This document shows positions 1 to 49,289 of a stretch of 49,289 nucleotides of DNA, one piece after another; position 1 is the stretch's first letter, and each line of letters begins with the position of its first letter. Source of the stretch: an uncultured Brachyspira sp. (GTDB lineage Bacteria > Spirochaetota > Brachyspiria > Brachyspirales > Brachyspiraceae); contig NZ_CALXRM010000022.1 of NCBI RefSeq assembly GCF_944390845.1, positions 1 to 49,289 on the forward strand. Direction: 5' to 3'. The notes beneath the pieces are model-generated. The model had not been told where the DNA came from, searched no databases, and saw only the letters and a list, made by a program, of their open reading frames with translations. A program made the position numbers and the translations under genes.

Positions 1-85
1 TGACGAAGTCCGCAGAGCGTGTGCGGCGGGAAAAAGTTGACTAAAAAAATGACAAAGTTAAAAATTTTTGGTATATATAAGTTAA
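1..85 (+). repeat. Promoter-bearing dispersed repeat, copy 1
   Basis: A GC-rich stem (CCGC/GCGG around a 9-nt loop, positions 10-26) is followed by GCGGGAAAAAGTTGA, an A-rich stretch and a promoter-like pair: ATGACA at 49-54 and TATATA at 72-77, 17 bp apart. Related copies lie on the opposite strand at 16410-16510 and 49160-49250. The promoter-like part points into the 3' end of the minus-strand gene at 119-910, so what it would transcribe here is unclear. Confidence 0.6.
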
Positions 86-118
86 ATGTTAAATAAATTT
101 ATAGAAATGTATTTATAT

Positions 119-910
119 TTAAAAATATTTTTTTATTAATTGGTCATAGAAACCATTTGTCATAATCACATCTAATCCATAATTGATTTTTTCCAGCAGC
201 TTAGTATCTTCTTTTCTTATACCATAGCCGTAATCAGTTTTAGGAAAAGTTACTCCCGGTATTGATTTCAATGTATCATCAAGTTTAAGATAATTAATGA
301 TTGTACTTTCATCTAGTACAGCACCATCTATTTTTTCTACTTTTAATGATAATAATACACTTCCTGTGGAATCAAATCCAACAACATTTACTCCTTCAAT
401 TGCTGATACAAGATCATCTGAAATTGTTCCTGATATTACTCCTATATTTTTTCCTTTTAAATCTTCTATTGCTGCAATGTCTGTATTATCTTTATTCACC
501 ATAAGAGTCTGACCTGAACTATAATACTTTTTTGAGAAATTAAAAAGTTTTTTTCTTTCCTCCGTAATGCTTATTCCAGCTGATATGATATCTAATTGTT
601 TATCTAATAAACCAGGTATAAGGTCTATAAAGTCCTTTTGTACAAATTCCAATTTTAAATCTGATATTCTAGCTATTTCATTTAACATATCATAGTCAAA
701 TCCGCCTATATCACCGTTAGGCATATGGTATAGAAAAGGATAATCATAAACATATCCTCCTACAGTGACAGTTTCTTTTTCATTGGAATCATCATTATTT
801 GGTATATTTGTTTCTGGAGATTCTTGTTCTTTATTATCGTTATTAGAAGTATTACCGCAGGAAGTAAAATATATAAAAGCAAATAGTATAAAAACAATAA
901 TTTTTTTCAT
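119..910 (-). CDS. Amino-acid-type ABC solute-binding lipoprotein
   Basis: Family 3 periplasmic solute-binding protein (SBP_bac_3), 263 aa. These lipoproteins bind polar amino acids and hand them to an ABC permease. The start at 910 gives a lipoprotein signal, MKKIIVFILFAFIYFTSC, with the lipidated Cys at residue 18; an upstream in-frame extension to 979 would hide this signal and is rejected. Family features visible are GFDYDMLNEIARISDLKLEF, the segment PGLLDKQLDIISAGISITEE and DLKGKNIGVISGT. The next gene upstream, 1000-1794, is a paralogue on the same strand, 89 bp away. No permease or ATPase gene is in the window, so the ligand and transporter partners are unknown. Confidence 0.88.
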   Translation of the reverse strand: MKKIIVFILFAFIYFTSCGNTSNNDNKEQESPETNIPNNDDSNEKETVTVGGYVYDYPFLYHMPNGDIGGFDYDMLNEIARISDLKLEFVQKDFIDLIPGLLDKQLDIISAGISITEERKKLFNFSKKYYSSGQTLMVNKDNTDIAAIEDLKGKNIGVISGTISDDLVSAIEGVNVVGFDSTGSVLLSLKVEKIDGAVLDESTIINYLKLDDTLKSIPGVTFPKTDYGYGIRKEDTKLLEKINYGLDVIMTNGFYDQLIKKYF

Positions 911-999
911 CTGTGTAAAAATGCATATCTTACTTTTAATATATATAAAAAATAATAATAAATATCTAAAAAAAAGCAAGCAATTATTTTAGAATAAAA

Positions 1000-1794
1000 T
1001 TAAAATAAATTTGTATCAAAATATTTGCTAAGAAGACCATCATAAAAACCATTAGTCATAATCTGATTTAATGACTCATTAATTGTATTCAGTAAAGCAT
1101 AATTTCCCTTTGAAACAGCTATACCATAATCTTCTTGAGGATAATCAAGACCATCTAACAGTCTAATATTATCATCATATTTAAGATAATAATCGCAGGT
1201 AACTTTATCAAACATAGTGGCATCTAATTTATCAACTTTTAATGAAAGCAAAGCACTGCCGCAATTATCAAATCTTTTTACTATAATATCCTTATTAGTT
1301 GAAATAATTGTATCTGAAATAGTGCCTCTTATAACTCCAAGGGTTTTCCCTTTAAGGTCATTAAATGTTTTTAAATTGCTGCTTTTTTTTATTAATATTG
1401 CTTGTGTTGAAGTATAATATTTTTCTGAGAAATCAATTACTTTTTTCCTATCTTCAGTAATTGTCATTCCTGCTATTGCCGCATCTATTTGATTTTCCTG
1501 TAATAAAGGAATAAGATTCTCAAACTGCATAGGCATAAATTTTATTGTTAAGTCAGACAGTCTTGCTACTTCACTTATTAAATCATAATCGAATCCATTA
1601 ATAGTATTATTACTTAAATAACTAAAAGGATAATCATAAACATAAATGCCGACTTTTATTTGATTATTTGTTAGTATTGTATTTGTTTCAGTATATTTTA
1701 TTTCTTCCGATTTTTCAGAATCATCATTATATGAACTTTTACAGGCTATGAACAGTAATATTATTAATATAGTTATTAGGTGTAATAATTTCAT
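1000..1794 (-). CDS. Amino-acid-type ABC solute-binding lipoprotein, paralogue
   Basis: Second SBP_bac_3 protein, 264 aa, clearly related to the product of 119-910. Both share GFDYDLISEVARLSDLTIKF-type and DLKGKTLGVIRGTISD-type segments and end with MTNGFYDGLLSKYF-like residues. The signal MKLLHLITILIILLFIAC predicts a lipoprotein with Cys18. It is probably first in a two-gene transcript, since a promoter-like pair lies upstream at 1846-1873. Tandem duplication followed by divergence is the simplest origin. Substrate is not predictable from sequence alone; cysteine, glutamine and arginine binders all belong to this family. Confidence 0.87.
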   Translation of the reverse strand: MKLLHLITILIILLFIACKSSYNDDSEKSEEIKYTETNTILTNNQIKVGIYVYDYPFSYLSNNTINGFDYDLISEVARLSDLTIKFMPMQFENLIPLLQENQIDAAIAGMTITEDRKKVIDFSEKYYTSTQAILIKKSSNLKTFNDLKGKTLGVIRGTISDTIISTNKDIIVKRFDNCGSALLSLKVDKLDATMFDKVTCDYYLKYDDNIRLLDGLDYPQEDYGIAVSKGNYALLNTINESLNQIMTNGFYDGLLSKYFDTNLF

Positions 1795-1845
1795 TTTCTT
1801 CTAAAATAAGTACTAAAAATCATGAATTAAGTGAATATTAGTTAT

Positions 1846-1873
1846 ATCATATATATATTATTAAAAAAGTCAA
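1846..1873 (-). promoter_or_regulatory. Predicted sigma-70 promoter for solute-binding protein pair
   Basis: Reading the minus strand, TTGACT (1868-1873) and TATGAT (1846-1851) are separated by 16 bp, followed by about 50 nt of leader before the start at 1794. Confidence 0.55.
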
Positions 1874-1915
1874 TATTTTATACTTTACTATAAAATATTT
1901 TTATTGATAAGCTAT

Positions 1916-1944
1916 TTGCAAAAACACACTCACTATATTATAAT
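1916..1944 (+). promoter_or_regulatory. Predicted sigma-70 promoter for lepA
   Basis: TTGCAA at 1916-1921 and a perfect TATAAT at 1939-1944 are separated by 17 bp. The lepA start is 75 bp downstream. Confidence 0.65.
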
Positions 1945-2019
1945 ATATCATCAATATTTAAATATGATTTTATTATCAATTAATTTTTAAATTTTTTATA
2001 TAAGGATATATTTTTATCA

Positions 2020-3831
2020 ATGTCATACTCTGAAAAAATTAGAAATTTTTGTATCATAGCACATGTTGACCATGGAAAAAGTACTTTAGCCGACAGAATT
2101 ATAGAACATACCAAAGCTGTATCAAGCAGAGAAATGAAAGATCAAATATTAGATTCTATGGATATAGAAAGGGAAAGAGGAATTACTATTAAAAGTCAGG
2201 CTGTAAAATTAACATATAAAGCTAAAGATGGAGAAGTTTATACTCTTAACTTAATAGACACTCCTGGACACGTTGACTTTAATTATGAAGTATCACGTTC
2301 TCTTGCTGCATGTGAAGGAGCTATACTTGTGGTTGATGCCGCTCAAGGAGTAGAAGCTCAAACTATTTCTAACTTTTATTTAGCTTTTGAGAATAATTTG
2401 GAAATTGTACCTGTTATAAATAAAATAGACTTACCTGCTGCAAATATAGAACTTTGTAAAGAACAAATGGAAAAAGAATTTGGGGTAAATAAAGATGATG
2501 TAGTACTTGCCAGTGCTAAAAACGACATAGGTATAGATGAAATATTAGAAGCAGTTGTAAAAATGATACCTGCCCCAAAAGATAATACAAACAAAAAAAC
2601 AAGAGCTTTAATATTTGACTCTTACTATGATCCTTTCCGCGGTGCTGTTATGATAGTGAGAATATTTGACGGATCTATAAAGAAAAATGATAAATTACTT
2701 TTAATGGAAACAAAGGCAGAGTACGAAGTCGAAGAATGCGGAACTCTTTTACTTGGGCTTAAATCTGCAAATGAATTAAAAAGCGGTGAGGTAGGATATA
2801 TCATAGCTGGTATTAAAAATATATCTGATATAAAAATAGGCGATACTATTACACTTGAAGATGATCCTTCTGATGAACCTTTAATAGGTTATAAAGAAGT
2901 TCTTCCAATGGTATTTGCTGGTATTTTCCCTGCCGAAGATGAAGATTACACTAATTTACAAAAGGCATTAGAAAAATTAAAACTTAATGATGCTTCTTTA
3001 GTTTATGAACCAGAACGCTCTATAGCATTAGGTTTTGGTTACAGATGCGGATTCTTGGGACTTTTGCATTTGGAAATTGTACAGGAAAGACTTGAAAGAG
3101 AATTCAATCTTAACCTTGTAATAACAAGCCCTTCAGTAGAAGTAAAATTAAAACTCACAAACGGCGAAGAAAAAATAATTGATAACCCGGCAGACTTCCC
3201 TACTGCTCAGTATATAGAAAAATGTTATGAACCTTTTATTAATGCTTTGATAATTGTACCTACTGACTATTTAGGAAACATCATTTCACTTTGTATTGAC
3301 AGAAGAGGAACACAAACTTCTTTAAATTATCTAGATGATAAAAGAGCCGAAATCAAATTTGATTTGCCTTTGATTGAAGTAGTATATGATTTCTATGATA
3401 AATTAAAATCCATTTCAAGAGGATATGCTTCATTCGACTATGACTTTTCAGATTTCAGAGAAAGCCAAATAGAAAAAATAGATATACTCGTACATGGCGA
3501 AGTTGTAGATGCTTTATCATTTATGGCACATAGAAGTAATGCAGAAACTAGAGGAAGACAAATAATAGAAAAATTAAAATATCTTATTCCAAAACATATG
3601 TTCCAAATACCTTTACAGGCTGCAATAGGCGGACGTATCATAGCCCGTGAAAATATTAGTGCATTAAGGAAGAATGTTACAGCTAAATGTTACGGCGGTG
3701 ATATCACAAGAAAAAGAAAATTATTAGAGAAGCAGAAAGAAGGTAAAAAAAGAATGAAAGCCATTGGAAGCGTAGAAATACCACAAGATGCATTCATAAG
3801 TGTATTGAAAACTGATGACAATAATAAATAA
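2020..3831 (+). CDS. lepA: Elongation factor 4 (LepA)
   Basis: Ribosome-associated GTPase of the translation-factor superfamily, 603 aa, the usual length. The N-terminal G domain shows the P-loop [14 protein letters not shown], switch motif [22 protein letters not shown] and NKIDLPAA. Then come the beta-barrel domain, EF-G-like domains ([14 protein letters not shown]-type segment, here [20 protein letters not shown]) and the LepA-specific C-terminal domain with [17 protein letters not shown] near the end. EF4 is proposed to back-translocate or remodel stalled ribosomes. It is transcribed alone from the promoter at 1916-1944 and ends at the terminator at 3844-3879. Confidence 0.98.
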
Positions 3832-3843
3832 TTTGATAAATAC

Positions 3844-3885
3844 AAAAGGAATATGTATTGCAAAATATATATTCCTTTTATTTTA
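3844..3885 (+). terminator. Rho-independent terminator after lepA
   Basis: Perfect 11-bp arms (AAAAGGAATAT at 3844-3854, ATATTCCTTTT at 3869-3879) followed by a T-rich tail. Confidence 0.75.
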
Positions 3886-4172
3886 TAAAAAACAGTATTA
3901 TATAAAATATATGCAATACTATACTTATTCAATATAAAAAGTACATATATGTTTTTATATGGTTCCAGTTTTTAGCTGCTTTTTATACATACATTTTTTG
4001 ATTCTGAATTTTTATTTAAAAATTATCATAAGCATATTTAGTATTTAATTTGTTATATAAACAACATATTCTGTAAAAATTAATATCATTATTAACAATA
4101 TCATAGAAAACACATCTATATAAAAATACAATATTTTTTAATAGAATTTATAAAAATAGGATATATTTTTTA

Positions 4173-4199
4173 TAAAGGAATTTTTTATCCTTCCGAAAA
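4173..4199 (+). promoter_or_regulatory. Sigma-28-like flagellar promoter before fliK
   Basis: TAAA at 4173-4176, exactly 15 bp, then TCCGAAAA at 4192-4199. This matches the flagellar sigma-28 consensus TAAA-N15-GCCGATAA at 10 of 12 defined positions. It lies 38 bp before the fliK-like start. The rest of the 405-bp gap after lepA holds the lepA terminator and AT-rich sequence without a recognisable gene. Confidence 0.5.
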
Positions 4200-4237
4200 T
4201 TAACATAATAGTAATAAATAAAATTAGGAAGTAAATT

Positions 4238-5821
4238 ATGGTAAATGGATTAGGTAATTTATTATCTTTTGTTGATACTAATGTTTCATCTAACAATAAT
4301 GCTTACAACTTAAACAATTATAGTTATGATGATTCTTTCGCTAATATGTTAAATAAAACACAATCTGAAGAAATTTATTCAGCTCCTTCAAGTGTTTCAA
4401 ACAAAATAGAAAGACATACCTCTTCAGATAATAATAATCAAATAGAAACTAATTACAACGAGTACAACAATTATGATGATTATAATGAATATGATGCTTC
4501 TAATTCTACAATAGAAGAAAAATTATCATCAAAAGAAAATGAAGTAAAAAAGACTGATAGTAATTCAAATAATGCTGAAGAAAAAAACGCTGTTAATGAT
4601 TCAGAAGAAGAAGAAAAAGCTGTAAAAGATGAAACTAAAGTTGCTTCCGAGAATGATGAAAAAAAGGCAGAAGAAAAATCTGATAAATTAAATGGTAATA
4701 ACGAAGAAAAATTAGCTTTAACAAAAGAAAAAGCTAAACTTGTTTTACAAAATGCTTCTGCTAATAATGAAAAAACATCTGAAGTAAAAGAATTGAATAA
4801 TAAAGAAGCTTCAGTAACTAGAACAGATAAAAAAGAAAATACTAAAAATTCTGAAGAAATAGAAAAAATTAAAAAACAAATAGAATCTTTGAATTTAGAT
4901 GAATTAGATGAAGAAGATAAAAAAGAATTAGAAGATTTAATAGAATCATTAGAAACTTTAAAAGCTATGATAGATGGTGACAATAACATCGAAGAAGAAA
5001 AAGAAGTTTCTATTGAAGATATTAAAGATGATGTTGAAGTTAAAGAAACTGATTCTGTAGATAATAAAGAAATAAAAATAGTTTCTAATAAAGACAATGA
5101 AAAAAATATAGAAACAAAAGATATCAATGTTGAAGAAACTGCTGTACAAACTGATAATACAATTATGGCAGATGCTAATATTGATATGAATAATGTTGAA
5201 AACAAATATGCTGATAAAGATACAGATGTAAAAAACAACAATAATAACAATGCTGTAAACAATACAATATCAGATGACAAAGGTGCAGAATTAACAATTA
5301 TCAATATGAAAGATTCTGCTGAAGGTGCTAATTTGAAAGGATACAATCATTATAATAACAATGTATCAAAAACTCATAACAGCACTAATCTTACAGATAA
5401 TATGATAAAATTCCAAGACTTAATGGGTAAGCTTGTAGAAAAAGCACAAGTAGCTGTAAGCAATGGTAAAAGCGAAGTATTAATGAGTCTTAATCCTGAA
5501 TACTTAGGAAAAGTAAGATTAAAAATAAGTATGGACGGAGATAATTTAATTGGAAAGATATTTGTAGATAATGCCGATGTTAAAGATATATTTACTAAGA
5601 ATTTAGATACTGTAATATCTTCATTAAATGAAATAGGTATTAACATAGAAGGCTTTGATGTAATGCTTAGACAAGATATGACTAATGACGGCGGATTTGG
5701 TGAAGAATTAGAAAATGCAGGAAACAGACTTGCTTTTGAAAATGATAACAATGTTGAAGAAGTAAAAGCAGATATAAAAACCTACATAGTACCAGAAAGA
5801 AAATTAAATTTACTTATATAA
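4238..5821 (+). CDS. fliK: Flagellar hook-length control protein, FliK-like
   Basis: Predicted secreted ruler that sets hook length and switches the flagellar export apparatus to late substrates; 527 aa. The first ~385 residues are low-complexity and rich in Asn, Glu, Lys and Asp, typical of the poorly conserved FliK N-terminal ruler. The C-terminal Flg_hook domain (about 405-480) is recognisable by LNPEYLGKVRLKISMDGDNL and by NEIGINIEGFDV. An SD-like AGGAAG precedes the start. It lies 46 bp upstream of flgD, so the two are probably co-transcribed. The antisense strand of the acidic region stays open over 860 bp only because of codon bias. Confidence 0.85.
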   Translation: MVNGLGNLLSFVDTNVSSNNNAYNLNNYSYDDSFANMLNKTQSEEIYSAPSSVSNKIERHTSSDNNNQIETNYNEYNNYDDYNEYDASNSTIEEKLSSKENEVKKTDSNSNNAEEKNAVNDSEEEEKAVKDETKVASENDEKKAEEKSDKLNGNNEEKLALTKEKAKLVLQNASANNEKTSEVKELNNKEASVTRTDKKENTKNSEEIEKIKKQIESLNLDELDEEDKKELEDLIESLETLKAMIDGDNNIEEEKEVSIEDIKDDVEVKETDSVDNKEIKIVSNKDNEKNIETKDINVEETAVQTDNTIMADANIDMNNVENKYADKDTDVKNNNNNNAVNNTISDDKGAELTIINMKDSAEGANLKGYNHYNNNVSKTHNSTNLTDNMIKFQDLMGKLVEKAQVAVSNGKSEVLMSLNPEYLGKVRLKISMDGDNLIGKIFVDNADVKDIFTKNLDTVISSLNEIGINIEGFDVMLRQDMTNDGGFGEELENAGNRLAFENDNNVEEVKADIKTYIVPERKLNLLI

Positions 5822-5867
5822 GTAATTCTCGAAGCAGCAGAGAAAACAACTTTAAGGAGATAAATAA

Positions 5868-6665
5868 ATGATTTCAGCAGATGCATTAAAAATGTCAGAT
5901 AAAGAAATAAAAATCTTAAAACAGGAAGTTGGTGCTTTCAATTTACAGCATAATTTCCAGAGAGATCCTACTCAAAATTCTTTGGGTAAAGATGCCTTCT
6001 TGAAATTACTTACTGTACAAATGAGCCATCAGGATCCTTTGTCACCAATGGACAACAGAGATATGATTGCACAATTAGCACAATTCTCATCAGTTGAACA
6101 GATGACAGAAGTTAATAAAAATCTTGATTCTATGAAAACTTTCTACTCAAGCCAAACAGGATATTCTATGCTTGGAAAGAGTGTTGAAGTTATGGACGAA
6201 GCTGGAAACAGATTCTTAGGCCCTGTTGAAATGGTTATGGAAAATGATACTGGAGTGGCACTTGCTGTTAGAACAGAAAACGGACTTATTACTGTACGTC
6301 CTGAAGATGTTATGATAGTACATTCAAGCGGTGATTTAATGGCTTCAGAAGCTGCTGCTGTTTCTCAAGTTAGACAAGCTCAAAGCGAAGATGAAGCAAC
6401 AAAGATGTTCCAATCTTCTTTAGTTGATAAAGCTCAAGTTATTAGAAGACCTTCTGCTAATGATGAAAGCGGTGAGCAAGTTAATAATGAGTTCGGTGAT
6501 ATGAGAGCTGCTATAGAAGCTGAAATCAATGCTGCTACTAAAAGCGAAGTTTCTGAAGTAGATAATGCCAGCTTAAATAAAACAGATAAAACTGCTGGTA
6601 TGATGAAAGCAGAAGAAGCATTAATGAACAGCAAAGAAGTTGGAAACAAAAGTATAAAAAAATAA
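5868..6665 (+). CDS. flgD: Flagellar hook assembly protein FlgD
   Basis: Hook-capping scaffold that sits on the growing hook and guides FlgE subunits; 265 aa. The conserved N-terminal FlgD domain is clear at about residues 38-95, with FLKLLTVQMSHQDPLSPMDN followed by AQLAQFSSVEQM. Residues about 115-150 form the beta-rich insert (GKSVEVMDEAGNRFLGPVEM). The C-terminal ~100 residues are Ala/Glu/Ser-rich and not conserved. A strong SD, AAGGAG, lies 8 nt before the ATG. A terminator follows directly, so the hook gene flgE, commonly next in flagellar operons, is not here. Confidence 0.93.
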   Translation: MISADALKMSDKEIKILKQEVGAFNLQHNFQRDPTQNSLGKDAFLKLLTVQMSHQDPLSPMDNRDMIAQLAQFSSVEQMTEVNKNLDSMKTFYSSQTGYSMLGKSVEVMDEAGNRFLGPVEMVMENDTGVALAVRTENGLITVRPEDVMIVHSSGDLMASEAAAVSQVRQAQSEDEATKMFQSSLVDKAQVIRRPSANDESGEQVNNEFGDMRAAIEAEINAATKSEVSEVDNASLNKTDKTAGMMKAEEALMNSKEVGNKSIKK

Positions 6666-6697
6666 GACATTTACAGAAATAAGATTGTTGATAAATT

Positions 6698-6750
6698 AAA
6701 GCCTATGGAATTATATTTTAATTATATTCTATAGGCTTTATTTGTTTTTT
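6698..6750 (+). terminator. Rho-independent terminator after flgD
   Basis: Arms AAAGCCTAT (6698-6706) and ATAGGCTTT (6731-6739) with a T-rich tail ending in six T. Confidence 0.75.
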
Positions 6751-6765
6751 AGCTTTATTCTAAAT

Positions 6766-7073
6766 CCCACCCTATATCTTTTAAATGTTTTCAGTTGCTT
6801 TTACTATATTTTCCTTTTAATTTCATACTGATATTTTAACCACCCACCCTAGTTATTTTTAAATTTATGATGCTTATACCGCACGCTGAATAAAATTAAC
6901 AATATAACACAATCTTTAATTATAATATAATCATATAATTAAATTTAATTAACCGTGCGTTAAATAGATTTTAAATCTCAAAATCATTTGGGCGGGCGTG
7001 AACATTTCTTTTTAAACAATAAAAAAAATTAAATTAAAAATTGCAGATGAATACAATAAAGATAGAGGGCGGG
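6766..7073. repeat. Mirrored lattice repeat, locus 1
   Basis: Order along the plus strand: CCCACCC (6766), CCCACCC (6843), CGCACG (6880-6885), CGTGCG (6954-6959), GGGCGGG (6990), GGGCGGG (7067). The two halves are mirror complements around the central 80-bp CGCACG/CGTGCG hairpin, so the whole 308 bp can fold into one long imperfect stem. It sits between the convergent flgD and bgl operons. Six related loci are in this window. Confidence 0.85.
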
Positions 7074-7133
7074 CAAATGTAATGTAAGTTTAATAATAAA
7101 AAATAAATAATTTCCATTAGAGTTTAGATATTA

Positions 7134-7175
7134 TAAAAAAGGTATTGATAAAATAAATTACCAATACCGTTTTTA
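7134..7175 (-). terminator. Candidate terminator for the bgl operon
   Basis: GGTATTG (7141-7147) pairs with CAATACC (7162-7168). On the minus strand the stem is followed by six T; on the plus strand a shorter T run also follows, so it may work in both directions. It lies beyond the 197-bp repeats, about 640 bp after the glucosidase stop. Confidence 0.5.
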
Positions 7176-7207
7176 TGGAACATATATTATTTAATTAAAG
7201 ATTTTTC

Positions 7208-9219
<2,012 letters not shown>

Positions 9220-9249
9220 CTATATTATTTAAATTTATTTTTTAAATAA

Positions 9250-11229
<1,980 letters not shown>

Positions 11230-11232
<3 letters not shown>

Positions 11233-11257
11233 TTTGGCCAACTTAATGTCACCATCC
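11230..11257 (-). promoter_or_regulatory. RAT-like antiterminator-binding element before the PTS gene
   Basis: The minus strand reads GGATGGTGAC, then ATTAAGT, then TGGCCAAACCT. This fits the ribonucleic antiterminator consensus of BglG/SacY/LicT targets (GGATTGTTACTG..., GGCAAAACCT) at most conserved positions, with 28 nt against the usual 29-30. Confidence 0.65.
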
Positions 11258-11309
11258 AAATATATATTAAATCCTATAAATATTTTCTATTAATAAAAAA
11301 CAAATAATT

Positions 11310-11849
11310 TTATTCTCTCCTCTTTGCCTTCTCTATATGTATAGTTAAATATAATTTCTCCTCATCGCTTATATCATACGAATAAGAAAGTAAAATATAT
11401 TCTGCTATTTTTAAAGTGCATTCATAAGCTTCTTTATATTTCATCTTCACTACTGAAAGCAAATCTTCATCTTCTTTATCATTATAAATATTTTTTTGAA
11501 ACAATCTCAAAGCAAAAAATTTTAAATGAGTTATAAATCTATTATAATACAAAGATTCTTCATTGAACTTTATATTAAAATGTCTTTCTACTATCATAAC
11601 TATTTTTTGTATAAGCTTTGTAATCTCTCCCATTTCTTTTATGCATCCGTAATCATCATTAGTTTGAGCATTAACTATATGAAGTGCTATAAATCCTGCC
11701 TCATAATCTGAAAGTCTTATATTGAAATCTTCTTCTATAATATCTAAAGCTTTCAAACCTATATTGTATTCATCTTTATAGAATTTTTTTATATCCCAAA
11801 GCATCATATTTTTTATATTGACATTTTCTTTAGTTCTAACTATTTCCAT
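11310..11849 (-). CDS. BglG/LicT antiterminator, C-terminal fragment (PRD1 rest and PRD2)
   Basis: 179 aa carrying most of PRD1 (conserved His in GFIALHIVNAQ) and all of PRD2 (RFITHLKFFALRL and LYLTIHIEKAKRR). PRDs are phosphorylated by the PTS to switch antiterminator activity. The frame opens with ATG at 11849 formed inside the (AT)6 tract, overlapping the stop of the N-terminal fragment by 10 nt, with no SD of its own. Translation would need coupling to, or frameshifting from, the upstream fragment. Loss of one AT would fuse both fragments into a 281-aa protein, close to LicT (277 aa). Treat as half of an interrupted gene. Confidence 0.85.
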   Translation of the reverse strand: MEIVRTKENVNIKNMMLWDIKKFYKDEYNIGLKALDIIEEDFNIRLSDYEAGFIALHIVNAQTNDDYGCIKEMGEITKLIQKIVMIVERHFNIKFNEESLYYNRFITHLKFFALRLFQKNIYNDKEDEDLLSVVKMKYKEAYECTLKIAEYILLSYSYDISDEEKLYLTIHIEKAKRRE

Positions 11850-12157
11850 ATATATATATGATCCATTAAAGTGATATATAAAAAATCATTTAAACTTCTT
11901 TCTGCTTTAGTTTTAGCATACGTAATAATTTTTTCTGTGGTATTTAAATATTCTGCCGGTATATCTTTTAATAATTGCTGAAGTTTGCTGTTATTATCTG
12001 AATTTTCCAATAGAAAAGTTTTATCAATTTTTCCGTCATCTATTATATCGACTACTTTTTTCCCAAAGGCTATACCTCTGCCCATAACAATTTTTTCTGT
12101 TTTGCCTTCTTCAAAAATAACAACGAAATTATTATTAAGTATCTTTCCTATTTTCAT
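11840..12157 (-). CDS. licT: BglG/LicT antiterminator, N-terminal fragment (CAT RNA-binding domain)
   Basis: 105 aa holding the complete co-antiterminator (CAT) RNA-binding domain (about 1-57, with MKIGKILNNNFVVIFEEG and VMGRGIAFGKKVVD) and the first helices of PRD1 up to YITLMDHIY. The frame then reads IWK-stop because of an (AT)6 tract. Typical homologues continue DHI-x-FAIER-x-K-x-G-x-x-IKN. Exactly this spacing is regained in the downstream frame if one AT is removed. In the family, isolated CAT domains can antiterminate without sugar control, so this fragment might be active. Good SD AGGAG upstream; the leader has a promoter, RAT-like sequence and intrinsic terminator. Confidence 0.88.
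   Translation of the reverse strand: MKIGKILNNNFVVIFEEGKTEKIVMGRGIAFGKKVVDIIDDGKIDKTFLLENSDNNSKLQQLLKDIPAEYLNTTEKIITYAKTKAERSLNDFLYITLMDHIYIWK
11848..11859. repeat. (AT)6 dinucleotide tract interrupting the antiterminator gene
   Basis: Twelve bases of alternating AT between GATC and GG on the minus strand. With five units the reading frame runs DHIYMEIVRTKENVNIKN and joins both antiterminator halves; with six it stops at DHIYIWK. Confidence 0.9.
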
Positions 12158-12171
12158 AAGGACTTCTCCTA

Positions 12172-12244
12172 AAATAAAAAAACCTATTTATATAAAAACA
12201 AAATATACAATACTTCCGAATTTCGTCTTTATATAAATAGGTTT
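12172..12244 (-). terminator. Leader terminator before the antiterminator gene
   Basis: Perfect 17-bp arms AAACCTATTTATATAAA (minus strand, 12228-12244) and TTTATATAAATAGGTTT (12180-12196) around a 31-nt loop, followed by a U-run. It lies between the promoter at 12298-12326 and the start at 12157. The first arm overlaps the 3' end of the RAT-like element, the arrangement used for antitermination by this protein family, suggesting autoregulation. Confidence 0.8.
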
Positions 12245-12283
12245 AGCTTGTCTTAAAAAATTGCGGTAAAACAATCACTATCC
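12239..12283 (-). promoter_or_regulatory. RAT-like element in the antiterminator leader
   Basis: The minus strand has GGATAGTGAT (12274-12283) and AAGCTAAACCT (12239-12249), matching the two halves of the RAT-like element at 11230-11257, but separated by 24 instead of 7 nt. The 3' half overlaps the first arm of the leader terminator. Confidence 0.5.
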
Positions 12284-12297
12284 AGTATGATATACTT

Positions 12298-12326
12298 ATC
12301 ATAAACTATATAACATTAATTGTCAA
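12298..12326 (-). promoter_or_regulatory. Predicted promoter of the bgl operon
   Basis: Minus strand TTGACA (12321-12326), 17-bp spacer, TATGAT (12298-12303). Transcription would begin just before the RAT-like element. Confidence 0.75.
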
Positions 12327-12459
12327 GGATTTTTTTATATTAACTTGTATAAAGCTATGATAAAACTTTTCTTTCTTTTTTAACTTTAAATAATAAAAAA
12401 ATTAAATTTTAAACTGCAATTTTGACAACACAGTTTATTTAAATTTGTTATGCTTATAC

Positions 12460-13224
12460 CGCACGGTGAATAAAATTAGCAATATAACAATCTTTTTAAT
12501 TATAATTTAATCACATAATTAAAATTCATTAAACGTGCGTTAAATAGATTTTAAATTTAAAAATCATTTGGGCGGGCGTTAACATTTCTTTTTAAACAAT
12601 AAAAAAGATAAAAGTAAAAATTGCAAATAAAAGCAATAAAGATATAGGGCGGGCAAATGTAATTAAACTTTAAAGCTCTATTTTAAATCCCACCCTATTT
12701 CCTTTAAATTTATCTATGTTGTTTTTACTTTATTTTCTTTTTAATTTTAAACTCTCATTTTTACACCCACCCAAGTTATTTTTAAATTTATTATGCCTAT
12801 ACCGCACGGTAAATAAAATTAACAATATAATAAAATTTAAAATTATAATATAATCATATAACTAAATTTCATTAACCGTGCGTTAAACAGATTTTAAATT
12901 TAAAAATCGCTTGGGAGGGCGTGAACTTTTCTTTTTAAACAATAAAAAATACAAAATCTAAAATTTAAAATAAAAGCAATAAAGATAAAGGGCGGGCAAA
13001 TGTAATTAAATTTTAAAGCTTTATTCTAAATCCCACCCTATATCTTTTAAATGTTTTGCAGTTGCTCTTACTTCATTTTCTTTTTAATTTCATACTGTCA
13101 TTTTAACACCCACCCAAGTTATTTTTAAATTTATTATGCCTATACCGCACGGTGAATAAAATTAACTATAAAAAATAATTATTAATTGTATTTAAATTAA
13201 ATATAAGGCTTCACTTACCGTGCG
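12460..13224. repeat. Mirrored lattice repeat, locus 2 (tandem array)
   Basis: Three CGCACG/CGTGCG hairpins (12460-12539, 12803-12882, 13146-13224) recur with a period of exactly 343 bp. Between them lie GGGCGGG (12570, 12647), CCCACCC (12689, 12766), then GGGAGGG (12913), GGGCGGG (12990), CCCACCC (13032, 13109). Corresponding spacings in the two periods agree to the base. No open frame of note is present. It lies upstream of both the bgl operon and the divergent MFS gene at 13456. Confidence 0.92.
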
Positions 13225-13455
13225 TTTGAAAAAACTGAGATATTGATTAGTACTTATTATATAAATAAAAATAGAAGATTTGTTCAAAATACTAATAGCA
13301 GTACAATAGAAATATAACAATAACATAAAAAAGTAAAAAATAACTATATCAATTTTTTTAAAAGATATATATTATTTTCCCAATTGTAAACTTAAATTTG
13401 TGTATATATTTATTAAACTATGAATTTATGAATAATATTTTATTAAGGGTAGTAT

Positions 13456-14649
13456 ATGATTATATTAGTATATTCAATGCCATTTTTAATTTATTTATGC
13501 TCTAGTATATTTAGTACAGTTTTAGTTATAAATGCATCAAAAGCAATGGCAACACCATTCTTTATATCATTAATAGGCGTTTCCTATGGTACAGGAATGA
13601 TGGTAAGTGCAAGTATATTCTCTAAATTTAAAATACCAAAAAGAATATACCCAAAACTATTATATACCGAAGCATGTTCACAAATAGTAATATCTATTTT
13701 ATGCTTAATATATTTGCCTAAAGAAATGTTTCTTTTGTACTCATTCTTGTTTGGAGCAAGCGTTACTATATTCTTTGTATGCTTTCAATCATTATTGGAT
13801 TCAGTTTCAAAAGACTTGCCTATAAGAATAAGCAGCGGACTATTTATATTCTCCTGGACTTTAGGACTCGCTGTAGGCCCTACTATTACAGGCTTCATAT
13901 ATAAATTAAATCCTAATATAGGTTTTATGATAGTTATATTGATGAGCTTACTTATATTCAGTTTTTTCTATATGTCAAGACACTTACACTTCAAACCTAA
14001 ACACCATAAATGGGAAGAACCTTTTATGAGAGCCCCAAGATATAAAGTATATGTTGGCTGGCTTATAATATTCGTTGGTGCTGAAGTGCTTCATACTTTA
14101 AGATTCATGTTCTTGGATTACGGAATAAAAGAATCAGGACTCTCTGAAACTACTGCCGCAATATTGGTTGGAAGCTTATCAGCATTTATGTCATTAGGGT
14201 CATTGATTAGTGCTTTTTATTTAAGATTCTTAGAGAAGAAAAGAGTATTTACTATAGTTGGATTATTAACACCGGCTGCTTTAACATTGATACTTCTCAC
14301 TAAAAATTTCTGGATATTTTTAATAGCATTTATGTTTTTGGGATTCGTAAGCGGATTCGGATATTTCTTCGGACTTTATTATGCATTGGCAGATCAGGAA
14401 AACGGGCCTAATAATGTTGCAGTTAATGAAGCTTTGACTGGTGTTGCAGCTTTAATAATGCCTTTTGCTGTTGGATATTTGGCTTCTCATTTTTCATATT
14501 TCTTTGGATTTTTATTTATGATGATAATATCTACAGTATGCTATATAATAGCCATATATATAATGTGGCAAAAAAGAAGAACAGCAATTATAAGAGAAAA
14601 GATGTATAATCTAATACAGAAAGCTGATGAACCATATAAAAATAGTTAA
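13456..14649 (+). CDS. Major facilitator superfamily transporter
   Basis: 397-aa inner-membrane protein with about 12 hydrophobic segments. The N-terminal half has a GTGMMVSASIFSKFKIPKRI loop typical of motif A position, and the TLGLAVGPTITGFIYK segment resembles motif C of drug/proton antiporters of the DHA1 type. The C-terminal half repeats the six-helix layout. The SD is weak (AAGGGT 7-8 nt before ATG). It is transcribed alone, with a shared terminator at its 3' end facing the glycerol cluster. The substrate cannot be told; efflux of a small molecule is plausible. Confidence 0.85.
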   Translation: MIILVYSMPFLIYLCSSIFSTVLVINASKAMATPFFISLIGVSYGTGMMVSASIFSKFKIPKRIYPKLLYTEACSQIVISILCLIYLPKEMFLLYSFLFGASVTIFFVCFQSLLDSVSKDLPIRISSGLFIFSWTLGLAVGPTITGFIYKLNPNIGFMIVILMSLLIFSFFYMSRHLHFKPKHHKWEEPFMRAPRYKVYVGWLIIFVGAEVLHTLRFMFLDYGIKESGLSETTAAILVGSLSAFMSLGSLISAFYLRFLEKKRVFTIVGLLTPAALTLILLTKNFWIFLIAFMFLGFVSGFGYFFGLYYALADQENGPNNVAVNEALTGVAALIMPFAVGYLASHFSYFFGFLFMMIISTVCYIIAIYIMWQKRRTAIIREKMYNLIQKADEPYKNS

Positions 14650-14658
14650 AAAATAAAT

Positions 14659-14700
14659 AATACTTTATAGTGTATTTACAGCACTATAAAGTATTATAAT
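14659..14700. terminator. Bidirectional terminator between MFS gene and glycerol cluster
   Basis: Perfect 14-bp arms AATACTTTATAGTG (14659-14672) and CACTATAAAGTATT (14682-14695). It lies between convergent genes; T-richness after the stem is modest in both directions. Confidence 0.6.
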
Positions 14701-14712
14701 GTATATAAATAA

Positions 14713-15072
14713 TTAAATAGCTTCTATATTTCTAGCAGCCACTATATCAACACCTACAACATTATGAAGAACAACATCTCCAATACGAATAGGAGCTTGA
14801 ACCTCTACAGTTTTTAAAGCCTCTAAACATTCATTGATTTTTGATTTGTCTATAGGCTCTTTAGTTTTCACTGGAAGCATTTTTAATTTTCCGTTTTTTA
14901 CTTTAACTATAGAAGTAACCATTCTTACAGGACGTACAACTTCATCTCTGGCATAAGTGTCGCCTCTCTTGCAAGTATTTCCGCTTACACTTAAAACATT
15001 AGTTCCTTCTAACTCCACAGATAAAGCACAGCCCATAGGACAACATATACAAGTTAATTCTTTTTTTTCCAT
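14713..15072 (-). CDS. DUF1667 cysteine-rich protein of glycerol cluster
   Basis: 119-aa DUF1667 protein. The N-terminus has a cysteine cluster, TCICCPMGCAL, and a fourth-type Cys in GNTCKRGDTYARDE, suggesting a metal or Fe-S site. The C-terminus ends RIGDVVLHNVVGVDIVAARN. DUF1667 genes are commonly found beside paired GlpA-like and NADH-oxidase-like flavoproteins, as here. It is the last gene of the cluster, 44 bp after the flavoprotein gene, with a GAGGA SD. A role as small electron-transfer subunit, in place of GlpC, is inference. Confidence 0.85.
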   Translation of the reverse strand: MEKKELTCICCPMGCALSVELEGTNVLSVSGNTCKRGDTYARDEVVRPVRMVTSIVKVKNGKLKMLPVKTKEPIDKSKINECLEALKTVEVQAPIRIGDVVLHNVVGVDIVAARNIEAI

Positions 15073-15116
15073 AATGAATAAATCCTCAATAAAACATTAT
15101 TAATATAATAATTATA

Positions 15117-16391
15117 TTAATTATCTTCTATCTTAAACTCAATACTTTTTAAACCTTCTTTTGAAAGCATAGATTTATCAAGCTTCACAGTTTCCATTTC
15201 ACCAGGAGCAAATATCAAATGCTTTTTATGTATCACTCTCTCACCATCAAAATAAACATTCAAAAATTTGTTTTTAAATATATTACCTACTCTGAATCTC
15301 ACCATAACATGATCATCTACATTTTCAGTATTAATCATAGAAGGAACAGTATATCTAACACCATTAGAACCTTTCAAAGAAATAGAGTTGCTGTCATTTC
15401 TTCTTTTGTTTTTAAGAACATAAGAAGCGGCACTCTTTCCTGCAGTTTCAGCTTCTTCAGATACGAAGTCTACTAAGTCATGAACATGAAGTACATTACC
15501 ACATGAGAATACTCCATCAATACTAGTTTCTAAACTTTCATTAACTATAGCACCTGAAGTAATAGGATTAATCTCAACACCAATCTCTTTTGAAAGCTCA
15601 TTTTCAGGAATAAGACCAACAGATAAAAGCAAAGTATCGCAAGAATAATATTCTTCAGTTCCTTTAATAGGCTTCATATTCTCATCAACTTTAGCTATTG
15701 TAACACCTTCAAGCCTGTCCTTTCCTTTAATATCAACAACTGTATGACTAAGTTTAAGAGGTATTCCGAAATCGTCCAAACATTGAACTATATTTCTTTT
15801 AAGACCTCCGGAGAAAGGAAGTATCTCAGCTACTACTTTAACTTTAGCACCTTCAAAAGTCATTCTCCTAGCCATAATAAGTCCTATATCACCAGAACCA
15901 AGTATAACAACTTCTTTACCAGGCATATATCCTTCGATATTAACTAAATGCTGAGCAGCACCGGCAGAAAATATTCCAGCAGGTCTGAATCCCGGTATAT
16001 TCAAAGCTCCTCTTGAACGCTCACGACAGCCCATAGCTAAAATTACAGCTTTGGCATTGATCTCAACTAAACCTTCTTCTTTATTTATATAAATAATTTT
16101 TTTAGTTTTATCATTATTGAGTACAATATCCAAAACCATAGTATTAAGCTTATAATTGATATTTAAATCATAAACTTTTTCTATGAATCTATAAGCATAT
16201 TCAGGCCCTGTAAGCTCCTCTCCAAATCTATGAAGTCCAAAACCATTATGTATGCATTGATTGAGTATGCCTCCAAGTACGGCATCTCTTTCCAACATAA
16301 GTAAATTATCTATTCCATTTTCTTTAGCAGAAATGGCAGCGGCAAGTCCGGCAGGTCCTCCGCCTATAACAACAACATCATAAGATTCCAT
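15117..16391 (-). CDS. FAD/NAD-dependent oxidoreductase of glycerol cluster
   Basis: 424-aa pyridine nucleotide-disulfide oxidoreductase-type flavoprotein. An FAD Rossmann motif VVVIGGGPAGLAAAISA lies at about 6-22 and a second dinucleotide site VVILGSGDIGLIMARRM near 175-190. The GVFSCGNVLHVHDLVDFVSE segment near 290-310 is the second FAD contact. Its neighbours make it the likely partner that passes electrons from the GlpA-like dehydrogenase to NAD or quinone. It starts at GGAG-spaced ATG 16391, just downstream of repeat copy 2, whose promoter-like part may drive it. The name glpB is avoided because E. coli GlpB is not closely similar. Confidence 0.87.
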   Translation of the reverse strand: MESYDVVVIGGGPAGLAAAISAKENGIDNLLMLERDAVLGGILNQCIHNGFGLHRFGEELTGPEYAYRFIEKVYDLNINYKLNTMVLDIVLNNDKTKKIIYINKEEGLVEINAKAVILAMGCRERSRGALNIPGFRPAGIFSAGAAQHLVNIEGYMPGKEVVILGSGDIGLIMARRMTFEGAKVKVVAEILPFSGGLKRNIVQCLDDFGIPLKLSHTVVDIKGKDRLEGVTIAKVDENMKPIKGTEEYYSCDTLLLSVGLIPENELSKEIGVEINPITSGAIVNESLETSIDGVFSCGNVLHVHDLVDFVSEEAETAGKSAASYVLKNKRRNDSNSISLKGSNGVRYTVPSMINTENVDDHVMVRFRVGNIFKNKFLNVYFDGERVIHKKHLIFAPGEMETVKLDKSMLSKEGLKSIEFKIEDN

Positions 16392-16409
16392 TTTTACTCC
16401 ATTTATTTT

Positions 16410-16510
16410 TTATATACAAAAAATTTTTAAGTTTATTAATTTTTTGCTGTTCTTTTTCCCGTTACTTCGCCAAGAACCATACGAAGTACGCCTCGCGGCG
16501 AAACTGCAAG
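16410..16510 (-). repeat. Promoter-bearing dispersed repeat, copy 2
   Basis: On the minus strand a GC-rich block is followed by CGGGAAAAAG, an A-rich stretch, AACTTAAAAATT and TATATA, as in the copies at both window ends. The promoter-like pair is TTAATA (16434-16439) and TATATA (16411-16416) with 17 bp between, 20 bp before the flavoprotein start. Confidence 0.6.
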
Positions 16511-16555
16511 ACTATATATTTTTATATAAAAATATATTATACAAAATACTAATTA

Positions 16556-17995
16556 TTAAAAAGTTTCCTTGTCATAACCAATAACTATTTCTGAACCTTT
16601 GCCGCATTTTGTAATAGTTATAGGTGAAACATTAAGTTCTCTAGCTAATATCTCTATTATCTTAGGAGAACAGAATCCTCCCTGACATCTTCCAAGTCCT
16701 GCTCTCACTCTCCTTTTTACTCCGTCAAGAGATTTAGCACCTATAGGTCTTTGTATAGCCTCTACTATCTCGCCTTCAGTTACCTTTTCACATCTGCAAA
16801 TTATATGTCCGTATAAAGGATTTTCTTTTATAAGATCATTTTTCTCATCATTAGAAAGAGCATTAAAATGTGTTATTCCTTTTCTTTTTTCTATAAAGTT
16901 TTCTTTCTTTTCTAAATTAGCTTTTTTACTTACTATATCAGCAACCATAAGACCAACAGCAGGAGAAGAAACAAGTCCAGGAGATTCTATTCCAGCACAG
17001 TCAAAAAATCCTTCGCAATCCTCAAGTTCTTTTATAATGAATTCATGATTATCTTCATGAGGACGAAGTCCGCAGAATGAAGTAATAACTTTATTATAAG
17101 GAATATTTTTCACTGTCATTTTGGATTTCTCTATAATCTGAGCAAGTCCGTCAGCAGTTGTATTTAAGCCCTCTTTATCTTCTATATCAATAGCAGTAGG
17201 TCCAAGCATTATATTACCATGAGCTGTAGGAGTAACTAAAATACCTTTTCCTAATTTTGTAGGCAAAGCAAATATTGTTGAAGTTACTAGATTATCAACT
17301 TCCTTATCAAGTAAAATATAATCTCCCCTTCTAGGAGTTATATGTATTTTATTTGCACTCATCATATTATGGAATTTATCTGCATAAACTCCAGCAGCAT
17401 TTACAATATATTTTGTCTTTATAGTTCCGTTATTAGTTTCAGCTTCAAAAGTTCCGTCATCAAGTTTTCTTATATTTATAACTTCAGTATTAAATTTAAA
17501 CTCCACTCCATTAGCATAAGCATTCTCAGCATAAGCAATATTCAAAATAAAAGGATCAACTATACCTCCAGTAGGAGCATACAAAGCCGCACATACATTA
17601 TCATTTAAATTTGGTTCTTTCTTATGAACTTCTTCTCTGTTTAATATTTGAAGTCCTTCTACTCCGTTTTTTATTCCTCTATCATATATAGCCTGTAAAT
17701 TAGGCATATCTTCTTCATTAGTGCATACTACCAAAGAACCATTCTGTTTGAAAGGCACATCAAGATCTTTTGCTATTTTTGTCATCATCTTATTGCCTAA
17801 AACATTTAATTTAGCCATAAGAGAACCATTTGCCGCATCAAAACCCGCATGCACTATACCGCTGTTAGATTTTGAAGTACCAACACATACGTCCTCCCCT
17901 CTTTCAACAACGCATATATTGGCTTTATATCTGGCTAATTCTCTTGCTGAAGAAGCACCAGATACACCAGCACCTATTATCAATATATCATACAT
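16556..17995 (-). CDS. glpA: GlpA-like FAD-dependent glycerol-3-phosphate dehydrogenase
   Basis: 479-aa DAO-type flavoprotein predicted to oxidise glycerol-3-phosphate to dihydroxyacetone phosphate. The FAD motif IIGAGVSGASSARELARY begins at residue 6. The C-terminal BFD-type [2Fe-2S] domain has Cys400 and Cys402 (ICRCE), Cys437 and Cys442 (GRCQGGFC). This domain order is that of anaerobic GlpA. The start at 17995 has AAGGAT upstream; an extension to 18040 is possible in frame but lacks an SD. It lies between glpK and the second flavoprotein on one strand, with a 15-bp palindrome in the gap to glpK. Confidence 0.9.
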   Translation of the reverse strand: MYDILIIGAGVSGASSARELARYKANICVVERGEDVCVGTSKSNSGIVHAGFDAANGSLMAKLNVLGNKMMTKIAKDLDVPFKQNGSLVVCTNEEDMPNLQAIYDRGIKNGVEGLQILNREEVHKKEPNLNDNVCAALYAPTGGIVDPFILNIAYAENAYANGVEFKFNTEVINIRKLDDGTFEAETNNGTIKTKYIVNAAGVYADKFHNMMSANKIHITPRRGDYILLDKEVDNLVTSTIFALPTKLGKGILVTPTAHGNIMLGPTAIDIEDKEGLNTTADGLAQIIEKSKMTVKNIPYNKVITSFCGLRPHEDNHEFIIKELEDCEGFFDCAGIESPGLVSSPAVGLMVADIVSKKANLEKKENFIEKRKGITHFNALSNDEKNDLIKENPLYGHIICRCEKVTEGEIVEAIQRPIGAKSLDGVKRRVRAGLGRCQGGFCSPKIIEILARELNVSPITITKCGKGSEIVIGYDKETF

Positions 17996-18093
17996 ATCAT
18001 AATCCTTATATATTAGATGTAATACTATTCTATAAATCAAAAAGCATTTGAAGTATAAGCATCAAAAAATGTAATAGCTATTTTATTTTTATA

Positions 18094-18135
18094 TTTGCAT
18101 ATTAATACCTAGTTTTATAAGTATTAATATGCAAA
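18094..18135. repeat. Perfect 15-bp inverted repeat between glpK and glpA
   Basis: TTTGCATATTAATAC (18094-18108) and GTATTAATATGCAAA (18121-18135) with a 12-nt loop. There is no T-run after it on either strand, so it is not a typical terminator. It could be an mRNA-stabilising stem or an operator. Confidence 0.7.
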
Positions 18136-18155
18136 CCATTAATATTCAGAAAAAA

Positions 18156-20437
<2,282 letters not shown>

Positions 20438-20507
20438 AAAATTAACCTCCATACATAAAAAATAATAATAAATAATAACTAATTTTTATAACCAAATATA
20501 TTAAAAA

Positions 20508-21005
20508 TTAATTAATTCCGCCAACTCTATATTGTTCACATACAGGACATCTTTTAGGTGCCTTAGAATCTTTATGAACATATCCGCATTTTGGACATTG
20601 CCATTTATCAAGATTAGTACTGCTTCCATCTAGGTACTGCTCAAACATCTTTTTATGTCCTTCTTCTATTTTTGCAACATGTTCAAAAAGCATAGCTATA
20701 TCTGTGAATCCTTCATCTTTAGCAATTTTAGCAAATTTTAAATACATATCTTCAGATTCATAAGTTTCGCCTGCGATAGCATCTCTTAAATTTTCATCTT
20801 TCGATAAAATTCCATGGTATCTTTCAAACCATAATTTACCATGTTCCTGCTCATTTCTTGAGGCTTTTTCATAGGCTAATGCTAGATTTTCCATTCCTTC
20901 TTCTCTAGCTTTTTCAGCATAGTACATATATTTGCACCTAGCCATAGCTTCTCCCATGAATGCAGTTTTTAAATTTTCAGCTGTTTTTGATGTTTTTAAA
21001 TCCAT
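20508..21005 (-). CDS. Rubrerythrin
   Basis: 165-aa non-haem iron peroxidase that protects anaerobes from hydrogen peroxide. The ferritin-like four-helix domain (1-135) shows MGEAMARCKYMYYAEKA, ASRNEQEHGKLWF and FEHVAKIEEGHKKMF, which supply the di-iron ligands. The C-terminal rubredoxin domain has the CPKCG and CPVC pairs. The ATG at 21005 has AAGGAGG upstream, so an extension to 21026 is rejected. Its position before glpF-glpK may link peroxide defence to flavoprotein-dependent glycerol oxidation, which can make peroxide; that link is inference. Confidence 0.96.
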   Translation of the reverse strand: MDLKTSKTAENLKTAFMGEAMARCKYMYYAEKAREEGMENLALAYEKASRNEQEHGKLWFERYHGILSKDENLRDAIAGETYESEDMYLKFAKIAKDEGFTDIAMLFEHVAKIEEGHKKMFEQYLDGSSTNLDKWQCPKCGYVHKDSKAPKRCPVCEQYRVGGIN

Positions 21006-21313
21006 TTTTTTCCTCCTTAAAATCAATATATCCTATGTTAACAGTATAGAAATTTTATTACTGAAATATATATCTTTACCTAAAAAAAAATATTTTTTTA
21101 TTAATTTTAAAATTAGAAAATAATCTCATTTTATAAAATAAATTTAAACTTTTGATATTTTTACATCTACCTAGTATATGTATTTTTTGTATAGAAAAAT
21201 GAAAAAATTATAAAAATATGAAAATATATTAATAATATTAATAAAATATACCAATACCTAGAAACGGTATAGAACTATAAATCAAAATCACACATTTTAT
21301 ACATTACTTTTGA
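21006..21313. other. Intergenic, no gene seen
   Basis: AT-rich sequence between the rubrerythrin start and the 3' end of the MFS gene at 21314. It should hold the rubrerythrin promoter; TATACT at about 21045 on the minus strand is the best -10 candidate but lacks a good -35. No strong terminator for the MFS gene was found. Confidence 0.4.
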
Positions 21314-22519
21314 TTATTTCATCTTTTTTAAATTATCATTATAAAGCATTACCACACATAGAAAAGCCAATACTGATAAAACTGCACCGCCTAAGCCTAC
21401 CCATCTTATACCAAAATTATCAAATATACAGCTTCCTACAAATGAACCTAAGGCTATGCCGAAATTAAATGAGAAAGAATTATTTGATGATGCCAATGTT
21501 AAACAGGCTGGATAATCCCTTTCTGTGAAATCTAGTATATTCAATTGTACTGGTGAATTCATTAAATACATTAAAAATCCTATTATAAGTATTACTATAG
21601 AAGAACTTACTGCATTCAATAATGCAAAAGGAAGAACTATCATACATAGGAATTGAAGCATAAATATGAATCTTAATCTATATACTCCATTATGTTCTGC
21701 CAATTTACCAGAAAGCAAATTACTAAATAAAACTGTAACACCAAATATAAGAAGTGCTATACTAATATATTTATTTGGTATATGCACATAATCAAGAAAA
21801 ATAGGCTTCAAATAAGTATAAAGTACATAAGAAGAAGCTGCCCCAAAAAGTATTGTAAATGTACTTAATATGAATCTGCTGTCTTTAAATAATACAAACT
21901 GACCTAGTAATTTTACCTTATGAGTTACTGTCTTTCTTGGTAAGGTAATAAACATCAAAATAAGCATTACAGCACTGAATATAGATATAAATACAAATGA
22001 AGATCTCCAGCCAAAATAATAACTTAATGTTGTGCCTATTGGAACCCCAAATATAGATGCTATGCTGAATCCTGAATAAATCCATGCTACAACCATAGGT
22101 CTTTTTTCTTTAGTTGATACATAAGGGCTAAATGATATGGAAACTGATATTAAAGACCCTGAAATTATGGCTATAATCATTCTTAAAACAAGTAAGAAAA
22201 GATAATTATTCGCTAATGAACATAAGAAATTTGCTATTATAAATAATATACTAGCAAATACTATGAAATTAAATCTATTAAATTTACCTGCTATTGCCGC
22301 TGAAAATGGCGTACATATAGAATATGCTAAAGCAAACATGGATACAAGTCCGCCTGCTTTTACTTCTGTTATATTAAAGCTATCTGCTATTTCTGTTAAT
22401 ACTCCAATTACTATAAACTCACTTGTGCCAAGGGCAAAACTAAGAAGAACTAGAGATATTATAGCTAATAATTTATTTTCCTCTTTATTTTCAATTACTT
22501 CATTATTATTTTCAGACAT
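21314..22519 (-). CDS. MFS transporter, DHA1 type
   Basis: 401-aa inner-membrane protein with 12 predicted helices. The opening segment LALGTSEFIVIGVLTEIADS and the SMFALAYSICTPFSAAIAGK loop are typical of the AraJ/YdhP-like branch of DHA1 efflux proteins, which export sugars, arabinose analogues or drugs. GFSIASIFGVPIGTTLSYYF is motif C. An SD AAGAG is 7 nt upstream of the ATG. It is divergent from the small TPR gene at 22610 with 90 bp between them. Substrate unknown. Confidence 0.87.
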   Translation of the reverse strand: MSENNNEVIENKEENKLLAIISLVLLSFALGTSEFIVIGVLTEIADSFNITEVKAGGLVSMFALAYSICTPFSAAIAGKFNRFNFIVFASILFIIANFLCSLANNYLFLLVLRMIIAIISGSLISVSISFSPYVSTKEKRPMVVAWIYSGFSIASIFGVPIGTTLSYYFGWRSSFVFISIFSAVMLILMFITLPRKTVTHKVKLLGQFVLFKDSRFILSTFTILFGAASSYVLYTYLKPIFLDYVHIPNKYISIALLIFGVTVLFSNLLSGKLAEHNGVYRLRFIFMLQFLCMIVLPFALLNAVSSSIVILIIGFLMYLMNSPVQLNILDFTERDYPACLTLASSNNSFSFNFGIALGSFVGSCIFDNFGIRWVGLGGAVLSVLAFLCVVMLYNDNLKKMK

Positions 22520-22609
22520 AATCTAACTCTTAAAAAAAATCACAAGTAGTAATATATTATTTTTGCAAAAAATTCAATTATATTATATAATTTTTTTTAG
22601 AGTTTTATT

Positions 22610-22849
22610 ATGAAAAATGCAAATAAATCAGAAGAATATTTTAATATAGCAAAAGAAAAAGAAGAACAAGGCCTATACCAAGAGGCTTTATTATATTATA
22701 CAAAATCGGTAGAAGAAGACCCTAATAATATAGAAGCATATTTTTGTATGAATTTAATAAATTCATATCTTGAATTTGATAGTAATCAAATTTCACAAAA
22801 ACGTACAAATCTTCTAAGTATTTTCAATGATTTTGATTTATTAGATTAA
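22610..22849 (+). CDS. Small TPR-like protein
   Basis: 79 aa with one and a half tetratricopeptide-like helices: EEYFNIAKEKEEQGLYQEAL followed by YYTKSVEEDPNNIEAYF. The NLINSYLEFDSNQISQKR tail has no further repeat. No signal peptide. No convincing SD, but the frame is in register with a clear TPR consensus. It ends 6 bp from the convergent SGNH hydrolase gene. The first repeat resembles that of the large TPR protein at 34298, so it may be a remnant or a small relative. Confidence 0.7.
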   Translation: MKNANKSEEYFNIAKEKEEQGLYQEALLYYTKSVEEDPNNIEAYFCMNLINSYLEFDSNQISQKRTNLLSIFNDFDLLD

Positions 22850-22855
22850 TAATCA

Positions 22856-23452
22856 TCATAAATATTTTCCTAATTCTTTATAAAGCTCTAATGCAAATAC
22901 ATTATGTCCATTCTCACTTAAATGAACTCCGTCAAAATATATATCTTCATATTTATTTGATTTGAAAATATTATTCATAAACATATTATAAACATCTATG
23001 CTTTTTATATTATTTTCTTTCGTATATTCATTAATCCAAGATACATATTCTTTTAAAGTATTTTCAAATCCATCTAAATTATCAGCTTCAAAAAAAGTGA
23101 ATATTTCTTTTATAAATGGTATAGGAGTAAAAAGTATTATATCAACATTATTTTTATTAGAAATGTCTACTATCAATTTTATATTATTTTTTATTTTATC
23201 AATATTTTGAAACATAAAAATATCATTTACGCCGCCCATAAGTATTAATAAATCAGCATTTTCATTCAAGCAATCTCTTTCGAATCTGGCAATCATTCCT
23301 GAAGTAGTATCTCCGTTAATACCTTTATTGATAATATTAATCTCCTTACTATCTTCCGCAAATTTATTATTCAAAATAGAAGGCCATACTTTCTTCCTAC
23401 TAATCATATAACCGTAAGTAGTACTGTCTCCCAAACAAACCACATTTCTCAT
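22856..23452 (-). CDS. SGNH/GDSL hydrolase
   Basis: 198-aa lipase/acylhydrolase of the SGNH fold. Block I is VVCLGDSTTYGY with the nucleophilic Ser, the oxyanion Gly is in INKGINGDTTSGM, block III is LMGGVNDIF with the Asn, and block V is FDGVHLSENGH with the catalytic Asp and His. No signal peptide, so probably cytoplasmic; related enzymes are esterases, thioesterases or arylesterases. The ATG at 23452 has GAAGGAA upstream; a TTG at 23470 in frame is rejected because it overlaps that SD. Confidence 0.9.
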   Translation of the reverse strand: MRNVVCLGDSTTYGYMISRKKVWPSILNNKFAEDSKEINIINKGINGDTTSGMIARFERDCLNENADLLILMGGVNDIFMFQNIDKIKNNIKLIVDISNKNNVDIILFTPIPFIKEIFTFFEADNLDGFENTLKEYVSWINEYTKENNIKSIDVYNMFMNNIFKSNKYEDIYFDGVHLSENGHNVFALELYKELGKYL

Positions 23453-23487
23453 AAAATCAATTTCCTTCAATATTTATTTACTATTAT

Positions 23488-23516
23488 TATATACTGAACT
23501 TTTTTAAGTTTGTCAA
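23488..23516 (-). promoter_or_regulatory. Predicted promoter of the SGNH hydrolase gene
   Basis: Minus strand TTGACA (23511-23516), 17-bp spacer containing the palindrome AACTTAAAAAAGTT, TATATA (23488-23493). The -35 plus AACTTAAAAA is shared with the dispersed repeat at 49160-49250. Confidence 0.7.
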
Positions 23517-23537
23517 CCGTAAATTACAGCACTTTCC

Positions 23538-23957
23538 CGCACGGTAAGCAAATCCTTATATATAAATTAAATACAATTAACAATTACTCTATATAGTTTA
23601 TTTTATTCAGCGTGCGGTATAGGCATAACAAATTTAAATAAAACTTTGGTGGGTATTAAAATAACAATTAAAAATAAAAAGGAAAATACAGTAAAAATAA
23701 CATAAAAAAATTTTTTATATATAGGGTGGGATTTAAAATAAAGCTTTAAAACCTATTTACATTTGCCCGCCCTCTATCTTTATTATTTTATATGCAATTC
23801 TTAATTTTATATTCTTTATTGTTAAAAAAAATGTTAACGCCCGCCCAAATGATTTTTAAATTTAAAATCTATTTAACGCACGGTTAATGAATTTTTAATT
23901 ATATGTTCAAATTATAATTTTAAATTGTATTATATTGTTAATTTTATTCAACGTGCG
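23538..23957. repeat. Mirrored lattice repeat, locus 3
   Basis: Hairpins 23538-23616 and 23877-23957 bound the element (420 bp). Inside are TGGTGGG (23647), GGGTGGG (23724), CCCGCCC (23766) and CCCGCCC (23840). The order equals loci 6 and 7, but the CCCGCCC arm that is on the left side elsewhere is on the right here, so this copy is inverted. It fills the gap between the divergent SGNH and aldo/keto reductase genes; no gene inside. Confidence 0.88.
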
Positions 23958-24051
23958 GTATCAGCAATATAACATACATTTTTCTATTTAAATAAATATC
24001 CTTTTGATGTATTATACAAAAACAAATTTTTATATTCGGAGAATTTAATAT

Positions 24052-24909
24052 ATGAACAATTTTTCTAGTTTAAGTGATACATTAACTTTAAATAACGGCT
24101 ATAAAATTCCTTGTGTAGGTTTCGGTACTTGGCAAACTCCTGACGGTGAAGTTGCAATACAATCTGTAAAAGATGCAATATCTTTAGGATACAAACATAT
24201 TGATACTGCTGCCATATATGGAAATGAAATAAGTATTGGAAAAGCAATAAAAGAAAGCAATGCAAACAGAAATGAATTATTTATTACAAGCAAAGTATGG
24301 AATAAAGAAAGAGGATATCAAACTACATTGAAAGCTTTTGAAAAAACTCTTAATGATTTACAGCTTGATTATCTTGATTTATATTTAATTCACTGGCCTG
24401 CTGCTCAAAATCAATTTAAAGACTGGGATAATATAAATTTAGAAACTTGGAGAGCTATGACAGAACTTTATAAGACTGGTAAAATTAAAGCAATAGGTGT
24501 TTCTAATTTTATGCCTCATCATTTAAAATCATTAATGGAAACAGAAATTAAACCTATGGTTAATCAAATAGAATTCCATGTAGGTTTTATGCAGGAAGAA
24601 ACATTCAAATACTGTAAAGATAATAATATATTAGTGGAAGCTTGGAGTCCTCTTGGTACAGGAAGAATGCTTAATAACAGCACATTAAAAGAAATAGCTT
24701 CAAAATACAATAAATCTGTTGCTCAGCTTTGCATACGTTGGTGCTTACAAAATAATACTTTACCTTTACCTAAATCAGTAACATCTGCACGCATAAAAGA
24801 AAATACAGAAGTTTTCGATTTTGTTATAAACGATGAAGATATGAAAACTATCAATGCTATGGAATATTTTGGAGGATCTGGACTTAATCCTGATAAAATA
24901 GATTTCTAA
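24052..24909 (+). CDS. Aldo/keto reductase
   Basis: 285-aa NADPH-dependent carbonyl reductase of the AKR5-like group. The barrel starts with VGFGTWQTPDGE. The catalytic tetrad is visible: Asp51 and Tyr56 in HIDTAAIYGNE, Lys81 in FITSKVWN, His114 in YLIHWP. The IKAIGVSNFMPHHLKSLM segment and the C-terminal LPLPKSVTSARIKEN cofactor-binding loop are typical. An SD (GGAG) precedes the start. Cytoplasmic; physiological substrate (aldehyde, sugar or methylglyoxal) unknown. Transcribed alone between two mirrored-repeat loci. Confidence 0.95.
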   Translation: MNNFSSLSDTLTLNNGYKIPCVGFGTWQTPDGEVAIQSVKDAISLGYKHIDTAAIYGNEISIGKAIKESNANRNELFITSKVWNKERGYQTTLKAFEKTLNDLQLDYLDLYLIHWPAAQNQFKDWDNINLETWRAMTELYKTGKIKAIGVSNFMPHHLKSLMETEIKPMVNQIEFHVGFMQEETFKYCKDNNILVEAWSPLGTGRMLNNSTLKEIASKYNKSVAQLCIRWCLQNNTLPLPKSVTSARIKENTEVFDFVINDEDMKTINAMEYFGGSGLNPDKIDF

Positions 24910-24934
24910 TATTTATAATTTTAGTATATTACAA

Positions 24935-25122
24935 CGCACGCTGAACTGTATTAAAAATAGAAACTAATTAATAATATAATTATAGAATAAAATACATTCA
25001 CCGTGCGTTAATCAAATTCTTAAACTAATAACAACTTGGGTGGGTGCTACAATAAAAAAATAAAGTAATCAAGAATGATGAAACTAAAAATTCAAATTAA
25101 ATTATAAAACCTAAAGGGCGGG
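24935..25122 (+). repeat. Mirrored lattice repeat, locus 4 (half element)
   Basis: One hairpin CGCACG (24935) to CGTGCG (ends 25007), then GGGTGGG (25038) and GGGCGGG (25116). It lacks the mirrored half. The hairpin span is 73 bp, the only one outside 78-81. Starts 26 bp after the aldo/keto reductase stop and ends 38 bp before the stop of the convergent gene. Confidence 0.85.
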
Positions 25123-25159
25123 AAATGAAAATAAAACAATAATGAAAAAATATAATAGT

Positions 25160-25768
25160 TTATATTTCTTCATTATCAAATTCAGATACAATATATTTAT
25201 TGAAATCATCTTTAGTACATGCAAAAGATTCTTTAAATAAATATCCTTCAAATATATACATATTCAAAAAATCTTTATTTTTAAATATTGTATAATCACA
25301 CATATCTGCTATATGTTCAGCAATATTTTTTTGATCAATATCTTCATTTTCTATTTCTTCAATTTTATTATAAACCAAGATATAATAAACATTTTCCAAT
25401 GAAAATTTTAAACTTTCTATTATATTTAAATCTTTCAAAAGTATATATGTATCATAAACTTTTTGATATACTTCTTCTTTTTTTATTAATTCAGGCGAAC
25501 CATTTTTAAATTCTATTAAATATATCTTATCATCATTAAATTTATAAATTGCATCTGTGGCTTTTAATCTGTTTGTACAAAAACATTTTTTATTATAGGC
25601 ATTCTTTAATTTATCACCATTGACAACAATGCTTAAAGATTCTGTCATAAATGTTTTTATACCATTATCTTTTCTTCTTGAAGTTCTTTTTAATGTATCT
25701 TCAATATCAATATCATTTAATTTTTCGTATATTACTGATTTTATATATTTTAAAGAATTTTCTGTCAT
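25160..25768 (-). CDS. Putative PD-(D/E)XK nuclease-like partner of AAA ATPase
   Basis: 202 aa, not assignable to a named family by eye. The core resembles a PD-(D/E)XK fold: Glu43 in a preceding helix, Asp72 in ATDAIYKFNDD, then Glu86-x-Lys88 in KIYLIEFKNG, followed by a helix EVYQKVYDTYILLK and a strand NVYYILVYNK. The D-x13-ExK spacing suits a nuclease active site. The start codon overlaps the stop of the ATPase gene (ATGA), so the two are translationally coupled and likely form a complex. A DNA- or RNA-cutting effector is inference; it could also be a non-catalytic subunit. Confidence 0.6.
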   Translation of the reverse strand: MTENSLKYIKSVIYEKLNDIDIEDTLKRTSRRKDNGIKTFMTESLSIVVNGDKLKNAYNKKCFCTNRLKATDAIYKFNDDKIYLIEFKNGSPELIKKEEVYQKVYDTYILLKDLNIIESLKFSLENVYYILVYNKIEEIENEDIDQKNIAEHIADMCDYTIFKNKDFLNMYIFEGYLFKESFACTKDDFNKYIVSEFDNEEI

Positions 25769-27018
25769 TTATTCATCTCTTCTTCATATCTCATATTCTT
25801 TAAAATTTCCAAAGGCTCATACATCTTTTTATAAATTATATTTAAATTATCATTAACATTTTTGAATATTACATTAGATTGATTTTCAGATAATTCTGTA
25901 ATATAGAAATTCACTCTTTCATATATATTATGCCTTTTTGAAAATCTATTAATAGCTTCCAAAAAATAATGACTATGAGTTGTTATAGTGATTGTTAAAT
26001 TAAAATATTTCTGTAATAAAACTATTAACTCTGCATAAATAAGCTGCCATTTTGGGTGAAGATGTATTTCAGGCTCATCTAATATAAGAACATCTTTTTC
26101 ATTTAAAGAACCATTTTCTAAAAGCCTTTTTATGATGACAAAAGATTTTAAGCCTGCTGAAAGATTTCCCAATTTTATTTCAATATCATTTTCATTGTAA
26201 TGCAAATATAAATCATCATCTTTATTTATTATTTTTGCATTCATAACACTGTTAAGTACATCATAAACTTTTTCTAAAATCTCTTTATTCTTTACTGAAT
26301 CAAATACATTTTTATTATCAGCGGATACAAAATCATGTATAGTTTTTTCTAAAATAAAATTATCAGTATCAATATCACCATTTATATAATTTATGATAAA
26401 TGGATTATCAATATAAAATGCATTATGAATAATATTAAAATCAGATTCAAATTTTACACACTCATCATTTTTAAATTCTATATTCATTTTTTGATTTTTT
26501 ATTTCCAACTCTAATTCAGCGTTTCCATTTTTATTGAATAAATTATTAATTTGATATTCAAAAATATTACCAAAATAATCACTCATTATTTGAAATTTTA
26601 ATTTATCTTCAGATATAGACATAACTTTCAATATATCATCTACAGCTTTATAAATTGTTTCATCACTTATATCATTAATAATTCTATCAGGAATATTTTT
26701 TTTCAATATATTATACAACTTATCTCTATTTATCTCATTATATAGATAGTCTACATTATTAAATATATTATCCATTATTTCAAAATAATGATGCTCTATT
26801 TCATTTTTAAAAATATATCTAATTAAAGATTGATACAATTTTCTTCTAAAATCATTTCTTATACGAACTTTTTTGAAATTATCATAATTAAATATAGAAA
26901 ATAAAATCTTTCCTATTGTACTTTTACCTGTATCATTATCGCCGCATATTACAGTTATACCGTCTATATTTATATCTGCTTTTTCTATCTTGGCAAAATT
27001 AGATATCTTTAATTTCAT
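25765..27018 (-). CDS. AAA family ATPase, OLD/SMC-like
   Basis: 417-aa ABC-type ATPase of the AAA_15/AAA_21 group. Walker A GDNDTGKSTIGK lies at about 26-37. The signature is LSAGLKSFVIIKRLL, Walker B is DVLILDEPEIHLHPKWQ, and the H-loop is ITTHSHYFLEAINRF. The middle 100-250 is helical and variable. Such ATPases pair with nucleases in anti-phage and DNA-processing systems (OLD, Gabija, Septu, PARIS types), but none of those partner domains is present here. The second ATG (27018) is chosen because AGGAT is 9 nt upstream. The nuclease-like gene overlaps it by 4 nt. Confidence 0.85.
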   Translation of the reverse strand: MKLKISNFAKIEKADINIDGITVICGDNDTGKSTIGKILFSIFNYDNFKKVRIRNDFRRKLYQSLIRYIFKNEIEHHYFEIMDNIFNNVDYLYNEINRDKLYNILKKNIPDRIINDISDETIYKAVDDILKVMSISEDKLKFQIMSDYFGNIFEYQINNLFNKNGNAELELEIKNQKMNIEFKNDECVKFESDFNIIHNAFYIDNPFIINYINGDIDTDNFILEKTIHDFVSADNKNVFDSVKNKEILEKVYDVLNSVMNAKIINKDDDLYLHYNENDIEIKLGNLSAGLKSFVIIKRLLENGSLNEKDVLILDEPEIHLHPKWQLIYAELIVLLQKYFNLTITITTHSHYFLEAINRFSKRHNIYERVNFYITELSENQSNVIFKNVNDNLNIIYKKMYEPLEILKNMRYEEEMNK

Positions 27019-27128
27019 GAACATTTATCCTAAATACCCATATTATCGTAAAAAAATATACTTCCATTATAAATAAAAAATACCCAATTTTATACAAACA
27101 ATTTTCTAAATAATTTTATATTGAAAAA

Positions 27129-29987
27129 TTATTCCTGAGTTACTAGCTTTTCTTCGCTGTCATTAACCTTGCCGTCTTTATCTACTTTTACAGTAAATAT
27201 TTTTGATACACCTTTTTCTTCTGCAGTTATACCATAATATGCATCAGCAATAGTAGCAGCTACCTCATCATGCGTAATGATTAAGAATTGAGTTTTATCG
27301 GAAAGATTTTTTACCATGTTTTTGTATCTTATGATGTTCGCTCCATCAAGTGCCGCATCAACCTCATCAAGTATACAGAAAGGACTAGGACGATACAAGA
27401 ATATAGCAAACACTAAAGCAAGCCCTGTCATGGTAAGCTCACCGCCTGAATAAGATACTATGTTCTCCATCTTTTTGCCCGGCGGCTGAGCGAATATATC
27501 TATAGGACTATTTAATAAATCTTCTTCATTTTGTATTCTTAAACCAGCATTACCGCCGCCGAATAAGATTTTGAAAGTTTCAGAGAATTTTTTATTTATT
27601 TCATTGAATGTCTTTAAGAAATCCTCACCTGCTTTCTTATTGGCATCTACTATGATTTTTAATATTTCTTCTTTTGACTTCTCTAAATCATCTCTTTGTT
27701 TTGTTAAAAACTCGAATCTTGTTTTAGCTTCCTGATATTCATCTAAAGCCATTTCATTAATATGACCTAAATTCTTTATTCTATCATTAATAGTATTTAA
27801 TTTATTTCTAAATGAATCTTCATCTATTAAATTTTGAGTATTTTCCTCAAACTCTTTCAAATTAAGAGCATAGTTTTCATAGAAATGAGTATATATATCA
27901 TTAATTTTATCTTTACTTTGATTTATTCTTTCACTAACTCTTGTAATGTTTTCATTTATCTCATTTAATTTTTTTACACGCTTAGCATGATTTACTTCAA
28001 AATTAGATAATGCAGATTCAGCTTTTTTAATTTCATTAGCTTTATGTCTTGATTCGCTTTCTGTTTTTGATTTCTTCTTTTCTAATTCTTTATAGCTTAT
28101 AGAGTTTTGTTTATATTCTTCATTAAGCTTTTTATAATCTTCTTCAAGTCTATTGATCTTTTCGTTAAGAGTGGTGAACTCATCTTCTATAATCTGCATA
28201 CTTTTTATTATCATCTCTTTTCTATCTTCAGATGCTTTTCTGTTAGTTTCGTATTTAGCTCTTTCTATAGTAAGAGTTGTAAGTATAGAATTGGATTTAT
28301 TAATATTTTCTGTAGATGTTTTTATTTCATTATTAATTTCTTCTATCTTTTCTAAATTAGTTTTTATTAAATTTTCTAAATCGGCAATTTCTTTATCTAT
28401 TGCTTCTTTTTGCATATATGTACCCTCTTTATCAAAAAGCAAATCAACAAAAGGGTCTTTTATTTTAGTATACTCTTTAAATATACCTTGCAAAAATAAT
28501 GCATCTTTCTTTTCTGTATCTAAACTATCACCTAAATTTCTAATAAAACTTGATAATGATGTAAAATTAATATCATTTAAATTTGAAAGCACACCCTCAT
28601 CTTCAAACTCTTTTATAGTTTTCATTTTGGTGTTAATAGCATTAAGCAAATTATTGAATCCTATATCAATGTCAGTTTCATGCTTTCCGATATTTTGATA
28701 AAAGCTGTTTCCCATAATATCTTTTTTCTTTTCATCAATTTCAGTTATAATTTTATTGATAACTTCTAATTGTCTCTCTCTGGCATCTGCTATTTTTATA
28801 GTAGCATTTTGATTATCTTGTGTTATGCTTGATATTTGATCATTCAATGCTGCTATTTTATTTTGTTCATTAGCTATATTGTTTTCTTCTGCTTCCTGTT
28901 CTTTTAAAGACTTTTCTATATTTTCTGCAATAGTTTTTACATCTTCTTCAAGCTCTGCTATTTGTTTTTTATCTTCTTCTATTCTTTTTAAAAGAGTATT
29001 TTTTCTGTTTACAGTTTCTTCTTTATCTTTGCTGGCATTATCAAGCTGATTTTTCAATTGATTGCCCATCTTCTCTATATGGGTAAGCTCTGTAACAATT
29101 AATGATACTTGCTTATCAAGTTCTATAGACAAACTTCTAGTTTCTTCAAATTTCAAAAGTTCCTGCTGTTTCTGTTTATCTAAATCCTGCAATTCTTTTT
29201 CTAATTCTTGTTTCTTATTTGTATGTTCTTCAAGAGTTTTATTCTGATCTTCTAATGTAATTTTTAATTTTTTTACTTGATTGACATTCAAACTTATAGT
29301 AATTTTTTTATGTTCATCTTTAAGGTTATAATATTTTTCTGTTCTTGCTGCCTGATCTTTTAAAGACTTATAATGTTTTTCAGCATTTTTTATTTCTATT
29401 TTTACATTATCTAAATTTCTTTCTGATTCTTCAAGCTTTTTAGTAGCTTCCCTTCTTCTTTCAAGATATTTACTGATTCCTGCCGCATTTTCAATAATGC
29501 TTCTTCTTTCTTCAGGCTTTTGCTTTGCTATTTCTGAAACAGTACCCTGCTTAATAACTGAATAAGCATTTTTTCCGAGTCCAGTATCCAAAAACATATC
29601 AACTATATCTTTTAAACGAACCTGTTCATCATTGATATAATATTCGGATAAACCTTTTCTATAATATTTACGTGTAACAATAACTTCGTCTATATCGTAC
29701 TTTTTTATCCATCTTGATTTATTATCCAAAGTGAGAGCCACTTGAGCAAGTGAAGATGGTTTTCTGGTATCTGTACCATGGAATATAACACTTTCAAGAC
29801 CTTTAGAGCTGTCTATTCTTAATCTGCTTGCGGACTGCTCGCCCATAACCCATAGAAAAGCCTCTACTATATTGCTTTTACCTATTCCATTAGGGCCAAG
29901 CACTACAGTAACGCCTTCATTGAACTCAATATTAGTCTCTATGGCAAATGATTTGAATCCATGCAAATTAAGATTCTTTATATACAT
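27129..29987 (-). CDS. smc: Chromosome segregation protein SMC (short form)
   Basis: 952-aa SMC ATPase. Head motifs: Walker A GPNGIGKSN (31-39), signature SYSGGELTMTGLALVFA (SGGE at 847-850), Walker B PFCILDEVDAALD (Asp874, Glu875). Long coiled coils run about 165-405 and 500-790. Bacterial SMCs are usually 1150-1200 aa with a glycine-containing hinge of ~150 residues. Here the middle (about 405-500) is short and no hinge consensus is visible. SMC organises and segregates chromosomes with ScpA/ScpB, not found in the window. A promoter is at 30022-30050. The ATPase/nuclease pair lies 110 bp downstream. Confidence 0.9.
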   Translation of the reverse strand: MYIKNLNLHGFKSFAIETNIEFNEGVTVVLGPNGIGKSNIVEAFLWVMGEQSASRLRIDSSKGLESVIFHGTDTRKPSSLAQVALTLDNKSRWIKKYDIDEVIVTRKYYRKGLSEYYINDEQVRLKDIVDMFLDTGLGKNAYSVIKQGTVSEIAKQKPEERRSIIENAAGISKYLERRREATKKLEESERNLDNVKIEIKNAEKHYKSLKDQAARTEKYYNLKDEHKKITISLNVNQVKKLKITLEDQNKTLEEHTNKKQELEKELQDLDKQKQQELLKFEETRSLSIELDKQVSLIVTELTHIEKMGNQLKNQLDNASKDKEETVNRKNTLLKRIEEDKKQIAELEEDVKTIAENIEKSLKEQEAEENNIANEQNKIAALNDQISSITQDNQNATIKIADARERQLEVINKIITEIDEKKKDIMGNSFYQNIGKHETDIDIGFNNLLNAINTKMKTIKEFEDEGVLSNLNDINFTSLSSFIRNLGDSLDTEKKDALFLQGIFKEYTKIKDPFVDLLFDKEGTYMQKEAIDKEIADLENLIKTNLEKIEEINNEIKTSTENINKSNSILTTLTIERAKYETNRKASEDRKEMIIKSMQIIEDEFTTLNEKINRLEEDYKKLNEEYKQNSISYKELEKKKSKTESESRHKANEIKKAESALSNFEVNHAKRVKKLNEINENITRVSERINQSKDKINDIYTHFYENYALNLKEFEENTQNLIDEDSFRNKLNTINDRIKNLGHINEMALDEYQEAKTRFEFLTKQRDDLEKSKEEILKIIVDANKKAGEDFLKTFNEINKKFSETFKILFGGGNAGLRIQNEEDLLNSPIDIFAQPPGKKMENIVSYSGGELTMTGLALVFAIFLYRPSPFCILDEVDAALDGANIIRYKNMVKNLSDKTQFLIITHDEVAATIADAYYGITAEEKGVSKIFTVKVDKDGKVNDSEEKLVTQE

Positions 29988-30021
29988 CTCTTTTCCTGTC
30001 TTACCTTAGTATCTGTTTGTA

Positions 30022-30050
30022 ATTATACAATCCTATTAAAAAATAATCAA
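30022..30050 (-). promoter_or_regulatory. Predicted smc promoter
   Basis: Minus strand TTGATT (30045-30050), 17-bp spacer, TATAAT (30022-30027), 35 bp before the smc start. Confidence 0.65.
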
Positions 30051-30388
30051 TTATTAAATAGACAATATATAAAAACACTATAAATTTATTTGTTTTTATA
30101 TGTTATTAGTCCTGCTTATTTTCGGTATAATGCATAGTAAATATGAAGACTATGGTAATTTTGTTATGATAAAATATTAATTTTAATGTGTTTTTTACGA
30201 GATGAAAAAACTATCATTTTATAGGAAATTCAAAAATATATAGCTAATACAAGGATAATTTGTATCATATAAAATGATATGCAATTATATATTGATTATT
30301 AGTTAAACTTTTTATTTTAAATATTGACATTATAATTTAATATTTTATAATATTTTTATGAAAAGAATATTTACTTTATTAAATAATA

Positions 30389-30459
30389 CACTCGACACTC
30401 GACACTCGACACTCGACACTCGACACTCGACACTCGACACTCGACACTCGACACTCGAC
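30389..30459. repeat. Heptanucleotide tandem repeat (CACTCGA)10
   Basis: Ten perfect copies of CACTCGA plus one base. It stands in the 756-bp gap between the smc start and the lipoprotein gene at 30744. The rest of that gap is AT-rich and holds the smc promoter; no gene is seen. GC content of the tract (4 of 7) is far above the surroundings. Confidence 0.97.
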
Positions 30460-30743
30460 TAATAATGTAAACCTTTCAAAAAAATCAATATCATATAAAT
30501 ATCATAACAATTCTAAAAAAATATATTTTCCTTTATACTCCTTTCAGTCAATATTGGCATTGCAAATAATTTTAAAACTTTATTTATATAATTCAATCAA
30601 AAAACAATCATTAGTAATAAAAAAATATCAAAATTTTATTATTACATATTTTCTAAATTTTTTTAGAATGCTTTTTTACTATGATAAAAACATTTTAAAA
30701 AATGTTCTTTATAAAAATTATCATTTACACAAGGAGTTCTAAT

Positions 30744-31172
30744 ATGAACAAAAAATTATTATCTATTCTTTTTACTTTATTTTTAGCAGGTATTTTATCT
30801 GTAAGCTGTTCAAATGCAGATAAAACAGGTTCAGGAGAAACAAAGCCTACAGGTATAGACAGCAAATATGCAGGTAATTGGATAGGAGGCGGAGATTTAG
30901 CTGGTCAAACAATTGTTATAAATGCAGACGGTTCAGCAAAAAATCAAACTGAGGGTGTTGATATGCCTGCTTCAAGTATAACTAAAAATTCTGATACTTC
31001 ATATACAGCAAATTATACTCTTAATCCTAGCACTGGAGTTACAGTAAAAGGTACTATGAATATAGAATTTACTACTGATACTTCTGCTAATGTTAAAGGT
31101 CAAAATATAATTACTGACTCATACGGAACTTATCCTCAAAATATCAACGGCACTTTAACTAAACAGCAATAA
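30744..31172 (+). CDS. Small lipoprotein
   Basis: 142-aa predicted lipoprotein. The signal MNKKLLSILFTLFLAGIL ends in a lipobox-like LSVSC with Cys22. The mature part is Thr/Ser/Asn/Gly-rich and beta-prone: KYAGNWIGGGDLAGQTIVIN, then alternating strands to NINGTLTKQQ. This could be a small lipocalin-like or immunoglobulin-like sheet, but no family was recognised. AAGGAG lies upstream of the ATG at 30744; the frame extends upstream to 30702 without an SD. It ends in a clear terminator and is monocistronic. Confidence 0.82.
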   Translation: MNKKLLSILFTLFLAGILSVSCSNADKTGSGETKPTGIDSKYAGNWIGGGDLAGQTIVINADGSAKNQTEGVDMPASSITKNSDTSYTANYTLNPSTGVTVKGTMNIEFTTDTSANVKGQNIITDSYGTYPQNINGTLTKQQ

Positions 31173-31192
31173 TCAATCGTGTTTTTATTTAG

Positions 31193-31226
31193 GGCTTGAT
31201 TAATTATTAGTCAAGCCTTTTATTTT
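31193..31226 (+). terminator. Rho-independent terminator after the lipoprotein gene
   Basis: GGCTTGA (31193-31199) and TCAAGCC (31211-31217), then TTTTATTTT. Confidence 0.8.
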
Positions 31227-31249
31227 GCATTATTTTAAATTCACATAAT

Positions 31250-32122
31250 TTAATCTAAAAACTTTATATCAAATTGGCTTATATAATCTCTCTTTTCATA
31301 CATATCATCTTCTGTTATATTATCTATTACATAAACTAAAGTAGATATTTTCACTGTCTTTTTTACTATATTGTTTAAGTCCTCATTTATCTTTATAATG
31401 ATTTTATTGTATTTGTTAATATAATCTTTTATATCTTTAGTGTTTTCTATATCATCAATAGTTTTATCAAAGAAAGCATTTATTTGTTTTACTTGGTTCT
31501 GAGCCTCTAATTTTATATATTCTTCTTTAAATGTATTAGAAACTTCTTCAAATGATTTTAATTCTTCATTTTTGGATATATTTATTTTGTTAATAAACAT
31601 CTCTTTTATTTCTTTAATATTCAAAGCGATTTTCAAATAATTTTCATAAGTAATATTGTCAGTATTTTCTGATGATTCTTCAATAGTTTTTTCGGTAGTA
31701 TTAGTATCTGACTGAACTAAATTGCTTGAACTATTTTTTTCAATGCTTGTATAAATTCTATCAAATTCTTCTATAAAAGTAATACATAGTTTCTGTTCAA
31801 TATTATTTAATTTTGAAAAGCTGCCGCTGATACCATCGTTATAGTGTATATCAATTAAAGTTGAAGGTTCTGTATTGCTTAATTTCATTATATTGTTTTC
31901 AACTAAACATTCTGATAAAATTTTTAAGCATGATACGCTAGAATCAAATCTAGCTATTCTATTTTCATCTACAGCATATCTTAAATAAGAATTATAACCG
32001 TTCCCTATATTATACTTAGAATAATACATATAATTATAATTATAGTAAAATCCCATTTTAAGCATTGTTTCATATACTATTTCATCGTTATATTCTTTAT
32101 TTAATTTTAATTCAATTCTCAT
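31250..32122 (-). CDS. Hypothetical protein
   Basis: 290 aa from the ATG at 32122; the frame continues to an ATG at 32158, but a TATAAT on the minus strand at 32160-32165 abuts that codon, favouring the inner start. No family recognised. The N-terminal ~90 residues are Tyr-rich (MGFYYNYNYMYYSKYN) and look globular. Residues ~125-160 are Ser/Asn/Thr-rich linker, and the C-terminal half is helical and charged. No signal peptide or membrane segment. It lies tail to tail with the lipoprotein gene. Confidence 0.75.
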   Translation of the reverse strand: MRIELKLNKEYNDEIVYETMLKMGFYYNYNYMYYSKYNIGNGYNSYLRYAVDENRIARFDSSVSCLKILSECLVENNIMKLSNTEPSTLIDIHYNDGISGSFSKLNNIEQKLCITFIEEFDRIYTSIEKNSSSNLVQSDTNTTEKTIEESSENTDNITYENYLKIALNIKEIKEMFINKINISKNEELKSFEEVSNTFKEEYIKLEAQNQVKQINAFFDKTIDDIENTKDIKDYINKYNKIIIKINEDLNNIVKKTVKISTLVYVIDNITEDDMYEKRDYISQFDIKFLD

Positions 32123-32211
32123 AATATTTTTATACTCTCTTTTATGTTGTTTTATCATTATTATAGCATATTTACAATTTATTAAAACAAGGTTTTATAG
32201 TATTTTCTATA

Positions 32212-32523
32212 CGCACGCTGTACAAAGCTATAGAATAAAGTGCATTAAAATTCTGAAATTATCTATAAATTAAATTCGGTTATCCGTGCGTTGAACAGAC
32301 TCAAAAATTAATAAAAACTTGGGCGGTGTACTAGCCGTACGGGCTTGCCGAACGGTAAAGCTTTTTCTTACAGAAAGTACAATGTACGTTCGGGATAATG
32401 CATTTTAGTTTAAGCAGATTTTAAATTTAATAATCGCTTGGGTGGGGACTTCAAGTGATATTTCGAGCTGTGAAGGTAAATAAAATTATATTTCAGAACA
32501 AGTATAAAAGTTTAAAGGGTGGG
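32212..32523 (+). repeat. Mirrored lattice repeat, locus 5 (rearranged)
   Basis: Hairpin CGCACG (32212) to CGTGCG (ends 32290), then GGGCGG (32321). Instead of the next motif 77 bp on, there is a ~119-bp insertion. It includes a GC-richer stretch (about 32333-32400, with CCGTACGG and GTACAATGTAC palindromes) and a second GGGTGGG (32440), after which GGGTGGG follows at 32517, again 77 bp on. It looks like a join between two copies. Confidence 0.75.
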
Positions 32524-32533
32524 ATTTCTAAAT

Positions 32534-32573
32534 AAAATAAAAAAGGTGACGACATGAAAACATATCATCACCT
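32534..32573 (-). terminator. Rho-independent terminator after the processing protease gene
   Basis: AGGTGACGACATG (32544-32556) and CATATCATCACCT (32561-32573) pair with G-U tolerance around AAAA; on the minus strand TTTTTATTTT follows. Confidence 0.8.
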
Positions 32574-32606
32574 AAAAACAAATTATTAAAATTTATTATT
32601 TTTTAA

Positions 32607-34079
32607 TTACTCTTGATCCTCTTTTTCATTTGACCAATTTTCTCTTGGTTCTTCTTTATCTTGAGGAGGCTCTTTTCCTGTTTGTAAATATTCAATAGCT
32701 GCTTTTAATTGCTTATCATAACGAAGATCATATATCTCTTTATAATTATCTAAATTACGTTCATTGTATATTAAACGCTCAAGCAAATAATCGCTAGCCA
32801 TTATATTTTGATTTCTAAGTTCTTCTTTAAATGCTGGCAAAGCAGCAGCATCAGAACTTTCATTAGGGTACTTCTTAGCATAAGCACTTATTTGTCCGCC
32901 TTTTCTAAGCTCTGTTAAAGCTGTTATATCTGTACTGCTCAATTTAGGTTCTACAACAACATAATCTGGTGTTAAACCTCTGCCATGAAGTCTTCTTCCA
33001 TTAGGTGTATAATAATGTGCTACTGTAAATTTGAAAGAAGTATTATCTCTAGTATCTAAAGGAAGTACATACTGAACACTAAATTTACCGAATGTTGTCT
33101 CACCTAAAAGTTTAGCTCTGCCGCTGTCCTGTAAAGCACCTGAAAGTATTTCAGAAGCAGAAGCACTGTATTGATTAACTAATACAAGCATATCGCCTTC
33201 AAGCCATTCATCGCCTTTTTTAGAAGCATAATAATCTTGGTTCTCGTTTTTAGTTCTTCCTCTTGTATAAACTATTTTACCTTCAGTTAAGAATTCTTCT
33301 ACTATATTTATAGCAGTATCAAGTCTTCCGCCAGGATTGTTTCTTAAATCAAGAATAAGCTTCTTCATACCTTGTTTTTTAAGATCTATTAAAGTATTTT
33401 CTAAATCTCTAGCAGTATCATCACCGAAAGTAGTTATTCTTATATATCCTATAGTGTTATCAACCATTTTATATTTAACACTCTTTATTTCTATTATTGC
33501 TCTTGTAAGAGGATATTTAATAGGTTCAGCAACACCGTCACGTACTATAGTTAAAGTAACTTTGCTTCCCTCTTTACCTCTCATTATGTTTGCTGCATTA
33601 TCAACTGACATATCTTTTGTGCTTTTTCCGTCTATCTCTGTAATGATGTCGCCTGATAATATTCCAGCCTTTTCACCCGGACCGTCTTCTATAGGAGAAA
33701 CAACCATTAAACCTTTATCAGCATTTTTTGAAATTGAAAGCCCTACTCCGCCGTATCTTCCAGACATCTCTGTATTTAAAGCCTGATTCAATTCCTCATC
33801 AAGAAGGAATGTAAATGGGTCTTCTGTTGCTTCAAGCATACCTTTGATTGCACCGTACATAAGTTTTTTTGTTGTTACATTATTAGTATCAACGAAATTC
33901 TGCTGTAAAGTTGCAAATACCTTTTGGAATAATCTGCTGTAATAGTAAAAATCATTATCAGATTGAGCCTTACCCTGCTGAGCTATAGCAAGAGAAGGAC
34001 TTTTAAAATTGAAAAAAGATATTGCTACTACAAAAATTAAAAGAAATATCCATAAAAGTCTTTCTTTGTTTTTCATCAT
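32607..34079 (-). CDS. ctpA: Carboxy-terminal processing peptidase (S41, CtpA type)
   Basis: 490-aa periplasmic serine protease anchored by an N-terminal hydrophobic segment (residues 8-24). The PDZ domain is about 105-185 (GRYGGVGLSI... AGILSGDIITEIDG). The S41 core follows with LDLRNNPGG. The catalytic dyad is Ser307 in QYSASASEILSG and Lys332 in GETTFGKFSVQ, 25 residues apart as in other Ctp enzymes. C-terminal ~110 residues are charged and specific. Ctps trim or degrade periplasmic proteins and cell-wall hydrolases. The SD is AAGGAT 8 nt before ATG. Confidence 0.95.
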   Translation of the reverse strand: MMKNKERLLWIFLLIFVVAISFFNFKSPSLAIAQQGKAQSDNDFYYYSRLFQKVFATLQQNFVDTNNVTTKKLMYGAIKGMLEATEDPFTFLLDEELNQALNTEMSGRYGGVGLSISKNADKGLMVVSPIEDGPGEKAGILSGDIITEIDGKSTKDMSVDNAANIMRGKEGSKVTLTIVRDGVAEPIKYPLTRAIIEIKSVKYKMVDNTIGYIRITTFGDDTARDLENTLIDLKKQGMKKLILDLRNNPGGRLDTAINIVEEFLTEGKIVYTRGRTKNENQDYYASKKGDEWLEGDMLVLVNQYSASASEILSGALQDSGRAKLLGETTFGKFSVQYVLPLDTRDNTSFKFTVAHYYTPNGRRLHGRGLTPDYVVVEPKLSSTDITALTELRKGGQISAYAKKYPNESSDAAALPAFKEELRNQNIMASDYLLERLIYNERNLDNYKEIYDLRYDKQLKAAIEYLQTGKEPPQDKEEPRENWSNEKEDQE

Positions 34080-34297
34080 GTTTTAAATCCTTATGAATAA
34101 AAATGTATTTACAATATGTAAGTGTATTTCAGAAAAAATTATATATAATATAAGTTAATTATAACATAAATGGTAAAAAATTTATATATACAAACTTTAA
34201 AAAATATTATGATAACTTTATGTTAATTAATACTATTTAGTAGATTTTACACTAAAAAAGCATATAATAATAGAATATTACATAGGATTTAAATATA

Positions 34298-37156
34298 ATG
34301 CCTGACATAAAAAAAGAAATACAATATTACTATGATAAAGCAAACTCGTTTTTTGAACTTGGAAGACATCAGGAGGCTTTGAATTGTAATGATAAAGCTA
34401 TTTCATTAGATGACAAATTTTATAAGTCATATTATTTTAAAGGCAATTCATTAAAAAATATTGGTAAAAACAAATACAATGAAGCTATAGTATGTTTTGA
34501 CAAAGCAATAAAACTTAATAATAAAGATTTTGATTCCTATTATAATAAAGCTTTAATTTTATTTGAACTAAAAAAATATGAGGAAGCAATAGATGTAATT
34601 AATCTGTCTTTAGAAATTGATGATGAAAACAGTAATGCATATTATTATAAAGGACTTTGTTTATATAATTTAAAAAAATATAAAGAGGCTATAGAAGAAT
34701 TTGATAATACTGTAAAAATAGATAGCCAGTATAGCAAGGCATATTATTATAAAGGATTAAGTTTATACTATTTAAAAAGATATGAGGAAACTATAGAAGA
34801 ATTTGATAAGTATTTAAAAATTGCTGATCAGTGCGATAATTCATATTATTATAAAGGGCTTTCTTTATTTGAATTAAAAAAATATGAGGAAGCATTAGAA
34901 AGTTTAAAAAGCACAAACAATTTTAATAAATATGACATGTATTATTTTATGGGCGAGATTTATGATATAAAAAATAACTATAAAGAAGCCATTAAATATT
35001 ATGATAAAGCATTAAAAAATTATAAAGAAAAAAATAATGCAAGAGACTATTATATAATAGGTATGACATTATACAAATTATCTCTTTTTGATAATGCTAT
35101 CGATAATTTCAATAAGGCATTATCATTTATATTTGAAGATAAATATAGCAATACTGAAGATATTTTGAATTACTGCAATAATATTTTAAAACTGGAAAAT
35201 AATAATAAAGTTTTTTATGCCTATAAAATGATGGCCTTGATTTTGTTGAACAGATATGATGAAGCATTGTCACTATATAACAATGTAGAAAAAAATAATG
35301 AAGTTTTATATGATGCAGAAATTTATAAAAAAGCTTTGAATATATTAAAAGAAAAAAATAAAATAAATGATGAACATATTGTAAAAGGTTATGACAAAGC
35401 TATATCATTAAACCCTAAAAATGAAAAAAGCTATAAAGAAAAAATAGAGTTCTTAAAAAGTATAGGAAAAAATGACTTAGTTGTAGAATGTTACAATGAG
35501 TTAATAAAATTAAATCCTAATAATATAGATATATATAAAGAAAAAATAGAGTTCTTAAAAAGTATAGGAGAAAATGACTTAGTTATAGAATGTTATAATG
35601 AGTTAATAAAATTAAATCCTAATAATATAGATATATATAAAGAAAAAATAGAGTTCTTAAAAAGTATAGGAGAAAATGACTTAGTTATAGAATGTTATAA
35701 TGAGTTAATGAAATTAAATCCTAATGATATAGATATATATTATAAAGAAAAAATAGAGTTCTTAAAAAGTACAAATAAAAATGATTTAGCTACAGAATGT
35801 TATGATGAAACTATAAAGTTAAAACCTAATGATATAGTAAACTATAAAGAAAAAATATACTTATTAAAATGTATAGGGCGAAATGATTTAGCTATAGAAT
35901 GTTATAATGAGTTAATAAAATTAAATCCTAATGACATAAATTCTTATAGAGGAAAAATTGATATATACAAAGCATTAGCTTATAATTCTAAATACAATGA
36001 TGACATAGAAAAATATTATAATTTAGCTATAGAATGTTATGATGAATTAATAAAACTAAAAACTGATGATATAGACTCTTATATCGGAAAAGCTTATATA
36101 TACAAAATATTAGTTAATAAATCTATAGATAAAAAAAAATACTGTAATTTAGCTATAGAATGTTATGATAAATTAATAAAACTAAAAATTGATTATGCTG
36201 ATTCTTATAAAGGAAAAGCTTATATATACAAAACATTAGCTTATGATTCTAAATACAATGGTGACAGAAAAAAATATTATAATTTAGCTATAGAATGTTA
36301 TGATAAATTAATAAAACTAAAAATTGATTATGCTGATTCTTATAAAGGAAAAGCTTATATATACAAAACATTAGCTTATGATTCTAAATACAATGGTGAC
36401 AGAAAAAAATATTATAATTTGGCTATAAAATGTTATAACAAAACCATAAAGTCAAATACAAAGAATATAGAAAACTATAAGAAAAATGATTTGACTATAG
36501 AATATTATGATAACATAATAAAATACACTGATACAAATATAAAAATATATAAAGCTAAAATAAAATTCTCCAAGAAATTAGCTGATCAAAATAATAATCA
36601 AATTATGGAAATAAAAAATGAATATAAAAATTATAATAAAAGAAAATATAAAAAAGAAATTAATAAATTAAATAAAGAAAACAAAAAATATTATAACTTA
36701 GTTATAGAAGATTATGATAATATAGTAAAATCAAATGATAAAAATATAGAAATCTATAAAGAAACAATAGAGTTATTAAAAAGTATAGGTAAAAATGATT
36801 TAGTTATAGAATATTATAATGAGTTAATAAAATTAAATAATACTAATATTATAGAAATCTATAAAGAAAAAATAGAGTTATTAAAGAAATTAGCTGATCA
36901 AAATAATAATCAAATTATGGAAATAAAAAATGAATATAAAAATTATAATAAAAGAAAATATAAAAAAGAAATTAATAAATTAAATAAAGAAAACAAAAAA
37001 TATTATAACTTAGTTATAAAAGATTATGATAATATAGTAAAATCAGATGATAAAAATGTAGAAATCTATAAAGAAAAGATAGAGTTATTAAAGAAATTAG
37101 CTGATCAAAATAATAATCAAATTATGGAAATAAAAAATGAATATAAAAAATTATAA
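34298..37156 (+). CDS. Large TPR-repeat protein, N-terminal part
   Basis: 952 aa almost wholly of tetratricopeptide repeats; no signal peptide. Early repeats are standard 34-mers (YYYKGLSLFELKKYEEALES). Later ones are expanded: a 102-bp unit (KEKIEFLKSIGENDLVIECY) recurs from about 35430 to 35760. A 135-bp unit is duplicated without change at 36151 and 36286. A block with LADQNNNQIMEIKNEYKNYN occurs at 36581, 36893 and 37100. In the third block the A5 tract becomes A6 (37145-37150), and the frame stops at EYKKL. The rest continues in 37137-37688. Probably a protein-interaction scaffold. Confidence 0.85.
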   Translation: MPDIKKEIQYYYDKANSFFELGRHQEALNCNDKAISLDDKFYKSYYFKGNSLKNIGKNKYNEAIVCFDKAIKLNNKDFDSYYNKALILFELKKYEEAIDVINLSLEIDDENSNAYYYKGLCLYNLKKYKEAIEEFDNTVKIDSQYSKAYYYKGLSLYYLKRYEETIEEFDKYLKIADQCDNSYYYKGLSLFELKKYEEALESLKSTNNFNKYDMYYFMGEIYDIKNNYKEAIKYYDKALKNYKEKNNARDYYIIGMTLYKLSLFDNAIDNFNKALSFIFEDKYSNTEDILNYCNNILKLENNNKVFYAYKMMALILLNRYDEALSLYNNVEKNNEVLYDAEIYKKALNILKEKNKINDEHIVKGYDKAISLNPKNEKSYKEKIEFLKSIGKNDLVVECYNELIKLNPNNIDIYKEKIEFLKSIGENDLVIECYNELIKLNPNNIDIYKEKIEFLKSIGENDLVIECYNELMKLNPNDIDIYYKEKIEFLKSTNKNDLATECYDETIKLKPNDIVNYKEKIYLLKCIGRNDLAIECYNELIKLNPNDINSYRGKIDIYKALAYNSKYNDDIEKYYNLAIECYDELIKLKTDDIDSYIGKAYIYKILVNKSIDKKKYCNLAIECYDKLIKLKIDYADSYKGKAYIYKTLAYDSKYNGDRKKYYNLAIECYDKLIKLKIDYADSYKGKAYIYKTLAYDSKYNGDRKKYYNLAIKCYNKTIKSNTKNIENYKKNDLTIEYYDNIIKYTDTNIKIYKAKIKFSKKLADQNNNQIMEIKNEYKNYNKRKYKKEINKLNKENKKYYNLVIEDYDNIVKSNDKNIEIYKETIELLKSIGKNDLVIEYYNELIKLNNTNIIEIYKEKIELLKKLADQNNNQIMEIKNEYKNYNKRKYKKEINKLNKENKKYYNLVIKDYDNIVKSDDKNVEIYKEKIELLKKLADQNNNQIMEIKNEYKKL

Positions 37157-37688
37157 TAAAGGAAAATATAAAAAAGAAATTGATAAATTGGTTAATAAAT
37201 TGAACGAAGAAAAAGAAAAATATAATAATTTATTTATAGAAAGTTGCAGAAAGATGATAGAAGTTAATCCAAATAATATAGAAAGCTACAAAGAAAAAAT
37301 AGACTTCTTAAAAAGTACAGGCAAAAATGATTTAGTTATAGAATGTTATGATAAGATGATAGAAGTTAATCCAAATAATATAGAAAGCTACAAAGAAAAA
37401 ATAAACTTCTTAAAACAATTAGCTGATCAAAATAATAATTTGATTATAGTAAAAAAATATATCAGTTCAAATAAAGAAAAATGTGAAAAAGAAATTGATA
37501 AATTGGTTAATAAATTGAATGAAGAAAAAGAAAAATATTATAATTCGGCTATAAAATGTTATGATGAAGCTATAAACTTAAAGCCTAGTATAGATCTTTA
37601 TGAAGGAAAGGCTCAAATTTTAGATTTATTAAAAAGATACTCTGAAGCTGAGGAGTGTAGAAAGCTTAGTAAAAAATTAAAAATATGA
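37137..37688 (+). CDS. Large TPR-repeat protein, C-terminal part after frameshift
   Basis: 183 aa in the +2 frame relative to the preceding gene, overlapping it by 20 nt. It continues the same repeat: NYNKGKYKKEIDKLVNKLNE follows where the upstream protein breaks, and TPR units (SYKEKIDFLKSTGKNDLVIE, AIKCYDEAINLKPSIDLYEG) run to the end. There is no SD, so independent translation is doubtful. Removing one A at 37145-37150 gives a single 1129-aa protein. It may be a phase-variable, decayed or mis-sequenced end of the same gene. Confidence 0.75.
   Translation: MNIKNYNKGKYKKEIDKLVNKLNEEKEKYNNLFIESCRKMIEVNPNNIESYKEKIDFLKSTGKNDLVIECYDKMIEVNPNNIESYKEKINFLKQLADQNNNLIIVKKYISSNKEKCEKEIDKLVNKLNEEKEKYYNSAIKCYDEAINLKPSIDLYEGKAQILDLLKRYSEAEECRKLSKKLKI
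37145..37150. repeat. A6 tract at TPR-gene frameshift
   Basis: TATAAAAAATTATAATAAA here; the two other copies of the same block (about 36626 and 36938) read TATAAAAATTATAATAAA with A5 and stay in frame. Confidence 0.85.
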
Positions 37689-38275
37689 GTTTTTTGGTGC
37701 TTTTTATTTATATTTGTTTTTCTATCTAGTACTAACTTTATTTTTTATATTTGAAAATATTTCTTCGATTTTTTCAAAAAAGATCGTAAAAAAATACTAA
37801 CTACTTTTTTGTAAAAATATGTAATACTTTTTATTTTCTGGATTTACATTTTTATATTTTATATCTTTTGATATTTGTTTTACTTTTAGGGTTAATAATA
37901 TGATTTATTATTTGCTTGCTTATTAATTTATTCTTCTTAGTGTCATGAAAAGTAAAAAAACTAATACTCGGTAATTTCTTCACCCACATACAGCAGTATA
38001 TCATAAATTAGGAAACATTATGCAGGTTCTATATATGACAGCAGCTCATACAAATAAAAAAACAAAATCGTTTCATTATATTCAATAATATATTCTATAA
38101 TATGAATATATAATATATAAAACAAATTTAATATATACAAAATAATATTATATTTAGTACTTACTAATTTTTTTACAAATCATAATGCAAAAAATAGTAT
38201 AATACAATTTACAAACATATATAAATTGAATATACTATATGTATCAATAAAAAATAAATTTGAAGGTGAATTTTT
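37689..38275. other. 587-bp gap without a recognisable gene
   Basis: AT-rich sequence between the TPR gene and the symporter gene. TATAAT at about 38198 is the best -10 for the symporter, with no well-spaced -35. No mirrored repeat, terminator or open frame of note was seen. Confidence 0.5.
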
Positions 38276-39460
38276 ATGGAAGAACTAGAACAAAAACCAA
38301 AAAAAGATTACCTATTAATAAAACTATTTATAGGTATAGTTGTAGGAATTATACTAGGTATGGTTTCTAATGCAGCTGTGATTAACGTTATACAATCTAT
38401 CAAATATGTACTTAATCAAGTAATATCTTTTATGGTTCCATTAATAGTATTAGGATTTATTGCTCCTGCTATTACTAGAATGGGAAACAGAGCTAATAAG
38501 ATGTTAGGTGTTATGCTTGCACTTGCTTATTTCTCATCTGTTGGGGCTGCTTTATTTGCAACTATTGCAGGATATATAATAATACCTAATTTAAATATAG
38601 CTTCTAATGTTTCAGGCGGAAAGGAACTCCCTGAAATAATATTTAAATTAGATATTAATCCAGTATTCCCTGTAATAACTGCTTTATTCTTGGCTATATG
38701 CGGAGGTGTTGCAGTTGTTAAGACTAAATCTAAATACTTTGAAAACTTATTAGATGAACTTAATAATATAATATTATTTTTAGTTAATAATGTAGTAGTT
38801 CCTATATTGCCATTCTATATTGGCACTACTTTTGCTACTTTATCTTATGAAGGCACTATTATAAAAAGTGTACCCGTATTCTTAATAATAATCATCATAG
38901 CAATAGTAGGACATTTTATATGGCTTACTTTGTTATACTCTATAGCTGGTATTATATCAAAGAAAAATCCTGCCAGAGTATTTAAACATTATGGTCCTGC
39001 TTATCTTACTGCTGTAGGTACTATGTCTTCTGCTGCTACTTTGCCTGTTGCTTTAAAATGTGTAAGCAAATCTGATGCTTTAGATAAAGACGTTGTTAAC
39101 TTTGCTATACCTATGGGTTCAACTATACACTTATGCGGATCAGTATTAACAGAGACTTTCTTTGTTATGACTATATCTAAAATATTATACGGTCATTTAC
39201 CTACTGTTGGTACTATGGTTTTATTCATAATCTTACTTGGTATATTTGCTGTAGGTGCTCCTGGTGTTCCTGGCGGTACTGTAGTTGCTTCTTTGGGTAT
39301 AATAATTTCTGTTTTAGGTTTCAATAATGATGGTACTGCTTTAATACTTGCCGTATTTGCTTTACAAGACAGTTTTGGTACTGCATGTAATGTTACTGGT
39401 GATGGTGCTTTAGCTTTAATGCTTCAAGGTATTTTCAAAAAAGATCAGAAAGTTGGTTAA
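38276..39460 (+). CDS. Dicarboxylate/amino acid:cation symporter (DAACS)
   Basis: 394-aa inner-membrane secondary transporter of the glutamate/aspartate/serine symporter family (SstT/GltP-like). Hallmarks: GTMSSAATLPVAL serine-rich re-entrant loop, IPMGSTIHLCGS, APGVPGGTVVAS and DSFGTACNVTGDGALAL, the substrate- and Na-binding region. The family-typical Arg in the last helix is replaced by Cys/Asn context, closer to serine/threonine (SstT) or neutral transporters than to glutamate carriers; this is tentative. SD GAAGGTGA upstream. Ends at a strong terminator. Confidence 0.92.
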   Translation: MEELEQKPKKDYLLIKLFIGIVVGIILGMVSNAAVINVIQSIKYVLNQVISFMVPLIVLGFIAPAITRMGNRANKMLGVMLALAYFSSVGAALFATIAGYIIIPNLNIASNVSGGKELPEIIFKLDINPVFPVITALFLAICGGVAVVKTKSKYFENLLDELNNIILFLVNNVVVPILPFYIGTTFATLSYEGTIIKSVPVFLIIIIIAIVGHFIWLTLLYSIAGIISKKNPARVFKHYGPAYLTAVGTMSSAATLPVALKCVSKSDALDKDVVNFAIPMGSTIHLCGSVLTETFFVMTISKILYGHLPTVGTMVLFIILLGIFAVGAPGVPGGTVVASLGIIISVLGFNNDGTALILAVFALQDSFGTACNVTGDGALALMLQGIFKKDQKVG

Positions 39461-39489
39461 ATTACAAATAGAATTCCTTTAAATTAAAG

Positions 39490-39532
39490 ATGAGTAAGGC
39501 TTAAAAAATTAGCCTTGCTCATTTTTATTTTA
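39490..39532 (+). terminator. Rho-independent terminator after the symporter gene
   Basis: ATGAGTAAGGCT (39490-39501) and AGCCTTGCTCAT (39511-39522) with one G-U pair, then a T-rich tail. Confidence 0.85.
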
Positions 39533-39534
39533 AC

Positions 39535-39955
39535 CGCACGCAGAATAACACTACAAATATAAATTAATTATAATTACAATCCAATCTATAAATAACAATT
39601 CGTTTACCGTGCGTTAATTAAATTTTAAATCTAATCAAAACTTGGGCGGGTATGCTTTTACAATTTAAGCTTTAAAGAATAAGAAATTATAATCTCAAAT
39701 TAAAACAAATAATTTTAAAGGGCGGGATATGTAATAAAAGCTTTAAAGTTTAATTACATTTGCCCACCCTCTATCCTTATAATTTAAATTTGACATTAAA
39801 ACTTTAACTTCTATATTACAAAAATAGAATTTATAATCACCCACCCAAATTTATTAAATCAAAAATGCATTCACCGCACGTAAAAATAAATTTAATATAT
39901 TAAATAATAAAAAACATATTAATATAAATTATATAGATATTATATTTATCGTGCG
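39535..39955. repeat. Mirrored lattice repeat, locus 6
   Basis: Hairpins 39535-39613 and 39875-39955 flank GGGCGGG (39644, 39720) and CCCACCC (39763, 39840); total 421 bp. It begins right after the symporter terminator and fills the 613-bp gap to the DUF3592 gene; no gene inside. Confidence 0.9.
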
Positions 39956-40073
39956 TATGTATTTGCAAAAAAGTTTAATTATAATATACTTTCTAATATT
40001 TATTTATAAAACAAATATTAGTAAATGAAACATAAGAGAAGCTATTAAAAAAAATAATATTGGAGTTTTAATA

Positions 40074-40493
40074 ATGAATAGAAAGAAATTTTCAATTATA
40101 AAAATAATAGCAATATATTTTTCAGGAATAGTTTTAACTTTGAATGGTGTAGCAGGATTATTTTCTTTTATTGATACAAAAAATTATATTCATACTGTAG
40201 GAGTAGTTGAAGAGTGCGATAGAAGAAAAAGGGTATATAAATCTGGAGAAACTAGATATGAAAAGACAATGGTAATAAGCTATGAAGCTGATAATCATGG
40301 AACATTATACGCTACTCTAAGAAGCTATTATCCATTTAGAAAAGTAGGAGATGAATTGCCTTTATGGTATGATCCCGATAAACCAGAAAATATAAAACTT
40401 CCTTTTTCTCATGGTATTTCTTTTATATTCAGTACTGCTTTAGGATTAATATTAATTCGTTTTGGACTTTATATTGTAAATAAAAATAGATAG
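40074..40493 (+). CDS. DUF3592 membrane protein
   Basis: 139 aa matching DUF3592 by layout: an N-terminal transmembrane helix (IIAIYFSGIVLTLNGVAGLF), a soluble beta domain with GVVEECDRRKRVYKSGETRY and ISYEADNHGTLYATL, the hallmark VGDELPLWYDPDKPENIKL, and a C-terminal helix (FIFSTALGLILIRFGLYIV). The function of the family is unknown. SD is GGAG (TTGGAGTTTTAATAATG). Transcribed alone. Confidence 0.82.
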   Translation: MNRKKFSIIKIIAIYFSGIVLTLNGVAGLFSFIDTKNYIHTVGVVEECDRRKRVYKSGETRYEKTMVISYEADNHGTLYATLRSYYPFRKVGDELPLWYDPDKPENIKLPFSHGISFIFSTALGLILIRFGLYIVNKNR

Positions 40494-40608
40494 CTACATT
40501 GCTGTTATTATATAATTTTTTAGAATTATACAGTCTTAAGTATATGATCTGATATTTTTTATTTCTTCAATTTTTTTAAATTATAATTAAGATATATATA
40601 ACAATTTA

Positions 40609-40636
40609 TTGCAAAAATGCTAAACTATAATATACT
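40609..40636 (+). promoter_or_regulatory. Predicted promoter with very short leader
   Basis: TTGCAA (40609-40614), 16-bp spacer, TATACT (40631-40636). The start codon at 40648 is only 11 bp after the -10, and there is no SD, so the transcript would be nearly leaderless. Confidence 0.5.
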
Positions 40637-40647
40637 ATCAATTATTT

Positions 40648-43422
40648 ATGAAAAAACTATTTTTATCATTGTTAATTATACTTATATCTTGCATAAATCT
40701 TTATTCGCAAACATTTAAGCCGTTTAGAAAACTGCATACTATACAGACAGAAAAATTTGAAATAATATTCCCTATAGAGTCCAGAAGGACAGCAGAAAAT
40801 TTGGCAAAAGTAGCTGATGATATATATGAAAAATATTCAAAAATATTAAATAGCACTGTAAGAGGAAAAATACCTGTAACAATTACACCTGATTTCAATT
40901 TATTCAATTCAGCAGCAATGATAATACCATATTCAAGTTTAATATTATATGATACCAATATGGACGAAAATCTTACAAGCTACAGTAATAATTTTGAAAC
41001 AGTTTTTATACATGAACTTACACATTTACTTTCTATGGCCTCAGAAAATACAGGACTTGCTACAAAAGTGATGGGAAACTGGGCTTCATTTGTGCATATT
41101 AATGCTATGCCTTTTATGATCGAAGGGGCTCCAGTTAGTATGGAAAGTTTAACTGGTTTCGGACGTGCTAATGACCCTTTAGTAAAACAAAGATTAAGAC
41201 AGGATATATTTGAAGGAAATTTCAGAACTCCTATTCAGGCTTCTTATGTTTGGAATAAAAGCCCTTACGGAAATGTTTATTATGAATATGGCGGATTATT
41301 TTCTAAATACTTGCAAGACAGATTTGGAATGGAAAAGTATAATGCTTTTTGGAATAGAATGCAGACTAAACTTCATTTCTCATTTTTGGTTTATAATTCA
41401 GGAGTTTATGGAGCCTTCAAAAAGGTATATGGAATTAAATTTACTGAAGCTTGGGCTGACTTTCAAAATTCATTAGCTTTAGAAAATGTTAATCCTAGTG
41501 AAGAATTAATAGCAAATAATAAAGAAACTTTTATTAATGATCTTCATTCTTATGATGATACAGTTTATTATATAAATGGAGATATCGGAGCTTTATATTC
41601 ATACAAAGAAAAAAGGAACAATGAAAATAATAAAAAAGATTTAAAATTAGAATTCTTAATAGACAGAGATTCTGAAAGTTTGGATATATCAAAAGATGGG
41701 AATAATGCTTTGATAGTATCTGTAATGTTTAATGGAGGACTTTATAAATATATTGTTAAAGAATATGATTTAAATAAAAAAACTAGAACTAAAAGAAAAT
41801 GGTTTGATATGCAGTACGCTAGATATTTCAGAAATGGAATTATAGGAATATCAAAAGATTTGCATAACTCTATTTTAGTTTATATAAATGAAAACAATGA
41901 AAAAGAAATTTTATTACAAGCTAATGATAATTTCGGATATAGTGCTCCTGCTGTAATAGATGATAATAATATAGCTTTAATAGTTACAGAGAACGCAATT
42001 AAACATATAGCAATATTCAATTATAATAATAAATCATTAAGATATATTAATACAAAAGATAACACTTTAGACCATGTAAGAACTTTAAAATATTCAAAAG
42101 GAAAACTATTATTTGCTTACAATAATAATGACAGATTCTATAAACTTGGTGAGATTGATTTAAATAATAATCAAATGAAGCTTTATACAAAAGACTATTC
42201 AGGCGGAGTATTATCACCAGTATATGCCGGAGCAAATATTTATTATAAGGGAAGATTTTCAGAATATGACAGGCTTATGAAATACTCTGATAATGAATCT
42301 ATAACAAAAAATTTTACCTACACTGATAAGACAATAAACAAATATGAATTTACTCCTCAAATGGAACTTGGAAATTATAATGGTTTTAAATATTTTAAGC
42401 CTTGGGCCATGTGGGTACCTTTGCCTCAAATAAATGAAACCTTCCCTTTTATTCTGAATGGTCTTGGAATATTATCTGTAGTAGCATCTCCTTCGTCTGA
42501 TAATCTAGCATTGATTTGGCTTGGATATGATATACCTTCAAATTTTCTTCAAACTGAATTAACTGTTACTTCTTATAAAATGCTTTATCCTTTATACTTC
42601 GGATTTAAAAGCGATATTGTTTATTCCACCTATAATTATTGGAGATTGAATACCTATCTTGCTATGCAGTTTTTACTCAACACAGAAAGTGATAAACTTT
42701 ATTTTATGCTTGAGCCTTCAATATCAGGTGCTTTATTTTCTGAGTTTGTAAATCCTCAAACTAACACATCATCAGCATTTACTTGGAAATATTCTTCTTG
42801 GACATTTAATGTATCTTTAAAAGCTTCAATGATATTTAGAGTACAAACGGATAAACCCTATAGAGATGATTTAGTAAATCTTACTGTTATACCTAAATAT
42901 TCCATTAAATATAATAAATTTGCAATAGATTTCAGTACGAAGTTTCAAACTAGATATGTTCCTATCAGAGCTAGTTTTTATGGTTCTTATGCTTTTGGTA
43001 CAAATACTGCATTTGATGGTGCATCTACAGTATTTGGATCAAGCGAAGTAAGTGCTCCTCAAGAATTCTATGCTTATGTACAGAGTAAAAAATATAAAGA
43101 TAATTACTTTTTAGCTGGAGATTTTGAACTTCTTGGATATTTAAGTTCGCATTTCAATTTGAGTCATATATATTTTGATAATTTCTTTGCTTCACTATCA
43201 TACAGATTTACTTATTATTCAAAGGAGTATATGCATTCAGCTGCTTTAAAAGTTGGATTTGATGCAAGCATTCCTGTATCAGGATATCAAAATATTGTTA
43301 CTGGAGAGCCTTATATATTAGTTGCTTTAACACTTCCTACAACTTTAGATAAAAGCGTAATAGGAAACTACCCTACTTTAAATAATCTTTATATAGGATT
43401 TGGACTTCAAATGTCATGGTAG
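40648..43422 (+). CDS. Exported metallopeptidase-like protein with predicted outer-membrane barrel
   Basis: 924 aa, not assigned to a characterised family. Sec signal MKKLFLSLLIILISCINLYS. Residues ~25-280 resemble peptidase-MA-type gluzincins: His122-Glu-x-x-His126 in FIHELTHLLSM and a third ligand Glu159 in FMIEGAPVSMES, followed by YYEYGGLFSKYLQDRFG. Residues ~285-570 are repeating short strands suggestive of a TolB-like propeller. Residues ~640-924 show alternating beta segments rich in Tyr/Phe and end in GFGLQMSW, an aromatic C-terminus like outer-membrane barrel proteins. A surface or periplasmic protease is inference. Confidence 0.75.
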   Translation: MKKLFLSLLIILISCINLYSQTFKPFRKLHTIQTEKFEIIFPIESRRTAENLAKVADDIYEKYSKILNSTVRGKIPVTITPDFNLFNSAAMIIPYSSLILYDTNMDENLTSYSNNFETVFIHELTHLLSMASENTGLATKVMGNWASFVHINAMPFMIEGAPVSMESLTGFGRANDPLVKQRLRQDIFEGNFRTPIQASYVWNKSPYGNVYYEYGGLFSKYLQDRFGMEKYNAFWNRMQTKLHFSFLVYNSGVYGAFKKVYGIKFTEAWADFQNSLALENVNPSEELIANNKETFINDLHSYDDTVYYINGDIGALYSYKEKRNNENNKKDLKLEFLIDRDSESLDISKDGNNALIVSVMFNGGLYKYIVKEYDLNKKTRTKRKWFDMQYARYFRNGIIGISKDLHNSILVYINENNEKEILLQANDNFGYSAPAVIDDNNIALIVTENAIKHIAIFNYNNKSLRYINTKDNTLDHVRTLKYSKGKLLFAYNNNDRFYKLGEIDLNNNQMKLYTKDYSGGVLSPVYAGANIYYKGRFSEYDRLMKYSDNESITKNFTYTDKTINKYEFTPQMELGNYNGFKYFKPWAMWVPLPQINETFPFILNGLGILSVVASPSSDNLALIWLGYDIPSNFLQTELTVTSYKMLYPLYFGFKSDIVYSTYNYWRLNTYLAMQFLLNTESDKLYFMLEPSISGALFSEFVNPQTNTSSAFTWKYSSWTFNVSLKASMIFRVQTDKPYRDDLVNLTVIPKYSIKYNKFAIDFSTKFQTRYVPIRASFYGSYAFGTNTAFDGASTVFGSSEVSAPQEFYAYVQSKKYKDNYFLAGDFELLGYLSSHFNLSHIYFDNFFASLSYRFTYYSKEYMHSAALKVGFDASIPVSGYQNIVTGEPYILVALTLPTTLDKSVIGNYPTLNNLYIGFGLQMSW

Positions 43423-43453
43423 TCATGATAAATAAATATAATAAATCTAATTC

Positions 43454-43873
43454 CGCACGCAGAATAAAATTAACAATATAAAAAAATTTTAAATTATAAT
43501 TTAAACATATAACTAAATTTCATTCACCGTGCGTTAATATAAATTTTAAATTTAAAAACCACTTGGGCGGGCATGCTTTTTTTATTTCAGATTTAAAGAA
43601 TAAAAAAGTTATAATTTCAAATAAAAATAATAAATTTTAAAGGGCGGGGTATGTAAATAAGTTTTAAAGCTTTATTCTAAATCCCACCCTATTTATTTTA
43701 AATTCTTTCATTTATTTTTACTTTATTTTTCTTTTTAATTTTACACTCTTATTTTAACACCCACCCAAGTTTTTTTAAATTTATAGTTAATACACCGCAC
43801 GCAGAATAAAATTTTCAATATGTAATAATCAATATTCAAATTCAATTATATATAAAATTTCATTAACCGTGCG
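43454..43873. repeat. Mirrored lattice repeat, locus 7
   Basis: Hairpins 43454-43533 and 43796-43873 flank GGGCGGG (43565, 43642) and CCCACCC (43683, 43760); total 420 bp, matching loci 3 and 6. Begins 31 bp after the stop of the preceding gene and fills the gap to 43992; no gene inside. Confidence 0.9.
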
Positions 43874-43991
43874 TTAAATTAATTTCAATTATAACAAAAT
43901 TTCATTAAAAAAATTATTATAGTTTGGAACTTTTATTAATATTTATACGTCTAATAATAAAAATAAGAAAGATTAGTTTGAGGATAAAACT

Positions 43992-44357
43992 ATGAAACGT
44001 ATTATTATAGCCGCATTTATCACTGTTATTTTATCAGTATCATTGTTTGCGGAAGAAAATAAATATTATTGCTCTGAAGAACCTTATACTTATTTTATTT
44101 ATAATGAAGATTCATTAACACAAGAACAATTATCACAAATAATGCAGTTAAAAAGTAAATATCAAACAAAAATATCAGAATTAAGGAAAAAAATGCATTT
44201 TGAAAAAACTAAAATAAATTTAGAAATGGCTAAACAAAATCCTAATAATAGTATCATCAATAATTCTATAAAATTAAACAGAGAATATAATAAACAACTA
44301 CAAACTATAGCAAATGAATTTTTATCTGAATATAGAAAAATCAAAAATCAAAATTGA
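43992..44357 (+). CDS. Periplasmic LTXXQ (Spy/CpxP-like) protein
   Basis: 121 aa with a cleavable signal (MKRIIIAAFITVILSVSLFA). The mature protein is helical and charged. It contains LTQEQLSQIMQLKSKY, the LTXXQ motif of Spy/CpxP-type periplasmic chaperones and metal sensors, followed by KISELRKKMHFEKTKINLEM and a second helix KLNREYNKQLQTIANEFLSE. Length fits this family. Possible roles are envelope stress buffering or metal sensing. GAGGAT SD upstream. Monocistronic with a strong terminator. Confidence 0.72.
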   Translation: MKRIIIAAFITVILSVSLFAEENKYYCSEEPYTYFIYNEDSLTQEQLSQIMQLKSKYQTKISELRKKMHFEKTKINLEMAKQNPNNSIINNSIKLNREYNKQLQTIANEFLSEYRKIKNQN

Positions 44358-44388
44358 CATCTATTAAAGCTCTATTTTTATAAAATGG

Positions 44389-44425
44389 GAGAGGCTATTT
44401 TTAGCCTCTCTTTTTTTATTTTTTT
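44389..44425 (+). terminator. Rho-independent terminator after the LTXXQ gene
   Basis: GAGAGGCT (44389-44396) and AGCCTCTC (44403-44410) with a six-base loop, then a long T-rich tail. Confidence 0.9.
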
Positions 44426-44495
44426 AATAAGTAATATATTCAAATAAATATTTTTTTATGTATAATATACATATATGTTTTATAAAGGTTAGGTT

Positions 44496-44567
44496 ATGAA
44501 TAATATTTCAGCTGTAGTAAATGTATATAAATTATTCAATATAATTACACAGCTTATAAAAATTTAG
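44496..44567 (+). CDS. Possible 23-aa leader peptide
   Basis: Short frame MNNISAVVNVYKLFNIITQL plus IKI, preceded by AAAGGTTAGG as SD and by a TATAAT at about 44461. It ends 7 bp before the 1015-aa gene, whose own SD (TTTAGG) overlaps its last codons. Coupled translation is possible. It could also be chance; no homologue is known to me. Confidence 0.35.
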   Translation: MNNISAVVNVYKLFNIITQLIKI

Positions 44568-44574
44568 GTATATT

Positions 44575-47500
44575 ATGAACTACTATAATTTCATTCATAA
44601 CATGAAAGCCGATATCAGTTTTTCATTCCTTAAAAAACTCAATTTTGAAACCTTTGAAAATAATGACTTATTCTTTTATGATTATATAGAAAAATTAAAA
44701 AAAGATCATTACCTCAATTTAAGATATAAAGTTGCTATAATTCAAAGCATAATTGATTCCTATATAGACGAATGTGCCTACAATGGAGATAATGAAAGTT
44801 TTGAAAATGTTATAGGAAGCATCAACTCTGTACTAATAAGAGATACTAATAATTTATATGCAAGAAATAAAGCAGCATTTCTATATTATACAAGATATAT
44901 TTATGACTACGATGATATTTATTATGATATAGCAATGGATCATATAAATAAAATCATAAATAATGCTAATGAGATTACTTATTTTATTTTAGCAGTATTA
45001 TATCAATTCAAATATATTAATACTAAAGATAATGAATATTTTAAAAAATCTCTATCAAATTATAAAGAAGTATTATCAAGATATGGAAATGATATTAATT
45101 TGAATTATGATATTTATTTATTGTATAAAGCCAAATTTCCAAACCTTGAAAATTATTTTGATATGGCTTCAGATATTTATAGTGATATGGTTGATAGTGA
45201 TAATATATTTGCATTATGCGATTTGGCTAAATTATACAGAGATAAATTTATATCTACTAAAAACTCTGATTATTATTTGAAAGCAGTAAATTATTATATT
45301 GAAATTTCTTACATAACATTAGAAATTAATATGTTTCTTAATCTAGGCTATTTGCATGCTTTGATGTTTAAATTCAGTAATGACTTTCATTTTTATGATG
45401 AATCAATTTCAGTTTATAGTCAGTTGGAAGAAAGCAAAATATATGATGATACAATTCATAATCATTTAGCACTTCTATACACTATAAAATATAATGTAAC
45501 AAAAAGCAAAGAAGATTTTGAAACTGCTATGAATTATTATAGTAAGGCATTAGAAAATAATAAATATATGTATTACTTTATGGCCTACTTATATTTGATA
45601 TGCTACAATAATACAAACGATGATTTATATTTTAATGCTTCTTTTTCTTACTTCAATCATTTAGATTTAGATGATGTTGATATATTAAATTCCATAGCCT
45701 ATTTATATGAGTCAAAATTTAGAATAACAAAAAACAAAGATTATTTTGATGAAGCTATATACTATTATAATAGAGCATTAGCTATAGACAGAGATTACTT
45801 ATTTACTTATATAAATAGATTTGAATTATATAAATTAGCTTTTCATTATTTTGATGATCCTAATTATTTTACATTTATTATCAATGATTATGAAACATTA
45901 TCTAATGACGGACATTTATATAATAATAAAGTTTTAGAATATTATATTAATCATAATATAGGCTGCTTCTATTATAATTTATACTGCAATAGTTTAGCAG
46001 AAAAAGAATTATGTTCAAATGTTAATTCAAAAGATGAACTATTCAATAAAGCCTTATTATTTTTTAAAGCTTCAAATTCTTTTATTGCCATAAGTGATTT
46101 ATACAGACTTAAATATATAGACGAACATAATACAAATAAATATTTTGATTTGGCTTTATACTATGTTGATAAGAATATAGATGTATTTAGATATGATACA
46201 AGAAACCTATCGCAAAAAGCAATAATATATTATGAAAGATACAAAATAACAAAAGATATGAAATATTTTGAAAGCTCTTTAGAATATTTTGATTATGCAT
46301 TAAATTTAAATAAATATGATAAAACTCTATATTATAATTTAGCTTTGCTTCATCATTTCAGAATAACAGAAAGTAAATTTGAAGATTATAAAATAGCAGA
46401 AAAAAATTATCTTGCTGCAATTGATTTAGACAGTTCTTATTTTAAAGCTATAGAAAATTTAGGATTTTTATATTCTATAATTTATAGTGTATATAATGTT
46501 GATGGAATATTTAATAATTCTTTATCATGTTTTAATAATATACTTACTAATGATGAAACTTCATTAATAGCATTGGAAGGAATAGGAGATTTATATAATT
46601 TAAAAATACAAAATAACAATAATATCGATAAACTAAGCAAATATGATTATCTTCTTAAATGCTTGGAATATTATGAGAAGGCTTTATCTTTAGGAGTAGG
46701 AATAGATTCTATTTATGAAAGATTAATAAATATATATTTTATTTTATTCAATGAATACGGAGATATGATTGTTATAGATGATTATTTTGATAAGTATATA
46801 AGTCTTTTACATATTAATAGAGATTTGGCTAATAAATATTTATTCATATTCAATAATGTAATGTTTAAAATTCATCAAAATAATAAATACTTGATAAAAG
46901 CAGGAAAATGTTTAAGCAGTTTAAATATGGATATATTCTCTATTAGATTATGCATTAGCTTTTTCAAATATTTATTTGATATTACTAACAAAATAAAATA
47001 TGCTTTATTCACATTATTTTATTTGGAATATATATCCAATATAGACAGAAACAATATAGATTATTATTTTGATATTGGAATGCTTTATTACCAAGTTTAT
47101 TTAAAAACAGGAAATTATGAATATATTATAAATTCTTTTCATTGCTACAGCAGAGTTTTAGACATTAATCCAAACTATCCTAAATGCAATTATAATAGAG
47201 CTTTAATATTAAAACATTTATTTGAAAAAACTCTAAAAATAGAATATATAGAAAATGCTTTTGAAAATTTAATTCAGTCAATAAAATTAGGCAATATAGA
47301 AGCCTATTCTTTAATTGGAGATATATACCTTCTTCTTTATAAAAAATATGAAAAGGAAGAGAAATATTTAGATAGAGCTGTAGAAAATTATAATTTATCT
47401 ATAGAAAGTAAATTTTATGGAAAGAATGGTTATGAAGTATATTTTAATTTAGGAATTTGTTATTATTTCAAATATAAAATGAATAAACAAATACAAGATT

Positions 47501-47622
47501 ATTTTAATACATCATTATCATATTATAAACAAGCTTTAAGTATAAGCCCAAAAAACATAAAAATTAACAGATTTATCAAATATCTTTACATAGTAAGAAA
47601 AATAATACCTCCGTCATCATAA
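44575..47622 (+). CDS. Large TPR-like helical repeat protein
   Basis: 1015 aa, cytoplasmic by lack of a signal. Degenerate helix-turn-helix repeats of about 35-45 residues run throughout. They often carry the pattern YYDxAIxxYNKAL and NLAxLYxxKFxxTKN (for example AIYYYNRALAIDRDYLFTYI and YFESSLEYFDYALNLNKYDK). The spacer TKxxxYFxxA resembles Sel1/TPR hybrids seen in host-associated bacteria. Tyr, Asn and Asp are strongly enriched. Unlike the TPR gene at 34298, the DNA repeats are diverged, and the frame is intact. A scaffold role is plausible; no catalytic motif was seen. Confidence 0.75.
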   Translation: MNYYNFIHNMKADISFSFLKKLNFETFENNDLFFYDYIEKLKKDHYLNLRYKVAIIQSIIDSYIDECAYNGDNESFENVIGSINSVLIRDTNNLYARNKAAFLYYTRYIYDYDDIYYDIAMDHINKIINNANEITYFILAVLYQFKYINTKDNEYFKKSLSNYKEVLSRYGNDINLNYDIYLLYKAKFPNLENYFDMASDIYSDMVDSDNIFALCDLAKLYRDKFISTKNSDYYLKAVNYYIEISYITLEINMFLNLGYLHALMFKFSNDFHFYDESISVYSQLEESKIYDDTIHNHLALLYTIKYNVTKSKEDFETAMNYYSKALENNKYMYYFMAYLYLICYNNTNDDLYFNASFSYFNHLDLDDVDILNSIAYLYESKFRITKNKDYFDEAIYYYNRALAIDRDYLFTYINRFELYKLAFHYFDDPNYFTFIINDYETLSNDGHLYNNKVLEYYINHNIGCFYYNLYCNSLAEKELCSNVNSKDELFNKALLFFKASNSFIAISDLYRLKYIDEHNTNKYFDLALYYVDKNIDVFRYDTRNLSQKAIIYYERYKITKDMKYFESSLEYFDYALNLNKYDKTLYYNLALLHHFRITESKFEDYKIAEKNYLAAIDLDSSYFKAIENLGFLYSIIYSVYNVDGIFNNSLSCFNNILTNDETSLIALEGIGDLYNLKIQNNNNIDKLSKYDYLLKCLEYYEKALSLGVGIDSIYERLINIYFILFNEYGDMIVIDDYFDKYISLLHINRDLANKYLFIFNNVMFKIHQNNKYLIKAGKCLSSLNMDIFSIRLCISFFKYLFDITNKIKYALFTLFYLEYISNIDRNNIDYYFDIGMLYYQVYLKTGNYEYIINSFHCYSRVLDINPNYPKCNYNRALILKHLFEKTLKIEYIENAFENLIQSIKLGNIEAYSLIGDIYLLLYKKYEKEEKYLDRAVENYNLSIESKFYGKNGYEVYFNLGICYYFKYKMNKQIQDYFNTSLSYYKQALSISPKNIKINRFIKYLYIVRKIIPPSS

Positions 47623-47762
47623 ATAATATTATTATTCATAGAAATTTATTATCAAAATATATTGAAATTATTGAAAAAAATTAATATAATAGCCATTGTG
47701 TGTTTGATAAATTTAAAATAAAAACATCTCTTTTTTATAATAATAGAATAAGGAGTTTAAAA

Positions 47763-49046
47763 ATGGCTTCAGTAATTATTGTTGGTACACAATGGGGTGA
47801 TGAAGGTAAAGGCAAAATAGTAGACTATCTTGCTGATAAATGCGAATATGTAGTACGTTCTCAAGGCGGAAGTAACGCAGGACATACGGTTGTAGTTGAT
47901 AATGTTAAGTATAAATTAAGACTTCTACCTTCAGGAATATTGCATAAGGATAAAGTTTGTGTAATAGGAAACGGAGTTGTAATAGAACCTAAAGTATTTT
48001 TAAGTGAGATAGATGAACTTATTGCTAAAAAAGTTAATATATCAAATTTAAAAATCTCTAACAGAGCACATGTTTTAATGCCTTATCATAAAATACTCGA
48101 TGCACTTCAAGAAGAAGATTTAGGAGAAAACAAAATCGGAACTACTAAAAACGGAATAGGCCCTTGCTATATGGATAAAGCTAGCCGTTTAGGTATTAGA
48201 ATATGCGATTTAATGGATAAAGATGAGTTTGCAAGAAAATTAAAATTCAATGTAGAATTAAAAAATAAACTTCTTAAAAAACTTTATAATCATGAAGAAA
48301 TTAATTATGAAGAATTGTTGGAAGAATATTTAGGATATGCTGAGAGATTAAAACCTTATGTTGCAGATACAGCACAAATACTTAATGATGCAATAAAAAG
48401 CAAGAAGAATATATTGTTTGAAGGTGCTCAGGCTACTATGCTTGACTTGGATCATGGTACTTATCCATTCGTTACTTCTTCCTACCCTTCAGCAGCAGGA
48501 GCTTGCAGCGGTTCTGGTGTAGGCCCTAGAAAGATTGATCATGTTATAGGTGTTGTAAAAGCTTATTCTACAAGAGTTGGAGAAGGCCCTTTCCCTTCAG
48601 AATTATTCGATGATATAGGACAATTCATAAGAGATAAAGGCGGCGAATACGGTACAGTTACTGGAAGACCTAGAAGATGCGGCTGGCTTGATGCATGCGT
48701 TTTAAGATATGCTTCATATATTAATGGTCTTGACTCTATTGCTATAACAAGACTAGATATATTAGATGAGTTGGATAAAATAAAAATATGTGCGGGATAT
48801 AAATATAATAATGAAATATTAACTTGGTATCCTGCTAATTTGAATATACTTTCAAAAGTAGAACCTGTTTATGAAGAATTTGAAGGCTGGAAAACTGATA
48901 CAAGCAGTATAAGAGAATATGATAAACTTCCAGAAAATGCTAAAAAGTATTTGAAAAGATTAAGCGAATTAGTTGATACAGAAATATCTATAGTATCAGT
49001 AGGTGCCGGAAGAGATCAAACTATAATATTAAAAAATATATTTTAA
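47763..49046 (+). CDS. purA: Adenylosuccinate synthetase
   Basis: 427-aa GTP-dependent enzyme making adenylosuccinate from IMP and aspartate, the first committed step to AMP. Hallmarks: IIVGTQWGDEGKGKIVDYLA (P-loop with catalytic Asp), GGSNAGHTVV with catalytic His, IGTTKNGIGPCYMDKASRLG, FEGAQATMLDLDHGTYPFVT and TGRPRRCGWLDA. The ATG at 47763 has AAGGAG upstream; the frame is open to 47700 but without an SD. Complete, and followed by a terminator. Confidence 0.98.
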   Translation: MASVIIVGTQWGDEGKGKIVDYLADKCEYVVRSQGGSNAGHTVVVDNVKYKLRLLPSGILHKDKVCVIGNGVVIEPKVFLSEIDELIAKKVNISNLKISNRAHVLMPYHKILDALQEEDLGENKIGTTKNGIGPCYMDKASRLGIRICDLMDKDEFARKLKFNVELKNKLLKKLYNHEEINYEELLEEYLGYAERLKPYVADTAQILNDAIKSKKNILFEGAQATMLDLDHGTYPFVTSSYPSAAGACSGSGVGPRKIDHVIGVVKAYSTRVGEGPFPSELFDDIGQFIRDKGGEYGTVTGRPRRCGWLDACVLRYASYINGLDSIAITRLDILDELDKIKICAGYKYNNEILTWYPANLNILSKVEPVYEEFEGWKTDTSSIREYDKLPENAKKYLKRLSELVDTEISIVSVGAGRDQTIILKNIF

Positions 49047-49065
49047 TTTAATATAATTAAATTTT

Positions 49066-49103
49066 AAGCCTGTGTTTGCTTGAAGCAGATGCAGGCTTTT
49101 TTA
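49066..49103 (+). terminator. Rho-independent terminator after purA
   Basis: AAGCCTG (49066-49072) and CAGGCTT (49092-49098), with inner TGCTT/AAGCA pairing, then a T run. Confidence 0.85.
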
Positions 49104-49159
49104 TTGTATTATATTTTGATACACTTTATTTTTATATAATTAAATTTATTACATTACAT

Positions 49160-49250
49160 CAATTTAAAATATATACTAAACAATTTTTAAGTTTGTCAAT
49201 TTTTTTATTCAACTTTTTCCCGCCGCACGCCACAGGCGGACAGCGTCAAA
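49160..49250 (-). repeat. Promoter-bearing dispersed repeat, copy 3
   Basis: Minus strand: GC-rich stem CCGC/GCGG around a 9-nt loop, GCGGGAAAAAGTTGA, A-rich stretch, TTGACA (49194-49199), AACTTAAAAATT, TATATA (49170-49175). Closely similar to copy 1 at the other end of the window, in inverted orientation, and to copy 2 at 16410-16510. It points at the 3' end of purA. Confidence 0.65.
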
Positions 49251-49289
49251 GAACCAAAAAGTGCAAATATAAAATTAGTATTAAATCAT

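Follow-up and report, generated by a model that had tools for sequence, protein, structure and literature searches.

The 343-bp array of a Brachyspira contig is one locus of a genus-specific intergenic element family clustered around parS

The 343-bp array at positions 12,460 to 13,224 of the window, by which we mean the whole stretch of 49,289 nucleotides analysed from an uncultured Brachyspira sp., represents a single locus of an intergenic element family that is specific to Brachyspira and has previously gone unnoticed. Elsewhere in the window the same architecture recurs six times, across Brachyspira it is found at dozens of loci per genome, and the family accounts for a large share of the intergenic DNA left blank by annotation. 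Our non-exhaustive search of papers outside the subscription literature returned no account of an element of this kind in Brachyspira.

Architecture and distribution of the family

The array comprises two complete units and a closing module, with an exact period, as the first-pass annotation had described: CGCACG begins at 12460, 12803 and 13146, in two steps of 343 bp, and each G or C motif of the first unit returns in the second at exactly +343. The first hairpin module (12459..12540, unstranded) has CGCACG at 12460 and CGTGCG at 12534 in the sequence, 74 bp apart. It is followed by the GG module of unit 1 on the plus strand (12570..12653), with two GGGnGGG motifs at the 77 bp distance that, as 77-78 bp, is dominant in other species, and by the CC module on the minus strand (12689..12772), in which two CCCnCCC motifs are again 77 bp apart and begin 42 bp past the inner GGGnGGG. 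Hairpin module 2 (12802..12882, unstranded) was placed from both TRF and motif positions, and lies exactly 343 bp beyond module 1. Motif positions also define the GG module (12913..12996, plus strand) and CC module (13032..13115, minus strand) of unit 2, and hairpin module 3 (13145..13224, unstranded), where the arms are 73 bp apart. The CGTGCG copies are at 12534, 12877 and 13219, making the third hairpin 1 bp shorter, while the GGGnGGG pairs (12570/12913 and 12647/12990) and the CCCnCCC pairs (12689/13032 and 12766/13109) are each offset by exactly 343. The two units have diverged at many sites, as was also claimed initially, and are 87% identical over an ungapped alignment; TRF reports a period of 343 with 2.1 copies and 87% matches. 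The chain GTGCG-GGGnGGG-GGGnGGG occurs 11 times in the window versus none in five Markov shuffles, and the regularity of the array is far above chance expectation.

The other members of the family in the window, all listed here without strand, take several forms. There is a partial CC-hairpin-GG copy at 6766..7073, a full unit in the opposite orientation with one GG motif lost at 23538..23957, a half unit at 24935..25122 in which a hairpin with arms separated by 67 bp is joined to GG, and a degenerate copy with a hairpin and GG of altered inner spacing at 32212..32523. Full units are found at 39535..39955, where the element is kept at the orthologous site of genome G009, and at 43454..43873, where it is smaller at the orthologous sites of G009 and G004. 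The element at 23538..23957 is missing from the syntenic gap of B. innocens (L040).

The unit can be written as the chain CGCAC-75-GTGCG-35-GGGnGGG-77-GGGnGGG-43-CCCnCCC-77-CCCnCCC-37-(repeat). Across 1.25 Mb from four genomes, the spacings are 74-76 for CGCAC-GTGCG, 34-36 for GTGCG-GGGnGGG, 77-78 within GG and CC, 36-38 from C to CGCAC, and 42-43 from G to C, with a minor class at 47-48. Chains mostly start and stop at the borders of whole modules (CGCAC..GTGCG, GG or CC), so that half, full and tandem forms result, and the two halves of the unit differ systematically, one being of the GGGCGGG type and the other of the GGGTGGG type. A motif-pattern search matched 23 of the 26 Brachyspira genomes, whereas the 367 other Spirochaetota, among them three of the same taxonomic family, gave no match; reversed-pattern controls gave no matches across all 26 Brachyspira genomes. 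As three of the 26 (G001, G003 and G019) are without the pattern, the function of the element is not universal in the genus. ParB is retained in G001 and G019, the two of these genomes that were searched for it.

Repeats of other kinds are also present in the window. A second dispersed family, of the CCGCCGCACGCCACAGGCGGAC type, occupies 1-87, 16400-16461 and 49162-49289, both contig ends included; a marker of what is seemingly the same family is evenly spread round the G007 chromosome, and comparison with G004 shows one G009 copy to be a clean insertion. Three 197-bp tandem copies (97-100%) at 7208-7798 overlap the end of a glycosidase ORF, with related sequence in L051. The heptamer ACACTCG is repeated about 10 times without error at 30388-30459, and from its sequence this is a possible phase-variation or slippage tract. 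Long, internally repetitive ORFs at 34298-37688 contain many 102-bp and 135-bp coding repeats.

Motif conservation and turnover of units

Substitutions were assessed in 10 orthologous pairs of elements from different species. We see change in 1.3% of motif bases (5/389), compared to 13.6% of the AT-rich filler (p=3e-17) and 10.4% of the flanks. The free middle (fourth) base of GGGnGGG acts as an internal control, since it sits in the same place with the same composition and is under no constraint, and 20.5% of these bases have changed. Because the motifs change so rarely relative to both filler and free base, they appear to be under strong selection, although detection by intact motifs biases the sample somewhat towards conserved motifs, such that the motif/filler ratio may be somewhat inflated.

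The first-pass annotation had treated the CGCAC/GTGCG modules as hairpins, a word kept here as a label, but the idea that they fold is not supported, as the arms of one copy are no more complementary to each other than to the arms of different copies. This lack of compensatory pairing favours recognition by a protein over folding, and the element looks like a protein-bound DNA array, not a hairpin, in which double-stranded motifs at fixed spacing would be recognised. Phased A-tract bending was considered and dropped: the AA/TT spectrum between GG motifs peaks at about 9 bp, with no 10.5-bp signal.

Copy number at the 12460 locus is variable, as the first-pass annotation had guessed. The window has two units, while the orthologous sites have fewer: 1.5 units in G021 and G009 (hairpin-GGCC-hairpin-GG), a half unit in G024, and remnants in G022 and G025. 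Similarity is higher between the two window units (0.85) than between either of them and the G009 unit (0.75-0.77), which indicates duplication or homogenisation after that split. At other loci, G004 and G006 also differ in unit number, in one case by exactly two units and in another by exactly one, and one of the breakpoints falls inside a hairpin module. The earlier suggestion of an array growing by unequal exchange is thus borne out in part, in that whole-unit differences fit exchange, whether by growth or by shrinkage; judged by these comparisons, unequal exchange would be the simplest mechanism for the change in unit number. The element is present in both genomes at 19 of 22 orthologous gaps compared between G004 and G009. 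Synteny breaks are equally rare with and without an element, so a reading of the loci as rearrangement hotspots was dropped.

Position relative to genes, parS and the origin

All of the 130 elements assessed (130/130) are intergenic, and they are enriched in convergent intergenic regions (42% vs 15% background). The array at 12460 itself does lie between divergent genes, as first reported, its minus-strand neighbour being a BglG/LicT-type antiterminator and its plus-strand neighbour an MFS transporter. Relatives of this MFS protein all come from Brachyspira. The antiterminator is split, with its CAT_RBD in the ORF at 11840-12157 and its PRD in the overlapping ORF at 11310-11849, which suggests a frameshift or an assembly error. 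Ahead of this gene, at 12178-12243, there is an inverted repeat, AAACCTATTTATATAAA...TTTATATAAATAGGTTT, that by its sequence is a possible antiterminator target.

In complete genomes, the elements cluster opposite dnaA. Clustering at the terminus was ruled out, because parS and GC skew put the origin inside the cluster. Inverted pairs of parS-like sites are found at the cluster centre in G004, G007, G009 and G010, and the GC skew of G009 turns from negative to positive near position 0, next to its parS. A skew-based placement of oriC in Brachyspira has been reported, in which it is unlinked from dnaA (Mappley et al. 2012, PMC3532143). In the four genomes named above, dnaA and parS are separated by 1.2-1.6 Mb, and ParB too is distant from parS, unlike in most bacteria; none of the papers found studies the organisation of the Brachyspira chromosome. 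Four TTATCAACA DnaA-box-like sites lie within 230 bp (L162 (G009:C2), 11295-11523), inside an intergenic gap of 1 kb that is about 3 kb away from parS, and on sequence grounds this segment is a candidate oriC.

The share of loci at most 500 kb from parS is 70% of 67 in G007, 75% of 71 in G004, 85% of 34 in G010 and 68% of 91 in G009, where the chromosome share would predict 30-33% (binomial p 5e-10 or lower). The circular means of the loci fall 12 kb (G007), 88 kb (G004), 38 kb (G010) and 43 kb (G009) from parS, and in G007, G004 and G010 there are 4-8 loci per 100 kb close to parS but at most 0.5 beyond 1 Mb. The origin bias is a trend in the low-copy genome G011 (57% within 500 kb, p about 0.06-0.07). 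A dispersed repeat used as a control in G007 shows no clustering, with 25% of copies within 500 kb of parS (Fisher p=5e-4). Noncoding DNA is slightly richer near the origin (0.19-0.21 vs 0.12-0.16, a 1.2- to 1.7-fold difference), an excess that consists partly of the elements themselves and is far below the gradient in element density. The window array maps to 3.197 Mb in G009, about 120 kb from parS. A bias in orientation relative to replication, seen among halves, is not significant per element (p=0.18) and was rejected as a feature of the family.

A variant module is embedded in the parS region of three species. In G004, G007 and G009, the two inverted parS sites flank a CGCAC-72/74-GTGCG module, after which come differently spaced G-runs; the module is missing in G010 and G011. 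As the three modules are orthologous, they count as one event. With a module frequency near the origin of about one per 8-9 kb, the chance of inclusion between parS sites is a few percent, so the embedded module is suggestive of, but does not prove, a link between the elements and parS. The parS 16-mer, TGTTNCACGTGAAACA, does not occur inside any element.

Candidate functions and competing explanations

We give an even chance to the explanation that the elements form an origin-domain array of binding sites working like RacA/ram or MatP/matS, with a putative binding protein. The motifs CGCAC/GTGCG and GGGYGGG/CCCRCCC are separated by about 75-78 bp inside a module and by about 36-43 bp from one module to the next, a pattern that gives one composite site per ~115 bp and three per 343-bp unit. 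A putative DNA-binding protein, or a pair of proteins, probably occupies these motifs, and tandem units would add binding capacity. The likely role of the elements would be in marking, compacting or anchoring the third of the chromosome nearest the origin, because they are concentrated there and centred on parS/oriC, while homologous exchange between modules would cause units to be gained and lost. Both the existence of the binding protein and the organising function are what we infer from this arrangement. The enrichment at convergent gene ends counts against an origin-domain role, because it also fits BIME-like repeats. The three genomes without the pattern, the weak bias in G011 and the missing parS-embedded module of G010 and G011 weigh against it too.

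Several known systems offer comparisons. RacA of Bacillus subtilis binds dispersed ram sites that are densest near the origin, and condenses and tethers the origin region (PMC6593407). The Brachyspira elements are alike in that their density peaks around the origin, weakly so in G011, but ram sites are short single motifs and the Brachyspira element is a 343-bp modular array. In E. coli, MatP/matS involves 23 sites in 800 kb (PMC3330122), likewise repeated non-coding sites in one chromosomal domain of similar size; these are 13-bp sites at the terminus, however, whereas the Brachyspira elements are large composites around parS, and their clustering at the parS/skew origin rules them out as members of matS. 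The E. coli Ori macrodomain is organised by MaoP with maoS, a single 17-bp site (PMC5441646), and it is an origin domain that the Brachyspira elements are proposed to organise.

The main rival to an origin-domain role is a selfish repeat of MITE- or REP/BIME-like character, non-autonomous and spread through the genus, with its motifs recognised by the mobilising machinery and its origin bias reflecting preferential insertion or lower purging. We regard this as possible but on the unlikely side. Copies are dispersed, intergenic and in some cases partial, convergent gaps are preferred, some syntenic gaps are empty (e.g. in B. innocens), and three species are without the element. Against this, neither a clean target-site duplication nor fixed ends could be found, the ends falling at varying module boundaries; the syntenic empty sites compared are too diverged to show target duplications. 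Positions are mostly common to species ~88% identical, so transposition is infrequent, and the motifs remain constrained long after insertion while the filler drifts, unlike in dead MITEs. With MITEs the elements share a non-coding, dispersed, inverted-motif organisation, but their ends are modular and no fixed-end terminal repeats were found. REP sequences are palindromes of 20-40 bp (PMC3733652), and REP/BIME arrays resemble the Brachyspira elements in their intergenic palindrome-containing modules, alternating orientation, tandem forms and convergent-gap enrichment; the Brachyspira copies differ in clustering at the origin and in arms that are not kept complementary, a lack of maintained pairing that rules out membership of REP/BIME. 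The viral contigs hold no match beyond chance, their three matches all lying in GC-richer sequence (47-71% GC), so carriage by phage was rejected, and an apparent clean insertion, element 36 of G009, proved to belong to a different repeat family.

A role as gyrase or topology sites like BIME-2 of E. coli, whereby convergent ends near the origin recruit topoisomerase and absorb supercoils, would suit the convergent enrichment, the composite repeats of roughly 115 bp in the unit and the high replication-transcription load of the origin region, but is improbable given that the ~9-bp AA/TT peak is not the helical repeat and that centring on parS is not expected of such sites. More doubtful again is a structured RNA or cruciform, with nested G-C clamps pairing in the transcript to serve as terminators, stabilisers or antisense RNAs. 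The RNA fold of the unit beats its shuffles (z = -4.45), a good score that arises because the mirrored G and C motifs are able to pair, yet the missing compensatory pairing of the arms led us to reject such structure. In addition, 31 of 151 are solo halves that cannot form the clamps, Rfam gave no match, no intrinsic terminator was found, promoter-like sites are at background, and wobble-type motif changes are almost nil. We place least belief in the array being a cis-regulator of its two divergent neighbours. The PTS-antiterminator and MFS genes do border it, but the first-pass proposal of action on both genes is not supported as a general role, with divergent gaps at background among the 130 elements (15% vs 15%) and thus no family-wide preference, and B. 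innocens and sp. G79 carry the MFS gene with no element detected nearby.

A bolder and more tentative form of the origin-domain explanation, which we consider rather unlikely, is a distributed origin 'centromere'. Here dozens of maintained, satellite-like modular arrays, spanning ~1 Mb about parS and either descended from the parS-embedded module or tied to it in function, would build an origin domain via a putative dedicated protein, with unit number as a tunable dose. 

To our knowledge, dedicated dispersed origin-domain sites are known from very few bacteria. The genus-specific family described here, whose motifs are invariant and in fixed register and whose density is symmetric about parS, would provide the bait for its putative protein, and it may allow ideas on the building, evolution and loss of a bacterial origin domain to be tested.
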